DNA of 64,000 nt, taken from Bacteroides clarus YIT 12056 (lineage in GTDB: Bacteria; Bacteroidota; Bacteroidia; Bacteroidales; Bacteroidaceae). This document shows, one piece after another, positions 1 to 64,000 of the stretch. Positions within the stretch are counted from its first letter, which is position 1. Every line of letters begins with the position of its first letter. The notes under the pieces were generated by a model, which was given only the letters and a program-made list of their open reading frames with translations, ran no database searches and was not told the origin of the DNA. A program made the position numbers and the translations under genes. The DNA lies in NCBI RefSeq assembly GCF_900129655.1, contig NZ_FQWK01000001.1:124001-188000 (forward strand), read 5' to 3'.

Positions 1-497
1 TAGATGCCGTCGACGCGTGTCCCTTTCAACATGACGTCCGCTTCTATTTCGATGCCGCGGAGGCTGGAACCGGTGTCTGTCGTGAAGAACGGATTACCCG
101 TTCCGGCAGACATGATAACCACTTCGCCCGCTTCCATGCACTCGATAGCTTTCCATTTGTTGTAGAATTCACCGATAGGTTCCATGCGGACGGCTGTCAG
201 CACACGGGCTTTTACGCCTGCCGCTACCAGTGCCGAGCTTAGCGCAAGGCTGTTGATAACGGTTGCCAGCATACCCATTTGGTCGCCTTTTACACGGTCG
301 AAACCTTTGTTGGTGCCGCTCAGCCCGCGGAAGATGTTGCCGCCACCGATAACGATGCCGATTTGTATGCCCAATTCATGGATTTCCTTAATCTGCGCTG
401 CATATTCGGCCAGACGTTTCTCGTCGATACCGTATTGCTTTTCTCCCATCAGGCTCTCGCCGCTGAGTTTCAATAAGATTCTTTTGTATGTTGCCAT
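1..497 (-). CDS. pyrH: UMP kinase, 3' end outside the window
   Basis: Uridylate kinase of the amino-acid-kinase family phosphorylates UMP to UDP in pyrimidine nucleotide synthesis in the cytoplasm. About 165 N-terminal residues are visible. They begin MATYKRILLKLSGESLMG, the phosphate-binding start of bacterial PyrH, followed by IGIVIGGGNIFRG, the RVKGDQMGMLATVINSLAL helix and the TGNPFFTTDTGSSLRG segment, all in family order. The ATG at 497 is the only start compatible with this conserved N-terminus. A TATCTTTG promoter element lies just upstream. The gene runs off the left edge, so the C-terminus and its downstream partner (often frr) are not seen. Confidence 0.96.
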   Translation of the reverse strand, partial: MATYKRILLKLSGESLMGEKQYGIDEKRLAEYAAQIKEIHELGIQIGIVIGGGNIFRGLSGTNKGFDRVKGDQMGMLATVINSLALSSALVAAGVKARVLTAVRMEPIGEFYNKWKAIECMEAGEVVIMSAGTGNPFFTTDTGSSLRGIEIEADVMLKGTRVDGI

Positions 498-524
498 AGT
501 TTATTAATTTATTTCGCTTAGCGG

Positions 525-532
525 CAAAGATA
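525..532 (-). promoter_or_regulatory. -7 element for pyrH
   Basis: On the minus strand this reads TATCTTTG, a full match to the Bacteroides -7 consensus TAnnTTTG, 27 bases before the pyrH ATG. No clear -33 TTTG was found at the usual spacing. Confidence 0.55.
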
Positions 533-567
533 GGAAAATAATGCCAATCGCTATAAACAATTTTCAG

Positions 568-3066
568 TTATTCTTTCAGCGTATAGTCACCGGCTTTTGC
601 GGTTACTGCGGCCTGCAGCTCGTCGAGTGTCTTTTCGCCTTCCGGGAATTCCACGGTCGCCACCGGCGGATTGAGGGTTACGGTGGCGTGTACGCCTTCC
701 ATGCTGTTCAATGCTTTTTCCACATGCATGCGGCAATGGTTGCACATCATGCCTTCCACTTTAAATTCTTTTCTCATGATTTTTTCTGTTGATGGTTCTA
801 CTTTATTGTCCGGTTGTCCTGCCGGGTCGATGGCAGGGCTTTCGGCACTCTCTATCTTTTTCCTTTTCAGCCGCAAGCTGTTGGTTACCACGCTGACGCT
901 GCTGAACGCCATGGCCGCGCCGGCTATCATGGGATTCAGCAGGAAGCCGTTGACGGGGTAGAGTACGCCGGCTGCGACGGGTACACCTATTATATTATAA
1001 ATGAACGCCCAAAACAGGTTCTGACGAATGGTGCGCACGGTCAGTCTGGAGAGCTTCAACGCTTCCGGTATCTTTGTGAGGTCGGAAGAGATGATGGTCA
1101 TCTTGGCTACATCCATGGCGATGTCGCTGCCGCCGCCCATGGCGATGCTTAAATCCGCTTGCGCCAGGGCTGCGCTGTCGTTGATGCCGTCGCCTACCAT
1201 TGCCACTTTCCTGCCGTTTTTCTGCAGGTCACTGATAAAGGCGGCCTTATCCTGCGGCAATACTCCCGCTTTATAATGAAGAATACCCGCTTTGCGTGCA
1301 ATCTCCCGTGCGGTGGCTTCGTTGTCACCCGTCAGCATGCAGACTTCGATGCCGGCGGCTTGCAATTCGCTGACGGCCTGTATGGAGGTCGGTTTGATTT
1401 GGTCTGTAATCCCGGCTATGGCAAGCGCGTTTTCGCTGTCGGCAAACCAGATAACGGTCTGCGTGTCCGCTGTCAGACGGGCGGCTTCGTCGCTTAGCGA
1501 CCGGCTGACGGCAATCCGGTTCTCTTCCAGCAGTTTCCGGTTGCCGGCATAATAGGCTTTTCCGTTCGACTCGCCTTTTACGCCCCTGCCGGTGATACTT
1601 TCAAAATTACCGATGCTTACGCTTCGGGCATCTTGTAAATGGCGGACTACCGCTTCGGCAAGCGGATGTTCCGATAACTTTTCCAGGCTGTAAAAGATGT
1701 TTCCGGTCTCCGCCGTCTGCGTTTCCCAAATCAAATCGCCGACTACCGGCTTCCCTTCGGTTACGGTTCCGGTCTTGTCCAGTACCACCGTATCAATCTT
1801 CTTGGCGGTTTCCAGACTTTCGGCGTCTTTTATCAGAATGCCCCGTTCCGCGCCTTTGCCGATGCCTACCATGATGGCGGTAGGTGTGGCAAGTCCCAGG
1901 GCGCATGGGCAGGCGATGATAAGTACCGTAACCAATGCCAGCAGTCCGTGTGTGAATCCGCTCTGTCCGTCCAGCAACATCCATGCGATGAAGGAGAGCA
2001 CGGCAATGCCGATAATAACCGGTACGAAGATACCCGCAATCTTATCTACCAATTGCTGGACGGGGGCTTTACTGCCTTGCGCGTCCTGCACCATGTGGAT
2101 GATTTTTGCCAACAGCGTATCTGTCCCTACTTTCTCCGCGCTGAACCGGAAACTTCCTTTCTGATTGATAGTGCCGGCAAAGACTTTTGCGTCCTTTTGT
2201 TTGGCTACCGCCACCGGCTCACCGCTCAACATGCTTTCGTCCACATAAGAGCTGCCTTCCGTGACGGTGCCGTCTACGGCGATCCGCTCTCCCGGTTTCA
2301 CTAAAATAATGTCTCCCGGACGAATCTGTCCAATCGGGACAATCTTCTCCGACGAGGAACCGTCAATGACGGTTACCGTTTTGGGTTGCAGTCCCATAAG
2401 TTTCTTGATGGCGGAGGAAGTGTTTCCTTTTGCCTTTTCTTCCAGCAGCCGTCCCAGCAGGATAAAGGCAATGATGACACTCGCCGCTTCGAAATAGACG
2501 TGCGGATGAATACCCCTTTCCAGCCAAAACCCGGGGAACAGCATGTTGAACAGGCTGAAAAGGTAAGCAATCCCGGTACTGTTGGCTACCAACGTATCCA
2601 TATTGGCCGTGCCATGTTTCAGTTGCTTCCATGCGCTGGTAAAGAAACTTCTTCCCAACCAGAATACGACGGGAGTGGAGAGCAGCCACATAATGAGATT
2701 GGCGTACGGCATGTCCATAAAGAACATGCCGATAACCATAATGGGTACGGACAAGACGATGGCCCATGTGGTACGGAATTTCAGCGCGCGATATTTTTTG
2801 TCGTGTGCCTGTTCCAACTCATCCGGCGTATCCTCATCCTGTTTTATCAGCAAGTCGTATCCGGCATTCTGCACTGCCTGTTGCAGGGCTTCGGGAGAGC
2901 AATCCCGGGTGTCATATTCCACGGTCGCCATTGCCGAAGCGTAGTTTACAGTCGCTTTTTGGACGCCGGACTGATGGTTTAACGTCTTCTCCACTCTTGC
3001 CGAGCATGAGGCGCAACTCATTCCCAACACGGGGAAAGTTTCTTGAACAATGCTTTTGTTTGCCAT
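568..3066 (-). CDS. copA: copper-translocating P1B-type ATPase with N- and C-terminal HMA domains
   Basis: An inner-membrane ATPase that exports Cu(I), 832 residues. Visible parts in order: an N-terminal HMA domain with GMSCASC (C18, C21); membrane helices from about residue 100; the actuator motif SGEP (about 281); the transmembrane CPC motif (386-388) that defines Cu+ pumps; the phosphorylation motif DKTGT (D430); the HP dipeptide (467-468) of the nucleotide-binding domain; TGDN (579-582) and GDGIND (625-630); then after the last helices a linker of about 35 residues and a second HMA domain with GMMCNHC (C775, C778). Most CopA proteins carry HMA domains only at the N-terminus, so the C-terminal copy is unusual and resembles a fused CopZ chaperone. 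It lies downstream of an AraC-type regulator that also has a CxxC segment, with a repeat array in the predicted leader between them. Confidence 0.95.
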   Translation of the reverse strand: MANKSIVQETFPVLGMSCASCSARVEKTLNHQSGVQKATVNYASAMATVEYDTRDCSPEALQQAVQNAGYDLLIKQDEDTPDELEQAHDKKYRALKFRTTWAIVLSVPIMVIGMFFMDMPYANLIMWLLSTPVVFWLGRSFFTSAWKQLKHGTANMDTLVANSTGIAYLFSLFNMLFPGFWLERGIHPHVYFEAASVIIAFILLGRLLEEKAKGNTSSAIKKLMGLQPKTVTVIDGSSSEKIVPIGQIRPGDIILVKPGERIAVDGTVTEGSSYVDESMLSGEPVAVAKQKDAKVFAGTINQKGSFRFSAEKVGTDTLLAKIIHMVQDAQGSKAPVQQLVDKIAGIFVPVIIGIAVLSFIAWMLLDGQSGFTHGLLALVTVLIIACPCALGLATPTAIMVGIGKGAERGILIKDAESLETAKKIDTVVLDKTGTVTEGKPVVGDLIWETQTAETGNIFYSLEKLSEHPLAEAVVRHLQDARSVSIGNFESITGRGVKGESNGKAYYAGNRKLLEENRIAVSRSLSDEAARLTADTQTVIWFADSENALAIAGITDQIKPTSIQAVSELQAAGIEVCMLTGDNEATAREIARKAGILHYKAGVLPQDKAAFISDLQKNGRKVAMVGDGINDSAALAQADLSIAMGGGSDIAMDVAKMTIISSDLTKIPEALKLSRLTVRTIRQNLFWAFIYNIIGVPVAAGVLYPVNGFLLNPMIAGAAMAFSSVSVVTNSLRLKRKKIESAESPAIDPAGQPDNKVEPSTEKIMRKEFKVEGMMCNHCRMHVEKALNSMEGVHATVTLNPPVATVEFPEGEKTLDELQAAVTAKAGDYTLKE

Positions 3067-3086
3067 AATGTTGTATCTAAATTGTT

Positions 3087-3239
3087 AGCTCTTGGTGTGG
3101 AACTTTCAGTACCAACGGCTGAAACCGGAAATACCAACGGTTGGTACGCCTGATACCAACGGTTGGAATCTTCAGTACCAACGCTTGAAACTGCCGGTAC
3201 CAACCGTTGGTATTTCCGGTACCACGGGTTGGGAACTTA
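3087..3239. repeat. 22-bp-period palindromic array between the regulator and copA
   Basis: Six tandem units begin at 3109, 3131, 3153, 3175, 3197 and 3219, exactly 22 bp apart. The consensus is RTACCAACGGTTGGWA followed by about six variable bases. The core CCAAC-G-GTTGG is a palindrome. A weaker seventh unit (12 of 22 matches to the unit at 3153) starts at 3087. The open reading frames across it on both strands are repetitive by-products of the array and I do not call them genes. It lies between a TATCTTTG element at 3271 and the copA start, so it is probably transcribed as the copA 5' leader. Confidence 0.9.
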
Positions 3240-3270
3240 TTTATCTCACGTTCCAAACTTTTATATGGAA

Positions 3271-3278
3271 CAAAGATA
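3271..3278 (-). promoter_or_regulatory. -7 element for copA
   Basis: Reads TATCTTTG on the minus strand, a full TAnnTTTG match. Transcription from here would start near 3264 and give a copA leader of about 200 nt that contains the whole 22-bp repeat array. No convincing -33 TTTG is seen. Confidence 0.55.
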
Positions 3279-3335
3279 CGGCAGGGAAGTTGCTTGGGAA
3301 TTGTAAAATTCGGGATATGATTTACAAGATTACGC

Positions 3336-3923
3336 CTATACCTCGTCAAGCGGTTTGCGCTTGTTTGCTTTTATCTTCTTGAAATAACTGGGTGTCAACC
3401 CGGTGACGCTCTTGAATTGGGAGCTGAGATAGGCTGCGCTCGAATAGTTCAGCTTGTCGGCTATTTCGTTCAGGGATAGTTCTCCGTATACCAGCAGTTC
3501 TTTGGCGCGCTCTATCTTCTGCGCGATGAGATACTTCTCGATAGTGGTATCGGTGACTTCCGAGAACAGTTTGCTTAGCGCGCTGTACTCCCGATGCAGT
3601 TTGGCTGCCAGATAATCGGACAGGTTGACCTTCAAATCGTTGTCGTTGTAATGCACTAATTCGATGATGGCGTCTTTTATCCGCTCTGTTGTCTGGGACT
3701 TCTTATCGTCAATCAGTTCGAATCCGAAAGGCTCAAGCGAGGCTTTTACGCTCTGATATACCTCGTCGGTAACGGTGTCGGGCAGGACGGTGATGCCCAG
3801 TTCCACCGAAAGGGGGTGGAGTCCCAATTGCTCAAGCTGGTTTCTCACCACCATGATGCAACGGTTGCAGACCATGTTCTTGATGTGCAGCGTATTTTCG
3901 GGATTGGGTACGGTATCGGGCAT
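3336..3923 (-). CDS. AraC-family regulator with N-terminal HMA-like CxxC segment, likely copper-responsive
   Basis: A 195-residue protein. Its N-terminal ~75 residues resemble a heavy-metal-associated fold: LHIKNMVCNRCIMVV has the CxxC pair (C19, C22) at the place where HMA domains bind metal. The C-terminal ~100 residues are an AraC DNA-binding domain, with LSLNEIADKLNYSSAAYLSS as the helix-turn-helix and TGLTPSYFKK as the family ending. The longer reading frame begins at 3974, but a TATCTTTG promoter element at 3940-3947 would put that start upstream of the transcript, so I chose the ATG at 3923. It is immediately upstream of copA on the same strand. Inference: it senses Cu(I) through its own HMA-like domain and activates copA. 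The fold is seen from motif and length only, and the metal is not shown. Confidence 0.85.
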   Translation of the reverse strand: MPDTVPNPENTLHIKNMVCNRCIMVVRNQLEQLGLHPLSVELGITVLPDTVTDEVYQSVKASLEPFGFELIDDKKSQTTERIKDAIIELVHYNDNDLKVNLSDYLAAKLHREYSALSKLFSEVTDTTIEKYLIAQKIERAKELLVYGELSLNEIADKLNYSSAAYLSSQFKSVTGLTPSYFKKIKANKRKPLDEV

Positions 3924-3939
3924 CTTGTTCTTTTTCGAG

Positions 3940-3947
3940 CAAAGATA
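3940..3947 (-). promoter_or_regulatory. -7 element for the AraC-type regulator
   Basis: Reads TATCTTTG on the minus strand. The predicted transcript start near 3933 leaves a leader of about 10 nt before the ATG at 3923 and rules out the upstream in-frame ATG at 3974. Confidence 0.55.
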
Positions 3948-4030
3948 ACACGAACGATTTGTTTTTGCTTGCATTTATTTGCGAATAAATATTAATGGCG
4001 CTTATCGTGACTTTCTAATCAAAATTTCAT

Positions 4031-4038
4031 TACTTTGC
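4031..4038 (+). promoter_or_regulatory. -7 element for the glycosyltransferase operon
   Basis: TACTTTGC fits TAnnTTTG except that the TTTG is shifted by one base. It lies 65 bases before the GT2 start and is divergent from the regulator promoter. No good -33 box. Confidence 0.35.
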
Positions 4039-4102
4039 GGACGATTACCTTATGGGCTCTTTGGGGACGCGGCCTGAAGGGATAATATCCTAATCGATAA
4101 AG

Positions 4103-4825
4103 ATGAAGAAATCAGTAAAGAAACTCTCCGTAATAATACCTGCTTATAATGAGGCCGGAACCATCTTCAGGGTTTTGGAAAAGGTTATAGGCGCGGAGCT
4201 TCCTGCCGCTGTGGAAAAAGAGATATGGGTGATTGACGATTGCTCCGCCGACGATACGGAGCGGGAGGTGGAGAAAGCCCAAGCGCAGTATGCGGATGCC
4301 TGCATTCGGTATCTCAGGCTGCCGGCAAACCGGGGGAAGGGATATGCGGTGCGTCAGGGAATAGCGTGCTCCACCGGTGACGTCATAATCATACAAGATG
4401 CCGATTTGGAATATGACCCGGACGACTACCGGGTTTTGCTGGAGCCTATTCTGTCGGGAGAATATAGGGTTGTATATGGCTCCAGGCTGTTGGGTGGTGA
4501 CAATAAGCCGATATATCGTACCTTTTATTGGGGCGGGCGGCTGGTGTCTTTTGTCACAAGCCTGCTTTTCTCCCGGAAGATAACGGACGAGCCTACTTGT
4601 TACAAGATGTTTGACGCTTCTTTGCTGAAGTCCATACCGCTTGTCTGCGACAGGTTCGGGTTCTGCCCGGAGGTGACGGCCAAGGTTCTCAGAAGGGGAT
4701 ATAAGATAAAGGAAGTTCCGATACGCTATTATCCGCGCTCCAGGCAAGAGGGGAAAAAGATAAAATGGCATGATGGAGTGGAAGCTATCGGCATATTGCT
4801 GAAATATAGGTTTAACGAAAAGTAA
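4103..4825 (+). CDS. family 2 glycosyltransferase, dolichol/polyprenol-phosphate sugar synthase type
   Basis: A 240-residue soluble GT-A enzyme. The nucleotide-binding start SVIIPAYNEAG is at residues 9-19, DDCSADD at 45-51 and the metal-binding QDADLEYDPDDY at 98-109 (D99, D101). The sequence has the DPM1-like pattern, including YGSRL and the CYKMFD segment, and no C-terminal membrane helices. Such enzymes move a hexose from a nucleotide sugar onto polyprenyl phosphate at the cytoplasmic face of the membrane. The next two genes follow at 9 and 3 bases and encode membrane proteins, one of them GT-C-like, which fits a donor-making role for a periplasmic sugar transfer. The sugar and acceptor are unknown. 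Confidence 0.88.
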   Translation: MKKSVKKLSVIIPAYNEAGTIFRVLEKVIGAELPAAVEKEIWVIDDCSADDTEREVEKAQAQYADACIRYLRLPANRGKGYAVRQGIACSTGDVIIIQDADLEYDPDDYRVLLEPILSGEYRVVYGSRLLGGDNKPIYRTFYWGGRLVSFVTSLLFSRKITDEPTCYKMFDASLLKSIPLVCDRFGFCPEVTAKVLRRGYKIKEVPIRYYPRSRQEGKKIKWHDGVEAIGILLKYRFNEK

Positions 4826-4834
4826 ATACCGGGT

Positions 4835-5392
4835 ATGCAATCTGAGAAAACGACTAAGGAAGGGAAACAGGAGAAGCAAAGGAAAACTTTTGCCGTGTAC
4901 GCCGTGTGGCTTGCAAGGAATGTGCTGTTCATGGTTCTTGCTTTGCTCCTCGTTAAATATACATTGACGAAACAGCCGGCTTATCGTTGGGTATACAGCA
5001 GCCTGCTGAAAGAGAATATGGCGACGATAAAGAAACATCCCGAGCTTACTTTTGAAGAGAAAATGAAGATGAAGCTGGGAGTTGACTACGATTATCTTCT
5101 TTTCATAAAGCAGGCCACGCCGGAGAATGCGGTCATTCTTTATCCCTCTCAGGAGGCTTTCCTGAAGAAAGGCAGTCCGTTTAAGCGGGAAATCGGCAAT
5201 AAGCTTTACGCGACCCGTTTCCTGTACCCCCGCCTGCTCATATTGGAAAGTGAATTGGAAGAAAGCAGGTATGCGGATAGGATAACCCACGTAGCCATAG
5301 TGAACGGAGAAGGTAAAGACAGGCTTCCTTATCAAGTCGATCCGGAGATTCAACACGCCGTATTACCGGTTGTCCAACCGAAAAAACAGTAG
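4835..5392 (+). CDS. single-pass membrane protein with periplasmic domain, unknown function
   Basis: A 185-residue protein with a charged N-terminus, one membrane helix at about residues 22-42 (LARNVLFMVLALLLV) and a ~140-residue domain that would lie in the periplasm. The stretch LLFIKQATPENAVILYPS recalls the soluble tail regions of some membrane glycosyltransferases, where a similar NTP-like pattern is common, but I cannot assign it to a family. It lies between a GT2 enzyme and a GT-C-like protein, 9 bases after one and 3 before the other, so it is very probably part of the same sugar-transfer unit. A split-off soluble domain of the next gene product is one possibility. Confidence 0.75.
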   Translation: MQSEKTTKEGKQEKQRKTFAVYAVWLARNVLFMVLALLLVKYTLTKQPAYRWVYSSLLKENMATIKKHPELTFEEKMKMKLGVDYDYLLFIKQATPENAVILYPSQEAFLKKGSPFKREIGNKLYATRFLYPRLLILESELEESRYADRITHVAIVNGEGKDRLPYQVDPEIQHAVLPVVQPKKQ

Positions 5393-5395
5393 CTT

Positions 5396-6775
5396 ATGCT
5401 TGTATTAGGAATAATTCTCGTTATTGCAATAGGCTTTCTTGCCGTCAACTGCATCTCCGTGAAGTTTACGTGGAGCGAAAAGATAGGTCTTGCCTTTCCG
5501 GTGGGAATCGGACTGCAAACAATGATGATGCTCATCATCAACCTGCTTAAAATAAAACTGATAACTGCCAGCGTTATGCTTGGGGGAGTGTTGATACTGC
5601 TTCTGTTACTGTCGTTTCTGTACAAGCGCAGGGACGGGGTGATGATGTACTATAAGAAGGCTGTCCGTATCGATACTTCGAACTGTAACCTTGTCTGGTG
5701 CTTCTTTATCGTGCTTATTGCGTACTTCGAGTATATGAACTTTACCAAGTGCATGTATTTCCCTACGTTCGACAGGGATAGTCTGGCGGGATTTGATACC
5801 ATTGGTTATGTCATGGCACAGGAACATACTTTCAGGAACTTGAGCATCTTTCAGCAGAGCTATATGCCGCACATCCACGATGCGGGCAGTTACATGACGT
5901 ATGCTCCGATGGTTCAGTTGAGTTATGCTTTTGTCTATCTTTTGGGAGCGGAAACGTCCAAGCTTGTTCCGGCATTGATGTATTTATCCCTGCTGATAGC
6001 TTTCTACGGCAGCATGCAGCGCGTGACAGGACCTACGGGTGCGGCTGTCGCCACTTTCTTCGTGCTGATTACTCCGGAGATGATTGCGTTTTCGTCGTTG
6101 TCGGCCACTAATGTCATTCATGCCGCTACTGCTTCGTCGGGCATTATTTATATTGCTTTATGGCTGAAGTGCAGGGAACGGAAAGATTTGTACCTCGGCT
6201 CCTTGCTGCTTGCCGTAAATATATGGACGCGTTCGGAAGGGATAGTCTTTATCGGTGCGGCCTTGGCGGTTGTTTTTGCGGATGTGCTCAGGAACAGGCA
6301 TTGGAAAGATTTGCTGCCTGTTGCCGCTGCGCTGTTTCCCGCGCTTTTGTGGGCGGTCTTTTCGTGGGTGAGCGGTTTTTATGCCGAAAATATCGTCATA
6401 TTCCGTCCTTATTGGGATGCGGAGAAAGCCGGTATTATTTGGGCGTTTATGAAAGCCTATTATAAAGATACGCAGTTCTTCGGCTGGACTGTTATGGCGT
6501 TCTCCCTATCATTGCTCGCAAACGGCTGGTTCTTACTCAAGAGGAAAGATAATCTGGCTTTGCTGGCGATGGTTGTCATCTCTCTGGCCTTTTATGTGAT
6601 GGTTCTTTATCAGATTGATTATAAATGGGACTCCATCCAGAATGTTCTGGCTTACTCCGCCAAGCGTTTCTTCTTCTGTTTCATTCCTATGATGTGGTTT
6701 TATGCATTGTCTAATCATTGGGCGAGGATGCTCTTTGGCAGGCTGGACAGTTTCCTGCTGTTGGAGGAGAAGTAA
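5396..6775 (+). CDS. polytopic membrane protein, GT-C-type glycosyltransferase candidate
   Basis: A 459-residue protein with about ten to twelve predicted membrane helices. After the third helix an acidic loop (FDRDSLAGFDTIGYVMAQE) sits where GT-C enzymes carry their catalytic Asp, and NIWTRSEG later in the chain resembles the re-entrant motif common in that superfamily. GT-C enzymes use polyprenyl-phosphate sugars at the outer face of the membrane, which matches the upstream DPM1-like enzyme in the same operon. The family assignment rests on topology and these loops, not on a full match, so another polytopic transferase or ligase is possible. It ends 26 bases before a convergent MATE gene. 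Confidence 0.72.
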   Translation: MLVLGIILVIAIGFLAVNCISVKFTWSEKIGLAFPVGIGLQTMMMLIINLLKIKLITASVMLGGVLILLLLLSFLYKRRDGVMMYYKKAVRIDTSNCNLVWCFFIVLIAYFEYMNFTKCMYFPTFDRDSLAGFDTIGYVMAQEHTFRNLSIFQQSYMPHIHDAGSYMTYAPMVQLSYAFVYLLGAETSKLVPALMYLSLLIAFYGSMQRVTGPTGAAVATFFVLITPEMIAFSSLSATNVIHAATASSGIIYIALWLKCRERKDLYLGSLLLAVNIWTRSEGIVFIGAALAVVFADVLRNRHWKDLLPVAAALFPALLWAVFSWVSGFYAENIVIFRPYWDAEKAGIIWAFMKAYYKDTQFFGWTVMAFSLSLLANGWFLLKRKDNLALLAMVVISLAFYVMVLYQIDYKWDSIQNVLAYSAKRFFFCFIPMMWFYALSNHWARMLFGRLDSFLLLEEK

Positions 6776-6801
6776 TTTCTTTGCGGGTATGCGTAACGGC
6801 T

Positions 6802-8109
6802 TTAGCTGAAGTTTTCTTTGATAATCTTTCGGCTGAGCAAGGTCTGCATAGCTCCCCGTATGGAGAGGTAGATAAGAAAAGCAAGCCATAAGGCATGGTT
6901 GCCTAAAGCCGGGCGGAACCCGTAAAATGCGGCAAAGAAGCAGACGGCCGCCACTGCCATAGATGCGAGCATCCCGCGGGTGGCGGTAGCGCCGATAAAG
7001 ATACCGTCCCAAATAAAGGCGGCGATTCCGGCAACGGGGATGGCAAGCGCCCAATAGAAATAGGTATCGGCGGCGGTTATCACGTTTCGGTCATCGGTCA
7101 GCAGTCCCAGAAAAGCATTCCCCCCCAACGCGTAAACCAATGTAAAGAGTATGGCCATCCAACCGCCCCACATAAACAGGTGACGGGCGGTGTTTGTAAA
7201 TGCTTCCCGGTTGCGGGCGCCTATGTATCGTCCGCTCAGTGCCTCTCCCGCATAGGCGAAGCCGTCCATTACGTAAGAGAAAAGGGTGAAGAGCTGCATC
7301 AGCAATGTATTTACCGCCAGTATAATTTCACCTTGCGAAGCGCCTGCCGAGGTGAAGAATAACGTGACGGCTACAAGACAGAGCGTACGTAGGAATATGT
7401 CGCGGTTCACCTGGAAAAAGCGTACCATTGCTTCTTTTTGCAATACCCCTTTCCAAACGATGTGCTTTTTCAGTTTACCGTAACGGTTCATCCACAGTAT
7501 GAGTCCCATGAAGAAGCCCGCGTATTGGGCGATCAGCGTCCCCAAGGCTACGCCTTCTACCTTCATATTGAAGAAATAGACAAAGCTGAGGCTGGCGATG
7601 ATGTTCACGATGTTCTGTGTAATGGCTATGTACATGGGAATGCGCGAGTTCTGCATGCCGATATACCATCCGGAGAGCCCGTATAATCCTAACATGGCAG
7701 GAGCGCCCCATATGCAGATGTGGAAATAGAGCGTCGCCATTTCCCTGACTTCTTCCGTGGGGTGGATAATGAGGAAGGCCGCTTGCCTGATAGGCACTTG
7801 CAGCAGGATAAGGCAAAGAGCCACAGCCAGCCCTATACCTACGGAACGTATCAGCAGCCGAACAATTTCGGGGAAATCCCGTTTACCATAAGCCTGTGAT
7901 GTCATGCCGCTGGTTCCCATACGCAGAAAGCCGAATATCCAATAAATGATATTGAACAGCATACCGCCTACCGCAATGGCGCCGATATAGGCGGGAGCAC
8001 CCAGATGCCCCACGATAGCCACATCGATTAGTCCGAGCAAAGGCACGGTGATATTCGATACGATGGAAGGTAAGGCTATCTGTAATATCTGTCTGTCTAT
8101 GGGGTTCAT
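6802..8109 (-). CDS. MATE family efflux transporter (DinF-like)
   Basis: A 435-residue inner-membrane protein with twelve hydrophobic segments in two similar halves. The start (IDRQILQIALPSIVSNITVP, then LIDVAIVGHLG) is the characteristic MATE helix 1-2 pattern, and GTSGMTSQAYG is the next conserved element. The DinF/NorM-like group exports cationic drugs and metabolites using Na+ or H+ gradients. The substrate cannot be told from sequence. It stands alone on the minus strand with a TACCTTTG element 27 bases upstream, so it is likely transcribed by itself. Confidence 0.93.
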   Translation of the reverse strand: MNPIDRQILQIALPSIVSNITVPLLGLIDVAIVGHLGAPAYIGAIAVGGMLFNIIYWIFGFLRMGTSGMTSQAYGKRDFPEIVRLLIRSVGIGLAVALCLILLQVPIRQAAFLIIHPTEEVREMATLYFHICIWGAPAMLGLYGLSGWYIGMQNSRIPMYIAITQNIVNIIASLSFVYFFNMKVEGVALGTLIAQYAGFFMGLILWMNRYGKLKKHIVWKGVLQKEAMVRFFQVNRDIFLRTLCLVAVTLFFTSAGASQGEIILAVNTLLMQLFTLFSYVMDGFAYAGEALSGRYIGARNREAFTNTARHLFMWGGWMAILFTLVYALGGNAFLGLLTDDRNVITAADTYFYWALAIPVAGIAAFIWDGIFIGATATRGMLASMAVAAVCFFAAFYGFRPALGNHALWLAFLIYLSIRGAMQTLLSRKIIKENFS

Positions 8110-8135
8110 TCGCGATATTTTGTTTAATGGGGGGG

Positions 8136-8143
8136 CAAAGGTA
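8136..8143 (-). promoter_or_regulatory. -7 element for the MATE gene
   Basis: Reads TACCTTTG on the minus strand, a full TAnnTTTG match 27 bases before the start. No -33 box at correct spacing. Confidence 0.5.
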
Positions 8144-8219
8144 CGCAGAAAAGCAAAAATAGTGGGAAAGATTAACTATATTTCTACTTTTATCTATTGA
8201 TGATTGGCGGGGAAGTTTG

Positions 8220-8227
8220 TAAATTTG
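8220..8227 (+). promoter_or_regulatory. -7 element for the TPR protein gene
   Basis: TAAATTTG matches TAnnTTTG. A TTGA about 19 bases upstream may serve as a weak -33. The leader would be about 45 nt. Confidence 0.5.
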
Positions 8228-8280
8228 TAGGTGACTCTCTATGAGCGATTTCGGGCTGTTAAACTATATAGACTTAAAAA

Positions 8281-8964
8281 ATGAAGACCTTAACTTTACT
8301 TTTCTTTGGGCTCTTGCTGTGCCCGATGTCACTTTTGGCACAATCGGCAGATGTGTTGTTGCAGAAAGTATCCGATGCCTTATCAGCCGGTAAGGATGAT
8401 TATGCCGTGAGTTTGTTCCGTCAGGCCGCAGGCATGGGAGCGGAGCAGACGGAGATGTTTTATTGGACCCGCATTGAGAAGAACAGTGCGGTGGCTCCTC
8501 GTCTGGTACGCGAACTGGCTGCTTATTACAAGGATAAGCGGAATTATGACAAAGCATACCTTTTTTATAAGGAATGGTTGCAGTATTATCCGGAAGATGT
8601 TCCCGGCCTTGTAGCCTGTGCGGAGATGCAGATGATGCGTGGCGAGGCGAAAGATGCCTTGAAACTCTATGAGACGGTGTTGGCTTTGGATGCAGATAAT
8701 CTTCAGGCAAATATCTTTTTAGGTAATTATTACTACCTGCAAGCCGAGCGAAAGAAGAAGACGCTGGAAGATAACTATAAGAAAATTGTTTCTCCCACAC
8801 GGATGCAATATGCCAGTTACCGTAACGGGTTATCGGATGTGTTCGCTAACGGGTATGATAAGGCTAAGAACTATTTGCAGAAAGTTCTTCAGTTGTTTCC
8901 TTCTACGGAAGCGGGAAAAACATTGGAACGGATAAAGATATTGGAAAAGGAGATGAACAAATGA
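8281..8964 (+). CDS. secreted TPR-repeat protein, unknown function
   Basis: A 227-residue protein with a signal peptide (MKTLTLLFFGLLLCPMSLLA, cleavage near residue 20). The body is helical with tetratricopeptide-like repeats. Examples are DYAVSLFRQAAGMGAEQTEM, the YDKAYLFYKEWLQYYPED repeat and the AKDALKLYETVLALDADN repeat, followed by NIFLGNYYYLQ. Such proteins usually act as periplasmic scaffolds. No enzymatic motif is visible. It is a single-gene unit with its own promoter element and a terminator whose loop contains the stop codon. Confidence 0.8.
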   Translation: MKTLTLLFFGLLLCPMSLLAQSADVLLQKVSDALSAGKDDYAVSLFRQAAGMGAEQTEMFYWTRIEKNSAVAPRLVRELAAYYKDKRNYDKAYLFYKEWLQYYPEDVPGLVACAEMQMMRGEAKDALKLYETVLALDADNLQANIFLGNYYYLQAERKKKTLEDNYKKIVSPTRMQYASYRNGLSDVFANGYDKAKNYLQKVLQLFPSTEAGKTLERIKILEKEMNK

Positions 8965-8983
8965 TTGTTCATCTCCTTTTTTC
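8948..8983 (+). terminator. intrinsic terminator of the TPR gene
   Basis: A perfect 13-bp stem (AGGAGATGAACAA, paired with 8965-8977) has a 4-nt ATGA loop and is followed by a T-run. The gene's stop codon TGA (8962-8964) is inside the loop, so the hairpin overlaps the last codons. Confidence 0.85.
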
Positions 8984-8998
8984 TTTTTATCGCAATCC

Positions 8999-10324
8999 CT
9001 ATTTGGCGGTACGGATTGGTAACTTCATGAGTCCGCTTGGCGCAGAGCGCGTGCCTGCTTCCTGACCGGCTTTTGGCCCCGGTATCAGAGGACTGTATAG
9101 CAAGACATGACGAATACGCGCCCGCTGTTCGGGAGTAAAACGGTCGGAATAGCTGATTGCATAATCCATGATGTTGTATGAGACAAAGGATTCGCCTGTC
9201 AGGCAATTCTCGCGGTTCACCAAATTGGCGAATGTGAAGTTATCCGGGTCATTCACCTCGATGTATGCGCAATCCATATCGTATGCTTTTTTGTTATAGG
9301 TGGGGGTATCTGCGCAATAGTCGGTATCTTCACAACTGTTTTCGTTTTCCGTTTCGGAGAATACATGGTGCAATCCTAAGTAATGCCCCAATTCATGCGC
9401 CAATGTAACGGTTATGTCCGCCGTATTGTATGTGTTTCCCGTACTTTCTTCATTAATGAACAGGCTGTTGATGGATACGCAATAGGGAAAGGATAAGTTC
9501 TCCAATTCTAAATGGGATGCATTGATTTCACTGAGACCTGCCAGGCTATTGGCTCCTTTCACGGTGAAAGGCAGATGTGATATCCCCAATGTTGTCGTAT
9601 TGCTGTTGGGGTCATTGGCGAAGTTGTAGACCATTATATTGATATATCTGTTGGGATCCCATAAATATCTTACATAGCCTTTTCCAGTTGCTTCGCTTAT
9701 ATCATCGTTCATAAAGGCATCGCAATCTATCGGGTCGCTATCTGGCCATGCAATGTATTCCACTCCCGGCTGTTCCATCGCTTCTCCGTCAGGATTAACG
9801 GTGGCGAGTGTAAAGGTCAGGTTCATGTCTACACTTTGCGTGCTGTTTTTATACAGCCGGTTTACCGTGTTCAATATCTCGGATAAGCGACTTTGTCTGA
9901 CGTACTGTTCAGGGTCGGACTTGTCGTGATAGAGAACATGAAAAACCACAGGCAGTTTATAGTGATACTGTTCTATGGGGGTATATCCTGCCGCTTGAGT
10001 GATTTCTATCTTTCTGCTCACTTGGATGGACGGCGACGCGACTGTTACTGTAACTTTCCTTTCTTTACTGTCGGGGTTGGCTTCTATTTGCAGGGTCAGC
10101 GTCTGATTTCCGGAGCCTTTGCCGGGAGTGATGCTGCACCATTGCGCTGTTTTGGACACTTGCCACTCTACGTCGCTTGTGATATTGACAGTCAGTGTAG
10201 CCCCGTCACCACTGACATTGCCGAATGACGATTCGGAGAGTTCCAAATAGTCGGCTTCATTATCTTCGCAACCATATAAAATGAAACTTGATATGACGGC
10301 TACGATTAAGACTTGTATCTTCAT
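8999..10324 (-). CDS. M43-type (pappalysin/cytophagalysin) zinc metalloprotease lipoprotein with BACON domain
   Basis: A 441-residue surface or periplasmic lipoprotein. The signal sequence ends at a lipobox-like LYGC. Residues about 30-112 form a BACON domain, with the typical WQVSKTAQWCSITPGKG core and a terminal KIEITQAAG. The peptidase domain follows. HELGHYLGLHH gives the zinc-binding HExxHxxGxxH (H310, E311, H314, H320), and NIMDY near 386 is the Met-turn, which places it in M43. A cysteine-rich loop (CEDTDYCADTP) follows the zinc motif as in that family. The ATG at 10324 gives a standard lipoprotein signal; the ATG at 10345 would only add seven residues. BACON domains are thought to bind glycans or mucin, so host glycoprotein cleavage is a reasonable guess but not shown. 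Confidence 0.9.
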   Translation of the reverse strand: MKIQVLIVAVISSFILYGCEDNEADYLELSESSFGNVSGDGATLTVNITSDVEWQVSKTAQWCSITPGKGSGNQTLTLQIEANPDSKERKVTVTVASPSIQVSRKIEITQAAGYTPIEQYHYKLPVVFHVLYHDKSDPEQYVRQSRLSEILNTVNRLYKNSTQSVDMNLTFTLATVNPDGEAMEQPGVEYIAWPDSDPIDCDAFMNDDISEATGKGYVRYLWDPNRYINIMVYNFANDPNSNTTTLGISHLPFTVKGANSLAGLSEINASHLELENLSFPYCVSINSLFINEESTGNTYNTADITVTLAHELGHYLGLHHVFSETENENSCEDTDYCADTPTYNKKAYDMDCAYIEVNDPDNFTFANLVNRENCLTGESFVSYNIMDYAISYSDRFTPEQRARIRHVLLYSPLIPGPKAGQEAGTRSAPSGLMKLPIRTAK

Positions 10325-10360
10325 GAGTTTATATATTAATTCCATACAAAACGTGTTTTA

Positions 10361-10368
10361 CAAAGATA
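10361..10368 (-). promoter_or_regulatory. -7 element for the metalloprotease gene
   Basis: Reads TATCTTTG on the minus strand, a full match, 36 bases before the chosen start. Confidence 0.5.
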
Positions 10369-10388
10369 ATGTTTGCCAATTTGTTTAA

Positions 10389-11168
10389 TCAGACGATGTA
10401 TTGCACCTCTTTGAATAAATACTCCCGTTCCTTGCCGTTCTCGTCTTCCAGAACAAAACGTCCGTCTTGCTCCACGCGCAGCAGGCGGGCGGAAAACCTG
10501 CCGTCGGCATCTTCATAAGGGTGAAAGCCTCTGCGGCGGAATAAGGAGCGGGCATAGCGGGCGGCTATTTCGGCGGTATAAGTACTGCCGTCTTCCGTTT
10601 GCAAACTGTTGTAGTAGATTTGCACCCGTTTCAGGATATGCGATAGAATCTCATAGCGGTCGTGCTCCTGACCGGTAATCTGCTTCAGGGATACCGGGTT
10701 GGGAGCATCGCTGTGAAATTCATCCTGATTGATATTGATTCCGATGCCGGAGATGCTGCGTCCGATGAAGTGTCCGGAGAGGTCATTCTCTATCAGTATA
10801 CCGCATATCTTCTTATCTCTCCAGTAAATATCATTCGGCCACTTTATCGTAATCTCGTCCGACCATCTGTCCAGCTCCTCCTTAATGGAGAGGGAAACGA
10901 TTTGCGACAGGATAAACTGGCGGCGTGCTTCCAGAAAAGTAGGATAGAGGACAAAACTGAAAAGCAGATTCTTTCCTTTGTCCGCTTCCCAGGTATTGCC
11001 ACGCTGGCCTTTGCCGGCACTTTGAAACTCGGCTGTAACCGTGGTCAGCTCGGCAACGGATTCTTGCAGCTCATTACACAACTGGCTGATGTATCGGTTG
11101 GTTGAGTCTGTCTCGTCCAACGCTATCAGCGGATAAGGGAATGTTTCAGGGCAGGGCTTCATACTCAT
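10389..11168 (-). CDS. birA: biotin-[acetyl-CoA-carboxylase] ligase, no repressor domain
   Basis: A 259-residue cytoplasmic enzyme that activates biotin with ATP and attaches it to carboxylase carrier lysines. The catalytic core is clear: DSTNRYISQL near the start, the biotinyl-AMP loop AGKGQRGNTWEADKGKNLLF (about 52-71), KWPNDIYW and KICGILIEN, then GIGININ. The protein begins directly with the catalytic domain. It therefore lacks the winged-helix part of E. coli BirA and should not be a DNA-binding repressor. Its 5' end overlaps the 3' end of the yjbR-like gene by 23 bases, so the two are translationally linked. Confidence 0.94.
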   Translation of the reverse strand: MSMKPCPETFPYPLIALDETDSTNRYISQLCNELQESVAELTTVTAEFQSAGKGQRGNTWEADKGKNLLFSFVLYPTFLEARRQFILSQIVSLSIKEELDRWSDEITIKWPNDIYWRDKKICGILIENDLSGHFIGRSISGIGININQDEFHSDAPNPVSLKQITGQEHDRYEILSHILKRVQIYYNSLQTEDGSTYTAEIAARYARSLFRRRGFHPYEDADGRFSARLLRVEQDGRFVLEDENGKEREYLFKEVQYIV

Positions 11169-11502
11169 TGCGCGTTTTTTTAGTGAATTTCTTTATTACT
11201 TCTTCGTAAGAGTGGTCTATCAGATGTCTTATCAGCTTGTCATCTGCGTCACTGTCCAGGAACACTTGGTTCCAGTACTTTTTATTGAAGTGCCAGGCGC
11301 CTTCGATGGCGTTATAGCGGTCACGCAATTCCAGCGTGTATTCCGGGTCGCATTTCATGGTGATGCGGTCGGGGGTATTGAGGTTTATACATAAAAACAT
11401 CTTCCCCATAACTCGGATAACGAGGAAATCCTCACCGAAAGGAGTGTCTTCGGTCGCAGCCTTTTTACTGAGGCAATATTCGCGGGCGGTTTCTATATCC
11501 AT
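11146..11502 (-). CDS. MmcQ/YjbR family protein
   Basis: A 118-residue protein of the MmcQ/YjbR family, a small alpha/beta fold sometimes called DNA-binding-like. Family features are the start METAREYCLS-like segment, EDTPFGEDFLVIRVMGKMF, the strand LNLNTPDRITMKCDP-like region, and HFNKKYWNQVFLDSDADDKLIRHLIDHSYE. The function is not established. It overlaps birA by 23 bases and starts 22 bases after the yraN-like gene, so the three minus-strand genes form one unit. Confidence 0.88.
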   Translation of the reverse strand: MDIETAREYCLSKKAATEDTPFGEDFLVIRVMGKMFLCINLNTPDRITMKCDPEYTLELRDRYNAIEGAWHFNKKYWNQVFLDSDADDKLIRHLIDHSYEEVIKKFTKKTRNEYEALP

Positions 11503-11524
11503 TGTATTTCAGGTATTAGAGTTC

Positions 11525-11890
11525 TTAAAACATAGGCGGATAAAACGCTTCCTTGATATGTTCCGTTTTGAAAGCTCCTATATCGCCTACTGCCGTAATA
11601 ATGTCAAAACGTACGGGCATATCTATGCAAAAATGTTTTATGTAAGCATCGGCGGCTATGACAATACGACGTACTTTCTGCCAATTGACGGCATCTTGCG
11701 GCTCGACATACTCTGTATTGCTTCGGGTTTTCACTTCTACGATAATCAGCTCATTGTCTTTGGTCGCGACGATATCCAGTTCCAGATGGTTTTTCCGCCA
11801 GTTCCGGTCGCGTATCTCGTATCCGTTACGCTCCAGATAGGCTGCTGCCGCATCTTCTCCTGCTTTTCCCAGAGCATTATGTATTGCCAT
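11525..11890 (-). CDS. YraN family (UPF0102) endonuclease-fold protein
   Basis: A 121-residue protein of the YraN family. The conserved pattern is present: GKAGEDAAAAYLERNGYEI, then RNWRKNHLELDIVATKDNELIIVEVKTRSN. The E-x-D and EVK residues match the PD-(D/E)xK nuclease active site. Family members are suspected to handle Holliday junctions or other DNA structures, but no role is proven. It is the first gene of the yraN-yjbR-birA unit, with a TATTTTTG element (11915-11922) upstream and a divergent promoter for the next plus-strand gene. Confidence 0.9.
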   Translation of the reverse strand: MAIHNALGKAGEDAAAAYLERNGYEIRDRNWRKNHLELDIVATKDNELIIVEVKTRSNTEYVEPQDAVNWQKVRRIVIAADAYIKHFCIDMPVRFDIITAVGDIGAFKTEHIKEAFYPPMF

Positions 11891-11914
11891 AGTACGATTT
11901 TCTTTCTTTCAGTA

Positions 11915-11922
11915 CAAAAATA
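11915..11922 (-). promoter_or_regulatory. -7 element for the yraN-yjbR-birA operon
   Basis: Reads TATTTTTG on the minus strand, 25 bases before the yraN start. It is divergent from the plus-strand promoter at 11935-11964. Confidence 0.45.
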
Positions 11923-11934
11923 CGTTTTTTCTGC

Positions 11935-11964
11935 TTTGTTTTTACAGAAGTAAAACTAATTTTG
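11935..11964 (+). promoter_or_regulatory. complete promoter (-33 and -7) for the small RHH-like gene
   Basis: TTTG at 11935-11938 and TAATTTTG at 11957-11964, with 18 bases between, match the Bacteroides promoter. The next ATG is only nine bases downstream, so the transcript would be leaderless or nearly so if that ATG is used. Confidence 0.65.
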
Positions 11965-11973
11965 CAAAGAAAT

Positions 11974-12207
11974 ATGAGAAAGAGAGACAAAACGTGTGCG
12001 AAAGCAACACCCGAAGAGCCTAAACGCGAGCAGCGCATGGTATGCCTGATGAGCGAGGAAGAGCTGCGGATTGTAGACCGTTATCTGGAGAAGTACAAGA
12101 TAACGAATAAATCACGCTGGCTCAGGGAAACCATTCTCATGTTTATCCACAAGAATATGGAGGAAGATTATCCTACGCTGTTCGGCGAGCATGATATGCG
12201 AAGATGA
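11974..12207 (+). CDS. small basic protein, ribbon-helix-helix-like, unknown function
   Basis: A 77-residue protein with a basic tail (MRKRDKTCAKATPEEPKREQ). It continues with a short strand and two helices: RMVCLMSEEELRIVDRYLEK, then YKITNKSRWLRETILMFIHKNM. A strand-helix-helix order with SRWLRETI in the second helix resembles the Arc/MetJ/CopG DNA-binding fold. No toxin partner follows, as tadA begins 63 bases downstream. The ATG at 11974 is chosen because the alternative TTG at 11962 lies inside the promoter element. It could be an orphan regulator. Confidence 0.7.
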   Translation: MRKRDKTCAKATPEEPKREQRMVCLMSEEELRIVDRYLEKYKITNKSRWLRETILMFIHKNMEEDYPTLFGEHDMRR

Positions 12208-12270
12208 GAAAGCGGCGGAGCAGGGTGTCGTGCATGATGTAGAAGAAGATAAACAACAGGTAGGAAGAAA

Positions 12271-12705
12271 ATGACGGATACGGATTATATGAAGCAGGCG
12301 CTTCTTGAAGCGCAAAAGGCGGGTGAGCGGGGAGAAGTGCCCGTTGGGGCTGTCGTTGTTTGCAAAGACCGCATTATTGCCCGTGCCCATAATCTAACTG
12401 AGACTCTGACCGATGTCACCGCGCATGCCGAAATGCAGGCGATTACTGCCGCCGCCGCTACGCTTGGCGGTAAATATCTGAATGAATGTACTCTTTATGT
12501 CACCGTTGAGCCTTGCGTCATGTGTGCCGGAGCCATTGCATGGGCGCAGACGGGACGGCTGGTGTTTGGCGCGGAAGACGAGAAACGGGGATACCAGCGT
12601 TATGCGCCACAGGCTTTGCATCCTAAAACCTCGGTAGTGAAAGGTGTACTGGCGGACGAATGTGCCGCGTTGATGAAAGACTTTTTCGCTGCGAAACGCA
12701 GGTAA
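12271..12705 (+). CDS. tadA: tRNA-specific adenosine deaminase
   Basis: A 144-residue zinc-dependent deaminase that converts A34 to inosine in tRNA-Arg(ACG). HAEMQAI (about 50-56) gives the zinc ligand His and catalytic Glu. EPCVMCAGAI (about 83-92) gives the two Cys ligands. GAVVV and the FGAEDEKRGY segment are also family features. The C-terminal KDFFAAKRR is the usual basic end. It follows the RHH-like gene on the same strand and is followed by a repeat array that acts as a bidirectional terminator. Confidence 0.95.
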   Translation: MTDTDYMKQALLEAQKAGERGEVPVGAVVVCKDRIIARAHNLTETLTDVTAHAEMQAITAAAATLGGKYLNECTLYVTVEPCVMCAGAIAWAQTGRLVFGAEDEKRGYQRYAPQALHPKTSVVKGVLADECAALMKDFFAAKRR

Positions 12706-12767
12706 TACATTTCTGAATAATATCGTTACAGCAGACTGCCCAGATAGTACGGAACACGAATGAAATC

Positions 12768-12867
12768 GTCTTGCGGAACGGATGGATTCGTCCCGCGGGA
12801 CAAAAAAAATCATCCCGTGAGATGGAATAATCCGTCTCACGGGATGATTTTTTTTATCTTACGGGAT
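12768..12867. repeat. 22-bp-period palindromic array, family RTCYYRYRRRAY, five units
   Basis: The 12-bp cores start at 12768, 12790, 12812, 12834 and 12856, exactly 22 bp apart. They are GTCTTGCGGAAC, GTCCCGCGGGAC, ATCCCGTGAGAT, GTCTCACGGGAT and ATCTTACGGGAT. Each core is close to a palindrome and neighbours are complementary. The same core and spacing occur at 30222-30321 and 56278-56377. It lies between the convergent tadA and alpha-galactosidase genes. Confidence 0.92.
12802..12855. terminator. bidirectional terminator formed by two array units
   Basis: A perfect 21-bp stem pairs 12802-12822 with 12835-12855 around a 12-nt loop. The outer eight pairs are A-T, giving a T-run on either strand. 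It can end both tadA and the convergent alpha-galactosidase transcript. Confidence 0.85.
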
Positions 12868-12869
12868 GA

Positions 12870-15062
12870 TTATTGCGCGGTCAGTTCAATAACGTGACTC
12901 TGCGTAATTGCCGTTCCGAATACATCCAAACCGACTTTCATGAGATAATCTCCCGAATATATCTTTCCATTGGCTTTTAAAGCGGATTTTACGGAAGGCA
13001 TCAGATTTATCTCTTCTACTTTATATCGTTTGTCTGGGTTCAGGCCTTGCAGTCTGACGGGCATCAGTTTCTCTTGGAAGCGGGGATAAATGTCGTAGGC
13101 AAAAAGAACGGCCTTGTCGGTATCCCGGCTCACGTAATTTACAGCCATGTGATTACTTTGGTACGGAGAGACCAATCGGTACTGAACTCCGTCCATGATT
13201 GCGGCTTGCAGGCGTTTCCAGTTGGTTACCGCCGTTTGGCAATAGGTCAGCTCGTCAGCACTAAGCTCTTTCAGCCCGAGGTCAAAGCCGAGTTTGCACA
13301 TGGAGGCCACGTCGGTACGGAACTTGACGGAAGTGGATTTGTTCCAGCCGGTGACGTGCGCGCACATTGCTTTGGCGGGGAAGAACTGAGAGAACCCCCA
13401 TTGGATGTAGATACGTTCTATCGGATCGGTATTGTCACTGCACCAGAATTCGGTGAAGTATTTCAGCGCTTCATAGTCGCAACGGGCGCCACCGCCGGAG
13501 CAAAGCATCATCGGCACATCGGGATAGTTCGCTTTGACGCGCTTCATAACATTGTAGATGCCGCGTACGTGGTCAATATATAACTGTCCTTGTTTCTCTT
13601 TGAGATAGGGCGAGTATATATTGGTGATAGGGCTGTTGCAGTCCCATTTAAAGAAAGCTGTTTCTGGATTCTCTTTTAATATATCGGCGACAACGTTGTA
13701 AACGTAATCTTGTACTTTCGGATTGCTAAGGTCCAAGACCAATTGGTGACGGTAATAATAGGTTTCGCGGTTGGGCAGCTTGATTACCCATTCCGGGTGC
13801 TTTTCAAACAACTCGCTCTTAGGATTTACCATTTCCGGCTCTATCCAGATACCGAATTTTACACCGGCGTCTTTTGCCGACCGGACTAAAGCCGGTATGC
13901 CGCCGGGCAGTTTGTCACGGGTCACTTCCCAATCGCCCAGACCGGCACGGTCGTTTTTACGGGGATATTTGTTGCCGAACCAACCGTCATCCAGCAGGAA
14001 CATGTCTACTCCCAAGTGTTTGGCTTCTTTCATCAGTGCGGCAAGCTTCTCCTCGTTAAAGTTGAACGCCGTATTTTCCCAGTTGTTCAATAGTGTCAGG
14101 CGGGGACCGTTACCGTCTTTTATGCCGTAGTTACGCGCCCATTCGTGGAAATTGCGGCTGCCTTGTCCGGTACCGTTATTGCTTAATGTGAATATGAATT
14201 CGGGCGTGGTGAACACTTCATTCGCTTTTAATTCGTAAGTTGAGGCGTAGGGATTGATGGCGGGGATTACACGAAGATTGCCTACGTTGTCTACCTCAAA
14301 GGTGAAGCGGAAATTTCCGGTCCAGCCTAATGTCCCCATGAGCACGGTGCCTTGGTGTTCGTTGACGGGTTGGTCTAATCCTATTTCAAAAAAGGGGTGT
14401 GTATGCATGGCGGCGCGGCTGCCGAGTTTCGTATCGATGACTTTCTTGCCGAATTGTAGTTGCTGGCTGCTCATCTGCGCTTCTTTGGCCCAGTCGCTGC
14501 TGAACTCGGTGAGATAGTAACCGGAGTTGTTGAAGTAAAGCATGGTAGAGGCATAGGAGGATAGGGTAACGGGTTTCTTCTCCTGATGTCTGATTTCACT
14601 CCATGTCTTGATAATGTTCTCTTTGGGATAGGCTATGTAATGTAGGGTAACTTCTACCGGATACCGGTCGTCGCGTAACAGAATTGTTGTTTCCGTACCA
14701 CCTTCAACGGCCTTGTCGGATGAAGAAACATAATATAATATGGTGGATGGATTACCGTCGTGGTGCGTGATACTGATGGCCGGTTCAAAAAAATCTTCGT
14801 TGCCCGAACCGCCGTACACTTCCCAACCCCGTTTGCTTACGCTGCCATCCGAGCCGGCATGTATATTCCATTGGAAATGCTGCAAGTCTTGCTCATGCAA
14901 TAGTTTTTCACCCAAATAGGTTTGGTACAGCCGACCGTTTTCCCCTACCTGGAGTATTAAGTCTGTGTCTTTTGTAGAGATGCGGATTGTTTTGTTATCC
15001 GTTGCATTAACATACGTCAGGGATGATAACGCGAAAAGAATAAAGGCAAGTAGTGTTTTCAT
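12870..15062 (-). CDS. secreted alpha-galactosidase, glycoside hydrolase family 36
   Basis: A 730-residue protein with a signal peptide (MKTLLAFILFALSSLTYVNA). It has an N-terminal beta-sandwich to about residue 310 and then the GH36 barrel. LLDDGWFG (356-363) starts the active-site loops. FKWDCN (471-476) carries the nucleophile D474, and CSDNTDPIER (541-550) contains the acid/base Asp. Such enzymes remove terminal alpha-1,6-galactose from raffinose-type sugars or galactomannan; a periplasmic location fits the signal. It starts 14 bases after the DUF4834 gene, at the end of the psd-pssA run, so it may be cotranscribed with lipid genes. No SusC/D pair or sugar regulator is next to it. Confidence 0.94.
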   Translation of the reverse strand: MKTLLAFILFALSSLTYVNATDNKTIRISTKDTDLILQVGENGRLYQTYLGEKLLHEQDLQHFQWNIHAGSDGSVSKRGWEVYGGSGNEDFFEPAISITHHDGNPSTILYYVSSSDKAVEGGTETTILLRDDRYPVEVTLHYIAYPKENIIKTWSEIRHQEKKPVTLSSYASTMLYFNNSGYYLTEFSSDWAKEAQMSSQQLQFGKKVIDTKLGSRAAMHTHPFFEIGLDQPVNEHQGTVLMGTLGWTGNFRFTFEVDNVGNLRVIPAINPYASTYELKANEVFTTPEFIFTLSNNGTGQGSRNFHEWARNYGIKDGNGPRLTLLNNWENTAFNFNEEKLAALMKEAKHLGVDMFLLDDGWFGNKYPRKNDRAGLGDWEVTRDKLPGGIPALVRSAKDAGVKFGIWIEPEMVNPKSELFEKHPEWVIKLPNRETYYYRHQLVLDLSNPKVQDYVYNVVADILKENPETAFFKWDCNSPITNIYSPYLKEKQGQLYIDHVRGIYNVMKRVKANYPDVPMMLCSGGGARCDYEALKYFTEFWCSDNTDPIERIYIQWGFSQFFPAKAMCAHVTGWNKSTSVKFRTDVASMCKLGFDLGLKELSADELTYCQTAVTNWKRLQAAIMDGVQYRLVSPYQSNHMAVNYVSRDTDKAVLFAYDIYPRFQEKLMPVRLQGLNPDKRYKVEEINLMPSVKSALKANGKIYSGDYLMKVGLDVFGTAITQSHVIELTAQ

Positions 15063-15076
15063 GGTGTGTTTTATTG

Positions 15077-15391
15077 TTATTCTTCTTTGATTTCCTCAAA
15101 GTCTACGTACTCTCCTTCATCTTGGGAGAATAGTTTTTTGTGTCTGTTGTGTGTGTGGGCTTCTTTAGTTCTGGTGTCCGGCTCTTCATTGGGAGAAGGG
15201 CCTGATTGCTGTCTGTCATTAAAAGAATACCCCCTTCCGGATTGGTAATTTCCGTTGTCATTCCGGTAAGTGCTCGATGAACGGCGGCCGCCTAATCCGA
15301 AGACGCTTCGGATGACAGTGCCTATAATGCTAAGCCCGATAAGCAGGATAGCAATTATAATGATAAATAAGAATCCTAAAAAATGAAACAT
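15077..15391 (-). CDS. DUF4834-type small membrane protein
   Basis: A 104-residue protein with one N-terminal membrane helix (FLGFLFIIIIAILLIGLSII), a glycine/arginine/serine-rich linker and an acidic end (DEGEYVDFEEIKEE). This layout, and its place just after psd and pssA, matches the Bacteroidales family DUF4834. No function is known. It begins 67 bases after pssA and ends 14 before the alpha-galactosidase. Confidence 0.78.
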   Translation of the reverse strand: MFHFLGFLFIIIIAILLIGLSIIGTVIRSVFGLGGRRSSSTYRNDNGNYQSGRGYSFNDRQQSGPSPNEEPDTRTKEAHTHNRHKKLFSQDEGEYVDFEEIKEE

Positions 15392-15458
15392 GGGCTAATG
15401 TCTTTTTATGTGTTCGTTTTCAGCGAACGATAGTACAACAACCGTGCCAAGAAAATGT

Positions 15459-16166
15459 TTATTTACGTTTTCCTGTTAGGAGTGACAGTAAGATGTACCA
15501 TACAATCACTGCTGCAAAGCCGCTGACTTTTAAAAAAATAAGGAGTGGAATGCAGACAATCAGGAAAATGAAACTTACTTTATTGTCTTTCCATGAAAGA
15601 TTCTTGAACTTCAATGAGAACATCGGTATTTCCGATACCAGCAGCCATGAGAACAGGCAGACCAATATTAACAGATAAAAAGGATTGAAGTTCCCGGAGA
15701 TAAGGATAGGATGTATGCCCGCCACTAACGATGCCCAGAAAAGGGCGTTGGCAGGAACCGGCATACCGATAAAGGAACTGGTCTGGCGGGTATCGTTATT
15801 GAATTTCGCCAAACGCAGTGCCGAGAATACGGAAATAAGGAATGCGGCATACGGCATGTAAGGAGCGATGAACTCCATGGATGCCGGATAGTACATTTCT
15901 TTGAATAAGGAAAATACTACCAATGAGGGTGCTACACCGAAACTTACATCATCCGCCAAGGAATCCAAATCCTTTCCGATGGGGGAATGCGCGTTCAGTA
16001 AACGCGCCATCATACCGTCGAAGAAATCGAATACGGCACTGAGGATAATGAATACAAGCGCCAGATTGTAGTTGGCTTCGAAAGCCATGACACAAGCGAT
16101 ACACCCGGAGAATAAGTTCAGACAGGTTAAGGTGTTTGGTATAGAACGGGTGATGCGATTTGCCAT
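15459..16166 (-). CDS. pssA: CDP-diacylglycerol-serine O-phosphatidyltransferase
   Basis: A 235-residue membrane enzyme that makes phosphatidylserine from CDP-diacylglycerol and serine. The CDP-alcohol phosphotransferase signature is complete: DFFDGMMARLLNAHSPIGKD followed by LDSLAD, giving the DG..AR..G..D..D residues. About six to eight membrane helices follow. It starts two bases after psd, so the pair forms one operon that makes phosphatidylethanolamine in two steps. Confidence 0.95.
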   Translation of the reverse strand: MANRITRSIPNTLTCLNLFSGCIACVMAFEANYNLALVFIILSAVFDFFDGMMARLLNAHSPIGKDLDSLADDVSFGVAPSLVVFSLFKEMYYPASMEFIAPYMPYAAFLISVFSALRLAKFNNDTRQTSSFIGMPVPANALFWASLVAGIHPILISGNFNPFYLLILVCLFSWLLVSEIPMFSLKFKNLSWKDNKVSFIFLIVCIPLLIFLKVSGFAAVIVWYILLSLLTGKRK

Positions 16167-16168
16167 TG

Positions 16169-16858
16169 TTATTTAAGTTTTGCTATCACGGTTTGATTAC
16201 CGGTAGTCAGTTGTCCGAGTTTAACAAGCACTTCCGTACCCAGCGGGAGAAATACATCCACGCGGGAACCGAACTTGATGAAACCCATATGTTCGTCAAT
16301 ATAACATTCTTCGCCCGGTTCGGCATAGGTTACGATACGGCGTGCCATAGCGCCCGCAATCTGACGTGCCATGATTTCCACGCCTTCGGGAGTTTCGATT
16401 ACTACGGTGGAACGCTCGTTGTCGGTACTTGCTTTAGGCAACCAGGCCTTCATGAACTTACCGTTCTGGTGAGACACCGACTTCACGGTTCCGTCTACCG
16501 GGTACCAGTTGGCATGTACATTGACCAGACTCATAAATATGGAAACCATGATACGGCGGTCATGGAAATATTCGGTCTCTTCAACTTCCTCCACTACCAC
16601 AATCTTCCCGTCAGCGGGAGCGACCACAATCTTTTCAGTCTCTTCCTGACCGAACAAACGTATCGGGCAACGGAAGAAGTTTACCAAGATTCCATAAACT
16701 ATAAGGCTGATGACGGCCACTACATAGAACGGAATCTTGCATTCCAAACCGAAATAAAGTCCGGCGTTTACGGCAAGTATCAACAGCAAACTGCCGGCCA
16801 GTGTATGTGTGCCTTCGCGGTGAATGCGTATTTTCTTTAGTTTTTTAAGTCGACCCAT
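16169..16858 (-). CDS. psd: phosphatidylserine decarboxylase proenzyme
   Basis: A 229-residue enzyme that decarboxylates phosphatidylserine to phosphatidylethanolamine at the inner membrane. There are two N-terminal helices ([18 protein letters not shown] and the next hydrophobic run). [15 protein letters not shown] near the C-terminus contains the Gly-Ser where self-cleavage makes the pyruvoyl cofactor. [16 protein letters not shown] is another signature. The short length is typical of the bacterial Psd-II type. It is the first gene of the operon with pssA. Confidence 0.95.
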
Positions 16859-16895
16859 GTATCTTGTTTTATTCTTTTCTGATGCAAATTATCTG

Positions 16896-16903
16896 CAAAA
16901 ATA
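16896..16903 (-). promoter_or_regulatory. -7 element for psd-pssA
   Basis: Reads TATTTTTG on the minus strand. A CTTG on the same strand, 20 bases further up, is a near match to the -33 TTTG. It is divergent from the dnaE promoter. Confidence 0.5.
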
Positions 16904-16970
16904 GGCTTATTTTGAAAATCTAACAAGAATTTAGTCATAGAATTGCAGATGTTGATAACTTTTTGAGGAA

Positions 16971-16978
16971 TATTTTTG
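16971..16978 (+). promoter_or_regulatory. -7 element for dnaE
   Basis: TATTTTTG matches TAnnTTTG. A transcript starting near 16985 excludes the upstream reading-frame start at 16963 and fits the ATG at 17032. Confidence 0.5.
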
Positions 16979-17031
16979 TTAGATATCGCATAGGTCGTAC
17001 CTTTATGCTCACTTATAGAAAGGATAGATTT

Positions 17032-20000
17032 ATGCAGGATTTTGTTCATTTGCACGTACATACCCAGTATTCGCTCCTTGACGGCCAGGCCAGTGTGAGC
17101 CGTTTGGTAGACAAGGCGATGAAGGATGGTATGAAAGGTATTGCCGTTACCGATCATGGCAATATGTTCGGTATCAAGGAATTCACCAACTATGTTAATA
17201 AAAAGAACGGTGGTCCGAAAGGGGAAATAAAAGACCTGAAAAAGCGGATTGCCGGTATAGAGAGCGGTGAAATAGCATGTGAGGATAAGGAAGCGGAGAT
17301 AGCGGCTTGCAAAGCGAAGATAACGGAAGCCGAAAATAAACTGTTCAAGCCTATCATCGGTTGCGAAATGTATGTGGCCCGCCGTACAATGGATAAGAAA
17401 GAGGGTAAGCCTGACCAAAGCGGTTACCACCTGATTGTATTGGCGAAGAACGAAACAGGTTATCATAATCTTATAAAATTGGTGTCCCGCGCATGGACTA
17501 TGGGATACTATATGCGTCCGCGTACCGATCGCAATGAGCTGGAGAAGTATCACGAAGGCCTGATTGTCTGCTCCGCCTGTATCGGTGGAGAGGTTCCTAA
17601 AAAGATTATCAACGACCAATTAGAGGAGGCCGAAGAAGCCATCCGCTGGTATAAGAATCTTTTCGGAGATGATTATTACCTGGAATTGCAGCGCCATAAG
17701 GCGACCGTTCCCCGTGCCAATCACGAAGCTTATCCTTTACAGCAAAAAGCCAATGCCAAACTGCTGGAATATGCCAGGAAGTACAATATAAAAGTAATCT
17801 GCTCCAATGACGTTCACTTTGTGGACGAGGAGAATGCCGAGGCGCACGACCGCCTTATCTGTTTGAGTACGGGCAAGGATTTGGACGATCCGAGCCGTAT
17901 GCTTTATACCAAGCAGGAGTGGATGAAAACCAAGGCGGAGATGAACGAGCTTTTTGCCGATGTTCCTGAAGCGCTTTCCAATACGTTGGAGATTTTGGAC
18001 AAGGTGGAATACTACTCCATAGACCATGCTCCTATCATGCCTACTTTCGCCATTCCCGAGGATTTTGGAACAGAAGAAGGATACAGGCAGAAATATACGG
18101 AAAAAGATTTGTTCGATGAATTTACGCAAGACGAAAATGGGAAAGTAGTCTTGGACGAGGAAGCCGCTAAAGCCAAAATAAAGCGTTTGGGCGGTTACGA
18201 AAAGCTTTATCGTATCAAGCTGGAAGCCGACTATCTCGCCAAACTGGCATTTGACGGCGCCAAACGGATTTACGGTGATCCGTTGTCGGATGAAGTAAAA
18301 GAGCGTTTGGTGTTTGAGTTGTACATCATGAAGACGATGGGTTTCCCCGGTTACTTCCTGATTGTACAGGACTTTATCAATGCCGCCCGTACGCAGCTGG
18401 GAGTTTCGGTGGGGCCGGGACGTGGTTCAGCTGCCGGTTCGGCTGTGGCTTATTGTTTGGGTATTACCAAGATAGACCCTATCCAGTACGACTTGCTGTT
18501 TGAGCGTTTCCTTAATCCGGACCGTATCTCGTTGCCTGATATTGATGTGGACTTCGATGATGACGGACGTGGTGAAGTGTTGCGTTGGGTAACGGAAAAG
18601 TACGGGCAGGAGAAGGTAGCGCATATCATCACGTATGGTACCATGGCAACCAAATTGGCTATCAAGGACGTTGCCCGTGTACAGAAGTTACCCTTGTCGG
18701 AATCCGACCGTTTGGCCAAACTGGTTCCCGACAAAATCCCTGATAAGAAACTGAATCTTCCCAATGCTATCGCTTACGTACCGGAATTGCAGGCGGCAGA
18801 GGCATCGCCCGACCCGTTGGTACGCGATACGTTGAAGTATGCCAAAATGCTGGAAGGTAATGTGAGAGGTACAGGTGTACACGCTTGCGGTACGATTATC
18901 TGCCGTGACGATATCACCGACTGGGTTCCTGTCAGCACGGCGGATGACAAGGAAACCGGTGAGAAGATGCTCGTTACCCAGTACGAAGGTTCGGTCATTG
19001 AAGATACGGGGTTGATTAAAATGGACTTCCTGGGATTGAAGACTCTTTCAATCATTAAGGAAGCTGTTGAGAATGTACGTTTACATCGGGGATTGGCATT
19101 GGATATCGACAAGATTTCCATCAATGATCCCGCTACCTATAAATTATACTGTGACGGACGGACTATCGGTACATTCCAATTTGAATCTGCCGGTATGCAG
19201 AAATATCTGCGTGAGTTGCAACCCGGTACGTTTGAGGACTTGATTGCCATGAATGCTCTCTATCGTCCGGGTCCTATGGACTATATCCCGGATTTCATCG
19301 ACCGTAAGTGGGGACGCAAGCCTATCGAGTATGATATTCCTATTATGGAGAAATACTTGAAGGATACATACGGTATTACTGTCTATCAGGAGCAGGTCAT
19401 GCTTCTGTCCCGTTTGTTGGCGGACTTCACCCGTGGCGAATCCGATGCTTTGCGTAAGGCGATGGGTAAAAAGTTGCGGGACAAGCTGGATCACATGAAG
19501 CCGAAATTCATTGCGGGCGGACAGAAAAACGGGCACGATGCGAAGGTGCTCGAAAAAATTTGGACTGACTGGGAAAAGTTCGCGTCTTATGCTTTCAATA
19601 AATCTCATGCCACCTGCTATTCATGGGTGGCTTATCAGACGGCTTTCTTGAAAGCGAATTATCCGGCGGAATATATGGCTGCCGTCATGAGCCGAAGTTT
19701 ATCCGATATAACTACCATAACCAAACTCATGGACGAATGTAAGTCGATGGGTATTAAAGTACTTGGTCCTGATGTGAACGAATCGAACTTGAAGTTTACC
19801 GTCAATCCGGAAGGTAATATCCGTTTCGGATTGGGTGCGGTGAAAGGAGTAGGTGAGGGTGCTGTGCAAAGTATCATGGAGGAGCGTGAGAAGAATGGTC
19901 CGTATACAGGTATCTTCGATTTCGTACAGCGTGTCAATTTGAATGCTTGTAACAAGAAGAACCTGGAATGCCTTGCTCTTGCCGGTGGCTTTGACAGTTT

Positions 20001-20829
20001 CCCCGAGTTGAAGCGTGAACAATATTTTGCCGTTAATGCCAAGAATGAAGTCTTTATCGAGACATTAGTACGCTATGGTAACCGTTATCAGGCGGATAAA
20101 GCGGCAGCGGTCAACTCTTTGTTCGGCGGTGAAAATGTGGTAGATATCGCTACTCCCGAAATTCTTCCCGCAGAGCGTTGGAGCGACCTTGACAGATTGA
20201 ATAAGGAACGTGATTTAGTCGGTATTTATCTTTCCGCTCATCCCTTGGATGAGTATTCCGTAGTGCTGGAACATGTTTGTAATACACACATGGCGGAGTT
20301 GGAGGATAAGACACTTCTGGTGGGACGTGAAATTACCATGGGCGGTATAGTCACTACCGTCCGCCGAGGCATCAGTAAGAACGGCAATCCTTACGGTATA
20401 GCCAAGATAGAAGACTATTCCGGTTCGGCAGAGTTGCCTTTCTTCGGGAACGATTGGGTAACTTATCAAGGCTATTTGGGTGAGCGTACTTTCCTTTATA
20501 TTAAGGCGCGTTGCCAACCTAAACAGTGGCGGCAGGATGAATTGGAACTGAAGATTACCTCTATGGAATTGCTTCCCGACGTAAAAGAGAAACTGATAGA
20601 GAAGATTACGATTCTTATCCCGCTCAGTGTACTGAACAAAGCATTGGTGACGGAATTGGCAGAACTTACGAAAGACCGTCCCGGTACTACGGAACTCTAT
20701 TTCAGAGTGACCGATCCGGATAGTAAGATGACTGTTGATTTGGTGTCTCGTCCGGTGAAGCTTTCCGTAGGCCGTGAACTTATCTCTTATTTAAAAGAGC
20801 GTCCGGAGCTTGAGTTTCGGATAAATTAA
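17032..20829 (+). CDS. dnaE: DNA polymerase III alpha subunit
   Basis: The replicative polymerase catalytic subunit, 1265 residues from the chosen start, slightly longer than E. coli DnaE. It begins MQDFVHLHVHTQYSLLDGQ, the first PHP-domain motif with its metal-binding histidines. The polymerase core has GPGRGSAAGS and PDIDVDFDDDGR (near residue 505), with the catalytic aspartates. KSHATCYSWVAYQTAFLKAN and AGGFDSF belong to the fingers and helix-hairpin-helix region. An OB-fold (GGIVTTVRRGISKNGNPYGI) is near the C-terminus. An in-frame ATG at 17005 and a start at 16963 exist but do not fit the family N-terminus. trxA follows 86 bases downstream with its own promoter element. Confidence 0.97.
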   Translation: MQDFVHLHVHTQYSLLDGQASVSRLVDKAMKDGMKGIAVTDHGNMFGIKEFTNYVNKKNGGPKGEIKDLKKRIAGIESGEIACEDKEAEIAACKAKITEAENKLFKPIIGCEMYVARRTMDKKEGKPDQSGYHLIVLAKNETGYHNLIKLVSRAWTMGYYMRPRTDRNELEKYHEGLIVCSACIGGEVPKKIINDQLEEAEEAIRWYKNLFGDDYYLELQRHKATVPRANHEAYPLQQKANAKLLEYARKYNIKVICSNDVHFVDEENAEAHDRLICLSTGKDLDDPSRMLYTKQEWMKTKAEMNELFADVPEALSNTLEILDKVEYYSIDHAPIMPTFAIPEDFGTEEGYRQKYTEKDLFDEFTQDENGKVVLDEEAAKAKIKRLGGYEKLYRIKLEADYLAKLAFDGAKRIYGDPLSDEVKERLVFELYIMKTMGFPGYFLIVQDFINAARTQLGVSVGPGRGSAAGSAVAYCLGITKIDPIQYDLLFERFLNPDRISLPDIDVDFDDDGRGEVLRWVTEKYGQEKVAHIITYGTMATKLAIKDVARVQKLPLSESDRLAKLVPDKIPDKKLNLPNAIAYVPELQAAEASPDPLVRDTLKYAKMLEGNVRGTGVHACGTIICRDDITDWVPVSTADDKETGEKMLVTQYEGSVIEDTGLIKMDFLGLKTLSIIKEAVENVRLHRGLALDIDKISINDPATYKLYCDGRTIGTFQFESAGMQKYLRELQPGTFEDLIAMNALYRPGPMDYIPDFIDRKWGRKPIEYDIPIMEKYLKDTYGITVYQEQVMLLSRLLADFTRGESDALRKAMGKKLRDKLDHMKPKFIAGGQKNGHDAKVLEKIWTDWEKFASYAFNKSHATCYSWVAYQTAFLKANYPAEYMAAVMSRSLSDITTITKLMDECKSMGIKVLGPDVNESNLKFTVNPEGNIRFGLGAVKGVGEGAVQSIMEEREKNGPYTGIFDFVQRVNLNACNKKNLECLALAGGFDSFPELKREQYFAVNAKNEVFIETLVRYGNRYQADKAAAVNSLFGGENVVDIATPEILPAERWSDLDRLNKERDLVGIYLSAHPLDEYSVVLEHVCNTHMAELEDKTLLVGREITMGGIVTTVRRGISKNGNPYGIAKIEDYSGSAELPFFGNDWVTYQGYLGERTFLYIKARCQPKQWRQDELELKITSMELLPDVKEKLIEKITILIPLSVLNKALVTELAELTKDRPGTTELYFRVTDPDSKMTVDLVSRPVKLSVGRELISYLKERPELEFRIN

Positions 20830-20830
20830 T

Positions 20831-20838
20831 TATCTTTG
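20831..20838 (+). promoter_or_regulatory. -7 element for trxA
   Basis: TATCTTTG lies directly after the dnaE stop codon, giving trxA a leader of about 70 nt. No perfect -33 TTTG. Confidence 0.5.
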
Positions 20839-20915
20839 CTTCACTGATAACAGTAAGAAGATAATGTTTGATACTGTATTATTGAATTAATATTTAAACT
20901 TAATATTTAGAAGAA

Positions 20916-21230
20916 ATGGCTTTAGAAATTACAGACAACAATTTCAAGGAAATCTTGGCAGAGGGTAAACCTGTAGTAATTGACTTTTGGGCACCGTGGT
21001 GCGGACCCTGTAAAATGGTAGGTCCTATCATCGATGAATTGGCAGGTGAATATGAAGGTAAAGTACTTATCGGTAAATGTGATGTAGACGAGAACGGTGA
21101 TGTAGCTGCCGAGTATGGTATTCGTAACATTCCTACCGTACTGTTCTTCAAGAACGGGGAATTGGTGGACAAACAGGTAGGTTCTGCCCCCAAACCGGTT
21201 TATGTAACGAAGATTGAAGCGTTGTTATAA
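20916..21230 (+). CDS. trxA: thioredoxin
   Basis: A 104-residue cytoplasmic dithiol reductant. FWAPWCGPCKM contains the redox pair C29 and C32 in the standard WCGPC motif. The cis-Pro loop IRNIPTVLFFKNGE and the conserved buried Asp (VVIDFW) are present, and the length is typical. No signal peptide. It is followed 32 bases later by a small acidic protein gene on the same strand. Confidence 0.97.
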   Translation: MALEITDNNFKEILAEGKPVVIDFWAPWCGPCKMVGPIIDELAGEYEGKVLIGKCDVDENGDVAAEYGIRNIPTVLFFKNGELVDKQVGSAPKPVYVTKIEALL

Positions 21231-21262
21231 GGTACTATTTGACAAATTTAAAATATAAAGCT

Positions 21263-21595
21263 ATGGGACTGGAAGACGATTTTTTGAAGAATGATCTCGA
21301 TGATGAAAAGACCATTGAGTACATCAAAAACTATTTGCCGCAGGAGTTAAAAGAGAAGTTCTCTGATGACGAGTTCTATTATTTCCTCGATTTGATTGAC
21401 GAGTATTATTCCGAGAGCGGCATCCTTGATGTGCAGCCCGACGGTGACGGATATATCGAAGTCGATTTGGAGAAAATCGTAAATTACATCATCAAAGAAG
21501 CTCATAAGGATGAAATGGGTGATTATGATCCGGATGAAATCCTTTTCATTGTACAAGGTGAAATGGAATATACGGAATCTTTGGAAGATGAGTAA
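21263..21595 (+). CDS. small acidic protein, unknown function
   Basis: A very acidic 110-residue protein, about a quarter Asp and Glu, with no Cys, signal or membrane helix. MGLEDDFLKNDLDDEKTIEY opens it and MEYTESLEDE ends it. It appears helical with a central DYDPDEILFIVQGE strand-helix stretch. I do not recognise the family. The ATG at 21263 is chosen; an in-frame TTG at 21239 is eight codons upstream and less likely. It sits after trxA and before a strong terminator, so it is probably cotranscribed with trxA. Confidence 0.8.
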   Translation: MGLEDDFLKNDLDDEKTIEYIKNYLPQELKEKFSDDEFYYFLDLIDEYYSESGILDVQPDGDGYIEVDLEKIVNYIIKEAHKDEMGDYDPDEILFIVQGEMEYTESLEDE

Positions 21596-21600
21596 ATCAC

Positions 21601-21666
21601 AGTTTAATTAATAAAAGGAAAGGCGCAGATTGTAAAACCTGCGCCTTTCCTTTTATTAATTAAACT
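21601..21666. terminator. perfect 28-bp hairpin, bidirectional terminator
   Basis: Bases 21601-21628 pair without a mismatch with 21639-21666 around a 10-nt loop. The GC-rich part (GGAAAGGCGCAG) is next to the loop and the outer arm is AT-rich, giving a terminator on either strand. It separates the convergent acidic-protein gene and the Imm17-like gene. Confidence 0.9.
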
Positions 21667-21683
21667 GTATTGATCTTTCTTTA

Positions 21684-21902
21684 TTATGTCATTGGCGGAG
21701 TATTCAGAAAAAAGAATACTGACATTCCGATAAGTATCGCTCCTAATACGCCATAAAACCAGCGCGCTTGCCGGCGGCCTACGTTTCGCACAACAAACTG
21801 CGTATTTTGGGCGGTAAAGAACCAATTCCAATCCAAAATAGCAGCCAGCAGGGAGATAATTCCCGCGACAACAAAGATACCTTGAACAATGTATTGGCTC
21901 AT
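21684..21902 (-). CDS. two-helix membrane protein, Imm17-like
   Basis: A 72-residue protein with two membrane helices (IVQGIFVVAGIISLLAAIL and YGVLGAILIGMSVFFFL). Between them lies a conserved-looking loop, WNWFFTAQNTQFVVRNVGRRQARWFYG. Length, topology and the loop resemble immunity protein family Imm17, which protects against polymorphic toxins in Bacteroidetes. No toxin gene is nearby, so either it is an orphan or the family has another housekeeping role. The assignment is from memory of the family pattern and is moderate. Confidence 0.6.
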   Translation of the reverse strand: MSQYIVQGIFVVAGIISLLAAILDWNWFFTAQNTQFVVRNVGRRQARWFYGVLGAILIGMSVFFFLNTPPMT

Positions 21903-21937
21903 TGTAAAGTGATTAGCTGTTAATTTAGTAATCTATA

Positions 21938-22363
21938 TTAATCCAGTGGTTCCAGCGTTACTTTTCGTTCACCGCTTTCCACCTCTTCAATAGTAACTTT
22001 TACGGTATTTCCCGGCAGAAGCTCTTCAATCAATTCCGGCCATTCGATAAAGCAAAGCGCACCGCTGTACAGATAGTCTTCATATCCCATGTCGTACACT
22101 TCTTCCAGTTTCTTGATGCGGTAGAAGTCGAAATGATAGATTAACTCTCCGGCAATATCGGAACGATATTCGTTGACGATAGCGAAAGTAGGAGAGGTGA
22201 TGACATCGGACACGTCGAGTTCTTCGCAAACCGCCTTGATAAAGGTTGTTTTACCGGCTCCCATCTTGCCGTAAAGAGCAAATACCGTATTGTCACCCAT
22301 CGCTTCGATGAATTGGCGGGCAGCTTCATGAATCTGGTCTAATGACTGAATTTTGATTTCCAT
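21938..22363 (-). CDS. tsaE: tRNA threonylcarbamoyladenosine biosynthesis ATPase
   Basis: A 141-residue P-loop protein required, with TsaB, TsaC and TsaD, for the t6A37 modification of ANN-decoding tRNAs. [18 protein letters not shown] is the Walker A motif, followed by [10 protein letters not shown] and HFDFYRI, both TsaE signatures, and CFIEWPE. The ATG at 22363 is chosen; it shares a base with the stop codon of the upstream permease gene (TAATG), so translation is likely coupled. A TATCTTTG element lies 18 bases upstream inside the permease 3' end and could give separate transcription. Confidence 0.93.
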
Positions 22364-23184
22364 TATCTTGTATTTTGATGCAAAGATAACCAAAAACTTT
22401 TTCCTCCTTTACAGATTGCGTAAATAATAATGGAGAAGAAGATTATGGCTGCTCCCGAAGGAACATTGAGATAGTATGAAATAAGCAGTCCCCCCAAGCA
22501 GCTAAGATAGCCGATGCCGATGGATAGCCATATAATACGGTGAAACCTGTGCGAGAAGAGATTGGCTGTCATTTGCGGAATTGTCAGTAATGAGATAACC
22601 AGCACGATACCCACCATACGGAGGCAGGCTACGATAGTCAATGCGATGAACATCATCAATACATATTCAAAAGCCTGTACAGGAATACCTTGTGAACGGG
22701 CAAATTCGCGGTCGAATGCTACATAGATTATCGGATGCAGGAAACACGAAAAAAACAAGATAAGTAATATCGCCAGCCCGCCCAGCAAGGCGATGTCGCC
22801 AAATGTTATTGTCAGGATATTCCCGAACAGATAAGCGGAAAGGTCGGGGGCAAATCCGGGAGACAGGAATGTAAAGATGATGCCCAATGCCATTCCTAAC
22901 GTCCAGAATACCGCAATAGCAGAGTCTTCACGCATATCTTTCCGTTTGCTGAGCCATTCTACACCGAATGCCGACAGTACTGAAAAGATAGCTGCCGAAA
23001 GAATCGGTGAAATTCCCGTGTACAGCCCCATTCCTATACCTCCAAAAGAAGCATGCGTCAGTCCGCCGCTGATGAATACCAGTCTCCGGGTAACGATGTA
23101 TGTACCGATAATTCCGCAGACAATACTTGCCAGCAGGCTGCCGATAAGGGCATGTTGAAAGAAAGTATATTGTAAAAGTTCCAT
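22363..23184 (-). CDS. metal ABC transporter permease (ABC-3/ZnuB-TroC type)
   Basis: A 273-residue inner-membrane protein with eight or nine helices. The pattern [23 protein letters not shown] near residue 31 is the signature of the ABC-3 family that imports zinc or manganese. [19 protein letters not shown] is a second family segment. No ATPase or binding-protein gene is in the cluster, so its partners must be encoded elsewhere. Its stop codon overlaps the tsaE start by one base. It begins ten bases after the small membrane protein gene. Confidence 0.9.
22381..22388 (-). promoter_or_regulatory. -7 element for tsaE inside the permease gene
   Basis: Reads TATCTTTG on the minus strand, a full match, 18 bases before the tsaE ATG. 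It lies within the last codons of the permease gene and may give tsaE its own short transcript. Confidence 0.4.
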
Positions 23185-23194
23185 GTGGCGGTGA

Positions 23195-23617
23195 TTAGTG
23201 ATTAATTCTCCTTTCTCCTACTATCAGGAACACTTCGTCTTTTATGTTGTCCGGTAGCGCGATGCCTCGTAGTTGCAGGCTGCGCACCCATCCGGCCACA
23301 TCTTCCGACTGCATGGTATAGAATACGTCACGAAATTCTTCTTCTTGTTCGGGAGTATACCGGTCGGGAGCAGTCCCGATGTATTTGTCCAGTTCCTCGT
23401 CATCATAATATTCTATTTTCTTGCTGACGGCGGCCAGCAGGCTGTCTTTCTCGCATACTTCGTGCTGTCCGCAGCATTCCATATCTGCTTCCTGCACTTC
23501 GGGCATGGCGTCCAACTCGCCGTTGTCAATTTTCTTTTGAAGTCTGCGGTTGCGTACTATTCCCGCTATGGCAGCTACGATGGCGAGGGCAATCAGGCTA
23601 ATAATCAGTATCCACAT
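23195..23617 (-). CDS. small single-pass membrane protein, unknown function
   Basis: A 140-residue protein with one N-terminal membrane helix (MWILIISLIALAIVAAIAGI), a basic stop-transfer (VRNRRLQKK) and an acidic cytoplasmic domain. The domain has a cysteine-containing stretch (ADMECCGQHEVCEKD), EYYDDEELDKYIG and YTPEQEEEFRDVFYTMQ. I do not recognise a function. The longer reading frame starts at 23746, but a TATCTTTG element at 23663-23670 lies downstream of that start, so the ATG at 23617 is preferred. It precedes the metal permease by ten bases. The cysteines could bind metal, but this is only a guess. Confidence 0.78.
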   Translation of the reverse strand: MWILIISLIALAIVAAIAGIVRNRRLQKKIDNGELDAMPEVQEADMECCGQHEVCEKDSLLAAVSKKIEYYDDEELDKYIGTAPDRYTPEQEEEFRDVFYTMQSEDVAGWVRSLQLRGIALPDNIKDEVFLIVGERRINH

Positions 23618-23662
23618 ACGTTCTCTTTCCTTGAAAAAAGTGTCCTTATAAAATAGAACGGA

Positions 23663-23670
23663 CAAAGATA
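23663..23670 (-). promoter_or_regulatory. -7 element for the membrane protein-permease-tsaE unit
   Basis: Reads TATCTTTG on the minus strand, 46 bases before the ATG at 23617. Confidence 0.5.
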
Positions 23671-23762
23671 CACATTGTTTTCGTATCTGACTTCTTTTGA
23701 ACGGGCAAAAAGGTTGATTCTCTTCGGAGAAACTGGCGGATAGCAAAAAGAAACATTGCCTT

Positions 23763-25046
23763 TTACCCTTGTTCGTTGGAGATTGTGAACCCCGCTTTCT
23801 TTAAATCTTCCCAATAGGCCAGGTAGGATTTGGAAACTACTTGAGGTTCATCAATCACTATCTGCGGTAATACGATGCAGGCAGGAGCAAATGCCATTGC
23901 CATACGATGGTCTTCGTACGTGGAGATAATCGGGGTGTTTTCAGCAGGACAACGTTCTCCGTCCCATAACAGAACGCTGTCCTGTTCGGAACGTACCAAA
24001 TAACCTAACTTTCGCAGCTCGGTGATAAGGGCGGCGATACGGTCGGTTTCCTTAATTTTGAGGCTTTGCAAACCGGTAAAGCGGAAAGGAATGTCCATCA
24101 GGCAGCAAGTTACGACAAAGGTTTGTGCCAGATCGGGAATGTCTACCATATCCTCTTCCAAGCGCGAGACGGGTGTACCCGCCAATGTCAGTCGTACGCC
24201 CCGGTCGGTATATTCGGTATGTACGCCCAGTCGGGAGAAAATCTCCGCGCCGCGACTGTCACCTTGATAACTGCGGGGAAACAGCCCGAGCAGCTCCACC
24301 GTTTCATGCTCATCACCCTTCGGAGATTCTTCATCCTTCATTCTTCGTTCTTCATTTCCCCTCAGCGCCAATATCTGATACCAGTAGGATGCCGCGCTCC
24401 AGTCGCTCTCCACGGTGAACGGGACATCCCGGTAACCGCCGGGATATACGGTGATGCTGTTTTCGGAACTCCATTCGGCACGTCCGCCGAAGTCGTGTAT
24501 AAGCTGAAGCGTGAGGTTGATGTAGGGGCGGGAGATGATACTGCCCGTAAGGTGCAGGCGCAGTCCGTTGGGAAGCACCGCTCCCATCATCAGCAAGGCG
24601 GAGATATATTGCGAACTGACGTTTCCGGCAAGGGATATTTCATCGCCTTGCAACTCCGTCCCCGTGATGCGCAGAGGTGGGAATCCTTCTTGTCCGGCGT
24701 AATCGATTTTTGCTCCGAGCAAACGCAGCGAATCTACGAGGATACGGATGGGACGTTGCTGCATGCGTTGCGTTCCGGTGATGATACGGCTGCCGGGTGT
24801 CACGCTGAGATAGGCGGTGAGGAAACGCATGGCCGTCCCCGCTGCCATAATGTCTATATGTTCGGGATTGCCTTGCAGCGCGCGCACCATGACACGGGTA
24901 TCGTCGCAATCGCTCAGATTGCAGGGCGTTTGCTTGCCGTGAGCAAGGGCGTGCAGGATAAGCGCACGGTTACTGATACTCTTGGATGCCGGCAATTGAA
25001 TAGCGGCGTGTATCGGGGTGCCGGGGGCGGAAACGGTATAACGCAT
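23763..25046 (-). CDS. aroA: 3-phosphoshikimate 1-carboxyvinyltransferase (EPSP synthase) with a charged insertion
   Basis: A 427-residue shikimate-pathway enzyme that joins phosphoenolpyruvate to shikimate-3-phosphate. LPASKSISNRALI (about 18-30) is the first active-site loop. AAGTAMRFLTAYL is the conserved glycine loop, and KETDRIAALITELRKLG is the C-terminal signature, with YEDHRMAMAFAPA near the end. At about residue 228 there is a highly charged insertion of some 18 residues (NEERRMKDEESPKGDEHE) between a helix and ETVELLGLF. Its DNA is a GAATGAAGAA-like low-complexity run unlike the rest of the gene. The divergent Bcr/CflA gene starts 170 bases away. Confidence 0.94.
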   Translation of the reverse strand: MRYTVSAPGTPIHAAIQLPASKSISNRALILHALAHGKQTPCNLSDCDDTRVMVRALQGNPEHIDIMAAGTAMRFLTAYLSVTPGSRIITGTQRMQQRPIRILVDSLRLLGAKIDYAGQEGFPPLRITGTELQGDEISLAGNVSSQYISALLMMGAVLPNGLRLHLTGSIISRPYINLTLQLIHDFGGRAEWSSENSITVYPGGYRDVPFTVESDWSAASYWYQILALRGNEERRMKDEESPKGDEHETVELLGLFPRSYQGDSRGAEIFSRLGVHTEYTDRGVRLTLAGTPVSRLEEDMVDIPDLAQTFVVTCCLMDIPFRFTGLQSLKIKETDRIAALITELRKLGYLVRSEQDSVLLWDGERCPAENTPIISTYEDHRMAMAFAPACIVLPQIVIDEPQVVSKSYLAYWEDLKKAGFTISNEQG

Positions 25047-25093
25047 AGTTGTATTTGTTAAGTTACGGTAGTGGAGAGCTTTATATTCCGATG

Positions 25094-25101
25094 CAAAAGT
25101 A
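25094..25101 (-). promoter_or_regulatory. -7 element for aroA
   Basis: Reads TACTTTTG on the minus strand, 48 bases before the aroA start. No correct -33. Confidence 0.45.
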
Positions 25102-25187
25102 AGACAAATCTTTGGGAAATGGAAGCATGTTCCTAAAATGAACAGGATTGCTTAATAATATGTCTCGCCGGACTTATGGAAATACAC

Positions 25188-25195
25188 TACTTTTG
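25188..25195 (+). promoter_or_regulatory. -7 element for the Bcr/CflA exporter
   Basis: TACTTTTG matches TAnnTTTG. It sits inside the longer reading frame that begins at 25148, which supports the ATG at 25217 as the real start. Confidence 0.5.
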
Positions 25196-25216
25196 TGGCT
25201 CAAATTAATATGTTGT

Positions 25217-26422
25217 ATGGTAAAAGATAATTCTAAGTTGTTTCTACTTGTATTGCTGGGTATGCTGACTGCTTTCGGCCCATTCGTCACCGATATGTAT
25301 CTGCCCAGCCTTCCGGCTATGGGAGATTATTTTCAAACCGCTTCTTCAATGGTACAGTTGGGACTTACCACGAGCATGATAGGGTTGGCGGCAGGACAAA
25401 TCTTGTTTGGTCCGCTGAGCGACCGCTATGGGAGGCGCATACCGTTACTGGCAGCCATGTGGCTGTTTATCGTCTCTACCATTCTTTGTCTGTTTGCACG
25501 GGATATTCATCAGTTTGTGGCTTTTCGTCTGGTACAAGGCATAGCCGGGGCAGGCGGTATTGTAATCGCCCGTTCGGTGGCTGCAGATAAATATTCGGGT
25601 AAGGAACTGGCGAAGATGCTTGCGGTTATTGGCGCTATCAACGGAGTGGCTCCGGTGGTGGCTCCTATTATCGGAGGAGTATTTACGGAAGCTATCGGCT
25701 GGCAGGGTATCTTCGGTATTCTGTTGGGATTGGGCGTTGTGTTGCTTGTCGGCAGTTACTGCTTTCGGGAGTCATTGCCTAAGGAGCACCGTTCGGTAAG
25801 CCGGTGGGGAGATACATTCCGCAGTTTTAAAGTGGTGCTGCAAGATAGGCAATATGTGTTTTATGTGTTGCAAATGGCGTTTGCGCAAGGAGTGCTGTTT
25901 GCCTATATTTCCTCTTCACCTTTTATTGTGCAGCAGCATTACGGATATTCGCCGTTGGTATTCAGTTTCTGCTTTGCTGTTAATGCGGTGGCGATAGGGG
26001 GTGCGGCTGCGACATCCGTGAAGTTCAGGCGTCCTGTCAGTAGTACGTTGATAGGCTGTGTGGGCATGGCGGTGGCTGCACTCGGAGAGTGTACGGCGCT
26101 TATGACAGGATGTAGTTTTTGGATGTACGAAGCGCTTCTGCTGGTTTTGTTGTTTATGATGGGGCTGACTTTTACGTCTACCACAACATTGGCGATGGAG
26201 TGTCAGCGTGACAATGCGGGTACGGCTTCCGCGCTATTGGGGGCTGTCTGTTTCGCTTCCGGCGGAATTGTCTCTCCTTTGGTGGGGCTCGGTGATATCC
26301 TGGTATCCACGGGAATTATCTTTGTCATCAGTGCCGGCTGCTCGTTAAGTTGCATCCTGCTGGCTTTGGGCAAAAGGCGGGCTAGGCTTTACTTCGCATT
26401 CGGTACGTCTCCGAAACGTTGA
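25217..26422 (+). CDS. Bcr/CflA family MFS drug exporter
   Basis: A 401-residue transporter of the major facilitator superfamily with twelve helices. GPFVTDMYLPSLPAM after helix 1 is the Bcr/CflA signature. FGPLSDRYGRRIPLL is the MFS loop 2-3 motif, and AGAGGIVIARSVAADKY follows. Relatives export bicyclomycin, chloramphenicol-type drugs or sulfonamides, but the native substrate is not deducible. A longer start at 25148 is rejected because a promoter element lies inside it. Neighbours are on the opposite strand, so it is probably a single-gene unit. Confidence 0.92.
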   Translation: MVKDNSKLFLLVLLGMLTAFGPFVTDMYLPSLPAMGDYFQTASSMVQLGLTTSMIGLAAGQILFGPLSDRYGRRIPLLAAMWLFIVSTILCLFARDIHQFVAFRLVQGIAGAGGIVIARSVAADKYSGKELAKMLAVIGAINGVAPVVAPIIGGVFTEAIGWQGIFGILLGLGVVLLVGSYCFRESLPKEHRSVSRWGDTFRSFKVVLQDRQYVFYVLQMAFAQGVLFAYISSSPFIVQQHYGYSPLVFSFCFAVNAVAIGGAAATSVKFRRPVSSTLIGCVGMAVAALGECTALMTGCSFWMYEALLLVLLFMMGLTFTSTTTLAMECQRDNAGTASALLGAVCFASGGIVSPLVGLGDILVSTGIIFVISAGCSLSCILLALGKRRARLYFAFGTSPKR

Positions 26423-26452
26423 GGCAGATAAATATTGAGTGTCTGCCGTTTC
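26413..26452 (+). terminator. hairpin at the end of the Bcr/CflA gene
   Basis: GGCAGA (26423-26428) pairs with TCTGCC (26442-26447), extended by GAAAC (26413-26417) with GTTTC (26448-26452) across a bulge. A short T-rich stretch follows. The stop codon is in the left arm. Confidence 0.5.
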
Positions 26453-26517
26453 TTTGAATAACGGAGTTATCCGGATAGGCTTGAGACCTGCGATGCCGCA
26501 ACCGGTTTCAGCAATTT

Positions 26518-27117
26518 TCAGAATATTGGTTGCAGGTGACGGACGGAAAGTTCCAGTTCACCCCAGTCTGTCATCGCATTGAAAAGGCGGACGGTGGAGT
26601 AGGAAGGCAAATCTTCCATGCGTATATTCTTTTCCGTAAGAATGCCTTTGTCCAATAGCTCGGCTCGTTTGGTTCCTTTCAGCAGAGGATGTTGCGGAGT
26701 GTACCACCGCTTGCCGTCGAAGAGAGCGATGTTGGCAATGCTGGTGTCGGTGAGCAGGCGCTGGCGGACAATGAGAATGTCATCACAAGAACCGCGTTGC
26801 GCAAACAGTTGGTTGAGCGCTTTACGGTCGGCGCTTTTGTAGGTGTAACCGATGTCGTTTGCCGATATCAATGCCAGTGAACGGACGGGACGTAGGATGT
26901 AAGGGGTACAAGTCACTTCCTCGATACCGCATCGTCCGTAGACTATACGCAATCTGTGTCTGCCGTTTTCGGGAATCGGGGGCAGAAAATCGGTCAATTG
27001 CAGGCCGGTACTTTCCGGCCAGAAGTGTGTGCGGGTATCGTTCAGCCTCCGTTCATGGTAGGCTAAGTTACGAACCACTCCGCCGTCAATACGTATGGTT
27101 TCAATAAATCGGCACAT
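26518..27117 (-). CDS. pabC: aminotransferase class IV, aminodeoxychorismate lyase candidate
   Basis: A 199-residue PLP enzyme of fold type IV that probably splits 4-amino-4-deoxychorismate to p-aminobenzoate and pyruvate for folate synthesis. IRIDGGVVRNLAYHERRLNDT is the usual opening. YTYKSADRKALNQL contains the PLP lysine, and SCDDILIVRQRLLTDTSIANIALFDGKRW is the conserved cofactor region. It is about 70 residues shorter than E. coli PabC but has no visible break. It overlaps the 3' end of pabB by 17 bases on the same strand, which fixes its role. Confidence 0.86.
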   Translation of the reverse strand: MCRFIETIRIDGGVVRNLAYHERRLNDTRTHFWPESTGLQLTDFLPPIPENGRHRLRIVYGRCGIEEVTCTPYILRPVRSLALISANDIGYTYKSADRKALNQLFAQRGSCDDILIVRQRLLTDTSIANIALFDGKRWYTPQHPLLKGTKRAELLDKGILTEKNIRMEDLPSYSTVRLFNAMTDWGELELSVRHLQPIF

Positions 27118-28084
27118 ATATCTTTTGTTTTACCTCGTTGTATTCGCTTTCCCATCGGCTTTGGGCGGTGATACCGCCGCCGGCTTTGAAATAGAGTTGC
27201 CCGTTTTCTTGTTCGATGAAGCGTATCATGACGGCGCTGTCCAGTCGGCCGTTGGCGTAGCAGCCCATAACTCCGGTGTAGAATCCCCGTTCGTAGCCTT
27301 CCGCTTCGTCGATGATTTGCATGGTACGCGGCTTGGGAGCGCCGGTAATAGAGCCGGCAGGCAATAACCGGAAAAGGATATCGCCGAGCCGCTCGGTATA
27401 ATCATGGGGTAGCGTGCCGCATATTTCAGAGCTTGTCTGCAGAATCGCTCCTTTGTTGGTTTGCAGGCGGTCTATATAGCGATAGGACGTTACGGTGACG
27501 TGTTCGGAAACCATACTGATATCATTGCGTATCAAATCGACAATGGTGGCGTGTTCCGCCGCTTCTTTGGCATCGTCCAGCAATATTGATTCGGCATGGG
27601 GCAGAGCGGCATCAATCGTTCCTTTCATCGGAAAGGACTTTATCCTGCCTTCTTCCATGCGGACAAAGATTTCGGGCGAGAAACAGACGAAACGGTCTTT
27701 CAGCCAAAGCTTATACAAAGCGTGAGCATGCAGAAATACATCCTTTAGCGTCAGGTTAGTGCGAAGCGGAACTTTGCACGTCAGATTGGTCAGATAACTG
27801 TTTCCGCCCAGCAGATTACGTTTCACGATATCGAAAGAACGGCGGTAATCGGCTGGAGACGGGGGAGTAAAGTCCCAATCTATTGTTCCGGTATACCGGG
27901 CATCTGCATCGGGGGCATTACCGGCTTCTCCGAACCGGTAGAGGCAGACGGACGTATCTACCTCATCGAGGGCTTCAACGTACGACTGCTCTTGCGTATA
28001 GTCGATGATGAACAGAAAAGGTGTGTTTCTACGCCCGAATGTGTTCATGCGGGCGATGGCTGTTTCTTTGTCCAAGGCTCTCAT
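27101..28084 (-). CDS. pabB: aminodeoxychorismate synthase component I
   Basis: A 327-residue chorismate-binding enzyme that aminates chorismate. The C-terminal chorismate domain is complete: FVCFSPEIFVRMEEGRIKSFPMKGT, LVRNDIS-like DLIRNDISMVSEHV, PAGSITGAPKPRTMQII and YTGVMGCYANG. The N-terminal half is much shorter than in E. coli PabB (453 residues). No pabA glutaminase is next to it, so amination may use a glutaminase encoded elsewhere or free ammonia. It overlaps pabC and begins four bases after the transporter gene. Confidence 0.93.
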   Translation of the reverse strand: MRALDKETAIARMNTFGRRNTPFLFIIDYTQEQSYVEALDEVDTSVCLYRFGEAGNAPDADARYTGTIDWDFTPPSPADYRRSFDIVKRNLLGGNSYLTNLTCKVPLRTNLTLKDVFLHAHALYKLWLKDRFVCFSPEIFVRMEEGRIKSFPMKGTIDAALPHAESILLDDAKEAAEHATIVDLIRNDISMVSEHVTVTSYRYIDRLQTNKGAILQTSSEICGTLPHDYTERLGDILFRLLPAGSITGAPKPRTMQIIDEAEGYERGFYTGVMGCYANGRLDSAVMIRFIEQENGQLYFKAGGGITAQSRWESEYNEVKQKIYVPIY

Positions 28085-28088
28085 CGTC

Positions 28089-29684
28089 TTAAATCACCGT
28101 TGCAATAATTTGGATGGATAATATGAGGAACACCATCGCAATAGGATACACCGTAGCATAGGCCACACTCGGAATATTGCTGTCCGTCATGGAGTCGGCG
28201 GCTGCCAGGCCGGGAGTACTCGTCATGCCTCCGGTAAGGGTTCCCAATAAATCGAGGATGCTGATTTTAAAAAACAGCCTGCCTGCGATTACGGCTATCA
28301 GCATGGGCACTAACGTAATGGCTGCGCCCACGCCGAACAGCAGCCAGCCGCTTTCCTGAAAGGTAGCTACTAAATTCTTTCCGGCCGATGTCCCTACTTC
28401 GGCGAGGAATAGCAGCAGTCCCAATTGTCGCAGCAGTTGGTTGGCTGGACCCGACATAGACCAAATGATGGGGCCTGTCTTGCCTACGGCGCTAAGGAAC
28501 AAGGCCACTATCAGTATACCGCCTGTCAATCCCGGTGAGAACGACAAACCTCCGGGGAAGGATATATTCAGTTTGCCAAATAGCACTCCGAGCACGATAC
28601 CCATTGCGATTGGAAAGAAGTCCGTATCGGACAGCTTCTTGGCATTATTGCCCAACAAACGCGCCAAACCCTTCAGCCCTTCTTTCTCGCCGACTACCGT
28701 CAGCTTATCGCCGAACTTAAGGGCGAGGTCGGGTGAGGGGGAGAGGTCGATACCGCTTCGGCGGACACGCGTTACGGTACAGCCGAAGTTCTTCATCAGG
28801 TTCAAGTCTCCCAGCTGTTTGTTTATCATATCCTTTTTGGTGAGCAGCAGAGACTCTATTTCCTGGGTGTGGCTCAGCGGGAGCTCGCCTTCTTCGCGTT
28901 CGCCTACCAGAGTGGCAAGCTGATTCAGGGCTTCGTCACTGCCGACGGCTTGTATGTAGTCGTTTTCGTGGAGTACGGTATGTGCGGTCGGGATAGAGAT
29001 TTGCTCGTCATGCTTGTGGCGGGAGATTACCGCGCCGGTCATGGCACGGGCATTGATTTGCATCAGGGTGCGTCCGAAAACGATAGGGTTCGTAATGCGG
29101 TAAATGCAGGTAATCAGTTCGGGGAATTGTCCGCGGCGTTCTTTTTCCAAGCGGCGGGCTTCCCGGTCGAGGTCGATATGCATGATGCGGGGCAGCAGCT
29201 TCACGAACAGGATAACGCCGATTACTCCGAACGGATAGGCGATACCGTAGGCTATGGATGCCAGCGGTGAATGCGTGCTGTCGATGGCAACGGCAAGTCC
29301 CGGAGTACTGGTCAGTGCGCCGGCTATCAGCCCTACCACGCTTGGCGTGTCGATGTCGAACGCATATTTCAGCCCTGTCGCCGTCAAAGCGGCGGAACAA
29401 ATAATCAGCAGGGTGATGATAATGAGTGTCTTCCCTTTGCTCCGGAAGGAATCGAAGAAGCCCGGACCGGCCTGTATGCCGATGGTGAATATGAATAGTA
29501 CAAGCCCGAAGTTTCCCAGCTCTTTAGGGATAATCACCCCGAAATGTCCGAAGAGCAGGGCGATGAAGATTACTGCGGAAACGTCGAGCGACAATCCTTT
29601 GATTTTGATTCTTCCCAGCATGAAGCCTAAGGCTACGATGAGGAAAAGCGCGAAGTAAGAGGAATTAAGCAGGTCAGTGAACAT
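28089..29684 (-). CDS. YidE/AspT-type duplicated antiporter with TrkA-C domains
   Basis: A 531-residue membrane protein of the aspartate:alanine exchanger superfamily. Two similar membrane halves of about five helices each contain the repeated GLIAGALTSTPGLAVAIDST and GTLTGGMTSTPGLAAADS motifs. Between them are two TrkA-C (RCK_C) domains (about 205-370), with DYIQAVGSDEALNQLATLVG and GDKLTVVGEKEGLKGL. E. coli YidE and YbjL share this layout; the substrate is unknown. It ends four bases before pabB, an odd partner, so transport of a chorismate- or folate-linked compound is possible but unsupported. Confidence 0.9.
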   Translation of the reverse strand: MFTDLLNSSYFALFLIVALGFMLGRIKIKGLSLDVSAVIFIALLFGHFGVIIPKELGNFGLVLFIFTIGIQAGPGFFDSFRSKGKTLIIITLLIICSAALTATGLKYAFDIDTPSVVGLIAGALTSTPGLAVAIDSTHSPLASIAYGIAYPFGVIGVILFVKLLPRIMHIDLDREARRLEKERRGQFPELITCIYRITNPIVFGRTLMQINARAMTGAVISRHKHDEQISIPTAHTVLHENDYIQAVGSDEALNQLATLVGEREEGELPLSHTQEIESLLLTKKDMINKQLGDLNLMKNFGCTVTRVRRSGIDLSPSPDLALKFGDKLTVVGEKEGLKGLARLLGNNAKKLSDTDFFPIAMGIVLGVLFGKLNISFPGGLSFSPGLTGGILIVALFLSAVGKTGPIIWSMSGPANQLLRQLGLLLFLAEVGTSAGKNLVATFQESGWLLFGVGAAITLVPMLIAVIAGRLFFKISILDLLGTLTGGMTSTPGLAAADSMTDSNIPSVAYATVYPIAMVFLILSIQIIATVI

Positions 29685-29714
29685 AGGCTCGGTGAATTAG
29701 TCTTTTCGTGGGAA

Positions 29715-29722
29715 CAAAGGTA
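29715..29722 (-). promoter_or_regulatory. -7 element for the transporter-pabB-pabC operon
   Basis: Reads TACCTTTG on the minus strand, 31 bases before the transporter start, divergent from the DUF2721 promoter. Confidence 0.5.
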
Positions 29723-29754
29723 AAGGAAAAAAGTTAGATGGAGAAAGTATTATT

Positions 29755-29762
29755 TATCTTTG
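29755..29762 (+). promoter_or_regulatory. -7 element for the DUF2721 gene
   Basis: TATCTTTG, a full match, 32 bases before the ATG at 29794. Confidence 0.5.
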
Positions 29763-29793
29763 CAGCCGCTAAAGATTTAAAGAAATCCGTCTT

Positions 29794-30183
29794 ATGGAAA
29801 TAGATTTGACTACCCCCGCTTTGCTGTTTTCGGCAATATCCTTGATTATGTTGGCGTATACCAACCGTTTTTTGTCGTATGCCGGTCTTGTGCGCGCTTT
29901 GAAGGAACAGCACCAGAAGAGCCATTCGTCTGTAACCGCCGCGCAGATTGCCAACCTGCGTAAACGTCTGTATCTGACACGTGCCATGCAGGTAACGGGC
30001 ATAGCGAGTTTGCTGCTGTGCGTAGTCAGTATGTTCTTTATTTATATCCGGCTTTATCTGGCCTCGGTTTATATTTTCGGCCTTGCTTTGGTACTGCTGA
30101 TTATCTCGCTGACTATTTCAGTATACGAAATTTATATCTCGGTGAAAGCGCTGGAGATACATCTGAACGATATGGATGATTAG
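29794..30183 (+). CDS. DUF2721 membrane protein
   Basis: A 129-residue protein with three helices: LTTPALLFSAISLIMLAY, VTGIASLLLCVVSMFFIYI and VYIFGLALVLLIISLTISV. A polar stretch between the first two contains NLRKRLYLTRAMQ. The order NRFLSY..L..LRKR.YL..AM fits DUF2721, a family of unknown role. It is monocistronic and followed by a 22-bp repeat array that probably ends its transcript. Confidence 0.8.
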   Translation: MEIDLTTPALLFSAISLIMLAYTNRFLSYAGLVRALKEQHQKSHSSVTAAQIANLRKRLYLTRAMQVTGIASLLLCVVSMFFIYIRLYLASVYIFGLALVLLIISLTISVYEIYISVKALEIHLNDMDD

Positions 30184-30221
30184 AGAGAGCGTTTTTTCCT
30201 GCTTACGGAACAGTTTATTTC

Positions 30222-30321
30222 ATCCCGCGAGACGGTTGTTTTTGTCTCGTGGGATGATTTTTTTTATCTCGTGAGATGAATATTTTTGTCTCGCAGGACG
30301 AATATTTTTGTCTCATAAGAC
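30222..30321. repeat. 22-bp-period palindromic array, family RTCYYRYRRRAY, five units
   Basis: Cores start at 30222, 30244, 30266, 30288 and 30310, exactly 22 bp apart: ATCCCGCGAGAC, GTCTCGTGGGAT, ATCTCGTGAGAT, GTCTCGCAGGAC and GTCTCATAAGAC. Units 1 and 2 form a 13-bp stem (30221-30233 with 30244-30256, one G-T) followed by eight Ts, a good terminator for the DUF2721 gene. The last unit overlaps the stop codon and final codons of the convergent protease gene. It shares its core with arrays at 12768 and 56278. Confidence 0.92.
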
Positions 30322-33300
30322 GGATTCCAGCTCTTTCAGCAGCTCTTCTACGGCTACTTTGAGCTGGGTGTCTTCGCCTTTCACGATGGTTTCGGGCGAG
30401 TTGGCGACTTTGATATCCGGTTCCAATTGGGAGTTCTCCAAATAACTGCCGTCGGGCAGACGGTAGCCTACAACGGGAATGCCGAAAACGAGGGAAGGGT
30501 CTTGCAGGCGTTCCCACGATACGCTGGTCATAGTTCCCGGAACGGGCATGCCTACGAGCTTGCCGATATTCCGGTGGCGGTATACCCACGGCGTACCGTG
30601 CGCATTGGAATAGTTGGCTTCGCACGTCAGCATGACAGACGGCTTGTTCCAGCGGCGGCTGGGCATATCGCAAGCTTCGCGACCGCGGATTACCTGCGTA
30701 AAGTACTTCTTGCCGCTGAACAGAATCTCGATATCTTCGTGCAGACGGCCGCCGCCATTGAAGCGGGTGTCGATGACGATGCCTTCGCAATTGTTGTATT
30801 TACCCAAAATATCCGAGTAAACGGAACGGAAGCTGTCATCGCCCATCGACTCGATATGCACATAGCCCAAACGGCCGCCAGACCATTCGGCTACATCTGC
30901 CGCGCGTTGTTTTACCCAACGGGTGTAGAGCAGAGTGTTTAGCGCACTGCCGCTTATCGGGATTACCACTTCTTCCCAACGCTCTTTGGTCTGCGGGTTG
31001 TAGAGCGAGACGAGGGTTTTCTTTTTGGCCTTATTGTTTACTAATGTATAGTAATCCGTCTCGGGGGTAATCTCCATACCGTCAATCTTTTCGATAATAC
31101 TGCCTGGTTTCACCTTGGTAGTGGCGTTATCAAACGGGCCTTTTTCTATTACTTCGGCTATACGCATGCCTTTGTCCCGGTATTTCCAGTCAAAAAGCAG
31201 TCCCAGGCTGGCTGTCGGTTCGCTCTGTCCGGAAGGGGAGTAGCGACCGCCGGTGTGCGATACGTTCAGTTCGCCCAACCATTCGCTCAAGAGTTCGGCA
31301 AAGTCGTAGTTGTTGTTGATGTGTGGCAGGAACTTACGATAGGCGGCGCTCATGGCATCCCAGTCTACGCCGTGCATATTGGTGTTGTAGAAACGTTTCT
31401 GCTGTTGTTTGTACACATGCCCGAACATATATTCGCGTTCTGCCGCCAAATCCATTTTAACCTGCGCCTGATAAGTGACGGGTTTCAACGTATTGGACGC
31501 CATATCCATTTTCTGCATGGTTTTGCCACCCAGCAGGAAGAGGTTCTTACCGTCTTTGTCCATTTCCATGGAAGCCCAGCCGGCATCCATTTTGTGAAGG
31601 AGCCGGGTATCTTTCTTGCGAAGATCCATTTTCCAAAGGTCGTAACCGTCTTCAAAGGCTGCGAAGTAATAAAGGCTTTCACCGTCTTTGGAGATGATGA
31701 CGCTGCCCATATCCGAAGAATTCGGGGTGAGACGTACAATGCGGTCTTCAATGTTTTTCAGTTCAACGACAATGTCTTTCACTTGAGACTTGTCATTGCC
31801 GGTCTTTTCTTGTTCTGTTTCTTTCTTGCTGCGCTTTTTATCTTTGGCGGTATCCTTGTCTTGCGTTTTCTTCTGTTCGGCTTCCAATTCTTTGCGCAAC
31901 TCGTAATCTTCTTTGCTCAGGCAGTATTTGTCGTAAGCGTCCTGATTGAGGAAAATAAGCATGGCGTCGTCTTGCGAGCCCCATGAGGCGTGGGCGCGCA
32001 TACCGTAACGTTCTGTCTTGAACAGAATCGCGTTACCGTCGAGGGCAAAACGGGGCGAACCGCTCATGTAACCGCTATTGGTCAGATTGACGATGGGACT
32101 ATTGCCTTGCGCGCTGACAAGACCTATGTCGGAATACGGATCGTGTCTGTTGCCGATAAATTCGAGGGTAAACCATTTGCCGTCCGGTGACCAGGCATAA
32201 CTGAATTCGCCATCTGTACTGTACCAGGTGGAACCGTCGGTAATCCGGCGTACTTTCTTCGTGTCGAGGTTGAGTACCATCAGGCGGATGCGGTCTTCTA
32301 TGAATGCCAATTCCTTACCGTCCGGTGAGAATTGCGGGCAAGTGCGCTCGACAGTGGCGGAAGGCAGTAGCGCTTCCTCTTTTATAAGAGTGGCATTGGG
32401 GAAGTTGGGTTCTTCCTTACGGGCAATCTTGGCGAGATAGAGCTGCCAGTTGCCGTTACGTTCGCTGGCGTAGGCCAGCGTACGATTGTCGGGGGCAAAG
32501 GACAGACTGCTTTCGTTGGCAGGGGTGTGGGTGATTTGCTTGGTGGTAGCGTAGTCTGCCGAAGTTACAAAGACTTCGCCACGAGCTATGAAGGCTATTT
32601 GCTTGCCATCCGGTGAGACGGTGGCCGAGGTTGCTCCGCTGGTATAATTCAAGCGGGCTATTTGCGGACGGTCGTCACGGGTGATTTCTATTCGGACTTT
32701 TTGTGGTTCCGAGTTGTTCTGCTGTGTGTATATTTCGCCGTCGTAACCGTAGCACAATGTTCCGTTGTTGCTTATGGAAAGGAAACGTACGGGGTGGGTT
32801 TTAAAGGAAGTTACTGCTTTCACTGCCTCCGGTCGGTTCAGCGGGAAGGCGTATACGTTGAATGAACCGCCATCGCGTTCGCTTAGGAAATACAACTCCT
32901 GTCCGTCCGGAGAAAGGACGGGGTTACGGTCTTCACCGGCACGTTGGGTGAGGTTGGCATGTTTGCCTGTGCGGGCATCGTACATCCATATATCACGTGT
33001 GACGGATGAAGTGTGATGCTTCCGCCATTGGTCTTCAAACCCTTTTTGGTCTTGATAGAAAAACAGTTCGCCCGATTTGTCGAAACAGACTGCTTCGGCA
33101 GGTGTACCCAATACCTGTTCGGTACGTCCGCCGGTTACGGGTACTTTGTAAAGTTCAGTCATGGCAGAACGGGGAAAGAGGGCGCTTTCGGCTGGGTCTT
33201 GAATGGCGGCCGAGAAGAGGATGTATTTACCGTCGGGGGTAAATGCGGATGGGATTTCTCCGGCCGAGTGGGTGGTCAGGCGTTGGGCTGTTCCACCGTT

Positions 33301-33582
33301 GGCTGGCATTACGAATACGTCGAAGTTACCGTATCTGTCACTGGCAAATGCTATTTGCTTGCCGTCCGGTGACCAGACAGGGGTCGATTCGTAGGACTCC
33401 TGCGTAGTGAGTTGTATGGCTGTACCGCCTTTTGCAGGAACTTTGTAGATATCTCCTTTGTAACAGAAAGCGATTTCTGTCCCGTCGGGTGAAATTTGTA
33501 TGTCACGCATCCAGAGAGGAGTTGTTGCATAGGTGGCGAGAGTTGTGAAACTCAGCGCGAAGTAAGCGAGTATCTTTTTCAT
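30313..33582 (-). CDS. tricorn-like S41 protease, periplasmic
   Basis: A 1089-residue secreted protein with a signal peptide (MKKILAYFALSFTTLATYA). The first ~590 residues are WD40-like/PD40 beta-propeller repeats (for example DGTEIAFCYKGDIYKVPAKG and DGKQIAFASDRYGNFDVFVM). A Lys/Glu-rich linker follows at about 570-610. The C-terminal part has a PDZ domain (MRIAEVIEKGPFDNATTKVK) and a C-terminal S41 protease domain with GIVIDTRFNGGGRLHEDI and the catalytic serine segment CEANYSNAHGTP (about residue 988). This is the tricorn protease layout. The stop codon lies in the neighbouring 22-bp repeat array. It is 70 bases after the TerB-DnaJ gene. Confidence 0.93.
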   Translation of the reverse strand: MKKILAYFALSFTTLATYATTPLWMRDIQISPDGTEIAFCYKGDIYKVPAKGGTAIQLTTQESYESTPVWSPDGKQIAFASDRYGNFDVFVMPANGGTAQRLTTHSAGEIPSAFTPDGKYILFSAAIQDPAESALFPRSAMTELYKVPVTGGRTEQVLGTPAEAVCFDKSGELFFYQDQKGFEDQWRKHHTSSVTRDIWMYDARTGKHANLTQRAGEDRNPVLSPDGQELYFLSERDGGSFNVYAFPLNRPEAVKAVTSFKTHPVRFLSISNNGTLCYGYDGEIYTQQNNSEPQKVRIEITRDDRPQIARLNYTSGATSATVSPDGKQIAFIARGEVFVTSADYATTKQITHTPANESSLSFAPDNRTLAYASERNGNWQLYLAKIARKEEPNFPNATLIKEEALLPSATVERTCPQFSPDGKELAFIEDRIRLMVLNLDTKKVRRITDGSTWYSTDGEFSYAWSPDGKWFTLEFIGNRHDPYSDIGLVSAQGNSPIVNLTNSGYMSGSPRFALDGNAILFKTERYGMRAHASWGSQDDAMLIFLNQDAYDKYCLSKEDYELRKELEAEQKKTQDKDTAKDKKRSKKETEQEKTGNDKSQVKDIVVELKNIEDRIVRLTPNSSDMGSVIISKDGESLYYFAAFEDGYDLWKMDLRKKDTRLLHKMDAGWASMEMDKDGKNLFLLGGKTMQKMDMASNTLKPVTYQAQVKMDLAAEREYMFGHVYKQQQKRFYNTNMHGVDWDAMSAAYRKFLPHINNNYDFAELLSEWLGELNVSHTGGRYSPSGQSEPTASLGLLFDWKYRDKGMRIAEVIEKGPFDNATTKVKPGSIIEKIDGMEITPETDYYTLVNNKAKKKTLVSLYNPQTKERWEEVVIPISGSALNTLLYTRWVKQRAADVAEWSGGRLGYVHIESMGDDSFRSVYSDILGKYNNCEGIVIDTRFNGGGRLHEDIEILFSGKKYFTQVIRGREACDMPSRRWNKPSVMLTCEANYSNAHGTPWVYRHRNIGKLVGMPVPGTMTSVSWERLQDPSLVFGIPVVGYRLPDGSYLENSQLEPDIKVANSPETIVKGEDTQLKVAVEELLKELESVL

Positions 33583-33652
33583 AATGAATGTATTTCTATC
33601 GGATTAGGGATTTATAGTAAGAGTATTGTTTTGATGAAGTGGGCTTTGGTTA

Positions 33653-34438
33653 TTATTTCATTCCCCTTGCCTTGTACACAATCTCTTTGGCATTGTTGAT
33701 GTTCTGTAGCTTTTCTTCGGCGGCACGCTTGATATCTTCTCCCAGCGTAGCTACCCGGTCGGGATGGTGCTTTAATACCAATTTGCGGTATGCGGCACGC
33801 ACTTCTTCATCGGTTGCCGTGGGGAGTATTTCCAATACTTTGTAAGCCGCGTCCAATGAATTGCCACCCAAATTGAGCATGGATTCCACTTCGTTTTCGG
33901 ATAGTCCCATATAAGTCGCCACTTCTTTCAATGCTTCTATTTCTTCACGACAAACGTTGTTGTCGCTTCGGGCTATGTTGGCGAGGAAGCCCAACAACTG
34001 CAAGCGTTCTTCGTATGTCAGGTTGGCGGCAATTTGCATACCGCAGTCACGGATGGTATTCTTGAATGCAAGAGGGTTTTGCATATCCATACGCTTGCGC
34101 TGCTCAAAGAGGTTGAGTAGTATTCGTTCTCCTTCGCTGACTGCGGCCACGCCGAAATTCGTTCGTAAGAAATTGCGGACGTATTCCATTTCACTGTGCA
34201 TGATACGCCCGTCCGCCCGTATAATGTACGAGGCCATTACCAGCATTGAAAAGAGAAAACTGTTCCGCTGTCCGGCAAACACGCCTTCCGTTGTCTGTCC
34301 GTTGCCGTAGGTTGCCGTATAGCTTGTTGTATTACCGCCGAGGTCCATCAACGAACCAAGTGCATATCCTGCCAATGCGCCGAGCGGTCCGCCTGCCATA
34401 AAGCCGATGATACCGCCAATCCATTTTCCTGCTCCCAT
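33653..34438 (-). CDS. TerB and DnaJ domain protein (DjlA-like)
   Basis: A 261-residue protein. The N-terminus is glycine-rich and hydrophobic (GGIIGFMAGGPLGALAGYALG), probably a membrane anchor. A TerB-like helical domain follows (about 60-180), with FSMLVMASYIIRADGRIMHSE and ANIARSDNNVCREEIEAL, which carry the acidic residues of that family. The C-terminus is a J-domain with KLVLKHHPDRV, the HPD loop that stimulates DnaK. The order matches E. coli DjlA, a membrane-bound co-chaperone. It has a strong promoter upstream. Confidence 0.9.
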   Translation of the reverse strand: MGAGKWIGGIIGFMAGGPLGALAGYALGSLMDLGGNTTSYTATYGNGQTTEGVFAGQRNSFLFSMLVMASYIIRADGRIMHSEMEYVRNFLRTNFGVAAVSEGERILLNLFEQRKRMDMQNPLAFKNTIRDCGMQIAANLTYEERLQLLGFLANIARSDNNVCREEIEALKEVATYMGLSENEVESMLNLGGNSLDAAYKVLEILPTATDEEVRAAYRKLVLKHHPDRVATLGEDIKRAAEEKLQNINNAKEIVYKARGMK

Positions 34439-34458
34439 AATTTTGTTCTTTGATTTTG

Positions 34459-34488
34459 CAAAAGTAACTATTCTTGCCTAAATACAAA
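34459..34488 (-). promoter_or_regulatory. complete promoter for the DjlA-like gene
   Basis: On the minus strand TTTG (34488-34485), 18 bases, then TACTTTTG (34466-34459). This matches the Bacteroides promoter in both boxes and spacing, 21 bases before the start codon. Confidence 0.7.
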
Positions 34489-34614
34489 GAAGGGCGATGC
34501 CAAGAAATACGGAATAATGCGGATAGAGATTATAGATTGGCTATATGGAGCCCGGTTTATCTTTTTTCGTTTACATTGATTTAGATTTCGGAGTATTATA
34601 AAAAAGGATTTAAC

Positions 34615-35145
34615 TTATTGGTTTATTGCCGTAATCAAAGATGTTATGTTTTGTTCTTTTACAAATTGTTCGAAGTCGTTCTTTGAACGTCCGTCCAGCT
34701 TTAATTCATTATTCCAAACAGGCAGCCTTTTGCGGCAGATAATATGTGTTAGTATCAGACAGAACTCAACAATTAAGGGATTGTGCTCTTTTCCCGTATC
34801 GTACCAGCATATTTCTAATTTATGGATAGAGTTTCTTTGCATCAATCGAGGCCATAATATACTTCTAAAGACAAGTTCGCCCGATAAATCATCCTTCTGC
34901 CGCCCGTAAAGTCTCCTTCGCAGTCCGCCCTTGCGGGGGATGAGACGGTTGTCTTCAAAGTGGCCGGAACTGCCTATGTAAACGATTTCTTTATCGCCTT
35001 TATCTTTGGGATAGCCATATACGATATATACGCCGCAACACTTGTCTATATTTTCATATTGGATTTCCATGCACTTTGCTTTCAGATTATCTTCAATGCC
35101 GAAAGAGAAGGAACCGTTGCTGTATTTCTTTATAAATTCGAACAT
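34615..35145 (-). CDS. GIY-YIG-like domain protein, unknown function
   Basis: A 176-residue protein, AT-richer than its neighbours. Residues about 35-85 show the GIY-YIG pattern: CCGVYIVYGYPKDKGDKEIV then VYIGSSG, followed by a basic GGLRRRLYGRQ helix. This fold is found in homing endonucleases, UvrC and some repair nucleases. A C-terminal Glu expected in the active site could be the one in LIVEFCLIL, but I cannot be sure. It lies downstream of a tRNA-Pro gene and may be an acquired gene. It has its own promoter element at 35195-35202. Confidence 0.72.
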   Translation of the reverse strand: MFEFIKKYSNGSFSFGIEDNLKAKCMEIQYENIDKCCGVYIVYGYPKDKGDKEIVYIGSSGHFEDNRLIPRKGGLRRRLYGRQKDDLSGELVFRSILWPRLMQRNSIHKLEICWYDTGKEHNPLIVEFCLILTHIICRKRLPVWNNELKLDGRSKNDFEQFVKEQNITSLITAINQ

Positions 35146-35194
35146 AGGCTAATGTTAAGGATTGTATTGAAACTATTAAGGGTGAATTTGAAAG

Positions 35195-35202
35195 CAAAGA
35201 TA
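35195..35202 (-). promoter_or_regulatory. -7 element for the GIY-YIG-like gene
   Basis: Reads TATCTTTG on the minus strand, 50 bases before the ATG. Confidence 0.45.
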
Positions 35203-35280
35203 GGAATTTATGGATTGGTATTGCTTATATTTCTTTTTGAAGCCGAAAAATTTAATAAAAATGTAATCGCTATAAAGAAA

Positions 35281-35309
35281 AAGGAGCTAAGCCATTGACT
35301 TAACTCCTT
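35281..35309 (-). terminator. terminator of tRNA-Pro
   Basis: An 11-bp stem with one mismatch (35281-35291 with 35299-35309), a 7-nt loop, and on the minus strand a following run rich in T. It lies 13 bases after the tRNA 3' end. Confidence 0.75.
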
Positions 35310-35321
35310 GATAATTACCAG

Positions 35322-35396
35322 TCGGGGTGACTGGATTCGAACCAGCGACCACACGCCCCCCAGACGCGTACTCTAACCGGGCTGAGCTACACCCCG
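35322..35396 (-). tRNA. tRNA-Pro (anticodon GGG)
   Basis: The minus-strand sequence folds into a full cloverleaf of 75 nt. The acceptor stem is CGGGGTG with CACCCCG and discriminator A, the T arm is CTGGTTCGAATCCAG, and the anticodon loop is CTGGGGG with GGG at positions 34-36. CCA is not encoded. It has a two-box promoter upstream and a terminator downstream. Confidence 0.93.
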
Positions 35397-35407
35397 AATT
35401 GCGGATG

Positions 35408-35438
35408 CAAAAGTACGGCTTTATTTTGAAATAGCAAA
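35408..35438 (-). promoter_or_regulatory. complete promoter for tRNA-Pro
   Basis: On the minus strand TTTG (35438-35435), 19 bases, then TACTTTTG (35415-35408), 12 bases before the tRNA 5' end. Both boxes and the spacing match consensus. Confidence 0.7.
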
Positions 35439-35503
35439 TAATTCCTTAACTTTTTGCTCCTTTATTTTGTAACTTCTTTATATTCTTTATGCTAATAAGG
35501 AGC

Positions 35504-36565
35504 TTATACACCCATACATTCCCGATAAAAGTCGAATACCTCGAATATTGTTTCTTTGTCTGCCGTTTGATTCAAACAAATATCCCCGACTTCTTTAAGC
35601 AGTGTGAAGTTAATGATGCCGGCGGTATTTTTCTTGTCATGCTGCATCAGTTCATACAAGCGGTCATATTGTTTGCAGTTAAAAGCAAAGGCTCCGTAAT
35701 TCTCCTTGATAAACTGAATGGTTTGACGCATCTTTTCTTTAGGGAAGCCCGTTTGTATATGCGAAAGATAAAGTTCGCATACTATTCCCCACGCTACGGC
35801 ATAACCATGGAGTACCGGACGGTTCTCTGCCAAGGCAAGGCTCTCGAAAGCATGCCCTACGGTATGGCCGAGGTTAAGCGCTTTACGTATACCATGTTCT
35901 TGGGGGTCTTGTTCTACAATATCTTCTTTCACTTGAACAGAACGGCCTACCATTGCTTTGAGAGCAGTATAGTTTATGTTTTCCGTATCGAAAGATAATA
36001 ATTCTGTTAAATGTTCGGGAGTGCTGATTAGACCATGTTTCAGCATTTCGGCGTAACCGGAGAAGAAATTATGGGAATCGAGACTACGTAAGAATTCGGT
36101 TTCCAACAATACGCTGGCGGCAGGTGCAAAAACTCCGATTTCGTTTTTCAATCCGTTGAAATTAATACCTGTTTTTCCGCCTACCGATGCATCTACCATA
36201 GCAAGCAAGGTCGTGGGGATATTGATATAAGCTATTCCTCGCTTAAAGGTGGAAGCGGCAAAACCGCCGAGATCGGTTACCATACCGCCGCCCAAATTTA
36301 TTAATAGTGAGTGGCGGGTAGCTCCTTGCTCGCTTAAAGCCTGCCACACCGAAGCCAGTGTTTCCAGATTCTTATGCATATCTTCTGCTCCGATAATGAT
36401 TTCGGCAGCATCTTGCAGTGCGGGAATACTTTGCAGTTGCGGCAAACAAAGACGGTGGGTATGTTCGTCGGTAAGGATGAAGAGCTTATCGTGAGGACAC
36501 TTCTCAATGGCATGCGTCAGACTGCTTTCGAGTTTTTCGCAAAGGATTACTTCTTGTTTACTCAT
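35504..36565 (-). CDS. aroB: 3-dehydroquinate synthase
   Basis: A 353-residue NAD+- and metal-dependent enzyme that converts DAHP to 3-dehydroquinate, the second step of the shikimate pathway. LINLGGGMVTDLGGFAASTFKRG is the NAD-binding glycine region. IPTTLLAMVDASVGGKTGIN follows, and LNLGHTVGHAFESL carries metal-binding histidines, as does LHGYAVAWG. Length is typical. It is single on its strand, divergent from the next gene, with aroA about 11 kb away rather than adjacent. Confidence 0.95.
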   Translation of the reverse strand: MSKQEVILCEKLESSLTHAIEKCPHDKLFILTDEHTHRLCLPQLQSIPALQDAAEIIIGAEDMHKNLETLASVWQALSEQGATRHSLLINLGGGMVTDLGGFAASTFKRGIAYINIPTTLLAMVDASVGGKTGINFNGLKNEIGVFAPAASVLLETEFLRSLDSHNFFSGYAEMLKHGLISTPEHLTELLSFDTENINYTALKAMVGRSVQVKEDIVEQDPQEHGIRKALNLGHTVGHAFESLALAENRPVLHGYAVAWGIVCELYLSHIQTGFPKEKMRQTIQFIKENYGAFAFNCKQYDRLYELMQHDKKNTAGIINFTLLKEVGDICLNQTADKETIFEVFDFYRECMGV

Positions 36566-36598
36566 GAGAAAATTGCAGATTTATGATTTATTGCGGGA

Positions 36599-36606
36599 CA
36601 AAGATA
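36599..36606 (-). promoter_or_regulatory. -7 element for aroB
   Basis: Reads TATCTTTG on the minus strand, 34 bases before the aroB start. Confidence 0.5.
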
Positions 36607-36626
36607 ATTCTTTCGACAATAAATGC

Positions 36627-36634
36627 TACCTTTG
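36627..36634 (+). promoter_or_regulatory. -7 element for the small membrane protein at 36676
   Basis: TACCTTTG, a full match, 42 bases before the ATG and divergent from the aroB element. Confidence 0.5.
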
Positions 36635-36675
36635 TCTCACGAAAATAAATCTGAAACCATAATTTTGAAATCCAA

Positions 36676-37089
36676 ATGAAAGCTTTACTTCCCGTATATT
36701 GTCGTCCGCTTGGATATTGTATAATTGCGCTCGCTTTGTTTCTGCCGTTCTTAATGGTGATGATGGGCAGGGTAACGGATGCTAATTTGTTGTTTTATAA
36801 GGAATGTTCCAAACTTTTGATGATGTTGGGGGCATTGATGATAATATTCGCTTTGACAAAAAATGAATGTAAAGAGGTGGAGGCAATACGTAACAAAGCT
36901 ACGCGGAACGCTATGTTCTTGACGGTGTTTTTCATCTTTGGTAACATGCTTTATCGTGTGGCACAAGGTGATTTGATGTCTGTAGACTCCTCTTCTTTCT
37001 TGATATTCCTGATTATAAATGTTCTTTGTCTTGAATTTGGTATAAAGAAAGCGACTGTTGACCGGTTATTTAAGCGGAATAATCGATAA
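36676..37089 (+). CDS. four-helix membrane protein, unknown function
   Basis: A 137-residue protein with four predicted membrane helices (YCIIALALFLPFLMVMMG, LLMMLGALMIIFALT, NAMFLTVFFIFGNMLYRV and SFLIFLIINVLCLEFGI). Short polar loops separate them and the tail is basic. No motif that I recognise. It has its own promoter element and is followed after 100 bases by the outer-membrane barrel gene, so a link is possible but not shown. Confidence 0.75.
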   Translation: MKALLPVYCRPLGYCIIALALFLPFLMVMMGRVTDANLLFYKECSKLLMMLGALMIIFALTKNECKEVEAIRNKATRNAMFLTVFFIFGNMLYRVAQGDLMSVDSSSFLIFLIINVLCLEFGIKKATVDRLFKRNNR

Positions 37090-37189
37090 TTAAATAAAAT
37101 CAATCTGTTAGGCATTAAACCTTTTGTCCGTAAGTTTGTCAAATGAAGCAGTTACAAATAAACATTGTTGATCATTTAGAAGACAGGGC

Positions 37190-40102
37190 ATGAAAAGAAT
37201 TATCACCGGAGCAATGTTGTTGCTGGCAACGGCATTATCCGCTTTTTCACAAACAAAAAACATTACCGTCTCCGGTCGTGTGGTTGAGGATACGAACGAA
37301 CCTGCGGTACAAGCTACTATTCAGTTACTTTCATTGCCGGACAGCGCCTATGCTGCCGGTGTCGCTACTACAGGAAATGGCTATTTTACCTTGCCGAAGG
37401 TGAATGCCGGGAAGTATGTATTGAAAGTTTCCTATATCGGTTTTAAGAATAAATTTATCCCTTTGCATCTGTATGCCAATGTACTGAATAAGAATGTCGG
37501 TACGGTAACGCTCGAAACGGATGCCATTATGCTCGCTGAAGCCGTGATAACCGCCGAAGCGCCGCAAGTACAAGTGGTGGAAGATACATTAATGTATAAT
37601 TCTACCGCTTACCGTACTCCGGAAGGCGCGATGCTGGAAGAATTGGTGAAGAAACTTCCCGGTGCCGAAATTGATGACGACGGTAACGTGAAGATTAATG
37701 GTAAGGAGTTGAAGAAAATTATGGTAGATGGCAAAGAATTCTTTGGCGGTGATGTAAAAACCGGATTGAAGAATTTGCCCGTCGATATGATTGATAAACT
37801 GAAAACCTACGATAAGAAATCAGACCTGGCACGTATCACCGGTATAGACGACGGTGAAGAGGAAACGGTGCTTGACCTCACTGTGAAGAAAGGCATGAAC
37901 AGGGGCTGGTTTGGTAATGCGGATGTTGCTTATGGTACGGAAGACCGCTATATGGCTCGTATGATGGTGAATCATTTTGTGGATAAAACGCAGTTCTCCT
38001 TGATCGGTTCGGCGAATAATGTCAATGACCAAGGCTTCTCGGGCGGTGGCGGTGGTCCGCGTTGGCGCAGAAATAACGGTTTGGTGGCTACTAAAACGTT
38101 GGGTGCGAATTTCGCTACGGAAACATCCAAACTGGAAGTTGGCGGCAGCGCCCGATATAATTATAGAGGCGCGGATATTATCAGTACCAACTCTTCCGAA
38201 CGTTTCCTGCAGAACGGAAACTCGTATTCAAACTCCAATTCCGTCAATAGGAACAAGAATATAGACTTTAATGCTGATTTCCGTTTGGAGTGGAAGCCGG
38301 ATTCAATGACCAATATTATTTTCCGTCCGAACTTCTCTTATGGTAAAACGAATAATGCTTCCGGATCGGAGTCGGGAACATTCAATATCGACCCGTATAG
38401 TTTGGTTGCCAACCCGAACGATTTCCTCAATTTCGACCAGATGACAGATGATCCTTTGGAAGATATTCGTGTCAATGCTACGAACGACGCTTCTTTAAGT
38501 AAAAGTAAGAGTATCTCTACAGCGGCTACTTTGCAGCTGAACAGGAAACTTAATGACAGAGGACGTAATGTTACTTTTCGCGGACGTTTTGGTTACGGGG
38601 ATAATGATAATGACCAATATACGCAGTCAGAAACTCGTTACTATCAGATATTGAATGCATTGGGAGGTGACTCCATCCTGTATCGTAACCAATACATTAC
38701 GACTCCCACCCGCAATTATAATTATAGCGCCCAAATTACATACAGCGAGCCGATTGCACGGGCTGCTTTTTTACAGTTCAGTTATCAGTTCCAGTATAAG
38801 TATAGTGAGAGCGATAAGACTACGTTTGATATGTTGAGCTTTCCCGAATGGGATATTAACGGACCATTACCTGCAGGATATGAAACGCATCCGGTGGATA
38901 GTTTGGGCAAATATGCAGAGTATAGGTACTATAATCATGATGCGTCTGTATCGTTGCGTTTCATCCGTGAAAAGTATCAGTTGAGCGCGGGAATGTCTTT
39001 CCAGCCGCAACATTCGGTACTGTCCTACAAACGTGGTGATTATATGATTGATACGACACGTAACGTATTTAACTTTGCTCCGAATATTGATTTTCGCTAC
39101 CGTTTCTCCAAAGTGAGCCAGTTACGTTTCATGTATCGTGGGCGTAGCAGTCAGCCGAGTATGGAGAACTTATTGCCGATTGCCGATAATTCAAATCCAC
39201 TGAACATCAAAGTGGGTAATCCCGGCCTGAAACCTGCGTTTACGCATAATATGCGTTTGTTTTATAATACATATAACGCAGAACTGCAGCGTGGTATGAT
39301 GACACATGTCAGCTTCTCGACGACTCAGAATAGTATCAGCAACAGTACGATATATAATGAGCAAACCGGTGGGCGAACTACCACTCCGAAGAATATCAAT
39401 GGTAATTGGAACGCTTTCGGCATGTTTGGATTCAATACGGCATTGAAGAATAAGAAGTTTACGATAAATTCTTTCTCGAATATCAATTATGCCAATAATG
39501 TAGCTTTCCTATACAATAAGGATACAAAGGTGGACGATAAGAATACCACTACCGGATTAACGCTGAGTGAACGGTTGAACGGAGCTTATCGTAACGATTG
39601 GTTTGAATTTGGACTGAACGGTTCTATTTCTTATACGGCCGAGCGCAGCAAATTGCGTCCGGAGAATAATCAAGAACCTTATACCTTCTCTTACGGTGCT
39701 TTGACTAATATAACGATGCCCTGGAAGATGACGCTTTCTACCAATATTACCAATCAGAGCCGTCGCGGCTATACGGATAGCAGCATGAACCGTAACGAAT
39801 TGATTTGGAATGCCCAACTTTCGCAGTCTTTCCTGAAAGGTGCGGCTACTGTAAGTTTTGAGATGTACGATATACTGAAACAGCAGAGTAATATCAGTCG
39901 TTCGTTGACGGCAGATGCACGTTCGGTATCTTCTTATAACGGTATCAACAGCTATTGTATGCTGCACTTTATTTATCGCTTGAATATCTTTGGCAGTAAG
40001 GCTGCTCGCGAAAGCATGCAGGGGCGAAGAGGGTTTGGCGGCCCTGGCGGCCATCCGGGAGGACATCGGGGCGGATTTGGCGGTGGGCGTCGTCCGTTTT
40101 AA
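37190..40102 (+). CDS. outer-membrane beta-barrel protein with CarboxypepD_reg-like domain, TonB-receptor-like
   Basis: A 970-residue protein with a signal peptide (MKRIITGAMLLLATALSAFS). Residues about 24-105 form a CarboxypepD_reg-like domain (NITVSGRVVEDTNEPAVQAT). A plug-like stretch follows: EELVKKLPGAEIDDDGNVKI with KIMVDGKEFFGGDVKTGLKN. A long region of alternating beta-strands makes the barrel. The family is the beta-barrel type 3 group, not a canonical SusC; no SusD partner follows. After the last strand (YCMLHFIYRLNIFG) there is a tail of about 35 residues rich in Gly, His and Arg (for example GGHPGGHRGGFGGGRRPF). The ligand is unknown. Confidence 0.88.
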   Translation: MKRIITGAMLLLATALSAFSQTKNITVSGRVVEDTNEPAVQATIQLLSLPDSAYAAGVATTGNGYFTLPKVNAGKYVLKVSYIGFKNKFIPLHLYANVLNKNVGTVTLETDAIMLAEAVITAEAPQVQVVEDTLMYNSTAYRTPEGAMLEELVKKLPGAEIDDDGNVKINGKELKKIMVDGKEFFGGDVKTGLKNLPVDMIDKLKTYDKKSDLARITGIDDGEEETVLDLTVKKGMNRGWFGNADVAYGTEDRYMARMMVNHFVDKTQFSLIGSANNVNDQGFSGGGGGPRWRRNNGLVATKTLGANFATETSKLEVGGSARYNYRGADIISTNSSERFLQNGNSYSNSNSVNRNKNIDFNADFRLEWKPDSMTNIIFRPNFSYGKTNNASGSESGTFNIDPYSLVANPNDFLNFDQMTDDPLEDIRVNATNDASLSKSKSISTAATLQLNRKLNDRGRNVTFRGRFGYGDNDNDQYTQSETRYYQILNALGGDSILYRNQYITTPTRNYNYSAQITYSEPIARAAFLQFSYQFQYKYSESDKTTFDMLSFPEWDINGPLPAGYETHPVDSLGKYAEYRYYNHDASVSLRFIREKYQLSAGMSFQPQHSVLSYKRGDYMIDTTRNVFNFAPNIDFRYRFSKVSQLRFMYRGRSSQPSMENLLPIADNSNPLNIKVGNPGLKPAFTHNMRLFYNTYNAELQRGMMTHVSFSTTQNSISNSTIYNEQTGGRTTTPKNINGNWNAFGMFGFNTALKNKKFTINSFSNINYANNVAFLYNKDTKVDDKNTTTGLTLSERLNGAYRNDWFEFGLNGSISYTAERSKLRPENNQEPYTFSYGALTNITMPWKMTLSTNITNQSRRGYTDSSMNRNELIWNAQLSQSFLKGAATVSFEMYDILKQQSNISRSLTADARSVSSYNGINSYCMLHFIYRLNIFGSKAARESMQGRRGFGGPGGHPGGHRGGFGGGRRPF

Positions 40103-40175
40103 TGTTAATCAATGTAATAGGTCGTAAAAATCCCTTTGTTTTTTATACATTTGTTTTACTCTTTATGACAAATGT

Positions 40176-41615
40176 ATGTTTGATTGGAACCTCATAGCCA
40201 GCCTGATTGCCACAGTAGCATTTGATATAATCTATTTTGGTGCAATTATCGGAACAATTACGGTCATCATCCTCGACAACCGAAATCCGGTAAAGACGAT
40301 GGCGTGGATATTGATATTAATGTTTCTGCCATTAGCGGGGCTTGTGCTTTACTTCTTCTTCGGTCGTAGTCAACGGCGTGTACGTGTCATCGGGAAGAAG
40401 AGCTACAACCGTTTGCTGAAGAAGCCGATGGCGGAATATCTTGCCCAGAATTCGTGTGTACTTCCGATGAATTACAGCCGTCTCATCGCCCTGTTCCGTA
40501 ATACTAACCAAGCATTTCCTTTTGACGGAAACCGTGTGGAAGTCTATACGAGAGGGCTTTCCATGCTCCAGTCCTTGTTGCGCGAGTTGCAGAAGGCTAC
40601 GAAACATATCCACATGGAGTTCTATATTTTTGAGGATGATGCCATCGGGCGTATGGTGCGAGATGTATTGGTAGATAAGGCAAGACAGGGGGTAGAGGTA
40701 CGTGTTATTTATGATGATGTGGGATGCTGGCATGTTCCCCACCGTTTTTATGATCAGATGCGTGAGGCGGGCGTGGAAGTGCGTAGCTTTTTGAAGGTTC
40801 GTTTTCCATTGTTTACCAGTAAGGTGAACTATCGTAATCACCGTAAGATTGTGGTCATTGACGGGCGTATCGGATTTGTCGGCGGAATGAATTTGGCAGA
40901 GCGTTATATGCGCGGATTCTCTTGGGGTATCTGGCGTGATACTCATATTTTGCTGGATGGTAAAGCTGTGCACGGCTTGCAGACGGCATTTTTGCTCGAC
41001 TGGTATTTTGTAGATCGTACTTTGATAACGTCCGCCCGCTATTTTCCAAAAGTCGATAATTGCGGAACCTCGTTGGCGCAGATTGTAACAAGCGAACCGA
41101 TAGGCCCTTGGAAAGAGATTATGCAGGGACTTGTCATGGCGATAACCGGTGCACGAAAATATTTCTACATACAAACTCCTTATTTCCTGCCGACGGAGGC
41201 CGTTGCCGTAGCAATGCAGACAGCGGCTTTAGCAGGAGTTGATGTGCGTTTGATGCTCCCTTACCGTGCAGATAACAGGCTGACGCATTTAGGCTCTTGT
41301 TCTTATTTGGCAGAAGCATTACGGGCGGGAGTGAAAGTTTATTTCTATAAAAAAGGATTTCTGCACTCCAAATTGATGGTTTCGGATGATGAATTATCTA
41401 CTGTAGGCTCTACAAATGTGGACTTCCGCAGTTTTGAACATAACTTTGAAGTGAATGCATTTATATACGATACTGAAACGGCTCTCCAGATGCGTGAGAT
41501 ATTTCTGCAGGATCAACGGGAGTGTGTACAAGTATTCTCCAAGAACTGGGAAAAACGACCGTGGTATCGTAAGGCGGCAGAGAGTGTGGTGCGTTTGCTG
41601 GCACCACTTTTATAG
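40176..41615 (+). CDS. cls: cardiolipin synthase, phospholipase D family
   Basis: A 479-residue membrane enzyme that joins two phosphatidylglycerols or a related pair into cardiolipin. Two N-terminal helices (IATVAFDIIYFGAIIGTITV and MAWILILMFLPLAGLVLYFFFG) precede two HKD motifs: HRKIVVIDGRIGFVGGMN (about 227) and HSKLMVSDDELSTVGSTN (about 390). Both have the His, Lys and Asp of the PLD active site. Length equals typical ClsA. It follows the barrel gene by 73 bases with its own TACATTTG element at 40146-40153 and is convergent with rsmD. Confidence 0.94.
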   Translation: MFDWNLIASLIATVAFDIIYFGAIIGTITVIILDNRNPVKTMAWILILMFLPLAGLVLYFFFGRSQRRVRVIGKKSYNRLLKKPMAEYLAQNSCVLPMNYSRLIALFRNTNQAFPFDGNRVEVYTRGLSMLQSLLRELQKATKHIHMEFYIFEDDAIGRMVRDVLVDKARQGVEVRVIYDDVGCWHVPHRFYDQMREAGVEVRSFLKVRFPLFTSKVNYRNHRKIVVIDGRIGFVGGMNLAERYMRGFSWGIWRDTHILLDGKAVHGLQTAFLLDWYFVDRTLITSARYFPKVDNCGTSLAQIVTSEPIGPWKEIMQGLVMAITGARKYFYIQTPYFLPTEAVAVAMQTAALAGVDVRLMLPYRADNRLTHLGSCSYLAEALRAGVKVYFYKKGFLHSKLMVSDDELSTVGSTNVDFRSFEHNFEVNAFIYDTETALQMREIFLQDQRECVQVFSKNWEKRPWYRKAAESVVRLLAPLL

Positions 41616-41619
41616 TTGA

Positions 41620-41677
41620 AAGTTGAGAGTTTGCCACACAGTGAAACTTTCACCTTTCAGCTATCAACTCTCAACTT
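41620..41677. terminator. 12-bp inverted repeat between cls and rsmD
   Basis: AAGTTGAGAGTT (41620-41631) is paired exactly by AACTCTCAACTT (41666-41677), with a 34-nt loop. On the plus strand it ends in an A-rich run and on the minus strand it overlaps the end of rsmD. It may stop both convergent transcripts, but the loop is long and the T-run poor. Confidence 0.5.
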
Positions 41678-42205
41678 AAAAAAGGAGAAGTTTACGCTAC
41701 CGTATACTCTTCTTTCTACAAAATGAGGATGGCTTTCAAAATTATTGCTTTTTCCATGTTCCAGAACAAACAGACCGTCTTCTTTTAAAAGGTTATTTTC
41801 AAAAATCAGGTCAGGTAGAGTTTCAAGTCCTTTTAGCTCGTAAGGCGGGTCGGCAAAGATGAAGTCGAACTGCTCTCGGCCGCCTCGTATGTATTTGAAT
41901 ACATCACCGCGGACGGGTAGACATTTGTCGGTTTTCAGTTCTTGCATCACTTTACAGATAAAGGCGTAATGGTCACGGTCTCTTTCTATACTGATAACCT
42001 GGTCGCAACCTCTGGACACAAGTTCTATGCTGATACTGCCTGTACCGGCAAACAGGTCAAGGGCACGTACACCCTCCTCAAAGTCGAGATAGTTGGATAG
42101 TACGTTGAACAGGTTTTCTTTGGCAAAATCCGTAGTCGGGCGTGCTTTGAATGTATGAGGCACATCAAAGCGTCTTCTTTTATATATTCCGCTGATTACT
42201 CGCAT
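41657..42205 (-). CDS. rsmD: 16S rRNA (guanine966-N2)-methyltransferase
   Basis: A 182-residue SAM-dependent methyltransferase that modifies G966 in the 30S subunit. MRVISGIYKRRRFDVP is the typical start, ARPTTDFAKENLFNVL the RsmD segment, LDLFAGTGSISIELVSRGC the SAM-binding motif I, and FIFADPPY the catalytic DPPY. Its 5' end overlaps the DUF3822 gene by ten bases. The stop lies in an inverted repeat shared with the convergent cls gene. Confidence 0.94.
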   Translation of the reverse strand: MRVISGIYKRRRFDVPHTFKARPTTDFAKENLFNVLSNYLDFEEGVRALDLFAGTGSISIELVSRGCDQVISIERDRDHYAFICKVMQELKTDKCLPVRGDVFKYIRGGREQFDFIFADPPYELKGLETLPDLIFENNLLKEDGLFVLEHGKSNNFESHPHFVERRVYGSVNFSFFKLRVDS

Positions 42206-42975
42206 AGGTTAATGGCTTGCAGGTCAAGATTAGTGGCAGGGTTCATGATGAATACCTGTCGGATGAATTTTCTCAGTTCGGGTAGCAGTTGCTCTTTGTC
42301 GGACAGTTCGCCGGTAAGGTGAAGTTCGTCGCGTTCCTGTTCCATGCCGAGTTGTTTCCATATATAGAGGATGTAGTAGATACGGTCGTTGGCTTCCTTG
42401 CACGCAAAAGCGTTGGCGAATGTCAACCGGCCACGTTCGTAGGTGTATATGTCTACTGCTTCTTTACGTAGATGTACATACATTTTCCGGCAGTTACCCA
42501 GCCGGCTTTTAGTCGCAAAGTATTCTATAAACGGACTTGCTTGAGAATAGAAACGGATGTTCGGATATTGTTCCCGTAAAAGTGAACAAGTACTTTTATC
42601 CATACCGAACAGTACGACTATATTGTTTTTGTGCAAAATATTATATTGTACCAGTTCGTTTTCCTGCTTGGGGTGATTATGATAGAATACGGTTTCTACC
42701 TGTTCATCCTCAAAAAACTCTAAAGGAATGAATGTGAAGCGCTTGTTTGCCATGAGCACATTGACACGGCGGAAAGCGAAGTTCAGCCATTCCACTTCCC
42801 GGAAAGTTTGTTTCAGGTTGGCGGTGAGAGATAAAGAATCGTCTACCTCACGCTCATAGAAAGAAACTTCACCGTCGCCGAGAGGGTTGAATATAGAAAA
42901 AGAAAATCCATCCGTACTGAGACGGATGGATAAGGTATATTGTTCCGATTTACTAAAATCAGTTGTTTCTATCAT
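42196..42975 (-). CDS. DUF3822 protein, actin-like ATPase fold candidate
   Basis: A 259-residue protein, probably cytoplasmic. The pattern (SLRLSTDGFSFSIFNP-like opening, PLEFFEDEQVETVFYHNHPK, NIVVLFGMDKSTCSLLREQY and YVHLRKEAVDIYTYERGRLTFANAF) and its place upstream of rsmD match the Bacteroidetes family DUF3822. From memory a B. theta member has a solved structure with an actin-like (PilM-related) ATPase fold; that should be checked. The function is not known. It lies 16 bases after the 228-residue protein and overlaps rsmD by ten bases, so the three genes form an operon. Confidence 0.82.
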   Translation of the reverse strand: MIETTDFSKSEQYTLSIRLSTDGFSFSIFNPLGDGEVSFYEREVDDSLSLTANLKQTFREVEWLNFAFRRVNVLMANKRFTFIPLEFFEDEQVETVFYHNHPKQENELVQYNILHKNNIVVLFGMDKSTCSLLREQYPNIRFYSQASPFIEYFATKSRLGNCRKMYVHLRKEAVDIYTYERGRLTFANAFACKEANDRIYYILYIWKQLGMEQERDELHLTGELSDKEQLLPELRKFIRQVFIMNPATNLDLQAINLCE

Positions 42976-42991
42976 ACGTATTGTCGGTGGA

Positions 42992-43678
42992 TTATTCCCA
43001 GTTACCGGCGTTATTGTTAGCTGTTTCCAAGCTACCGATCATCAAACCTGAGTATTTACCCAACTTAGTTTGAAGGTCTTTCAAGTTAGCGATTTCCTGC
43101 TTGTCCAAACCATTCAGATATACATCGTACGGAGTCTTAACTTCGAGCAGACAGAAAGGAGCACCTGATTTGGCTGTATCGTTGCGGATAGCCATTTCAA
43201 ACTGCGCACCGTTTCCGAAAGGAACATATCTCATAGAATCTGCGTTGAAGCCTTTCGGGAAGATAGTATCCAATACGGCTACCCACATGGTATCACGTTT
43301 GAAGTTTTCCAATCCCCATTTCTTTACTTCTGAATAGTTACCGGTCTTCTTGGCTTTATTGATGATGTTGATAGCTTTCTTTTCAGTCAAACCGTCTTCC
43401 AACTGTTTGTCATCCAATTCTCCTTGTTTGAAGATGAACGGAAGTTTCTGATTCTTTACGAAGTCAATCAGCGTATCGAAGCTGGCGGTATATTGTTGGT
43501 CGTGCAAACCACGATATTCCAACTGTGCTTTACGGATGTCGATCAGACGTGCGATAACTGCTGCGTCTCTGTGCTTTTTGGCTTCTTCAAAGTTTATAGG
43601 ACCCATGATACTGGCATAGCAGATATAAACTAAGACCAGAGCACATAAGCCTAAAACGATATTAAATACTGTTTTCAT
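42992..43678 (-). CDS. single-pass membrane protein, pseudopilin-like, unknown function
   Basis: A 228-residue protein with one N-terminal helix (FNIVLGLCALVLVYICYASI). A long amphipathic helix follows (AAVIARLIDIRKAQLEYRG), then YTASFDTLIDFVKN. This is reminiscent of type II secretion or type IV pseudopilins, but there is no prepilin peptidase site before the helix, so it would stay membrane-anchored. The C-terminus (NNNAGNWE) is polar. It is the first gene of an operon with DUF3822 and rsmD, with a TATTTTTG element upstream. Confidence 0.75.
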   Translation of the reverse strand: MKTVFNIVLGLCALVLVYICYASIMGPINFEEAKKHRDAAVIARLIDIRKAQLEYRGLHDQQYTASFDTLIDFVKNQKLPFIFKQGELDDKQLEDGLTEKKAINIINKAKKTGNYSEVKKWGLENFKRDTMWVAVLDTIFPKGFNADSMRYVPFGNGAQFEMAIRNDTAKSGAPFCLLEVKTPYDVYLNGLDKQEIANLKDLQTKLGKYSGLMIGSLETANNNAGNWE

Positions 43679-43713
43679 GATAAATATGTTTTTTAGTTGT
43701 TATATTCGCACCG

Positions 43714-43721
43714 CAAAAATA
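43714..43721 (-). promoter_or_regulatory. -7 element for the 43678-41657 operon
   Basis: Reads TATTTTTG on the minus strand, 36 bases before the first gene. Confidence 0.45.
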
Positions 43722-43773
43722 AAAGAAATAAATTTAAAAACGATAGTTCCCGTTACTTTTTTCTATTACAAAA

Positions 43774-45237
43774 ATGATAAATAACTATTTAGAAAGGCAA
43801 ATTAAGGAAAATTTTCCTTATCAACCAACTTCGGAGCAGGAAATTGCAATAAAATCTTTGTCGGAGTTCCTTTTGTCGCCACGCAGCGAGGCGGTTTTTC
43901 TGCTTCGTGGTTATGCCGGAACGGGTAAAACGTCGTTGGTAGGCGCTTTGGTCAAGACGTTGGATAAGTTGCAGCAAAAAGTGATATTGCTGGCTCCGAC
44001 GGGGCGGGCGGCGAAAGTATTTTCTGCTTATGCGGGACATCCGGCGTTTACAATTCATAAAAAAATATATAGACAGCAATCATTCTCTAACGAGACAAGT
44101 AATTTTTCTGTGAACGATAATTTGACAATTCACACGTTATATATTGTGGATGAGGCGTCGATGATTTCCAATGAAGGCCTGTCGGGAACTTCATTCGGAA
44201 CGGGACGTTTGCTGGATGATTTGGTACAGTTTGTTTATTCCGGTACGGGGTGCCGTCTTTTACTGATGGGCGATACGGCGCAGCTTCCGCCGGTAGGAGA
44301 GGAACAAAGTCCTGCACTTTTTGCCGATGCTTTGAAAGGATATGGGCTGGAAGTACAGGAAGTGGATTTAACTCAAGTCGTCCGTCAGGAACAGCAATCG
44401 GGTATATTGTGGAATGCAACCCGTTTACGGCAACTGATAGCCGAAGATACTTGTGAAGCGTTACCGAAAATAAAGATAACGGGCTTTGCGGACATAAAGG
44501 CATTACCCGGTAATGAGTTGATAGATAGGCTTGAAACATGCTATGACCATGACGGATTGGATGAAACCATTGTGATATGCCGTTCCAATAAACGGGCGAA
44601 TATTTATAATAACGGTATTCGTGCCCAGATTCTTTGGAGGGAGGATGAACTGAATACGGGAGACTTGCTGATGGTTGCGAAAAATAATTATTTTTGGACG
44701 GAACAGCTTCAAACGGATATGTTGCGCAATGGCGAGAAGAAAGAAGCTGTTGCGCAAATTCCCGATTTCATAGCCAATGGTGAAACCGCCATAGTACGCC
44801 GGGTACGCCGCACCCGTGAGTTGTATGGTTTTCGCTTTGCCGATGTGACTTTGGCATTTCCTGATTATAATGATTTTGAGTTAGAGGTGAATCTCTTGCT
44901 GGATACTTTGCATAGCGACGTCCCCGCGTTGCCTAAAGCAGATAACGACAGGCTTTTCTATACTGTTCTGGAGGACTATGCTGATATAACGACGAAACGT
45001 GAACGGATGAAAAAGATGAAAGCCGATCCTTTCTATAACGCTTTGCAGGTGAAGTACGCTTATGCCGTGACTTGCCATAAAGCGCAGGGCGGGCAGTGGA
45101 AGAACGTTTTTCTTGATCAGGGATATATGACGGACGAGTATCTGACACCCGATTATTTCCGTTGGCTGTATACAGCCTTTACCCGTGCTACGGGGACGTT
45201 ATATTTAGTAAATTATCCGCAGGAACAGATTGGATAA
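43774..45237 (+). CDS. RecD-like superfamily 1 DNA helicase
   Basis: A 487-residue ATP-dependent helicase. Motif I is LRGYAGTGKTSLVGAL (about 44-59), followed by motif Ia LLAPTGRAAKVFS. Motif II is LYIVDEASMIS, motif III LLLMGDTAQLPPVG. The C-terminal UvrD_C_2 part has YAYAVTCHKAQGGQWKNVF and LYTAFTRATGTLYLV. It resembles the helicase core of RecD/RecD2 without the N-terminal extension and without a RecB or RecC partner nearby, so a RecBCD role is unlikely. It is a single gene ended by a strong hairpin. Confidence 0.88.
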   Translation: MINNYLERQIKENFPYQPTSEQEIAIKSLSEFLLSPRSEAVFLLRGYAGTGKTSLVGALVKTLDKLQQKVILLAPTGRAAKVFSAYAGHPAFTIHKKIYRQQSFSNETSNFSVNDNLTIHTLYIVDEASMISNEGLSGTSFGTGRLLDDLVQFVYSGTGCRLLLMGDTAQLPPVGEEQSPALFADALKGYGLEVQEVDLTQVVRQEQQSGILWNATRLRQLIAEDTCEALPKIKITGFADIKALPGNELIDRLETCYDHDGLDETIVICRSNKRANIYNNGIRAQILWREDELNTGDLLMVAKNNYFWTEQLQTDMLRNGEKKEAVAQIPDFIANGETAIVRRVRRTRELYGFRFADVTLAFPDYNDFELEVNLLLDTLHSDVPALPKADNDRLFYTVLEDYADITTKRERMKKMKADPFYNALQVKYAYAVTCHKAQGGQWKNVFLDQGYMTDEYLTPDYFRWLYTAFTRATGTLYLVNYPQEQIG

Positions 45238-45242
45238 ATAAA

Positions 45243-45283
45243 AGAAACCCCGTCTTGGCAAAGGAAGCCGAGACGGGGTTTCT
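45243..45283. terminator. bidirectional terminator between the helicase and alaS
   Basis: A 17-bp stem with one G-T pair joins 45243-45259 (start AGAAACCCCGTC) with 45267-45283 around a 7-nt loop. Short A and T runs flank it. Confidence 0.85.
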
Positions 45284-45308
45284 ACTTTATGGTGATTGGA
45301 ATAATCGT

Positions 45309-47930
45309 TTAGATATTTGCCAGTTCTATCACTTTCTCAACTGCTGCATTCAGCCCGTCGGGGTTCTTACCGCCGGCAGTTGCAAAGTGAGGTTGACCGC
45401 CACCGCCGCCTTGTATCAGTTTGGCGGCTTCTTTCACCAGATTACCGGCTTTCAGGCCACCGGCCACCAAATTGTCGCTCAGCATTACTGTCAACATCGG
45501 TTTTCCTTCAAATACTGTTCCTGCAACGAAAAAGAGGTTTTCTGTAATTTCCCCGCGCAGTTGGAAAGCGATATTCTTGACTGCATCGGCAGGTATCATG
45601 GCTGCACAGAATTTGATTACTTTCACACCGTTTATTTCCTGAATGTTCTGTAAAAGTTTCTCTTTCAGTTGCGCTTCTTTCTCTTTCATAAAGTCTTCCA
45701 CCTGTTTCTTCAAACCTGCATTTTCCTCGATGTATTTGCGGATTGCGCCGGACAAGTCGGGAGCGTTGTTGAAGAGCGCTTTCAAATCGCGCATGGTATC
45801 CTGGAACGTATCGAGCATTTCTTCTACACGGGCTCCGGTATAGGCTTCGATACGGCGGACACCGGCTGCAACGGAACTTTCGGATACGATCTTTATCATT
45901 CCGATGTTTCCGGTAGCGGCTACGTGCGTACCACCACAGAATTCGATGGAAGAACTGAATTGGATAACGCGTACATGGTCACCGTACTTCTCACCGAATA
46001 AAGCGATAGCTCCCAGTTCCTTGGCTTCTTCAATAGGAATGTTGCGATATTCTTTCAAAGGAATATTGGCGCGTATCTTGGCATTTACAATATGCTCTAC
46101 CCGGCGGATTTCTTCGTCCGTTACTTTCTGGAAGTGAGAGAAGTCGAAACGTAAGGATTCCGGACTAACTAAAGAACCTTTCTGTTCAACGTGCTCGCCC
46201 AGCACTTCGCGCAACGCTGCATCCAGCAAGTGAGTGGCAGAGTGGTTGGCGGCGCAAGCGGCGCGTTTGTCCGTGTCTACACATGCCATGAGCGGAGCTT
46301 CCAAATGTTCGGGAAGCTTCTTGGTAATATGGATAGGAAGATTGTTTTCCTTCTTTGTGTCAATGACTTCGATTGTTTCGAATTCGTTCACCAATACACC
46401 GGTATCACCTACCTGACCGCCACTTTCGGCATAGAACGGGGTTTTGTCCAATACAATCTGGTACAATGTCTGGTTTTTCTGCTTTATCTGTCGGTAACGC
46501 AGAATGGATGTTTCGTATTCCGTATAGTCGTAGCCTACGAATTCGGTTGTACCTTCCTGCAATGTAATCCAGTCTCCGGTTTCCACGGCTGCTGCATTAC
46601 GTGCGCGTTGCTTTTGCTGCTGCATCTCGGCGTCAAATTCTTTGATGTCGGCTGTCATACCGTTTTCGCGGAGAATAAGCTCCGTAAGGTCGAGCGGGAA
46701 ACCGAATGTATCATAAAGCGTAAAGGCGTCTTTACCGCTGATTTCAGTCTTACCGGCTGCTTTGGCATCCGCCATGGTCTTATCCAGCAGACGTATACCG
46801 GTTTCCAAAGTACGAAGGAAAGAATCTTCTTCTTCTTTGATAACTTTGGCTATCAGTTCTTTTTGTGCGTTCAGTTCAGGATATGCACCACCCATATTTT
46901 CAATCAGTACAGGCAATAACTTGTACATGAACGCCTGTTTCTGCCCGAGGAATGTGTAACCGTAACGCACCGCACGGCGAAGAATACGTCGGATTACATA
47001 ACCGGCCTTGGCATTGCTCGGCAACTGGCCGTCAGTAATAGAGAAGGCAATCGTACGGATATGGTCGGCGATTACGCGCATGGCGATATCCTGTTGCTCA
47101 TTTTTGCCGTATGCGGTTCCTGACATGTCGCCGATTGCTTTCAACATCGGTTGGAAAACATCGGTGTCATAGTTGGAAGTCTTGCCTTGCAATGTACGTA
47201 CCAGACGCTCGAAGCCCATACCGGTATCGATAACCTTGGCGGGAAGTCCTTCAAGGCTGCCGTCCGCTTTACGGTTGAACTGCATGAATACGAGATTCCA
47301 GATTTCGATAACTTGCGGATGGTCTTTATTCACCAATTGCGATCCGGGAACTTTGGCTTTCTCTTCTTCCGAACGTGAATCCACATGGATTTCGGAACAC
47401 GGACCGCAAGGGCCTGTATCACCCATTTCCCAGAAGTTATCATGCTTATTTCCATTGAGGATATGGTCTTTCGGCAAGAATTGTTCCCAGTAAGAAGCGG
47501 CCTCGTTGTCACGCTCCAGACCTTCTTCGGGACTGCCTTCGAACACGGTTGCATAGAGGTCTTTCGGATCCAGCTTCAGCACGTCTACCAGATACTCCCA
47601 TGCCCAGGAGATAGCTTCTTTCTTGAAGTAATCGCCAAAAGACCAGTTACCCAACATCTCGAACATGGTGTGGTGATAAGTGTCATGACCCACTTCTTCC
47701 AAGTCATTGTGTTTTCCGCTGACACGAAGACATTTTTGCGAGTCCGCCACTCTTTTATATTTCGCCGGGTGATTACCCAAAATAATATCTTTAAACTGGT
47801 TCATACCCGCGTTGGTAAACATCAGCGTGGGATCGTCTTTAATCACCATTGGAGCCGAAGGCACAATTTGGTGACCTTTACTTTCGAAGAAACTCTTGAA
47901 TGAGTCTCTGATTTCATTTGCAGTCAACAT
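45309..47930 (-). CDS. alaS: alanine-tRNA ligase
   Basis: An 873-residue class II synthetase that charges tRNA-Ala. The catalytic start is [20 protein letters not shown], then [16 protein letters not shown] (motif 1), and RHHT-like [16 protein letters not shown] (motif 2), with GMGFERL as motif 3. The editing domain has [11 protein letters not shown] with the zinc-binding HxxxH, and CGGTHV supplies the last ligands. The C-Ala end has [14 protein letters not shown]. Full length and unbroken. Its predicted leader of about 120 nt contains a 14-bp repeat. Confidence 0.97.
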
Positions 47931-47938
47931 ACTTCTTA

Positions 47939-48022
47939 TTTCTGATTTATGATTTCTGATTTATTGCTTGTGATTTATGACTTACACATTCTATGACTCA
48001 CCTTCCGATAAATCATAAATCG
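47939..48022. repeat. 14-bp tandem repeat and inverted copy in the alaS leader
   Basis: Three direct units start at 47939, 47953 and 47967 (TTTCTGATTTATGA and variants). An inverted copy, GATAAATCATAAATCG, lies at 48007-48022 and can pair with the first unit. It is between a TATCTTTG element at 48059 and the alaS start. Confidence 0.75.
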
Positions 48023-48058
48023 TCGGTCATAAATCTTATAATTCTTGAAAAAACTGTG

Positions 48059-48066
48059 CAAAGATA
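48059..48066 (-). promoter_or_regulatory. -7 element for alaS
   Basis: Reads TATCTTTG on the minus strand. It gives alaS a leader of about 120 nt and is divergent from the M23 gene promoter. Confidence 0.5.
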
Positions 48067-48078
48067 GCTTGTTTTTCG

Positions 48079-48086
48079 TATTTTTG
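48079..48086 (+). promoter_or_regulatory. -7 element for the M23 peptidase gene
   Basis: TATTTTTG matches TAnnTTTG, 30 bases before the ATG at 48116. Confidence 0.45.
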
Positions 48087-48115
48087 TCGCATTGATAATG
48101 AAATATTTACTCTCA

Positions 48116-49084
48116 ATGCGCAAAGTTTACTACATTTATAATCCGCGGACACAGACTTACGACCGAATTTATCCTACCGTCCGGCAACGGGCGTTGAGCA
48201 TATTGCGCAGGCTGTTTTTCGGTATGGGGTTGGGAGCCGGCAGTTTCATCATATTATTGCTGATTTTCGGTTCACCCTCCGAGAAAGAGCTGCGGAAAGA
48301 AAACAGCCGGCTTCAGGCGCAGTATAATGTCCTTTCACGAAGAATGGACGAGGCGATGGGAGTATTGCAGGATGTACAGCAACGTGACGACAACTTATAT
48401 CGCGTCATTTTCCAGGCCGACCCTGTTCCGTCGGCTATCCGTAAGGCGGGGTACGGCGGTACAAACCGTTACGAACATCTGATGGATATGGCTAATTCGG
48501 ATTTGGTGGTAAACACTACTCAGAAGATGGATATGCTCACGAAGCAGCTTTATATCCAATCCCGTTCGTTTGACGACGTGGTGGAGATGTGCAAGAACCA
48601 TGATGAAATGTTACGTTGCATACCTGCCATTCAGCCGATTTCCAATAAGGATTTGCGTAAGACGGCTTCCGGTTATGGCACGCGTATCGACCCTATCTAC
48701 GGAACTACCAAATTTCATGCGGGTATGGACTTCTCGGCTCATCCGGGGACGGAGGTATACGCCACTGGCGATGGTAAGGTGGTAAAAATGGGATGGGAAA
48801 CCGGTTACGGCAATATTATTATCGTTGACCACGGCTTCGGTTATCAGACTTGGTACGCTCACTTGCAAGGTTTCCGTACGCAACTCGGTAAGCGGGTGGT
48901 ACGAGGTGAGGTTATCGGTGAAGTAGGCAGTACGGGCAAGAGTACAGGTCCTCACTTGCATTACGAAGTGCATGTAAAAGGACAGGTAGTAAATCCGGTT
49001 AACTATTACTTTATGGATTTGAGCGCCGAAGATTACGACCGTATGATACAGATTGCGGCCAATCACGGTAAGGTGCTTGATTAA
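48116..49084 (+). CDS. M23 family peptidoglycan peptidase with membrane anchor
   Basis: A 322-residue protein: a short cytoplasmic basic start (MRKVYYIYNPRTQTYDRIYP), one helix (FFGMGLGAGSFIILLLIFG), a coiled-coil stretch (KELRKENSRLQAQYNVLSRR) and a LytM/M23 domain. HAGMDFSAHPGTEVYATGDG contains the zinc-binding HxxxD. TWYAHLQGF and GPHLHYEV give the remaining His residues. All metal ligands are present, so it is likely active on peptide cross-links in the periplasm. In-frame starts at 48092 (TTG) and 48098 are possible but lie at or very near the transcript start. Followed closely by merR. Confidence 0.92.
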   Translation: MRKVYYIYNPRTQTYDRIYPTVRQRALSILRRLFFGMGLGAGSFIILLLIFGSPSEKELRKENSRLQAQYNVLSRRMDEAMGVLQDVQQRDDNLYRVIFQADPVPSAIRKAGYGGTNRYEHLMDMANSDLVVNTTQKMDMLTKQLYIQSRSFDDVVEMCKNHDEMLRCIPAIQPISNKDLRKTASGYGTRIDPIYGTTKFHAGMDFSAHPGTEVYATGDGKVVKMGWETGYGNIIIVDHGFGYQTWYAHLQGFRTQLGKRVVRGEVIGEVGSTGKSTGPHLHYEVHVKGQVVNPVNYYFMDLSAEDYDRMIQIAANHGKVLD

Positions 49085-49117
49085 TGGATTGTATAACGAC
49101 TGATTGATAGTATTGTC

Positions 49118-49510
49118 ATGCTGAATACCGATAAAGAACTGAAACTGTATTACTCCATTGGCGAGGTTGCCAAAATGTTTGACGTCAACGAATCGCTGCT
49201 TCGTTTCTGGGAGAAGGAATTTCCGCAACTCAATCCCAAGAAGGGCGGGCGGGGGATACGCCAATACCGTAAGGAAGATATTGAGACTGTGAAGTTGATT
49301 TATCACCTGGTTAAGGAGCGTGGGATGACGTTGCCCGGCGCACGCCAGCGGATGAAAGACAATAAAGAAGCCACTCTCCGGAATTTTGAAATCGTAGAGC
49401 GGCTTAAAAGTATCCGTGAAGAACTTATCGGTATGAAAGAATCACTCGATGCCTTTACCTATGAAGATGTAGAGGCATTGAAAGAGAATCTTATCAAAGA
49501 GAATCTTTAA
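49118..49510 (+). CDS. MerR family transcriptional regulator
   Basis: A 130-residue DNA-binding protein. The MerR helix-turn-helix is YYSIGEVAKMFDVNESLLRFWEKEFPQL (about 11-38), with the wing residues GRGIRQYRKEDIE and the helix VKLIYHLVKERGMTL. A helical dimerisation tail follows. There is no cysteine, so it is not a metal sensor of the usual kind. It starts 33 bases after the M23 gene on the same strand, and its stop is four bases from that of the convergent RSH gene. Confidence 0.9.
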   Translation: MLNTDKELKLYYSIGEVAKMFDVNESLLRFWEKEFPQLNPKKGGRGIRQYRKEDIETVKLIYHLVKERGMTLPGARQRMKDNKEATLRNFEIVERLKSIREELIGMKESLDAFTYEDVEALKENLIKENL

Positions 49511-49514
49511 AGGA

Positions 49515-51776
49515 TTATCCCTCTATTCTCGTTACCTGCTTGATATTCTGTATCAGTTTCAAGTTGTCGCAGATGCTGCGCACATCGTCCACGTCATGTA
49601 CGTAAAGCTGTATCTTGCCTTCAAAAATGCCGTCGGTCGTTTCAATCGTCAGCTTGCGGATATTAACGTTCAGTTGGCGGGAGATGACCTGTGTAACTTC
49701 GTTCAGCAGTCCCATGCTATCGATACCTTTCAGATAAATCGTCACAAGGAATGACAACTCCTTGTGAGTATCCCATTCGGTTGCAATGATGCGGTTGCCG
49801 TAACTGCTCTTGAGGCGTGCGGCTACCGGACATTGGCGCTTGTGAATGATTATCCGGTTCTGCTCGTCTATATATCCCAGTACATCGTCGCCGGGAATGG
49901 GATGACAGCAATCCGCCATGATATAGTTCTTCTGGATGGTTTCCTCCGTAAGTTTCAATATCTGTTTGGTATTGATTTTTTCTTGCGGAGCTTTATCTTC
50001 GGACGGCTGCTCCTTTGTGTCTTTGTTATCTTTGTTACCGAAGGAGAAAGTCAGGAACTTCTTCCAGTTGGTACTCTGCTTTTCTTTGAAGGCGTTTCTG
50101 TCAGCATCGCCCAATACGAGCTTTTTGCCGCCGACGGCAACGAACAGTTCGTCGCGGGTATGGAAATTGTGCAGACGGGTGAGCTTGTCTAAAGCTGCAT
50201 CATCCATGCGTATATCCTCATTCTTGAAGAAGTCGGCAAGCATTATTTCACCCTCTTTCTGATGAGCTTTCGCTTCCTTGCGCAGGATGGATGCAATCTT
50301 GGCGCGGGCACGGGCGGTAGTGGCATAAGCTTCCCATTCCGGTTGTACGCGCTGCGATTTGGAGGTCAGAATCTCCACCTGGTCGCCGCTCTGCAACTTA
50401 TGGCTGAGAGGAACGAGTTTGTGATTTACTTTCGCGCCGATGCAGTGGCTGCCGATGTCTGTGTGCAGGGAAAAAGCGAAATCCAATGCTGTCGAGTTCT
50501 GCGGCATGGTCTTGATTTCGCCTTTCGGAGTAAATACGAAAATTTCCGAAGCAAACAGATTCAGCTTGATGGTATCCAGAAAATCAATGGCGTCCGGTTG
50601 GGGGTCGTCGAGTATCTCCTTGATGGTACGCAACCATTTATCCAGCTCGCCCTCATCCTCACTGCCACCGCCTTCTTTGTATTTCCAATGGGCGGCGAAG
50701 CCTTGCTCCGCAACGTCGTTCATACGCTCGCTGCGAATCTGGACTTCAATCCATTGTCCGTTATTCCCCATAAGGGTGACGTGCAAGGCCTGATAACCAT
50801 TGGCTTTCGGGTGGCTCACCCAGTCGCGCAGACGGTCGGGATGCGGTTTGTATATTTTGGATATGGACACGTATATGTCGAAGCAGTCGTTCAGCTCCTC
50901 TTCCATATTGCGGGGTTCGAAGATGATGCGTACGGCCAGCAGGTCATAGATTTCCTCGAACGGCACGTGCTTGGTCTGCATCTTGTTCCAAATAGAGTAA
51001 ATGGATTTTACGCGGGCGAGAATGCGGTATTTCAATCCCATCTTATCCAGTTGGGCGCGTATCGGAGCGGTGAATTCTTTGAATACTTTGTCGCGCTCTA
51101 CGGCTGTTGCCGCCAGCTTTTCTTCAATTTCGCGGTACTCTTCCGGATGTTCGTACCTGAAACTCAGGTTTTCCAACTCCGTCTTTATCTTGTATAAGCC
51201 TAACCGGTTGGCCAGCGGCGCATAGATATACAAGGTTTCACCGGCTATCTTGAACTGCTTGTTGGGCAGCATGGAACCGAGCGTACGCATATTATGCAGC
51301 CGGTCGGCTATTTTGATAAGGATAACGCGAATATCATCGGACATGGTGAGCAGCAACTTCTTGAAGTTCTCTGCTTGCGCCGAGGCGCGGTCACCGAAGA
51401 TACCGCCTGAGATTTTGGTCAGCCCGTCTACGATTTGGGCAATCTTAGGGCCGAAAATGTTTTCAATATCTTCAACCGTGTAATCGGTGTCTTCCACTAC
51501 GTCGTGCAACAGGGCGGAGCAAATGGAAGTCGACCCCAAACCTATCTCATTGCACACAATCTTGGCAACGGCGATGGGGTGCATGATATAAGGCTCGCCC
51601 GAACGGCGTTTGATTCCTTTATGCGCCTGATTGGCAAAATTGAATGCTTTGGTTATTATTTCGACACGCTTGCGGTGCTTGGTTGCCAAATAGTCGTTCA
51701 ACAGTTCCTGGAATGCCTGTTCAATCATTTCTTCTTCGGCTTTCTCTTTCTCCTTCTGGCTTACACTCTCTTCCAT
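49515..51776 (-). CDS. bifunctional (p)ppGpp synthetase/hydrolase, RelA/SpoT family
   Basis: A 753-residue stringent-response enzyme. The HD hydrolase domain is intact (HKGIKRRSGEPYIMHPIAVA then LLHDVVEDTDY). The synthetase domain has RVKSIYSIWNKM and YDLLAVRIIF. A TGS domain (EIFVFTPKGEIKTMPQNST) and a C-terminal ACT domain (LLNEVTQVISRQLNVNIRKL) complete the long RSH type. Because both catalytic sites look complete it should both make and degrade (p)ppGpp. It is the last gene of the parA-parB-DUF5683-transglycosylase run, 73 bases after the previous gene, and has a TATTTTTG element at 51808-51815. Confidence 0.95.
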   Translation of the reverse strand: MEESVSQKEKEKAEEEMIEQAFQELLNDYLATKHRKRVEIITKAFNFANQAHKGIKRRSGEPYIMHPIAVAKIVCNEIGLGSTSICSALLHDVVEDTDYTVEDIENIFGPKIAQIVDGLTKISGGIFGDRASAQAENFKKLLLTMSDDIRVILIKIADRLHNMRTLGSMLPNKQFKIAGETLYIYAPLANRLGLYKIKTELENLSFRYEHPEEYREIEEKLAATAVERDKVFKEFTAPIRAQLDKMGLKYRILARVKSIYSIWNKMQTKHVPFEEIYDLLAVRIIFEPRNMEEELNDCFDIYVSISKIYKPHPDRLRDWVSHPKANGYQALHVTLMGNNGQWIEVQIRSERMNDVAEQGFAAHWKYKEGGGSEDEGELDKWLRTIKEILDDPQPDAIDFLDTIKLNLFASEIFVFTPKGEIKTMPQNSTALDFAFSLHTDIGSHCIGAKVNHKLVPLSHKLQSGDQVEILTSKSQRVQPEWEAYATTARARAKIASILRKEAKAHQKEGEIMLADFFKNEDIRMDDAALDKLTRLHNFHTRDELFVAVGGKKLVLGDADRNAFKEKQSTNWKKFLTFSFGNKDNKDTKEQPSEDKAPQEKINTKQILKLTEETIQKNYIMADCCHPIPGDDVLGYIDEQNRIIIHKRQCPVAARLKSSYGNRIIATEWDTHKELSFLVTIYLKGIDSMGLLNEVTQVISRQLNVNIRKLTIETTDGIFEGKIQLYVHDVDDVRSICDNLKLIQNIKQVTRIEG

Positions 51777-51849
51777 ATACTGTTTCTCCTTTCTTCTTCA
51801 CTTTTTGCAAAAATAAGCAATTTTCAACACCGGACAAGCATTTATGTCT

Positions 51850-53148
51850 TTATTTGTAAATCTTCAGTCTCTTTCCTGCGTTAATTTTTGTGCTTCTCAA
51901 TCCATTCCAGCTTTTTATCTGATTGACGGTGACGCCATATTTACGGGCGATAGTCGACAGGGTTTCTCCGTTGCGTATCCTGTGGTAGGTTACATCGCCT
52001 TGTGAAGAACTTTTTCCTTTGCTGCCGCGTGCTTTGCTGCGGGTATCGGCCACGGAAACGGTTCTGCGGTTTTTAAACAACTCTGCGCTGCGATGGGTAT
52101 AAATCGTGTCTTGTTTGTCAATAAAAGTACTAATGGAGTTTATCGGTAAACGGAGTGTCTGAGGTTTGCTGTCTCCCGGGATGATGTTCTTTTTGTACTG
52201 GGGATTCAGGCTCTTGAGCTCATCCATTCCGATGCCGCAAACATCCGCGATTTGCTCAAAGTGCAGGTTGCGGTTCACCTGTACGGTATCTGTGGCATCC
52301 GGAATATTGGTTTCCATCGGGCAGATATTGTGCTTGCAGTAGTACGTCATTACGTAGTTGGCGGCTATAAAGGCAGGTACGTATCCCCGTGTCTCTTTGG
52401 GCAGGTAATTGTATATTTCCCAATAATCCGTTTTGCCGCCCGCGCGACGGATGGCTTTGTTGATTGTTCCGGGACCGCAGTTGTAAGCGGCGATTACCAG
52501 ATTCCAGTCCTGATAAATGGCGTACATATCCTTCAGATAACGTGCGGCGGCCCAAGTCGCTTTAATCGGATCGCGGCGCTCGTCCACAAGGCTGTTGCTT
52601 TCCAGGCCGTATATCTTGCCCGTGTTCAGCATGAACTGCCATAAGCCGGAGGCTCCTGCACGGGATACGGCCGAAGGGTTGAGAGCCGACTCGATAATCG
52701 GCAGATACTTGAGCTCCAGCGGCAGACCGTATGTATCGAGCGCTTCTTCAAAAATAGGCATATAGAAATTGCAGGCGCTCAGCATGAAAGCCACCTGGTT
52801 GCGGAGGCGTCCGGCGTACATGTCGATGAATTTGCGAACAATCTCGTTGTAAGGCATCTCCATGACGGTCGGCATACGTGAAAGCCGGTCGATATATACA
52901 GAGTCGCTGAATTCCGGATTGACGGTAGAAGTGCTGCAATCCTTTCCCAAATCTATATAGTTTTTTGCTTTCCAGTCGTTGAGCAGGCTGTCTACGGGGT
53001 AAGTCATGCTCTTGGGCAGGTCGATAACTTCCCGGCGCTCCGTTCCGTTTTCACGGATGATGACGTCTACGCTTTCCTGGGCATACGCTTGCGGAGCCGC
53101 AAGCAATACACTGAACAGCAGTGAGGAACCTATGATTATTCTTTTCAT
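51850..53148 (-). CDS. MltD-type lytic transglycosylase with LysM domain
   Basis: A 432-residue periplasmic protein with a signal peptide (MKRIIIGSSLLFSVLLAAPQ). The SLT domain contains LPIIESALNPSAVSRAGASG, with the catalytic Glu, followed by GLWQFM and AYNCGPGTINKAIRRAGG. At least one clear LysM domain is at the C-terminus (YHRIRNGETLSTIARKYGVT). A degenerate one may lie upstream (FEQIADVCGIGMDELK). Such enzymes cleave glycan strands to 1,6-anhydro ends. Longer starts at 53169 and 53211 lie before the signal and are rejected. It begins 44 bases after DUF5683. Confidence 0.92.
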   Translation of the reverse strand: MKRIIIGSSLLFSVLLAAPQAYAQESVDVIIRENGTERREVIDLPKSMTYPVDSLLNDWKAKNYIDLGKDCSTSTVNPEFSDSVYIDRLSRMPTVMEMPYNEIVRKFIDMYAGRLRNQVAFMLSACNFYMPIFEEALDTYGLPLELKYLPIIESALNPSAVSRAGASGLWQFMLNTGKIYGLESNSLVDERRDPIKATWAAARYLKDMYAIYQDWNLVIAAYNCGPGTINKAIRRAGGKTDYWEIYNYLPKETRGYVPAFIAANYVMTYYCKHNICPMETNIPDATDTVQVNRNLHFEQIADVCGIGMDELKSLNPQYKKNIIPGDSKPQTLRLPINSISTFIDKQDTIYTHRSAELFKNRRTVSVADTRSKARGSKGKSSSQGDVTYHRIRNGETLSTIARKYGVTVNQIKSWNGLRSTKINAGKRLKIYK

Positions 53149-53192
53149 GTATGTAGGTTTATTTGTCATGGATAAATCTGTTTTATTTGTTT

Positions 53193-54044
53193 TTAAAATC
53201 GGAAACTGCATTGCAATCCTACGGAACGGTTGGACGGGTTGCTTATCTGATTGTTGATGACAGTCGGCTCCACCTTCATGCTGAGGTCGGGAGTGATGTC
53301 GAAATTGGACAGCTCGGCGTCCACATAGGCGTCGATGACGGATAGCAGATATACTCCGATAAAGGCGAAGATACTTAAATCCCGGTATCTGCGATAGGTG
53401 TCTTTTCGCTTGCGCAGCAATTCCTTCAGCTGGGTTTCGGAAACCGTGTATCCGGGGGGCAGCAGGTCGGTGATGCTGCTGGACTGCATGTTGCCGTTCA
53501 TCGCGTCTTTGTATGCGGTGGAGTAGTCCTTATACATTTTTCCGTTCCACGTCAATGCATAGGCGCATCCGGCGAAACCGCCGTAGAATATAGGCAGTTT
53601 CCAGTATTTACGGTTGTAGATTTGTCCGCCGCCGGGAATCACGAGCGCCAGCCAGGTTGCCTTCGTAGGGTTGGGAACCCACACCTTTGGGTTGATTTCT
53701 CTTTTCAGACTGTCTGTCGGCGCTTCCGGTTCTTCCAAGGCGGGAGCGGAGGTCATTTCCAATAACTTTTTCTTGTTCTCGGCCGCAATGCTGTCGGCGG
53801 TGGCGATGCTGTCCGCCGAGGTAACGGCCTGGTGAAGCACCGGTTCGTCCATTGTCAGACCCAGGCTGTCGGACGGTATCCGGGCAGCTTGCCGTATGGC
53901 GTTGAGGGAGTCCGCCTGCAGCCTGTGTATCCTTTTGGCGGCGGCGCGCGGACGGTTCTGACCATACATAGCAATCCCTGCCGTCTGCATAAAGCAAAGC
54001 AGCAGGGCGATACCGATTTGATATATTCTTCTCTTCTTCGTCAT
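53193..54044 (-). CDS. DUF5683 membrane protein
   Basis: A 283-residue protein with an N-terminal signal or helix (IGIALLLCFMQTAGIAMYGQ), a low-complexity region of about 100 residues and then DUF5683. WVPNPTKATWLALVIPGGGQIYNRKYWKLPIFYGG starts that domain. Two or three helices follow (FYGGFAGCAYALTW, FAFIGVYLLSVIDAYVDAEL). The family is common in Bacteroidetes and unassigned. It overlaps parB by four bases (ATGA), so it is tightly coupled to the chromosome partition genes, with the lytic transglycosylase following. Confidence 0.85.
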   Translation of the reverse strand: MTKKRRIYQIGIALLLCFMQTAGIAMYGQNRPRAAAKRIHRLQADSLNAIRQAARIPSDSLGLTMDEPVLHQAVTSADSIATADSIAAENKKKLLEMTSAPALEEPEAPTDSLKREINPKVWVPNPTKATWLALVIPGGGQIYNRKYWKLPIFYGGFAGCAYALTWNGKMYKDYSTAYKDAMNGNMQSSSITDLLPPGYTVSETQLKELLRKRKDTYRRYRDLSIFAFIGVYLLSVIDAYVDAELSNFDITPDLSMKVEPTVINNQISNPSNRSVGLQCSFRF

Positions 54045-54931
54045 TTATTTTTCAGCGTATCGAGAATACCGATGATACGTTCCAATTCTTCTTCGTTACC
54101 GAACGGGATACTGATTTTTCCTTTCCCTTTTTCGGAGCAGGTCAGTTGTACTTTGGTGCTGAAGAAGCTGGAAAGCTGCTGCTTCAGCATATTGAACTCT
54201 TCGGGCAGTTTGGCGCGTTTGGGAGCAATCTTACGACCGCCGCTTTTCACGGTTTCCCCTTCGTTCAATGATTTCACGATTTCCTCTACCTTGCGCACGG
54301 AATATCCTTGCTCGAGTATCTCCTCGAAAATCTTCACTTGCAGTTTGGGGTCGCCCAACGTTATCAAGGCACGGGCGTGTCCCATGTCTATCTGCTTGTT
54401 TTGCAGTCCCATCTGGATGGGAGCCGGCAGCTTCAGCAGGCGCAGGTAGTTGGCGATGGTGGTACGTTTCTTTCCTATGCGTTCGCTGAGGCGTTCCTGG
54501 GTCAGTCCGTATTGTTCCAGCAGGTGTTGATAGGCAAGCGCTATTTCCACGGAGTTCAGGTCTTCGCGCTGTATGTTTTCGATGAGCGCCATTTCCATGA
54601 CATTTTCATCGTCGGCCGTACGGATGTAGGCGGGGATGCTTGTCAGTCCGGCTATTTGTGAAGCGCGGAAACGGCGTTCGCCGGCAATAATCTGGTATTC
54701 ATCATCGGATAGCTTACGCAGGGTGACAGGCTGGATGATACCAATCTCTGCAATAGAATCGGCAAGTTCCTGCAACGCTGTTTGGTCGAACTCGCGGCGG
54801 GGCTGATTGGGGTTGACGGCAATCTTCGACAATTCTATTTCATTGATAGAGGAAGAGCCTTCGGTCTGCACCTCGTCCATAGAGAGCAAGGCGTCCAGCC
54901 CACGTCCTAATGCATTTCTTTTCTGTACCAT
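54041..54931 (-). CDS. parB: chromosome-partitioning protein ParB (CTPase)
   Basis: A 296-residue DNA-binding CTPase that loads at parS near the origin and spreads. LGRGLDALLS is the usual N-terminal peptide that stimulates ParA. IAVNPNQPRREFD and YQIIAGERRFRASQIAG are the CTP-binding boxes. RLSERIGKKRTTIANYLRLL is the helix-turn-helix, followed by LKLPAPIQMGLQ. I did not see a consensus parS (GTTTCACGTGAAAC) in the window. It overlaps the downstream DUF5683 gene by four bases and is 53 bases after parA. Confidence 0.95.
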   Translation of the reverse strand: MVQKRNALGRGLDALLSMDEVQTEGSSSINEIELSKIAVNPNQPRREFDQTALQELADSIAEIGIIQPVTLRKLSDDEYQIIAGERRFRASQIAGLTSIPAYIRTADDENVMEMALIENIQREDLNSVEIALAYQHLLEQYGLTQERLSERIGKKRTTIANYLRLLKLPAPIQMGLQNKQIDMGHARALITLGDPKLQVKIFEEILEQGYSVRKVEEIVKSLNEGETVKSGGRKIAPKRAKLPEEFNMLKQQLSSFFSTKVQLTCSEKGKGKISIPFGNEEELERIIGILDTLKNK

Positions 54932-54984
54932 CTGTTTATTTACTGTTTTACGATTTACAATTTACTGTTTTGCCATACGGGAGA

Positions 54985-55752
54985 TTACTTCTCGTTGTGG
55001 CTGATTAATTCTTTGGCCAGCGCGATGTGGTTTTTGGCTCCGGTGGAGTCTGCGTCGTACAGGATGGTGGGAAGCCCGTAGCTGGGCGCTTCGCTCAGCT
55101 TTACGTTGCGCTGGATAACGGTGTTGAACACCAGTTCCTGGAAGTGGCGCTTTACTTCATCGTATATCTGGTTGGCCTGGCGCAGGCGTGAATCATACAT
55201 AGTCAGCAGGAATCCTTCGATTTCGAGTGCGGGGTTCAGCTTGGACTTGATGATTTTAATGGTGTTCAGCAGTTTGCTGATACCTTCCAGCGCGAAGTAT
55301 TCGGCCTGTACGGGGATGATAACCGAGTCGGCGGCCGTAAGCGCGTTGATGGTAATCAGCCCCAATGACGGTGAGCAATCTATCAGGATATAATCAAACT
55401 CTTCTCTCAGCGGGGCAAGCACTTCTTTCAGTATCTTTTCCCTGTTTTTAAGATTGAGCATTTCTATTTCGGCACCTACCAGATTGATGTGGGAGGAAAT
55501 AACCTTCAATGTATCAATCTCTGTGTCGTGAATAGCGTCGCGCACATCGGCACGGTCTATAATACATTCATAGATAGTACATTCCGCCTGCTTGATGTCC
55601 ACGCCCAACCCTGATGAGGCATTTGCCTGGGGGTCTGCGTCCACAACAAGAACTTTCTTTTCAAGCGTGGCGAGAGAAGCTGCGAGGTTAATGGTCGTTG
55701 TTGTTTTTCCTACACCACCTTTTTGATTTGCCAAAGCAATTATTTTTCCCAT
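54985..55752 (-). CDS. parA: chromosome-partitioning ATPase ParA (Soj)
   Basis: A 255-residue deviant Walker ATPase that moves ParB-DNA complexes apart. IALANQKGGVGKTTTTINLA is the Walker A' motif with the signature lysine. VVDADPQANASSGLG and YILIDCSPSLGLITINAL are the Walker A'-following and Walker B regions. The chromosomal Soj type has no N-terminal DNA-binding extension, as here. It is first in an operon of five genes. A possible TATATTTG promoter element lies at 55929-55936. Confidence 0.96.
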   Translation of the reverse strand: MGKIIALANQKGGVGKTTTTINLAASLATLEKKVLVVDADPQANASSGLGVDIKQAECTIYECIIDRADVRDAIHDTEIDTLKVISSHINLVGAEIEMLNLKNREKILKEVLAPLREEFDYILIDCSPSLGLITINALTAADSVIIPVQAEYFALEGISKLLNTIKIIKSKLNPALEIEGFLLTMYDSRLRQANQIYDEVKRHFQELVFNTVIQRNVKLSEAPSYGLPTILYDADSTGAKNHIALAKELISHNEK

Positions 55753-56127
55753 AATTTCAATGTTTATTGGCAGCGAAATAAGTGATAATTCCGAATAGCG
55801 CCTACTAAAAAAGAGAAAGATTGCAAAAACGGTTGAAAAGTCGCCTGTTTTGTTAATAACTCCCGGGCGTTTATTTCGGTTCTTCCCTATGAAAGTACGC
55901 TGGAGTACTCCTTCTCTGTGTTGGCAGGCAAATATACGTATTTATCTTGAAATGAAGCTGTTTTTTTGTCTCACTTGCGTAAGATTAAGATTTATTTCAA
56001 TGCGGGCGTCGCGCTGCGACGCGTTTTGTGCCGGCCTGTTTTGATGTACATCCAAACAAGTTTTCACTATAAGCAAATCTTTTTTTCAAGCGTATCAAAC
56101 CGGATTATCATCGTAGGAAAATACAGG
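55753..56127. other. gene-free region upstream of parA
   Basis: No convincing gene is seen. The stretch is AT-rich with a TATATTTG element at 55929-55936 on the minus strand (TAnnTTTG match) that may serve parA with a leader of about 170 nt. The short reading frames here lack coding character. I see no parS, DnaA box cluster or hairpin of note. Confidence 0.5.
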
Positions 56128-56193
56128 GTCTGTCCGGGCGAAACGCGCTGTCTGCCCGAGGTGAACGCATAGTCTGTCCGGGTACGACAGACG
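56128..56193. repeat. 22-bp-period array, third core family, three units
   Basis: Units start at 56128, 56150 and 56172: GTCTGTCCGGGCGA, GTCTGCCCGAGGTG and GTCTGTCCGGGTAC, each followed by about eight variable bases. Spacing is exactly 22 bp, the same as the other arrays, but the core differs. A weak further unit may begin at 56194. Confidence 0.7.
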
Positions 56194-56226
56194 GTGTGTT
56201 TCGTATGAAAAAACGGTTTGCATGTA

Positions 56227-56455
56227 CCCCCTTCACCTTTCACATCCTTTTATTGATGCGGGATAGCGGGTGAAACCGTCTTGCGGGATGGATTAAACCG
56301 TCCCGCGAGACAAAAATATCCGTCCCGTGAGACGGATAAATCCATCCCGCGGAACGAAATCATTCATCCTGCGAGACAAATCAGAACGAAACGCTTTAAA
56401 GCCGGCCTTCACCCGCTATCCCGCATCAATAAAGGGATGTGAAAGGTGGAGGGGG
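56227..56455. repeat. 48-bp inverted repeats enclosing a 22-bp-period array
   Basis: The arms 56227-56274 and 56408-56455 match at 46 of 48 positions in inverted orientation. Between them are 133 bases holding five units with cores GTCTTGCGGGAT, GTCCCGCGAGAC, GTCCCGTGAGAC, ATCCCGCGGAAC and ATCCTGCGAGAC, starting at 56278, 56300, 56322, 56344 and 56366, exactly 22 bp apart. The core is the same family as at 12768 and 30222. No open reading frame or transposase is inside. It could be an invertible segment, a miniature element or a very large hairpin. Confidence 0.92.
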
Positions 56456-56481
56456 AATTCTTCTCTTTGATGCGCGTGCGA

Positions 56482-56961
56482 TTACCGGACTAACGCCGAT
56501 ACAAACTCCCATGCGAAGTACCCGCATAAGACGCATTTTACCACCGTGCCGAACAGGAAGCCGAGCAGTGAACCCAATCCGGACTTTAACGCCTGGCGGG
56601 TTTCCCTGCCGCCGAAAAGCTCACCGATGAATGCGCCGAGGAACGGGCCGAGGATAATGCCCCAGGGCATGAAGAACAGTCCGATGACGGTTCCTATGAG
56701 GCATCCGCGTGTTCCCCACCGGGTTCCACCGCTGTATTTGCTGCCCAGCATGGGGACGAGATAGTCGAGTACCTGAACGATGACGACAATCAGCAGCCAG
56801 AGCAGTAATTGTGTGGCGGAGAATTGCGCCTTATCGGTGAAGTGCAGCAGCAATAAACCGGCATAGGAGACGGGCGGGCCGGGTATGGCGGGCAGTATGC
56901 AGCCGGCCAGTCCTGCTATCAGGCAGAGGATACCCGTTATGATGAGAATGATGTCTGGCAT
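56482..56961 (-). CDS. DUF456 membrane protein
   Basis: A 159-residue protein with about four helices and glycine-rich repeats typical of DUF456: CLIAGLAGCILPAIPGPPVSYAG at the start, LGSKYSGGTRWGTRGCLIGTVIG in the middle, FLGAFIGELFGGRE and LGSLLGFLFGTVVK at the end. Function unknown. It is single on its strand, and its stop is 26 bases from the inverted-repeat element. Confidence 0.85.
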   Translation of the reverse strand: MPDIILIITGILCLIAGLAGCILPAIPGPPVSYAGLLLLHFTDKAQFSATQLLLWLLIVVIVQVLDYLVPMLGSKYSGGTRWGTRGCLIGTVIGLFFMPWGIILGPFLGAFIGELFGGRETRQALKSGLGSLLGFLFGTVVKCVLCGYFAWEFVSALVR

Positions 56962-57003
56962 ATCTTTTTGAGTATTGGTGGTTAATATGTGGTTCTCTTT
57001 TGC

Positions 57004-57021
57004 TAAATTTGTAGCAAATTT
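57004..57021 (+). promoter_or_regulatory. -7 element for surE overlapping a palindrome
   Basis: TAAATTTG at 57004-57011 matches TAnnTTTG. It is the left arm of TAAATTTG-TAG-CAAATTTA, an 8-bp perfect inverted repeat, ending 10 bases before the start codon. A repressor could bind there. Confidence 0.5.
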
Positions 57022-57031
57022 AAAAAGAAAT

Positions 57032-57796
57032 ATGGAAAATCAGAGACCTTTAATATTGATTTCCAATGATGACGGCATCATTGCGAAAGGAATCAGCGAG
57101 TTGATAAAGTTTCTCCGTCCGTTGGGCGAGATTGTGGTGATGGCGCCGGATGCGCCGCGTTCGGGCAGTGCGAGCGCGCTGACTGTAACGGAGCCTATCC
57201 GTTACCAGTTGCTTCGTAAGGATGTGGGGCTGACGGTTTATAAATGTTCCGGTACGCCTGCCGATTGCGTCAAACTGGCGTTCCATACGGTACTCGACCG
57301 TAAGCCCGACCTCGTGGTGGGCGGTATCAACCATGGGGATAACTCCTCTGTCAATGTACATTATTCGGGTACGATGGGCGTGGTTATCGAGGGTTGCCTG
57401 AAGGGGGTTCCCTCTATCGGCTTTTCACTGTGCAACCACGAGCCCGACGCCGATTTTGAGCCTGCGGGAACGTATATCCGTGAGATAGCCCGCCGGGTGT
57501 TGGAAAAAGGATTGCCGCCGCTGACTTGTCTTAATGTCAACTTCCCCGACACCAAAGAGCTGAAAGGGGTGAAAATCTGCGAACAGGCCAAAGGACAGTG
57601 GACCAACGAATGGGAGAACTTTGCCCACCGGGGCGATGCGCATTATTATTGGCTGACCGGAGAATTTGAAGAGGCTGAAAAAGAGAATGAAAAGAGCGAC
57701 CATTGGGCGCTTCAAAACGGCTATGTGGCAATTACCCCGACTACCGTGGATGTAACCGCATACGGCTTGATAGACGAATTGAAGACCTGGTTCTGA
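57032..57796 (+). CDS. surE: 5'/3'-nucleotidase SurE
   Basis: A 254-residue metal-dependent phosphatase acting on nucleoside monophosphates. [15 protein letters not shown] carries the two Asp metal ligands. [27 protein letters not shown] and [20 protein letters not shown] are the remaining family motifs. The longer frame at 56975 overlaps a promoter element, so the ATG at 57032 is used. lpxB follows 50 bases later on the same strand. Confidence 0.95.
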
Positions 57797-57846
57797 CATT
57801 TCGTTTGGACACAACTTCAGAGAGTATAAATTGATTTACGGTATTT

Positions 57847-58995
57847 ATGAAGTATTATTTGATTGTCGGCGAAGCTTCCGGTGACCTGCATGCGTCTCAC
57901 CTGATGAGCGCTTTGAAGGTGGAAGACCCGCAGGCTGAGTTCCGCTTTTTGGGCGGCGACTTGATGGCGGCTGTGGGCGGAACGCCGGTGAAGCATTATA
58001 AGGAATTGGCGTATATGGGTTTCGTTCCCGTCTTGTTGCATCTGCGTACTATTTTTGCCAATATGAAGCGGTGCAAAGAAGATATTGCGGCCTGGCAACC
58101 GGATGTACTTATTTTGGTGGATTATCCGGGATTCAACCTGAATATCGCCAAGTTTATTCATGCCCATACGCAAATCCCCGTGTATTATTATATCTCTCCC
58201 AAAATATGGGCTTGGAAGGAGTACCGCATCAAGAATATCAAGCGGGATGTGGATGAACTGTTCTCCATTCTTCCGTTCGAGGTGGAGTTCTTTGAAGGCA
58301 GGCACCATTATCCCATACATTATGTCGGTAATCCGACGATGGATGAGGTGACCGCTTTTCAGGCCGCTTATTCGGAAACTTCGGATGAGTTCCGGCAGGC
58401 CAACGGCCTTTCCGCGAAGCCTGTCATTGCGCTGCTCGCGGGAAGCCGCAAGCAGGAGATTAAGGATAATTTGCCGGATATGATTCGGGCTGCCGCTTCA
58501 TTCCCCGATTATCAGTTGGTGCTGGCGGGGGCTCCGGGTATTTCTCCGGAGTATTACCAAAAGTATATAGGCAACTCGGATGTGAAAATAATCTTTAACT
58601 GTACGTTCTCTTTGCTTCGGCATGCGGAAGCGGCACTGGTCACTTCGGGCACCGCAACGCTGGAAACGGCGTTGTTCCGGGTTCCGCAGGCGGTATGCTA
58701 CCATACGCCGATAGGTAAGGTTATCGCTTTCCTGAAACGGCATATTTTGAAAGTCAGGTACATTTCTTTGGTTAATCTTATCGCGGACCGTGAAGTCGTG
58801 AAAGAGCTGGTTGCCGATACCATGACGGTGGAGCGGATACGTGCCGAACTTCAACGTATCTTATATGATGAGGCGTACCGCAGGCGGATGCTTGACGGTT
58901 ACGAATATATGGCGTCCCGTTTGGGCGAAGCGGGAGCGCCTGCGCACGCAGCCCGTAAGATGGTGGCTTTGCTTAAGAAACGTTTTAAAAAGTAG
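57847..58995 (+). CDS. lpxB: lipid-A-disaccharide synthase
   Basis: A 382-residue inner-membrane-associated glycosyltransferase (GT19) that joins UDP-diacylglucosamine and lipid X into the lipid A disaccharide. YYLIVGEASGDLHASHL opens it. LVDYPGFNLNIAKF, YYISPKIWAWKEYRIKNIK, and GSRKQEIKDNLPDMIRAA follow, and SGTATLETALFRVPQAVCY is the nucleotide-sugar site. It is complete. Its place next to surE is common in Bacteroidetes. It ends with a terminator hairpin at 59026-59053. Confidence 0.95.
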   Translation: MKYYLIVGEASGDLHASHLMSALKVEDPQAEFRFLGGDLMAAVGGTPVKHYKELAYMGFVPVLLHLRTIFANMKRCKEDIAAWQPDVLILVDYPGFNLNIAKFIHAHTQIPVYYYISPKIWAWKEYRIKNIKRDVDELFSILPFEVEFFEGRHHYPIHYVGNPTMDEVTAFQAAYSETSDEFRQANGLSAKPVIALLAGSRKQEIKDNLPDMIRAAASFPDYQLVLAGAPGISPEYYQKYIGNSDVKIIFNCTFSLLRHAEAALVTSGTATLETALFRVPQAVCYHTPIGKVIAFLKRHILKVRYISLVNLIADREVVKELVADTMTVERIRAELQRILYDEAYRRRMLDGYEYMASRLGEAGAPAHAARKMVALLKKRFKK

Positions 58996-59025
58996 GACGA
59001 TATTTAATTTCTTGTTAAAAGGAAT

Positions 59026-59053
59026 AAAGCCGGTGCAGTAAATGCCCGGCTTT
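59026..59053 (+). terminator. terminator of lpxB
   Basis: AAAGCCGG (59026-59033) pairs with CCGGCTTT (59046-59053), 12-nt loop, followed by TTG and a T-rich stretch. Confidence 0.7.
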
Positions 59054-59092
59054 TGTATTTTCCATACAGAAATAAACAAAAAGACTTTAATT

Positions 59093-59836
59093 ATGAGAAA
59101 GCTACATTGGTTATTTATGGCAGTTTGTTTGGCTGTGATGCCTGTACTGCAATCCTGTGATGATAACGACGGATATTCAATCGGTGATTTCACTCCACCG
59201 TTATGGGCTACGGTGCGTGTTACCGGAAATGCTTTTTATCTGGACTGTGATGTTTGGGGAACCCTCTGGCCTGTGAATACGGATTTGGGATGGTACGAAC
59301 CGGTCGACGGAAAGCGCGTGATTACCATGTTTAATCCTTTATCCGACGGGTTTGACGGGTACGACCACGCTGTGAAGCTCTTAAGTTTGCAGGATGTGCT
59401 GACGAAGGAGGTCGAAACGCTGACTCCCGAGACCGAGGAAGAGTTCGGCAATGATCCTGTCCTGATATTTAAAGGAGATATCGGTATCAGCGGAGGGTAT
59501 ATGAATATCGTGTTCATGCAGAATCTGCCCTCCAAAACCAAGCATCGTATCAGTCTTGTGCGTCCGCAAGATGATGCGGATTTATATGGAGAGGACGGTT
59601 ACATACATTTGGAACTCCGCTATAATAACTATGAGGACTTGACGGGGCTGCGCGACTACGGCGCGGTATCGTATAACCTGAACAGTCTTGACGTGACTTC
59701 CGAGACAAAAGGCATGAAACTGAAACTTAATTCGGAAGTAAACGGTGAGGTGGAATTGGTATTCGATATTGTAGCTGCCGATGATAATACGAAGGATGTA
59801 CGAAACCTCGACTTATCGAAGATGCGGTTGAAGTAG
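59093..59836 (+). CDS. NigD-like lipoprotein
   Basis: A 247-residue lipoprotein. The signal ends at LQSC (MRKLHWLFMAVCLAVMPVLQSC) and the mature start is rich in Asp (CDDNDGYSIGDFTPP). The rest is beta-rich and fits the NigD family of Bacteroides, whose founding members lie in bacteriocin-related operons, though most have no known role. Features are TPPLWATVRVTGNAFYLDCD and IHLELRYNNYEDL near the C-terminal half. It stands alone between lpxB and a large hairpin. Confidence 0.85.
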   Translation: MRKLHWLFMAVCLAVMPVLQSCDDNDGYSIGDFTPPLWATVRVTGNAFYLDCDVWGTLWPVNTDLGWYEPVDGKRVITMFNPLSDGFDGYDHAVKLLSLQDVLTKEVETLTPETEEEFGNDPVLIFKGDIGISGGYMNIVFMQNLPSKTKHRISLVRPQDDADLYGEDGYIHLELRYNNYEDLTGLRDYGAVSYNLNSLDVTSETKGMKLKLNSEVNGEVELVFDIVAADDNTKDVRNLDLSKMRLK

Positions 59837-59896
59837 GAAGGTCGTCGTATTATATGCGTGAAGAATAGGGTGTCTTAAAACCCGTTTGCCGATTTC

Positions 59897-59975
59897 TTTT
59901 TAGGCACGGATTACACGGAAAACACGGATGAACTTGAAAAGAGCCGTGAAATTCGTGTAGTCCGTGCCTAAAAAA
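59897..59975. terminator. long imperfect hairpin between convergent genes
   Basis: TTTTTAGGCACGGATTACACG (59897 on) pairs with CGTGTAGTCCGTGCCTAAAAA ending at 59975, one mismatch in about 21 pairs, with shorter CACGG/CCGTG pairings inside. Outer A-T pairs give a T-run on both strands. It probably ends both the NigD-like and cdsA transcripts. The sequence type (CACGGATTACACGG) recurs widely in Bacteroidetes from memory. Confidence 0.8.
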
Positions 59976-59992
59976 TATTGGTTTCTTGTTTG

Positions 59993-60832
59993 TTAAATCA
60001 TTGTCAGTATATACAGATAGACCACCGCTGCGGGAATGGCCATTAGGGCGCTGTCAAAGCGGTCGAGCATTCCGCCGTGTCCCGGCAGGATGTTTCCGGA
60101 ATCCTTGATGCCCAGTTGGCGTTTCATCAGCGATTCGGTCAGGTCGCCCCAGGTACCGAAAATAACCACGATGACTGCCAGTCCCGCCCATTGCCACATG
60201 GACATGAAAGGGAAAAAACGGGCAAATACAAAGGAAGAGGCGATGGAGAAAACCGCTCCGCCTATGCTGCCTTCCCATGATTTCTTGGGAGAGATGCGCT
60301 CGAACAGACGGTGCTTGCCTATTAAAGAACCTACGCAATATGCGCCTGTGTCACTCAGCCAGATAAATACAAAGATGGAAAGCGGCAGGATAGGATTGTA
60401 AGTCACGCTGCTCGTTTCCGGTGAATTCTGGAAAGCGAGTACATTCAGTAACGCGAAAGGCAAGGCTACGTATAGCTGGCTCAGTGTGGAATATGCCCAG
60501 TTGCCGATGGGATTCTTCTTTTTCAGATATAACTCCGTAATCATCAAATAGAGCAGCAGCCCTAAATAGGGTAAGAATACGCGCGCGTCGATAGCGGACG
60601 TACAAAAGCCCATGAGCGCGAGGAACAGATAGGCTCCGCCTAAAGCGGTAATCGTCCTGTTGATACCGACCTCACCGCTTTTGTTTACCAAATGGGCGAA
60701 CTCATGCACGCTCAATGCGCTGATGATGGTGAACAGAATCCCGAATGAGAGGGGGCTGTAAAGGATACAACCCACCAATATGACTACAAATAATGCACCT
60801 GTAATCGCGCGTTGTATGAAGTTATTTTTCAA
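59993..60832 (-). CDS. cdsA: phosphatidate cytidylyltransferase
   Basis: A 279-residue membrane enzyme that makes CDP-diacylglycerol from CTP and phosphatidate, feeding pssA and the PE and cardiolipin enzymes elsewhere in this window. RISPKKSWEGSIGGAVFS and GDLTESLMKRQLGIKDSGNILPGHGGMLDRFDS are the family signature with its charged catalytic residues. About eight helices are visible. It starts 12 bases after ftsH. Confidence 0.95.
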   Translation of the reverse strand: MKNNFIQRAITGALFVVILVGCILYSPLSFGILFTIISALSVHEFAHLVNKSGEVGINRTITALGGAYLFLALMGFCTSAIDARVFLPYLGLLLYLMITELYLKKKNPIGNWAYSTLSQLYVALPFALLNVLAFQNSPETSSVTYNPILPLSIFVFIWLSDTGAYCVGSLIGKHRLFERISPKKSWEGSIGGAVFSIASSFVFARFFPFMSMWQWAGLAVIVVIFGTWGDLTESLMKRQLGIKDSGNILPGHGGMLDRFDSALMAIPAAVVYLYILTMI

Positions 60833-60844
60833 AGTGTTTTCGTT

Positions 60845-62908
60845 TTAATTGTTTGATTCGGCATGAGCCGTATTGTCGGTTTTGTCTGAAGCCTCTGTGT
60901 TACGGCTTTCTTCTTCTTTCACTTCTTCTTCCGCTTCTTTGGCCTTGGCGGCTTCTTGCTCTTCGGCTTCTTTCAGCTCTTTAGAGGTCTTGCCGGCACT
61001 GATGATTTCCTCGGAACGGGAAGCCCACGGACGCTTGCCGAAGATTTCTTCCACATCTTCCGCAAAGATAACTTCTTTGTCTATCAACTGTTGAGCCAGC
61101 TTGTTGTGGCCGTCCCTGTTGTCGGAAAGTATCTTCTTGGCACGCTCGTACTGCTCGTTGACCATACGCTTTACTTCTTCATCAATCAGTTCGGCGGTCT
61201 TTTCGCTGTACGGGCGGTTGAAAGAATACTCTTCGTTATTGTAGTAGCAGAGATTAGGCAATTTGTCGCTCATGCCTAAATAGGCAATCATGCCGTAAGC
61301 CTGCTTGGTTACGCGCTCCAGGTCGTTCATGGCGCCGGTAGAGATTCTTCCGATGAACAAATCTTCGGCAGCGCGTCCTCCCAAAGTGGCGCACATTTCG
61401 TCCAGCATCTGCTCCTTGGTGGTAATCTGTCGCTCTTCGGGCAAGTACCAGGCAGCGCCCAGGGCGCGTCCACGCGGAACGATTGTTACTTTAATCAGCG
61501 GATTGGCGTATTCCAACAGCCATGAGATGCTGGCGTGTCCGGCTTCGTGTATGGCGATGGAACGGCGTTCCTCTTCTGTCGTAATTTTGGTTTTCTTTTC
61601 CAATCCGCCTACGATACGGTCTACGGCATCCAGGAAGTCCTGCTTTTCTACAAACTTCTTTCCGTGACGGGCGGCAATCAGGGCAGCTTCGTTGCAGACA
61701 TTGGCGATATCGGCACCGGAGAAACCCGGAGTTTGGCGGGCCAGTAATTCCACGTCCACCGTATTGTCTATCTTAATGGGGCGCAGATGTACGCCGAATA
61801 CTTCTTTACGCTCGTTCAAGTCCGGTAAATCAACGTGTATCTGGCGGTCGAAACGTCCGGCGCGCAGCAATGCTTTGTCCAATACATCCACACGGTTGGT
61901 TGCGGCGAGAATGATGACACCGCTGTTGGAACCGAAACCGTCCATTTCGGTCAGCAATTGGTTCAATGTGTTTTCGCGTTCATCGTTACCGCCCATAGCG
62001 GCCGCTTTGGCACGGGCACGTCCCACTGCATCGATTTCGTCGATGAATACGATGCAGGGAGCTTTTTCTTTGGCTTGGCGGAACAGGTCGCGGACGCGGG
62101 AAGCGCCTACGCCGACAAACATTTCCACGAAGTCGGAACCTGCCAATGAGAAGAACGGTACGTTGGCTTCTCCGGCTACCGCCTTTGCCAGCAACGTCTT
62201 ACCTGTTCCCGGAGGGCCTACGAGCAATGCGCCTTTGGGTATCTTGCCTCCCAGGTCTGTATATTTCTGCGGTTCTCTCAGGAATTCCACGATTTCCTCT
62301 ACTTCCTGTTTGGCTTCGGCAAGTCCGGCTACATCCTTGAAGGTTACCTTTACGGGAGAGTTCTTTTCAAACAGTTGCGCTTTGGATTTGCCGACACTGA
62401 AGATGCCGCTACCGCCGCCCATGCCGCCACCGCCACTCCAGCGACGGGACAGGAATATCCAGAAGCCGATGAGGAATGCGAACGGCAGTATCTGCCAGAG
62501 GATTGCACCGAAGTAGTTACGCTTCTTTTCGTAGTTGATGGAGCCGTCGAAACGAGTCTCGTCTTTTTCTTTCTGCAGGAAGTCACCCAGGCTTTCGCGC
62601 GAGGGGGCTTCTGTCGTAATCAGAGGATTCTTGCCTACACGGCTGGAATCGGCTTTGAATACATTGGGCACATATTGGGGCTTGACGTATGCCTCTACGG
62701 AGTTATCGTCATAACCGGTCACTTTGCTTATATAGCCGTTGCGTACATATTCCTGAAATTCGTCGTAGGGGATGTTTTTGCTGGCTGTACCGCTTTCGTT
62801 GGTGAGATACAGTCCCAGTAACATCATGGCTATAATCATATACAACCAGTTCAGGTTGAACTTGGGCATATTGGTTTTAGAGGGCTTTTTATTGGTGTTA
62901 TTGTCCAT
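60845..62908 (-). CDS. ftsH: ATP-dependent zinc metalloprotease FtsH
   Basis: A 687-residue hexameric membrane protease. Two helices ([13 protein letters not shown] and [14 protein letters not shown]) flank a periplasmic domain. The AAA module has [18 protein letters not shown] (about 230), [11 protein letters not shown] and the second-region-of-homology arginine fingers ([20 protein letters not shown]). The protease has HEAGH (about 452) with zinc-binding His residues. The C-terminal tail is Glu/Lys/Ala-rich and longer than in E. coli. It lies between rsfS (9-base gap) and cdsA (12-base gap). Confidence 0.97.
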
Positions 62909-62917
62909 AAGTCTAAA

Positions 62918-63277
62918 TTAATCGAGGTCGGGGATTTGAGTTAGTTTGGCATCTGCCCATAGGTGTTCCAGATTGTAGAAGTCACGCGCTTCCGGCAGAA
63001 AGACGTGAACCAATACATCGGAATAGTCCATGGCTACCCATTCGGCGTTACGTAAGCCGTCTACCGCAAAAGGCTTGCTGTTCGCTCCTTTACGGGTGAA
63101 GTCTTTTACAGAGTCTACAATGGCGCTTACTTGGCTTGGAGAGTTTCCTTGACAGATGACGAAATAATTACATATAGTATCGTCTATTTGGGTAAGGTCT
63201 GCTATGACGATTTTTTTTCCTTTTTTATCTTGAATACCTTCTGTTATTTGTTGAATTAGTTTTTTAGCTTCGTTCAT
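62918..63277 (-). CDS. rsfS: ribosomal silencing factor RsfS
   Basis: A 119-residue protein of the RsfS/YbeB/Iojap family that binds L14 on the 50S subunit and blocks subunit joining in starvation. IVIADLTQIDDTICNYFVICQGNSPSQV is the opening beta-sheet with the conserved DYFVI-like region, and YSDVLVHVFLPEARDFYNLEHLWADA is the C-terminal signature. First gene of rsfS-ftsH-cdsA, with a promoter at 63305-63332. Confidence 0.95.
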   Translation of the reverse strand: MNEAKKLIQQITEGIQDKKGKKIVIADLTQIDDTICNYFVICQGNSPSQVSAIVDSVKDFTRKGANSKPFAVDGLRNAEWVAMDYSDVLVHVFLPEARDFYNLEHLWADAKLTQIPDLD

Positions 63278-63304
63278 TACACATTATTAATATTAAACAG
63301 GTGA

Positions 63305-63332
63305 CAAATATACGTTGATTTATCATATCAAA
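63305..63332 (-). promoter_or_regulatory. promoter for rsfS-ftsH-cdsA
   Basis: On the minus strand TTTG (63332-63329), 16 bases, TATATTTG (63312-63305). Spacing is a little short but both boxes match. Confidence 0.55.
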
Positions 63333-63438
63333 CACGCAAAAGAGAAAAAGTCTTTCATTTTTTGTTTTTTTTTAGGTATATAATTCTTTGTGTCATGGTA
63401 TCTTATCAGATTTTAATGAAAAAAATAACGGAAAATGT

Positions 63439-63467
63439 TTTGGTTTATGGAAAACTTTGTATCTTTG
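63439..63467 (+). promoter_or_regulatory. promoter for tRNA-Gln
   Basis: TTTG (63439-63442), 17 bases, TATCTTTG (63460-63467), 29 bases before the tRNA 5' end. Confidence 0.65.
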
Positions 63468-63496
63468 CACCGCAAAACAGAAATGCGATGCTCAAT

Positions 63497-63570
63497 TGGG
63501 CTATGGTGTAATGGTAACACTACAGATTCTGGTCCTGTCATTCCTGGTTCGAATCCAGGTAGCCCAACCA
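63497..63570 (+). tRNA. tRNA-Gln (anticodon CTG), CCA encoded
   Basis: A 74-nt cloverleaf with TGGGCTA/TAGCCCA acceptor, GTGT/ACAC D stem, CCTGGTTCGAATCCAGG T arm and encoded CCA. The anticodon loop TTCTGGT has CTG at 63529-63531. The last pair of the anticodon stem is an A-C mismatch. It is followed by an intrinsic terminator. Confidence 0.93.
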
Positions 63571-63594
63571 TAAGACATATATTTAAAGCTAAGG

Positions 63595-63628
63595 AACCCA
63601 CTAAAATCATAATTTAGTGGGTTTTTTT
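63595..63628 (+). terminator. terminator of tRNA-Gln
   Basis: AACCCACTAAA (63595-63605) pairs with TTTAGTGGGTT (63613-63623), followed by a T-run. Confidence 0.88.
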
Positions 63629-63644
63629 ATTAGGCAAAAAAGAG

Positions 63645-63652
63645 TAAATTTG
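63645..63652 (+). promoter_or_regulatory. -7 element for the AICAR transformylase gene
   Basis: TAAATTTG, a full match, 24 bases before the ATG at 63676. Confidence 0.5.
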
Positions 63653-63675
63653 CAACAACTCAAACAATACTAATT

Positions 63676-64000
63676 ATGGCAAAAGAATTATCGCTGAAAT
63701 ACGGCTGTAACCCTAATCAAAAGCCGGCCCGCATTTTTATGCAGGAGGGGGAGTTGCCTATCGAAGTCCTGAACGGACGTCCGGGGTATATCAACTTTAT
63801 GGATGCCTTGAACGGTTGGCAATTGGTGAAGGAATTGAAAGAAGCCACCGGAATGCCGGCCGCCACTTCATTCAAACATGTGAGCCCGGCAGGAGCCGCT
63901 ATCGGGCTGGAGCTGGACGAAACGCTGAAAAAGATTTACTTTGTTGATAACCTGCCGCTTTCACCGCTTGCCAATGCCTATGTGCGTGCCCGTGGTGCCG
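63676..64000 (+). CDS. phosphoribosylaminoimidazolecarboxamide formyltransferase, 3' end outside the window
   Basis: The first 108 residues of the AICAR transformylase domain of purine synthesis: [20 protein letters not shown], then [19 protein letters not shown] and [13 protein letters not shown]. In PurH this domain follows an N-terminal IMP cyclohydrolase domain; here the protein starts directly with transformylase sequence, so it is the stand-alone form found in Bacteroides. It would use 10-formyl-THF to make FAICAR. The rest lies beyond the right edge. Confidence 0.92.

Follow-up and report, generated by a model that had tools for sequence, protein, structure and literature searches.

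The segment lying between the DUF456 protein gene and parA in Bacteroides clarus YIT 12056 (positions 56227-56455 of the window, i.e., of the whole stretch of 64,000 nucleotides that was analysed) is almost certainly a chromosomal, non-coding mosaic of dispersed palindromic repeats. In this mosaic two inverted arms enclose a row of five short units, and rows with about the same pitch, made of unrelated letters, occupy the corresponding gap in other species of the genus. The dispersal of the repeats and their pitch can be observed directly; as for their role, we infer a function at the boundary between transcription units, which is the most likely of several and is put forward tentatively.

The left arm (56227..56274, plus strand) is a copy of a dispersed repeat of ~48 bp able to form an imperfect hairpin (CCCCTTCACC...GGGTGAA), with its inner side toward the array, and the right arm (56408..56455, minus strand) is an inverted copy of the same repeat. 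The arms, 48 nt each, are complementary at 46/48 positions (96%) and leave 133 nt between them, where an array of five TCYYRYRRGA units without an assignable strand (56279..56376) is found; the units start at 56279, 56301, 56323, 56345, and 56367, every step being exactly 22 bp, and are separated by AT-rich spacers. ORFs of at least 80 aa are absent from the segment. The arms, their spacing, the five units, and the lack of a gene had all been described by a previous sequence-only reading of this DNA, which is confirmed in each of these respects. The same reading had placed the segment 5' of the par genes; indeed, it sits between the upstream DUF456 gene (PF04306; 56482..56961, minus strand) and the downstream parA (AAA_31/CbiA; 54985..55752, minus strand), which is followed by parB. 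The two genes have the same direction and are 729 bp apart in the window, and the distance from the end of the DUF456 gene is 27 bp to the right arm and ~105 bp to the array. The parS centromere was considered and rejected: the sequence TGTTTCACGTGAAACA, which we take to be the parS consensus, has no match in the window at two or fewer mismatches.

The gap contains two further modules that had not been reported previously, that is, a second array with a 22-bp period (56128..56182, no strand; unit GTCTGTCCGGGCGAA..., ~2.5 copies) and a third, degenerate module (~56036..56122, no strand), whose ~22-bp register was set by eye and to which a palindrome at 56037-56058 belongs. Sequences resembling the third module were recognized by eye near arms or arrays at L021, L022, L026, L103, L317, and L321. 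The structure is not a product of chance: when a 24-nt piece of the arm was searched with up to three mismatches, the two arms were the only matches in the window (0.00 in shuffles). Other arrays can be seen in the window: one with a 22-bp period and a different dyad (ACCAACGGTTGGT; ~six units) lies at 3098-3237 between two co-directional genes, and two more TCYYRYRRGA arrays (12769-12866 and 30201-30320) are each located in a convergent gap, according to our own gene calls.

Both the array and the arm are dispersed through the genome, a point absent from the sequence-only reading. A profile built from 16 five-unit, 22-bp arrays disclosed at least 31 array places in the B. clarus genome (G000), the one in the window included and usually with five units, and with a profile built from 15 arms the arm was matched at least 24 times, two matches being marginal (E 0.018 and 0.026); the additional arm copies for which the sequence-only reading had recommended looking do exist. 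These counts are lower bounds, since the candidates were scored only in part (150/593 for the arrays and 150/1863 for the arms). Within the genus, the array profile matched in 21/99 genomes (B. clarus included; 13 below 1e-6). Arm matches were found in 6/61 genomes (again including B. clarus), all of them belonging to the genus, and in 6/12 further Bacteroides genomes.

The unit of the array can be written as TC YY RY RR GA. Among the 510 inner letters of 85 units (17 of the 31 B. clarus arrays, without a per-unit filter) the purine/pyrimidine class is broken only three times, versus 189 variants of the transition type, and this pattern can be followed over ~16 bp before it weakens in the spacer. 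The step is 22 bp in 135/148, 87/89, 85/104, and 19/23 cases (71 arrays, seven genomes); the search model came from 22-bp arrays and the chain rule, which permitted steps of 20-24 bp, scored 22 slightly higher, so that the pitch inside these arrays is partly conditioned, whereas the 7-mer count, the 787-kb set, and the survey of the DUF456-parA gap, all described below, are free of this conditioning. Watson-Crick pairs between the two halves of the unit, counted in units filtered on the purine/pyrimidine pattern (9/10), are rarer than expected in B. clarus (208 vs. 247, sd 10.6) and in G034 (184 vs. 210, sd 6.4), and are not below expectation in B. gallinarum (G018). Since such pairing is not enriched and the purine/pyrimidine class is kept, what is retained is a purine/pyrimidine dyad and not a perfect palindrome. 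In B. clarus and G034 the two halves of the unit avoid perfect complementarity, and the G+C content per unit is narrow, being exactly 3 of 6 in 68/101 units of G034. No common unit register, orientation, or flanking sequence was found among the TCYYRYRRGA arrays (26, 17, and 11 arrays, irregular ones left out), which are thus strand-symmetric. In B. gallinarum one array (L248) reaches 19 units with an alternating 22/23-bp spacing, i.e., a 45-bp higher-order repeat, and its two strands, folded as RNA, give -132 and -52 kcal/mol.

The arms occur either as single copies or as inward-facing pairs, and pairs placed around repeats were observed in five genomes (G000, G001, G012, G021, and G138). Judged by eye, the repeats that they flank in G021, G012, and G001 are other than TCYYRYRRGA. 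G138, which at the DUF456-parA locus is identical to a B. propionicigenes record, harbors eight arm pairs by coordinates, with an interior different from TCYYRYRRGA; five of the eight were read, and several interiors look similar by eye. At three loci of this genome (L317, L319, and L321) a module of the TTTTGATGTACATCAAAA type is visible by eye outside one arm of the pair, suggesting that the mosaic extends beyond the arm-array-arm arrangement. In G124 (L276) a remnant of the arm was recognized by eye ahead of the array at a place where the arm model made no call.

The pitch was also compared at the DUF456-parA gap itself. From the window and 82 other loci tried, 21 distinct gaps were kept (loci lacking parA in the stretch, duplicates, and out-of-range cases being left out), and nine of these 21 contain an array with a period of 21-23 bp, versus an average of 0.05 regions in block shuffles; arrays of any other period between 14 and 40 bp were found in none of them. 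The 12 gaps without an array are mostly shorter ones. Seven unrelated unit types share this position: TCYYRYRRGA in B. clarus, a GTCGGAC-type unit in B. gallinarum, GGATRTTAACATCC in B. cutis, TTCGCAACCTCTGAA in B. fluxus, GAGATGTACATCTC in B. rodentium and one uncultured genome, a AAGATGGCATCTT-type unit in one MAG, and GTTTATTnnnAATAAAC in G179 and G124. The consensus unit is a significant inverted repeat in six of the nine array-bearing gaps; significance is not reached in B. gallinarum (P 0.053), B. cutis, and B. fluxus. The occurrence of different repeats with a spacing near 22 bases in the same gap of several related species suggests that the spacing is kept and the letters change.

This pitch is not restricted to one locus, since tandem arrays of ~22 bp are common in the intergenic DNA of Bacteroides. 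Exact 7-mers were counted, with neither a repeat finder nor an array model, in the intergenic DNA of 10 genomes (53 kb in total); they recur 105 times at a lag of 22 and 60 times at a lag of 44, while each of the remaining lags between 8 and 69 gives 3-30 recurrences, and no comparable peak exists in coding DNA. When 400 kb were taken at predetermined positions in 10 Bacteroides genomes consisting of a single contig, 17 tandem rows had period 22, three had 21, and one had 23, and none with period 22 was found in 50 kb of E. coli. From the 13 intergenic arrays of this 400-kb sample, roughly one to two hundred arrays of the 22-bp type are estimated to exist per genome. In a larger set (787 kb from Bacteroides and near relatives, some loci being labelled Muribaculaceae), 28, 10, and 4 non-overlapping arrays have period 22, 21, and 23, respectively, versus 0, 1, and 0 in 216 kb of other genomes, much of both sets consisting of the same region around DUF456; exactly 22 bp is the period of 28 out of the 44 arrays with a period of 20-24 bp. 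The other Bacteroidales families gave one tandem row of period 22 and four of period 23 in 319 kb, a sample with masked N for which tandem rows, and not lag counts, are usable. In one genome of another Bacteroidales family (L325), a 23-bp unit, CTCACAAGYTTGTCARTTTTTAY, forms two arrays, whose architecture is similar although they lie outside the genus and whose period is the one known from the BrickBuilt element. Between many loci the unit sequences are unrelated. With a loop allowed, 24% of the consensus units having a period of 21-23 (n = 42) are significant inverted repeats vs. 12% of those with other periods (n = 34), and the corresponding values in a stricter test are 21% and 0%.

As to the genes surrounding the arrays, 13 of 27 B. 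clarus arrays are located in convergent gaps, some of which they almost fill, versus 19 of 112 baseline gaps (P 0.001); context was computed for 28 of the 31 arrays, one of which was dropped as 'coding', and the baseline was drawn from the window and from stretches of 10 other genomes, with genes called by a home-made caller. No such enrichment exists in a wider set of 33 placed arrays (36 minus two 'coding' and one 'edge'), not independent of one another because several represent the same gap in related species; here 5 arrays are convergent, 21 co-directional, and 7 divergent, with a baseline of 19/68/25. Among the 21 co-directional arrays, nine of which represent the DUF456-parA gap, 16 are closer to the upstream stop codon (8/12 if this gap is set aside). 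A separate intrinsic terminator stands between the stop codon and the array on 12/37 sides, a mixed outcome that was counted neither for nor against any explanation.

Some of the arms may themselves be terminators. The unpaired arm C8:323868 lies after a gene that is followed by an equivalent arm in B. gallinarum, G138, and G179 as well, and in the direction of this gene each of the four arms shows a long stem and, behind it, a T-rich stretch, which is interrupted in B. gallinarum. Folded over 125-130 nt, they give -35.7 to -49.1 kcal/mol, and the predicted stable stem, the T-run after the stop codon, and the conservation of the arrangement point to C8:323868 as a candidate intrinsic (Rho-independent) terminator. 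The paired arms of the window differ from such terminators, since their own hairpins are weak (-11.8 and -15.2 kcal/mol) and a T-run directly after either arm is absent. Among nine unpaired arms of B. clarus, only two fold below -30 kcal/mol.

The presence of long inverted repeats around an octamer resembling a promoter had led the sequence-only reading to propose an invertible segment. The -7 consensus of Bacteroides promoters is TAnnTTTG, and the sole instance in the segment is TATTTTTG (56311..56318, minus strand), exactly where it had been indicated, within an AT-rich spacer of the array. The proposal that the inversion of this promoter would switch parA is nevertheless very improbable. 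A second promoter-like element, TATATTTG (55929..55936, minus strand), is located 5' of parA and outside the segment, and it was found 130-238 bp upstream of parA in all 16 orthologous loci examined (the window and 15 of 17 syntenic loci; in the remaining two, the element is present in L138 but could not be read in L131), being kept also in genomes without arms. Moreover, the array is strand-symmetric, so that its inversion would alter little; TAnnTTTG is rarer in 27 B. clarus arrays (2.0/kb) than in the intergenic DNA of the window (5.9/kb); and no recombinase was found among the five neighbouring proteins scanned (DUF456, ParA, ParB, SurE, and LpxB). An exact TTTG at the -33 spacing is missing both for the inner TATTTTTG and for TATATTTG (0/16), so that this rule does not favour the conserved element over the inner one and decides nothing; TATATTTG is a candidate parA promoter on the strength of its conservation, and the inner TATTTTTG was judged probably not to be a promoter. 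Another suggestion of the same reading, a giant hairpin in RNA, has more in its favour: a long hairpin might protect the DUF456 mRNA at its 3' end or process this end, or it might shield the parA leader. The near-complete complementarity of the arms and the abundance of B. clarus arrays in convergent gaps agree with it, and the 71 TCYYRYRRGA arrays fold on average much better than dinucleotide shuffles (mean z ~-8 on the forward and ~-7 on the reverse strand). Adjacent units are also more reverse-complementary than in shuffled order in B. clarus and weakly so in B. gallinarum (P 0.05), not so in G034, the units having been filtered as for the pairing counts. However, arrays mixed from the units of other arrays fold about equally well (real vs. 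mixed, -57.1 vs. -57.8 in G034 and -45.3 vs. -43.2 in B. gallinarum; -46.5 vs. -44.2 in B. clarus, marginal at P 0.05; 26, 18, and 11 arrays, irregular ones left out), so that the strong folding is due to the units, and in none of these three genomes does the asymmetry between strands exceed that of the mixed arrays. The hairpin is thus possible on energetic grounds, but the pairing is not strand-specific and is at most marginally specific to the arrays; the deficit of Watson-Crick pairs within the units of B. clarus and G034 (not of B. gallinarum) also speaks against it. At the gathering threshold Rfam has no family in the segment and only two tRNAs in the whole window, and below the threshold only families of the microRNA type appear in the gap. 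An RNA element is therefore considered unlikely, and the absence of strand-specific pairing, together with that of a shared register, orientation, and flanks, favours a strand-symmetric constraint acting at the DNA level.

The possibility that the segment is a miniature element carrying the arrays around, also raised by the sequence-only reading, stood in part: the arms are dispersed and do form pairs around repeats in five genomes, G138 with its eight pairs and partly similar interiors among them. According to this interpretation, the arm-array-arm structure would be a MITE, with the arms as terminal inverted repeats and a transposase provided in trans. The mean identity of 13 aligned arm pairs is 0.90, and the arms of one element are closer to each other than permuted partners (0.909 in B. 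clarus and 0.893 in G138, five pairs each, with 8/200 and 9/200 permutations, respectively, as good). Nevertheless, among the matches listed, 20/31 arrays have no arm called nearby and 8/24 arm matches have no array (by coordinates), and the missing common register, orientation, and flanks speak against copying of five-unit blocks for the TCYYRYRRGA arrays, although the G138 interiors look alike by eye. No target site duplication is obvious by eye at the arm-pair sites, and the orthologous DUF456-parA gap, whose flanks are too diverged, yielded no clean empty site. The Y1 transposase was considered as the mover and rejected: it is present in just 12/60 genomes of the genus and was not detected in three genomes that do carry arms or arrays (G001, G021, and G034), and the only match in B. 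clarus (L079, C14:268500-271500, RAYT-like) is flanked by inverted repeats that are other palindromes, not in the manner of a REP/RAYT pair. Farther out from this gene, tandem repeats of ~20 bp are visible by eye on both sides. Plasmid records have no match to the segment, and the only, weak match among phage records involves the array part alone (109 bp, 70.6%), on a faecal phage-labelled contig, unannotated and named 'Bacteriophage sp.' (L342, MT839078.1), which could be bacterial DNA. On the whole a mobile miniature element is unlikely. A different explanation dispenses with any function: short palindromes might promote tandem duplication during replication, the resulting arrays persisting as functionless by-products. 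The wholly different sequences in different species, the intergenic position of most arrays, the growth up to 19 units in B. gallinarum, and the fact that most consensus units are not significant inverted repeats are in line with this idea. On the other hand, a sharp 22-bp pitch in unrelated sequences, the near absence of transversions inside the TCYYRYRRGA unit, and the recurrence of arrays at one address are hard to obtain without a ruler or selection, and the by-product explanation is accordingly held to be quite unlikely.

The segment is thus most economically read as a boundary element, symmetric with respect to the strands and placed where the DUF456 unit ends. The arms would act as hairpins of the terminator type, and the array, at the DNA level and in either orientation, as a series of dyad sites that are spaced by two turns and hence exposed on one face of the helix; this series might be read by some protein or by a nucleoid factor, and the segment would in this way mark the end of the DUF456 unit or insulate it from the parA promoter. 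Several observations weigh against this reading: the orientation of the gaps in the wider array set, which follows the baseline; the location of some arrays in divergent promoter regions; the 12 of 21 DUF456-parA gaps in which no array was detected; the weak self-hairpins of the window's arms and the small share of strongly folding unpaired arms; and the three array-bearing gaps of nine whose units are not significant inverted repeats, together with the 24% of significant units over 42 arrays. One sequence-specific protein, moreover, does not account for the unrelated units within one genome. The explanation as a whole, that is, a mosaic placed at a transcription-unit boundary, having a boundary role and not being a switch, is therefore regarded as possible rather than probable. 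Extending it to the genus is a tentative proposal: there might exist a class of cis elements set by geometry and not by sequence, in which some three to five dyads follow one another every 22 bp at conserved intergenic addresses, with the letters of the dyads replaced wholesale between species. If this were true, either a machine would read the spacing or shape of the dyads, or sites and binding proteins would turn over together. REP, BOX, and MITEs are normally recognized by their sequence, whereas in this case, which concerns a dominant gut genus, it is the spacing and the address that are kept, not the sequence. If functional, the arrays would represent a large unannotated layer of chromosome organization or transcription-unit insulation, and would make it possible to test cleanly whether selection can act on the geometry of DNA alone. 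At the same time, inverted repeats in Bacteroides are by themselves no evidence of switches.

Known systems share some of these features; BrickBuilt, BOX, and REP/BIME come nearest, and each of them departs from the segment in some feature that was compared. The invertons of gut bacteria, as presented in the accessible part of their description, have inverted repeats of 10-40 nt and an enrichment of invertase genes nearby (PMC11892184); the inverted repeats around a short intergenic segment are common to both, and the differences are the 48-bp dispersed hairpins and the lack of a recombinase among the neighbours scanned here. In the available sections of PMC8040213, palindromic candidate RNAs of 80-132 bp, on both strands and mostly or only from Bacteroidetes, come close to our arrays; they are mainly called terminators or possible REPs, and those sections mention no 22-bp pitch. 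Judging from these descriptions, some of them may be arrays of the TCYYRYRRGA/22-bp kind. In the open-licence PMC papers searched, we found no account of Bacteroides arrays made of dyads at a 22-bp pitch.

The REP/BIME elements, and the CGTC-tagged REPs in particular, are likewise short extragenic palindromes, single or in inverted dimers, and the tag of this superfamily can be compared with the CRTC...GAYG of the units described here; according to the accessible part of PMC3733652, they are mostly head-head dimers and rarely grouped, in contrast with the fixed 22-bp tandem pitch and the species-specific sequences of the arrays. The CGTC tag, the 8-9 bp stem with a 4-5 nt loop, and the head-head dimers were not found here; the units are purine/pyrimidine dyads in tandem at 22 bp, whose Watson-Crick self-pairing is not enriched, and they are thus not CGTC-tagged REPs. 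The BOX element of Streptococcus pneumoniae is also modular, with modules of ~50 nt at its ends and a third module repeated in tandem between them, but, as far as the available portion of PMC3049150 goes, its two ends are different modules and the number of boxB varies, whereas in B. clarus both ends are one inverted repeat and most arrays are armless. Compared feature by feature, in some cases by eye, none of BrickBuilt, BOX, REP/CGTC, and the invertons fits the segment, within what the accessible parts of these sources describe.

The BrickBuilt MITE of Porphyromonas gingivalis consists of 1 to 22.8 copies of a 23-nt unit with short IS5-like ends, and the part of PMC4596501 considered reports no BLASTn match outside its species. 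The 23-nt unit and the ends of the GAGACC... type do not occur in the segment (for the ends, the arm consensus was set by eye against the TIRs shown in that part of PMC4596501). The arrays described here are made of 22-bp dyads, usually five, with 48-bp hairpin arms unlike the BrickBuilt ends and with a unit that changes between species at one address. Nevertheless, both belong to Bacteroidales, are intergenic, and combine tandem units of 22/23 nt with a leader and a tail carrying inverted-repeat ends, with predicted long stem-loops and with some copies devoid of leader or tail; on the basis of that same part of PMC4596501, BrickBuilt is the nearest known system in architecture.
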